A stretch of 5,303 bases of DNA from Dehalococcoidia bacterium (lineage in GTDB: Bacteria > Chloroflexota > Dehalococcoidia > Dehalococcoidales > W498): contig JAUWEU010000057.1 of assembly GCA_030608125.1 (NCBI GenBank), forward strand, positions 1-5,303. The letters are read 5' to 3'. The position numbers were made by a program, and so were the translations under genes. The notes below the pieces were generated by a model, which saw only the letters and a program-made list of their open reading frames with translations, did not search any database and was not told the origin of the DNA. Of the stretch, positions 1 through 5,303 are shown piece after piece (the stretch's first letter is position 1; every line of letters begins with the position of its first letter).

Positions 1-53
1 GGCATAGCCCTTGAGGATACCCCTCAGGGGACGGTGTGGAAGCGTAAGCGATA
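1..53 (+). repeat. Dispersed repeat, copy 1 (head block)
   Basis: This 53-bp block aligns without gaps to 2744-2796, with 47 of 53 bases identical by hand count. The most conserved part is the end, around GTGGAAGCGTAAGCGATA (36-53). Both copies can form a small GC hairpin in the middle, here CCCC-TCA-GGGG, although the paired bases differ between copies. The block starts at base 1, so it may continue to the left of the window. It lies outside coding sequence in both places. Confidence 0.8.
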
Positions 54-95
54 ACCCATCGATTTATCACGCAAGCGAACTATAGTAAAGGGAGT

Positions 96-120
96 TTTAG
101 AGGGGCGTAGCCCCTCTAAA
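96..120. repeat. Perfect 11-bp inverted repeat (hairpin)
   Basis: TTTAGAGGGGC at 96-106 pairs perfectly with GCCCCTCTAAA at 110-120 across a 3-nt GTA loop. The stem is stable in RNA from either strand, but no run of T follows on either side, so it is not a classic intrinsic terminator. It lies between the head block (1-53) and tail block (251-275) of repeat copy 1 and has no counterpart in copy 2. It may therefore be a separate small palindromic element. Confidence 0.75.
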
Positions 121-250
121 GAAATTATCTTCCCCTTCCCCGGTAATGCAGAATGCGGCTGAGGTGCTAGCCTATGGAACAGGGGTGGTGCTTGAATAGA
201 TGAAGAGTTGAACTCCATCCTGTCCACCAAAGGGAACTTTCCCACACCGC

Positions 251-275
251 TACGCCTCTCAGTAACAAACCGCCC
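251..275 (+). repeat. Dispersed repeat, copy 1 (tail block)
   Basis: This 25-bp block matches 2843-2867 at 20 of 25 positions, sharing CCTCT-N-AGTAACA and a closing GCCC. It follows the head block in the same order and orientation in both places, which suggests the two blocks belong to one element. The gap between blocks is 197 bp here and 46 bp in the other copy. Confidence 0.55.
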
Positions 276-342
276 GAATGTGTAATGAGATACGGGGAAA
301 GGCGGTGGGTAAAGGTGGAAAAAGGTAAGAGTAAGGGGGGTA

Positions 343-371
343 TTGACCTTCCTCTAAACTTATGATATAGT
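343..371 (+). promoter_or_regulatory. Sigma70-type promoter for the DUF4870-lipoprotein pair
   Basis: A -35 box TTGACC (343-348) and a -10 box TATAGT (366-371) are separated by exactly 17 bp, and each differs from consensus at one position. Transcription would start near 378, giving a leader of about 25 nt that carries the AAAGGAGG ribosome binding site (387-394). No other element intervenes. This is a prediction from sequence pattern only. Confidence 0.65.
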
Positions 372-402
372 TACCTTCAATATGAGAAAGGAGGATTGAG
401 CA

Positions 403-759
403 ATGAGTGAAACCGAAGGTAAAACAAGCATGGGGATGGAGCCAAATGTGGCTGGATTACTGTGCTACGTGTTGGGTTGGCTAACCGGGTTGATATTTTT
501 TCTCATGGAAAAGGAAAACAAGTTCGTCCGTTTTCATGCCATGCAGTCTATAGTCGTCTTTGGTGCACTTACAGTGGTCAGCATCATTCTCGGCTTCATA
601 CCATTTACATTTACTCTTTGGATGGTAGCTTCGGTAATCAGCTGGCTCCTCTGGGTACTCACCTTAGTCCTGTGGATAATACTGATGATTAAGGCTTATC
701 AGGGGCAGAAATTCAAGCTCCCCTGGGCGGGTAATTTCGCCGAAAAGCAGGCTGGATAA
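403..759 (+). CDS. DUF4870 / Tic20-like small integral membrane protein
   Basis: This 118-residue protein sits in the cytoplasmic membrane. It has the layout of the DUF4870 (UPF0132, Tic20-like) family: a short polar N-terminus, three hydrophobic helices at about residues 15-34, 48-68 and 76-97, and a polar tail. The family signature is clear: N15-VAGLLCYVLGW in helix 1, the charged loop with EKENKFVRFHAMQS (36-49) before helix 2, and the tail IKAYQGQKFKLPWAG (96-110). Length is normal for the family. The biochemical role of bacterial members is unknown, and the resemblance to chloroplast Tic20 does not by itself imply protein import. The ATG start is well supported: AAAGGAGG ends 8 nt upstream. 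The gene is first in a likely two-gene unit with the lipoprotein 63 bp downstream. Confidence 0.88.
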   Translation: MSETEGKTSMGMEPNVAGLLCYVLGWLTGLIFFLMEKENKFVRFHAMQSIVVFGALTVVSIILGFIPFTFTLWMVASVISWLLWVLTLVLWIILMIKAYQGQKFKLPWAGNFAEKQAG

Positions 760-822
760 GGAGCTATAGTCTCGGAGAACCTTGGAACAATAGACTAAGT
801 AATTAGGAAGGGAGGAATCAAA

Positions 823-1293
823 TTGAAAAAAGTAATATCATTGGTGCTGGTAGTGGTCATGATGTTAGGCTGCATTGGTCTCGTCGCCTGTGGCGGAGGG
901 GATGCTGAAACCGCACCACCGTCCAACGGTGAGACAGTTCCTCCATCTAATGGAGAGCCGACGCCGTCAGAAGATGGTCTTACCTGGAATGACATGCCTG
1001 TATACCCCGGGGCTAATCGGATACAAGAAATGACCTGGACAATACCCTCAGAAGAGGGAGAATGGACACAGTTAGAGTGGCGCTATTATGAAACCGGAGC
1101 CAGCATTAGCACGGTGACTGATTTTTATAAATCCCAAATGCCCGGTAACGGCTGGGAGGAGATGTTTTGGATGGAAATGGAGGAGATGCAGTGGGGTTAC
1201 TACAGCAAGAATAACGAGCAGGATGTGGCTTGGGTGTGGATTGGCTCTGAGGAAGGTGAGACCGTTATCAGCCTCATGAGAGCTACTGAATAG
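823..1293 (+). CDS. Putative lipoprotein, Trp-rich acidic domain, function unknown
   Basis: This is a predicted 156-residue exported lipoprotein. It has a basic N-terminus (MKK), a hydrophobic core and a lipobox LVAC with the lipidated Cys at 23, then GGG. Residues about 27-52 are a disordered linker containing two PPSNGE repeats (32-37 and 40-45). The rest is a compact domain starting MPVYPGANR (58-66), with YYETGAS (88-94), DFYKSQMPGNGW (100-111) and a closing strand ETVISLM. It holds nine Trp in about 100 residues and is strongly acidic. The pattern of a VYPGA opening and a DFYK helix recurs in uncharacterised secreted proteins, but I cannot name a family or function. The start is TTG at 823, chosen because GGGAGG (810-815) lies 7 nt upstream and the signal peptide begins there. 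Two stop codons follow in tandem. It is probably co-transcribed with the DUF4870 gene. Confidence 0.85.
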   Translation: MKKVISLVLVVVMMLGCIGLVACGGGDAETAPPSNGETVPPSNGEPTPSEDGLTWNDMPVYPGANRIQEMTWTIPSEEGEWTQLEWRYYETGASISTVTDFYKSQMPGNGWEEMFWMEMEEMQWGYYSKNNEQDVAWVWIGSEEGETVISLMRATE

Positions 1294-1329
1294 TAGGAGA
1301 AACCTTGTAAAAGCCTTATGACCCCTTAA

Positions 1330-1731
1330 CTAAACGATTCGCCAATCTCTACAGCCTTGTTGAATAAGGGATAAGTATTCCGTTGAAGGCTGTGTTTCCT
1401 CTAATTGCCCGGATTTGATATAGGTTATGGCTTTGATAGGCTCACCATCTTCATCAAATACCGTGATATTAAATTTGGTGTAGTTACCGGGATAACCTTC
1501 GTAGCTATCCAAACGCCTTAAATCTCTGTCTGAGACTTCATAAATAGCTCCGAGAACCCTTTCTCCCCGGAAAGGCTTGATGCTGGCAACTCCGCCTCGC
1601 CACTGCCTAGACCAGCCGACAAACACCAGCTTGTAATTATGAAGGGTAGCTACAAACATAGGCTTGCTGTCTGGGCACTGTTCTAGCATTTGTTTTTTGT
1701 TGAGATTGGAACCATAGGCAAAATAATACAT
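1330..1731 (-). CDS. Gamma-glutamylcyclotransferase-like (AIG2/GGCT fold) protein
   Basis: This 133-residue cytoplasmic protein belongs to the GGCT/AIG2-like family. Known members release 5-oxoproline from gamma-glutamyl amines or amino acids; the substrate here is unknown. Hallmarks are the N-terminal substrate-loop motif YGSN (6-9), directly after MYYFA, and the acidic residue E78 in LDSYEGYP (74-81) at the place of the family's catalytic Glu. The C-terminal pattern PSTEYLSLIQQG (115-126) is also typical. Length is normal. The ATG follows the MscS stop codon by 9 nt, and there is no good ribosome binding site at the usual distance (the closest G-rich patch is about 20 nt away). Translation is probably coupled to the channel gene. 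It converges on the lipoprotein gene across a 36-bp gap that has no visible terminator. Confidence 0.87.
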   Translation of the reverse strand: MYYFAYGSNLNKKQMLEQCPDSKPMFVATLHNYKLVFVGWSRQWRGGVASIKPFRGERVLGAIYEVSDRDLRRLDSYEGYPGNYTKFNITVFDEDGEPIKAITYIKSGQLEETQPSTEYLSLIQQGCRDWRIV

Positions 1732-1740
1732 TGTTATTGC

Positions 1741-2613
1741 TTATTGTCCAGCCACCGACTGCCCCGGAGAGTTGCCAAAATAGACCTCGGTGTGGGGCCA
1801 GGGTATCTCTATCCCCTGCTCGTCAAACACCTTCTTAATCCTTCGCCTAAGCTCACCCATTACAGCCCACTGTTTGATGGGCTGAGTTTCGCCTACCACC
1901 TTAATGATGATTCCTGAATCTTCAAAAGCATCTACTCGAAGAAGCCAGGGAGTCTTTGATATTAGAAGTGGCGCCCAATCCGGGTCCTCAGCTAATTCTT
2001 CCCAGGTTTTCCTGATTATGGACATTACTCGGTCAAGGTCTTCTTTATAGGCCACGCTGATATTCAAATGGGCTCTGGACCACAGCTTGGTGTAGTTCCC
2101 AGTCACCCTGATTTCGCCGTTGGGAACAATATGTAGGGTACCATCAAGGTCTCTGAGAAGAGTTCTCCTGAGGTTAACTGCTTCTACCACACCGACCACA
2201 CTCGCGACCTTAATTACATCACCCACATTGTATTGATTCTCAATCATGATAATGAAGCCAGCGATGAGGTCTTTTACCAGACTCTGAGCGCCAAAGCCAA
2301 CAGCAATACCAACTACGCCAAATCCGACTATTAGAGCAGCAATGTCAATTCCCAACTCAGTAAGAACTAAGAATACGCCGATGACGATAATTACCACATC
2401 AATCATGCCCGTAAACAGTCGGGTCAATGTCGCCTTTCGTTTCTTGATTTCCAGTTCAGGCTGACCTTCCATCGTCTTGGCGAGTGTTCTCCCGATTGTT
2501 CTAGGGACTGTCTTCTTCAGAAGGACATAGGCGATTAGACAGAGGGCGAGGATAATTAGAATCTTGGTGCCGTGCTGTAACAGCCAATCTGTTATAGGTG
2601 TCCAATCAGTCAT
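1741..2613 (-). CDS. MscS-family mechanosensitive ion channel
   Basis: This 290-residue inner-membrane channel should open under membrane tension and release solutes during hypo-osmotic shock. Three hydrophobic helices lie at about 17-33, 68-86 and 90-124. The third contains the Gly/Ala-rich pore stretch GVVGIAVGFGAQSLVKD (99-115), typical of MscS TM3. It is followed by the beta domain (NVGDVIKV at 129-136, LHIVPNGEI at 160-168) and the cytoplasmic alpha/beta domain ending in GIEIPWPH (267-274). Length fits small MscS proteins. A longer frame opens at TTG 2631, but ATG at 2613 is preferred: GGGGAGG (2620-2626) sits 6 nt before it and would lie inside the coding region if TTG were used. It heads a unit with the GGCT-like gene 9 nt downstream. 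A promoter candidate lies at 2657-2685. Confidence 0.93.
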   Translation of the reverse strand: MTDWTPITDWLLQHGTKILIILALCLIAYVLLKKTVPRTIGRTLAKTMEGQPELEIKKRKATLTRLFTGMIDVVIIVIGVFLVLTELGIDIAALIVGFGVVGIAVGFGAQSLVKDLIAGFIIMIENQYNVGDVIKVASVVGVVEAVNLRRTLLRDLDGTLHIVPNGEIRVTGNYTKLWSRAHLNISVAYKEDLDRVMSIIRKTWEELAEDPDWAPLLISKTPWLLRVDAFEDSGIIIKVVGETQPIKQWAVMGELRRRIKKVFDEQGIEIPWPHTEVYFGNSPGQSVAGQ

Positions 2614-2619
2614 TCTGTA

Positions 2620-2626
2620 CCTCCCC
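2620..2626 (-). promoter_or_regulatory. Ribosome binding site that fixes the MscS start
   Basis: On the minus strand this reads GGGGAGG and lies 6 nt before the ATG at 2613-2611. It decides between that ATG and the in-frame TTG at 2631-2629, which has no upstream Shine-Dalgarno sequence. Confidence 0.8.
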
Positions 2627-2656
2627 GACAAGATTTAAACTGCTTGCTATATACCC

Positions 2657-2685
2657 ATTCTACGCTGACTGCTCTCTGGGGGCAA
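2657..2685 (-). promoter_or_regulatory. Sigma70-type promoter candidate for MscS-GGCT
   Basis: Read on the minus strand, a -35 box TTGCCC (2685-2680; 4 of 6 consensus bases) and a -10 box TAGAAT (2662-2657; 5 of 6) are spaced by 17 bp. The ribosome binding site follows about 30 nt later. It lies between repeat copy 2 and the gene. Pattern evidence only. Confidence 0.5.
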
Positions 2686-2743
2686 GAGGGGAAGCCAAGC
2701 AATGGCAGCTTGCCGATACCATCTGGGCTAAACCAGGTGAGTG

Positions 2744-2796
2744 GGCATAGCTCTGGAGGATAGCCGTCACGGGACGGCGTGGAAGCGTAAGCGATA
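2744..2796 (+). repeat. Dispersed repeat, copy 2 (head block)
   Basis: This block is 47/53 identical to bases 1-53 without gaps. It contains a perfect small hairpin, GCCGTC-ACGG-GACGGC, and ends with GTGGAAGCGTAAGCGATA. It sits in the 255-bp spacer between the stop of the trpD-like gene and the MscS promoter. The rest of that spacer holds other small inverted repeats (CATCTGG at 2720-2726 with CCAGGTG at 2733-2739; GGCAAG at 2681-2686 with CTTGCC at 2709-2714) and no gene. No intrinsic terminator with a T-run is visible after the trpD-like gene. Confidence 0.8.
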
Positions 2797-2842
2797 GTCT
2801 CTGGGGGTAAGTTATATGGCAAATGTAGCCTTTATTCTCAGT

Positions 2843-2867
2843 TACACCTCTTAGTAACAGTCTGCCC
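2843..2867 (+). repeat. Dispersed repeat, copy 2 (tail block)
   Basis: This block matches 251-275 at 20 of 25 bases and follows the head block in the same order. In this copy the block overlaps a small hairpin, GTTAC (2841-2845) pairing with GTAAC (2854-2858); copy 1 has one mismatch in the same stem. Confidence 0.55.
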
Positions 2868-2886
2868 TTTCGCCAATGCTAGCCGT

Positions 2887-3999
2887 CTATACCCGGGCTA
2901 ATAGATAATCGAGCCTGGCTAGTCCGGCTTCAGGACAGGAATTCTGTTCTTCTACCCATCGTCTCAATTTGGCAATTGCCTGACCAGATTCAATAGTTTC
3001 TCTGGCTTTGTTTATTCCTTCTTTGAAATCCCTTACTTTATCCATCAAGTACAGAATAGGCGCTGTGTTAAGACAGACAATATCACACTTCGGACCCTGG
3101 TCTTTGGCGCATAATATCCTGAGAAAATTCAGAGCTTCCTCCTCTATATTTGCCGATGGTAATAGGTCTTCATAGGTGGCACGTTGGATACCAAAATCTT
3201 CGGGGACAAGACTATAGTTAGTAATCCGCCCGTCTTCATGCAATTGTGCAATTTTCGTCTCACCGAGAGAAGAAATCTCATCCATGCCTTTACTGCCATC
3301 TGCGTTTAAACCGTGAACGACAAGGGCTCTCTTGTAGCCAATCTCTTTCATTAATCGGGCAACAGGTTTTGTCAATGCCTTAGAATAGACTCCTCTTACC
3401 CCGTATCTGGGCAGGGCAGGATTAGCCAGGGAAGCAGCAATATTAAGAATGGTGCCAAAGCGAATCTGTGATAAGATTCGGCCTAGGGCTTGAGGATGAA
3501 CCATAGGGCTCATGCCGTTAAAAATACCGATGCCTGCCTTTTCAATACTGCGTTTGACAATTTCCACATTACACTCCACATCAACCCCGAGGGCTTCAAG
3601 TATATCAACCGCTCCACAGGTGGAGGTAAGAGCTCTGGCTCCGTGTTTAGCCATGTAGATACCATTAGCCGCTGCCACTATAGCTGCCGCGGTGCTGATG
3701 TTGAATGTCTTTAATTCATCCATTCCGGTACCGCAGTTCTCAACCAAAGGCTCAGGTGTAAATGGGTTCACTTTCACTGTATCTAGTTCAAAAATGGCGT
3801 CCCAGCTTCCCGCAATCTCCTCCGGCGTTTCTCCCTTAGCCGTGAGGACTATTATGAAAGCTCCCTGTTGTAGGTCCGGTTGCTCATTCAGGAGCACCTG
3901 ATAATACATTTCCCTGGTTTCTTGACGGGTCAAGTTTCTCCCCCGTGCTACCTCAGACACTTTCTTGCCAAATTCCTTTAGCCTTTTATCGTCAAACAT
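2887..3999 (-). CDS. TrpD-like (anthranilate phosphoribosyltransferase family) protein, divergent, B12-regulated
   Basis: This 370-residue cytoplasmic enzyme belongs to the anthranilate phosphoribosyltransferase (TrpD) family, which transfers phosphoribose from PRPP to an aromatic acceptor. The helical N-terminal domain has KGETPEEIAGSW (55-66). The PRPP site follows: CGTGMDE (89-95, usual GTGGD), TFNISTAAA (98-106), then KHGAR (118-122), TSTCGAVDILEALGVD (125-140) and the acidic metal-binding GMDE (238-241). NTAP (311-314) matches the family's NAA. Two features are unusual: KHGAR replaces KHGNR, whose Asn contacts anthranilate in known TrpDs, and IAASLANP (187-194) replaces the usual LLGPLTNP. 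No other tryptophan genes are nearby and the operon has a cobalamin riboswitch, so I doubt a tryptophan role. A different aromatic acceptor is plausible but unproven. The ATG start is firm: AGGAGGT (4013-4007) lies 7 nt upstream. Its first codons are part of a 61-bp tandem duplication. Confidence 0.87.
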   Translation of the reverse strand: MFDDKRLKEFGKKVSEVARGRNLTRQETREMYYQVLLNEQPDLQQGAFIIVLTAKGETPEEIAGSWDAIFELDTVKVNPFTPEPLVENCGTGMDELKTFNISTAAAIVAAANGIYMAKHGARALTSTCGAVDILEALGVDVECNVEIVKRSIEKAGIGIFNGMSPMVHPQALGRILSQIRFGTILNIAASLANPALPRYGVRGVYSKALTKPVARLMKEIGYKRALVVHGLNADGSKGMDEISSLGETKIAQLHEDGRITNYSLVPEDFGIQRATYEDLLPSANIEEEALNFLRILCAKDQGPKCDIVCLNTAPILYLMDKVRDFKEGINKARETIESGQAIAKLRRWVEEQNSCPEAGLARLDYLLARV

Positions 4000-4044
4000 A
4001 TGTGTTACCTCCTAATTTAGAATTCTATTACCGCTACTTTCATG
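3984..4044 (-). repeat. 61-bp tandem duplication, unit with the live trpD start
   Basis: This unit is 53/61 identical to the adjacent unit 4045-4105, and seven of the eight differences are transitions. In minus-strand order it holds a relic of the dehydrogenase tail (ATG at 4043, reading MKVAVIEF then a stop at 4019-4017, against the true tail MKVVVTEF), the ribosome binding site and the first codons of the trpD-like gene. The dehydrogenase relic is not attached to any gene body. Confidence 0.9.
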
Positions 4045-4105
4045 TTTTATTGCTAAATATATGTATTACCTCCTTATTTAGAATTCTGTTACCACTACTT
4101 TCATG
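4045..4105 (-). repeat. 61-bp tandem duplication, unit with the live dehydrogenase end
   Basis: This is the partner of 3984-4044. It holds the functional dehydrogenase C-terminus and stop (4080-4078), a ribosome-binding-site copy (AGGAGGT, 4074-4068) and a decayed copy of the trpD start in which ATG has become ATA (4060-4058). The next bases (TTTAGCAATAAAA) still resemble the true start (TTTGACGATAAAA). Confidence 0.9.
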
Positions 4106-5118
4106 CCACTATGCTCCATCAGGTAATCAATCCCCTCATGGATTGCTTCTAATGATATTCGCTTGGTGACCAGCCAGTTAACATTTACTTGCCCCGAAGC
4201 CATAAGCTCAAGAGCCAAGCGATTTTGGTCTGCCGTGCAGCCGTAGGCTCCGACAAAGGTGATTTCCCGGTAATGGAGAAAGTTAGCATCAAAATGAAGT
4301 TGACTTTTCTCCGGTGGTAGACCTGAGAAAAAGCAAACCCGACCACGCGGCGCCAGAAGCTCCAAAATAGGGTACTCTATGGCAGAGTCTGGGCAAGCCA
4401 GCATGATTACATCAACTCCCCGACCTTCCGTTTCTTGCTTCACAACCTCCTTTAGATTCTCTTTAGAGACATTGATTAGACGAGAGGGTTCTGCCGCGAT
4501 GGACATCATAATCCGCTTTAGAGACCTTTCTGCAAGTAGAATCTGCTTAACTCCTTTAGCCCGGGCTAGCATAGTTTGTAAACAACCCATTGGACCAGCC
4601 CCCAGGATAAGCACCACATCTTTACTGTCTAGGCGCACAAGCTCCAGACCATTGAGACAACAGGCTAGAGGCTCAGCAAAAGTAGCTTCCACGAAACTAA
4701 GTCCAGACGGAATCAGATTGACAGCTCCACAGGCTACACTTTGGGCAGGTACGGCCAGATACTGGGCAAACCCACCGTGATGGGTAAAACCAAGAATGCC
4801 TATGTGGTCACATTGATTGGGCGCTCCTCGCTGGCAGGCAGGGCAGCTATTACAACTTATCCCGGGCGCAATCTGCACCCGTTCTCCACTTCTAAAGGGA
4901 ATATCACCGGTACCAGTTTCAATCACCACTCCAGCAATTTCATGACCCAGAATACGTGGGTAGATTAGGTCCCGCTGCCCGTGCCTAAACATCTTTATAT
5001 CTGTAGCACAGATTGAGCATGCTTCCACTTTGACAACAAGCCCTTTTGCCGGGGGTTCAGGGTCAGGGACTTGGGTAATAACCAACTGACCGGGGGATTT
5101 CAACAACGCCGCTTTCAT
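4078..5118 (-). CDS. Zinc-dependent medium-chain alcohol/polyol dehydrogenase
   Basis: This 346-residue cytoplasmic oxidoreductase belongs to the zinc medium-chain dehydrogenase superfamily (sorbitol / threonine dehydrogenase-like branch), which oxidises an alcohol or reduces a carbonyl with NAD(P). The catalytic zinc ligands are visible as C37 in CSICATD (34-40), H59-E60 in GHE (58-60) and E149 in FAEP. The structural zinc cysteines are C89, C92, C95 and C103. The Rossmann nucleotide loop is GAGPMG (173-178), and the acidic E197 after the second strand favours NAD over NADP. Length is normal and the C-terminus MKVVVTEF is intact. The substrate cannot be read from sequence. The ATG is preceded by AAGGAG (5131-5126) with a 7-nt gap. 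It is the first gene after a cobalamin riboswitch and is followed, after 78 bp, by the trpD-like gene. Confidence 0.92.
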   Translation of the reverse strand: MKAALLKSPGQLVITQVPDPEPPAKGLVVKVEACSICATDIKMFRHGQRDLIYPRILGHEIAGVVIETGTGDIPFRSGERVQIAPGISCNSCPACQRGAPNQCDHIGILGFTHHGGFAQYLAVPAQSVACGAVNLIPSGLSFVEATFAEPLACCLNGLELVRLDSKDVVLILGAGPMGCLQTMLARAKGVKQILLAERSLKRIMMSIAAEPSRLINVSKENLKEVVKQETEGRGVDVIMLACPDSAIEYPILELLAPRGRVCFFSGLPPEKSQLHFDANFLHYREITFVGAYGCTADQNRLALELMASGQVNVNWLVTKRISLEAIHEGIDYLMEHSGMKVVVTEF

Positions 5119-5148
5119 AGCCTATCTCCTTAACAACTCGTTTATATT

Positions 5149-5185
5149 AAAAAAATCCCTAAACCAAAATCTGGTTTAGGGATTT
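5149..5185 (-). terminator. Intrinsic terminator of the riboswitch expression platform
   Basis: On the minus strand AAATCCCTAAACC (5185-5173) pairs perfectly with GGTTTAGGGATTT (5165-5153) across a 7-nt loop. The stem runs straight into a T tract, with seven T in total at 5155-5149. It lies between the B12 aptamer and the dehydrogenase ribosome binding site, about 18 nt upstream of that site. This placement is typical of a leader attenuator rather than the end of an upstream gene. Confidence 0.9.
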
Positions 5186-5202
5186 ACCATCTCCCTCAAA
5201 CC
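5173..5202 (-). promoter_or_regulatory. Antiterminator stem competing with the terminator
   Basis: GGTTTGAGGGA (minus strand, 5202-5192) can pair with TCCCTAAACC (5182-5173), the 5' arm of the terminator, with a single bulged G. Formation of this stem would prevent the terminator. The first arm also forms the 3' side of the P13 hairpin (5196-5203), so the two folds exclude each other. Confidence 0.75.
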
Positions 5203-5303
5203 TTTTTCCCGAAGGTCTGATTAATTTGTTGGCAGGTCTTCTGGCTTTTGGCTCCTCCTACTCCTTGAGTCCTTCCCATTTCGTTAAAACGAAACAGTGG
5301 CAT
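5196..5303 (-). ncRNA. Cobalamin (B12) riboswitch, 3' half
   Basis: Read 5' to 3' on the minus strand, the conserved landmarks of a cobalamin aptamer occur in order. GCCACTG (5301-5295) is followed by a variable hairpin TTTCGT/ACGAAA, then GGGAAGG (5277-5271), then the B12 box AAGCCAGAAGACCTGCC (5247-5231), which fits the known consensus. Next is a hairpin TCAGACCT/AGGTTTGA (5220-5213 with 5203-5196, one G-U pair) whose loop contains CGGG. This fits P13/L13, where the loop kisses a CCCG-type L5. The 5' half, with P1-P5 and L5, lies beyond the right edge, so the aptamer class and the kissing partner cannot be confirmed here. It should repress the dehydrogenase and trpD-like genes when cobalamin is bound. 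Confidence 0.92.

Follow-up and report, generated by a model that had tools for sequence, protein, structure and literature searches.

The window analysed here, a stretch of 5,303 nucleotides from a Dehalococcoidia bacterium, carries on its minus strand two neighbouring genes behind a riboswitch. The upstream gene (adh, 4078..5118) encodes a zinc-dependent medium-chain dehydrogenase (MDR) of 346 residues and the downstream one (trpD', 2887..3999) a TrpD-like phosphoribosyltransferase of 370 residues with an altered acceptor site. Their open reading frames are 78 nt apart, compared to 15 nt and 1 nt in L001 and L002, the loci closest to that of the window (TrpD' 93% and 90% identical). The larger gap is likely due to a tandem 61-nt duplication (87%; 3984..4105, minus strand), which includes the stop of adh and the region around the start of trpD'.

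Upstream of adh lies a cobalamin riboswitch aptamer, of which the window contains the 3' part (5214..5303, minus strand). It matched the Rfam covariance model RF00174 over model positions 106-189 with 34.1 bits (gathering score 31.5, E 4.9e-6), its 5' part being cut off by the window edge. An earlier note on this DNA, which had placed a B12 riboswitch ahead of a dehydrogenase and a TrpD-like gene, was right on this point and on the gene coordinates. It had also proposed a covariance-model search including the 5' half, and the relatives passed it: 30 of them carry full-length matches above the gathering score (83.2-126.3 bits), among them L001 (107.1 bits) and L002 (106.2 bits), where the riboswitch occupies the same place and the leaders can be aligned with that of the window. 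A complete riboswitch precedes adh in 30 of the 35 bacterial relatives (13/13, 5/8, 9/11 and 3/3 in the separate sets, the last without L131, which repeats L011), on the adh strand in 30/30 and 49-137 nt before the adh start. The five bacterial loci lacking it (L008, L015, L016, L064 and L069) all lie among cobamide synthesis or uptake genes, with CobT, CobS, a CobD-type aminotransferase, CbiB, CobQ/CbiA, CobU or BtuFCD-like proteins as neighbours.

Between aptamer and adh, folding and a leader scan located an intrinsic terminator (about 5149..5185, minus strand), a likely expression platform made of a 13-bp hairpin (AAATCCCTAAACC/GGTTTAGGGATTT) followed by a U-tract. The 95-nt leader of the window has a folding energy of -22 kcal/mol (z -1.81), and 9 of 200 shuffled sequences folded equally well. 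Terminator-like stems were found in 28 of 31 leaders (the window plus 30 relatives) by our own scan, run without a shuffled control; the stem of L044 is weak. From these elements we predict that a cobamide-binding riboswitch regulates the expression of adh-trpD'.

The adh product combines the ADH_N and ADH_zinc_N domains (PF08240, PF00107) with zinc ligands and a dinucleotide motif, as found in zinc-dependent MDR dehydrogenases. Conservation was assessed in 89 rows, the alignment covering 88 of 93 loci (L005, L010, L037, L045 and L075 were dropped for a missing or short match). Candidates for the catalytic zinc are C37, H59, E60 and E149, the structural-zinc cysteines are C89, C92, C95 and C103, and the motif GAGPMG with E197 is of the NAD type, the roles being those of the corresponding residues in the MDR family. 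The zinc and NAD motifs resemble those of threonine 3-dehydrogenase, IolM and sorbitol dehydrogenase, but the protein stayed under all NCBIfam cut-offs among the matches listed (best 172 versus 450 bits).

TrpD' belongs with TrpD by family model and fold, exceeding the NCBIfam TrpD cut-off (283.5 versus 199.05). PF00591 and PF02885 were the only domains found, and the CobT domain PF02277 was not among them. In the phylogenetic tree (computed without L113, which is short) TrpD' did not group with canonical TrpD but formed a clade apart, with a support of 100/100. The PRPP motifs are kept, whereas the acceptor site differs at three positions: GTGGD of canonical TrpD becomes GTGMD (G in 17/17, M in 90/91), KHGNR becomes KHGAR (N in 17/17; A in 84/91 and S in 7/91), and RT in the following helix becomes GT (R in 16/17, G in 91/91). 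The Asn of KHGN, which we take to be an anthranilate-site residue, is thus replaced by Ala or Ser; N138A and R193 variants of TrpD appear among the titles of solved structures. The Arg following the HP motif, presumably a further anthranilate-site residue, appears lost in the TrpD' alignments, which have a 2-residue gap there that makes the register unsure; R174, present in 91/91 TrpD' sequences, could stand in for it.

The genomic context also separates TrpD' from the anthranilate phosphoribosyltransferase TrpD (TIGR01245; 1zyk, 1zxy), the former lying in a cobamide and the latter in a trp context. Homologues of TrpC/G/E/F, named by eye from neighbour clusters, occur near 13-15 of 17 canonical trpD loci and within 5 kb of trpD' in 0/90 loci, ten of which have flanks of about 1.5 kb or less and several of which are short contigs. 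Conversely, neither a riboswitch nor a cob gene was found at the 17 canonical loci. The remark in the earlier note that no tryptophan genes lie nearby therefore extends to the relatives. Moreover, 11 of the 13 Dehalococcoidales genomes with TrpD' also possess a canonical TrpD. The separate clade, the changed acceptor residues, the missing trp neighbours and this second TrpD make it hardly credible that TrpD' is an ordinary enzyme of tryptophan synthesis standing here by chance.

We found 192 relatives, 112 of which were not retained. In 88 of 90 loci the dehydrogenase gene lies next to trpD', and the two exceptions are contig ends; the pairing of adh with trpD' is thus conserved, and many anaerobes, bacterial as well as archaeal, have it. 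The pair that the earlier note mentioned behind a B12 riboswitch in Dehalococcoides does exist: L106, which we take to be D. mccartyi 195, carries riboswitch, adh and trpD'. In 38/90 loci a cob or BtuF/BtuC-like gene of the same orientation is found no more than 3.5 kb away, L044 and L079 being set aside because a BtuD-like ATPase was their sole match. No such gene was found within that distance in the other 52 loci, which comprise all 11 from Methanomassiliicoccus, -coccales or -coccaceae as well as some with flanks of 1.5 kb or on short contigs. In the Methanomassiliicoccales loci listed, dihydropteroate-synthase-like, LarA and TfrB-like neighbours form a cluster of their own on the opposite strand. 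The commonest cobamide neighbour is CobT, which shares the strand and lies within 3.5 kb in 34/90 loci, as the archaeal type (TIGR00303) in 19 and the bacterial type (TIGR03160) in 15. The presence of two distinct CobT families beside one and the same pair argues for a functional link. The earlier note had suggested surveying the homologues' neighbourhoods and had assigned the pair to corrinoid metabolism; the riboswitch, CobT and trp gene counts of this survey support the assignment.

Cobalamin riboswitches control B12-independent isozymes as well. The pair could accordingly form a B12-repressed substitute pathway of the metE or nrd kind, unrelated to cobamide assembly (metE and nrdD serve as examples in PMC8620254, where trpD appears in a figure legend only). 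This is very unlikely given that the pair clusters with genes for CobT, CobS, CbiB, CobQ, CobU and BtuFCD-like proteins, in archaea too, where the link is one of position alone.

CobT and TrpD' are both phosphoribosyltransferases encoded in the same gene clusters, but they belong to different protein families, and CobT, which activates the base with NaMN, adjoins the pair rather than being replaced by it. Within Dehalococcoidales, CobT was found in 12 of 13 genomes with TrpD' and 70 of 138 others (Fisher p 0.003, uncorrected for kinship; 3 of the 13 entered the sample through their TrpD' matches). Among 17 other bacterial carriers, CobT was not found in four (G006, G009, G028 and G030). That CobT is the commonest cobamide neighbour would also fit a TrpD' acting as a PRPP-dependent nicotinate phosphoribosyltransferase, which would regenerate NaMN, the CobT donor, from the nicotinate that CobT sets free. 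Nicotinate is left over from the CobT reaction (PMC9561151) and is an aromatic carboxylate like anthranilate. We nevertheless consider this recycling improbable: it leaves a dehydrogenase conserved in 88/90 loci without a job, and those 70 TrpD'-less Dehalococcoidales have CobT regardless.

CbiD was detected in 1 of the 13 Dehalococcoidales genomes with TrpD' versus 23 of 32 other TrpD' genomes. Since some carriers have CbiD and others lack it, it is the nucleotide loop and not the ring that is common to them, and the pair most likely serves the former. The 12 Dehalococcoidales carriers without CbiD look like salvagers, and TrpD' gave weak matches to nucleoside phosphorylases, which have the same fold as TrpD. 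The pair might break down or re-use the ribotide of foreign cobamides that the cell takes up: TrpD', acting as a (pyro)phosphorolase, would free the base, and the dehydrogenase would remove the sugar part. The 23 carriers with CbiD, able to make their own ring, render this unlikely.

The supply of a lower-ligand base, which we propose for the pair, is ensured in known systems by BzaABCDE or BzaF under anaerobic conditions and by BluB under aerobic ones. The Bza proteins are ThiC-like radical SAM enzymes and BluB is a flavin-destroying enzyme; neither is related in sequence to the pair, and the Pfam and NCBIfam matches listed for adh and trpD' include no BluB or BzaA/B/F family. BluB exceeded its cut-off in 0/28 carriers tested. 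BzaB (TIGR04386) did so in 3/30 carriers, and we rejected a straight replacement of bza by the pair on this basis. ThiC-family proteins exceeded their cut-off in 25/30 and 13/14 carriers searched; ten of the 32 proteins above it were examined, and all passed ThiC and none BzaB. No BzaF model appeared among the NCBIfam families used, with which BzaF could not be distinguished from ThiC, so many carriers may have a Bza route that escaped notice. Formimonas (G017, titled a complete genome) has CbiD and CobT, but nothing in it matched ThiC/Bza-like families and BluB stayed under its cut-off.

In the archaeal class of G013, the genome of the Methanosaeta/Methanothrix locus L029, TrpD' occurs in 34/50 genomes of G013's order and 0/187 outside it (E 1e-100), the confinement expected for a base-specific trait. 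In the order that includes Desulfosporosinus hippei, and presumably Desulfitobacterium, it occurs in 6/73 genomes. Purine was considered as the product and rejected in view of this scarcity and of the origin of the purine in Desulfitobacterium. The purinyl-cobamide is that of Desulfitobacterium hafniense, and strain DCB-2 took its purine from yeast extract (PMC6389850).

Altogether, the pair very probably acts in cobamide nucleotide-loop or lower-ligand metabolism. We favour, with less assurance, a module of two enzymes, repressed by B12, that serves the lower-ligand part of cobamide assembly; whether its role is specifically to make or tailor the base is an even call. In favour of this reading, the carrier genus Dehalobacter (TrpD' of L136 is 97.8% identical to UNSWDHB P0179) makes a cobamide reported to match none known (PMC11348799). 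Against it, Dehalococcoides-like genomes carry the pair too, yet D. mccartyi is described as dependent on corrinoids and lower ligands from outside, chiefly DMB (PMC4285132), so that the pair by itself yields no usable base there. The 52 loci without a cob neighbour, the TrpD cut-off that TrpD' passes, the three carriers with bzaB, the possible hidden Bza route and the four carriers in which CobT was not found also count against it. Of the two activities that the earlier note had suggested, making a lower-ligand base stands as our inference, and activating one is less likely, since this is what CobT is known to do and CobT is a neighbour of the pair in 34 loci. With cobamide in short supply, the empty aptamer would keep the terminator from forming and adh-trpD' would be transcribed; with cobamide bound, transcription would end at the hairpin. 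TrpD' would then transfer phosphoribosyl from PRPP onto an aromatic or heteroaromatic amine other than anthranilate, and the NAD/zinc dehydrogenase would oxidise (or reduce) the phosphoribosylated intermediate. The free base thus made or tailored would be converted to its alpha-ribotide by CobT and joined to the corrin by CobS. The direction of regulation, the use of PRPP, the order of the steps and a base as the product are what we infer from the features above.

More tentatively, and with the chances somewhat against it, the pair may be the core of a third, oxygen-independent lower-ligand route, with no relation to either BluB or the ThiC-like Bza enzymes. Here TrpD' would link an aromatic amine to PRPP, and the dehydrogenase would convert the adduct into a base, either imidazole-fused or wholly new, whose bridging carbon comes from ribose C1. 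Methanothrix soehngenii is said to contain 5-methylbenzimidazolylcobamide, reportedly described by Koehler in 1988; if this identification and the third route both hold, the pair would make the 5-methylbenzimidazole base there. It would also make the cobamide of Dehalobacter.

The pair was not named in the titles or abstract beginnings of the literature searched, and most named database entries matched bear the label 'anthranilate phosphoribosyltransferase', which our results put in doubt. The lower ligand that a microbe makes decides with which partners it can share B12-type cofactors, including the dechlorinators used in groundwater clean-up. The adh-trpD' pair offers a two-gene handle on the native cobamide of Dehalobacter (PMC11348799) and on the source of the base in carriers which, like Formimonas, have neither BluB over the cut-off nor ThiC/Bza-like genes.

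On the minus strand of the window, a cobalamin riboswitch, whose 3' part lies at 5303-5214 and whose 5' side is cut by the window edge, is followed by a terminator hairpin at about 5185-5149, located by folding and a leader scan, then by adh (4078-5118), which encodes a zinc dehydrogenase, and trpD' (2887-3999), whose product is TrpD-like. The nearest relatives, the Dehalococcoidia MAG loci L001 and L002 (TrpD' identity 93% and 90%), carry the whole cobalamin aptamer (107.1 and 106.2 bits) and the same terminator hairpin. The gap between the two ORFs is 78 nt in the window versus 15 nt in L001 and 1 nt in L002; a 61-nt tandem duplication (87%) at 3984-4105 spans the adh stop and the trpD' start. 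An MscS-type channel and a gamma-glutamyl cyclotransferase-like protein are encoded at 1330-2631 in the window, and their genes also lie near the pair in the two relatives, downstream of it in L001 and upstream in L002. Positions 1-53 and 2744-2796, outside called genes, hold a dispersed repeat of 53 nt (89%) whose 18-base core had no exact match in any of the 139 fetched loci.

A 30-row TrpD' alignment was scanned against genome contigs, yielding 192 relatives, of which the best 80 were analysed (record titles place 23 in bacteria and 57 in archaea) together with 10 further loci from 151 Dehalococcoidales genomes. TrpD' was found in 13 of these 151 genomes with scores of 415 bits or more, canonical TrpD scoring at most 263 bits; three of the 13 belong to loci already among the best 80. 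Within 600 bp and on the same strand, a dehydrogenase gene accompanies trpD' in 88 of these 90 loci (ahead of it in 74, behind in 14), and the other two, L005 and L037, stop at a contig edge. All 89 rows of the dehydrogenase alignment (the window and 88 of 93 loci) retain the dinucleotide glycines as well as zinc cysteines C37, C89, C92, C95 and C103, and 88 or 89 retain H59, E60 and E149.

The proposal that a cobalamin riboswitch precedes the pair was borne out: one lies upstream in 30 of 35 distinct bacterial relatives (by batch 13/13, 5/8 and 9/11, plus L038, L132 and L136), on the adh strand in 30/30 and 49-137 nt ahead of the adh start. Two consecutive terminator-like hairpins follow the aptamer in the L012 and L106 leaders, a doubling that might sharpen B12 control. 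The remaining five relatives all lie within clusters of cobamide genes, namely L008 (aminotransferase, CbiB, pair, CobT), L064 (CobU, CobT, CobS, aminotransferase, CobQ/CbiP, CbiB, pair, BtuFCD-like genes), L069 (pair flanked on either side by CobQ/CbiA-like genes), and L015 and L016 (BtuFCD-like genes, CobU). As a control, 17 canonical trpD loci of the same order were examined with flanks up to 1.5 kb, as for L104-L112; these showed no riboswitch (0/17), cob gene or adh. Homologue clusters that we take, from naming by eye, to be TrpC, TrpG, TrpE and TrpF occurred at 15, 15, 13 and 13 of the 17, versus 0/90 within 5 kb of TrpD', so that the lack of tryptophan genes remarked on in the earlier note also holds at these related loci. 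Its placing of the pair in corrinoid metabolism is likewise supported, and can be sharpened.

L012 has CobT, the lower-ligand base activator, and CobS after the pair, as do four Dehalococcoidales genomes (L107-L110, 1.7-2.1 Mb contigs), and CobT adjoins the pair in 28 of the 57 archaeal loci among the best 80 (archaeal type 19, bacterial type 9). Counting against a cobamide role, no same-strand cob or BtuF/BtuC-like gene was found within 3.5 kb in 52/90 loci, some on short contigs. Such neighbours were absent at all 11 of the loci with Methanomassiliicoccus, -coccales or -coccaceae in their titles, where the cobamide link thus rests on homology. Radical SAM genes adjoin the pair or CobT at L016:2671-3390, L021:1080-2399 (both assigned by Pfam) and L045:7475-8911 (by clustering), loci titled Aquificota, Methanolliviera and Methanomicrobia; they are possible extra enzymes of its pathway. 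A dihydropteroate-synthase-like gene (L003:7873-8736) lies immediately upstream of the pair, with a same-cluster gene near the pair in L072, and in the Dehalococcoides-like genome a CobQ/CbiA-like gene (L138:10407-11798) lies about 3.4 kb past trpD' on the other strand.

The ring-making gene CbiD is present in 23/32 carriers outside the Dehalococcoidales set and was not found in 12/13 Dehalococcoidales carriers, including the L001 and L002 genomes (MAGs), while CobT is present in 12/13 Dehalococcoidales and 13/17 other bacterial carriers. Since carriers with and without CbiD mostly share CobT, a role in ring building is unlikely and one in the nucleotide loop likely. In L064, the fullest cluster, the loop genes CobU, CobT, CobS and CbiB and the aminotransferase all stand alongside the pair, leaving uncovered the phosphatase, threonine-kinase and base-supply steps, of which the first two suit neither enzyme type of the pair. 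CobT without TrpD' is common (70 of the 138 Dehalococcoidales genomes lacking TrpD'), indicating that the pair is optional, as expected of a base-type determinant; within one archaeal class, the order to which L029 (Methanosaeta) belongs has TrpD' in 34/50 genomes, against 0/187 in the rest of the class.

Among known base-synthesis proteins, BluB exceeded the cut-off in 0/28 carriers and BzaB in 3/30, so the pair is able to coexist with the BzaB route; ThiC-family proteins, among which BzaF was not told apart from ThiC, did so in 25/30 and 13/14. Formimonas (record titled complete genome) has CbiD and CobT but gave neither a ThiC/Bza-like match nor a BluB hit above the cut-off. In L136, whose TrpD' shares 97.8% identity with the Dehalobacter sp. 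UNSWDHB protein, riboswitch, adh and trpD' lie together on a 3,069,953-bp contig. Dehalobacter is reported to produce a cobamide that corresponds to none described so far (PMC11348799). The order CobT-adh-trpD' occurs in genome G192, which we take to be Methanothrix soehngenii, whose cobamide is 5-methylbenzimidazolylcobamide. Against this reading, the pair is also present in D. mccartyi, a species described as dependent on uptake and on an outside supply of lower ligands, DMB among them (PMC4285132); that it carries the pair yet relies on supplied ligands suggests that a precursor is missing there, or that the pair acts on the base in some other way.

The pair is named nowhere in the literature searched, and an earlier mention in print, for instance in Dehalococcoides or Dehalobacter papers, is possible. 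We conclude that the pair is a conserved, riboswitch-linked cobamide module that most likely serves the lower-ligand base, its mechanism being an inference.
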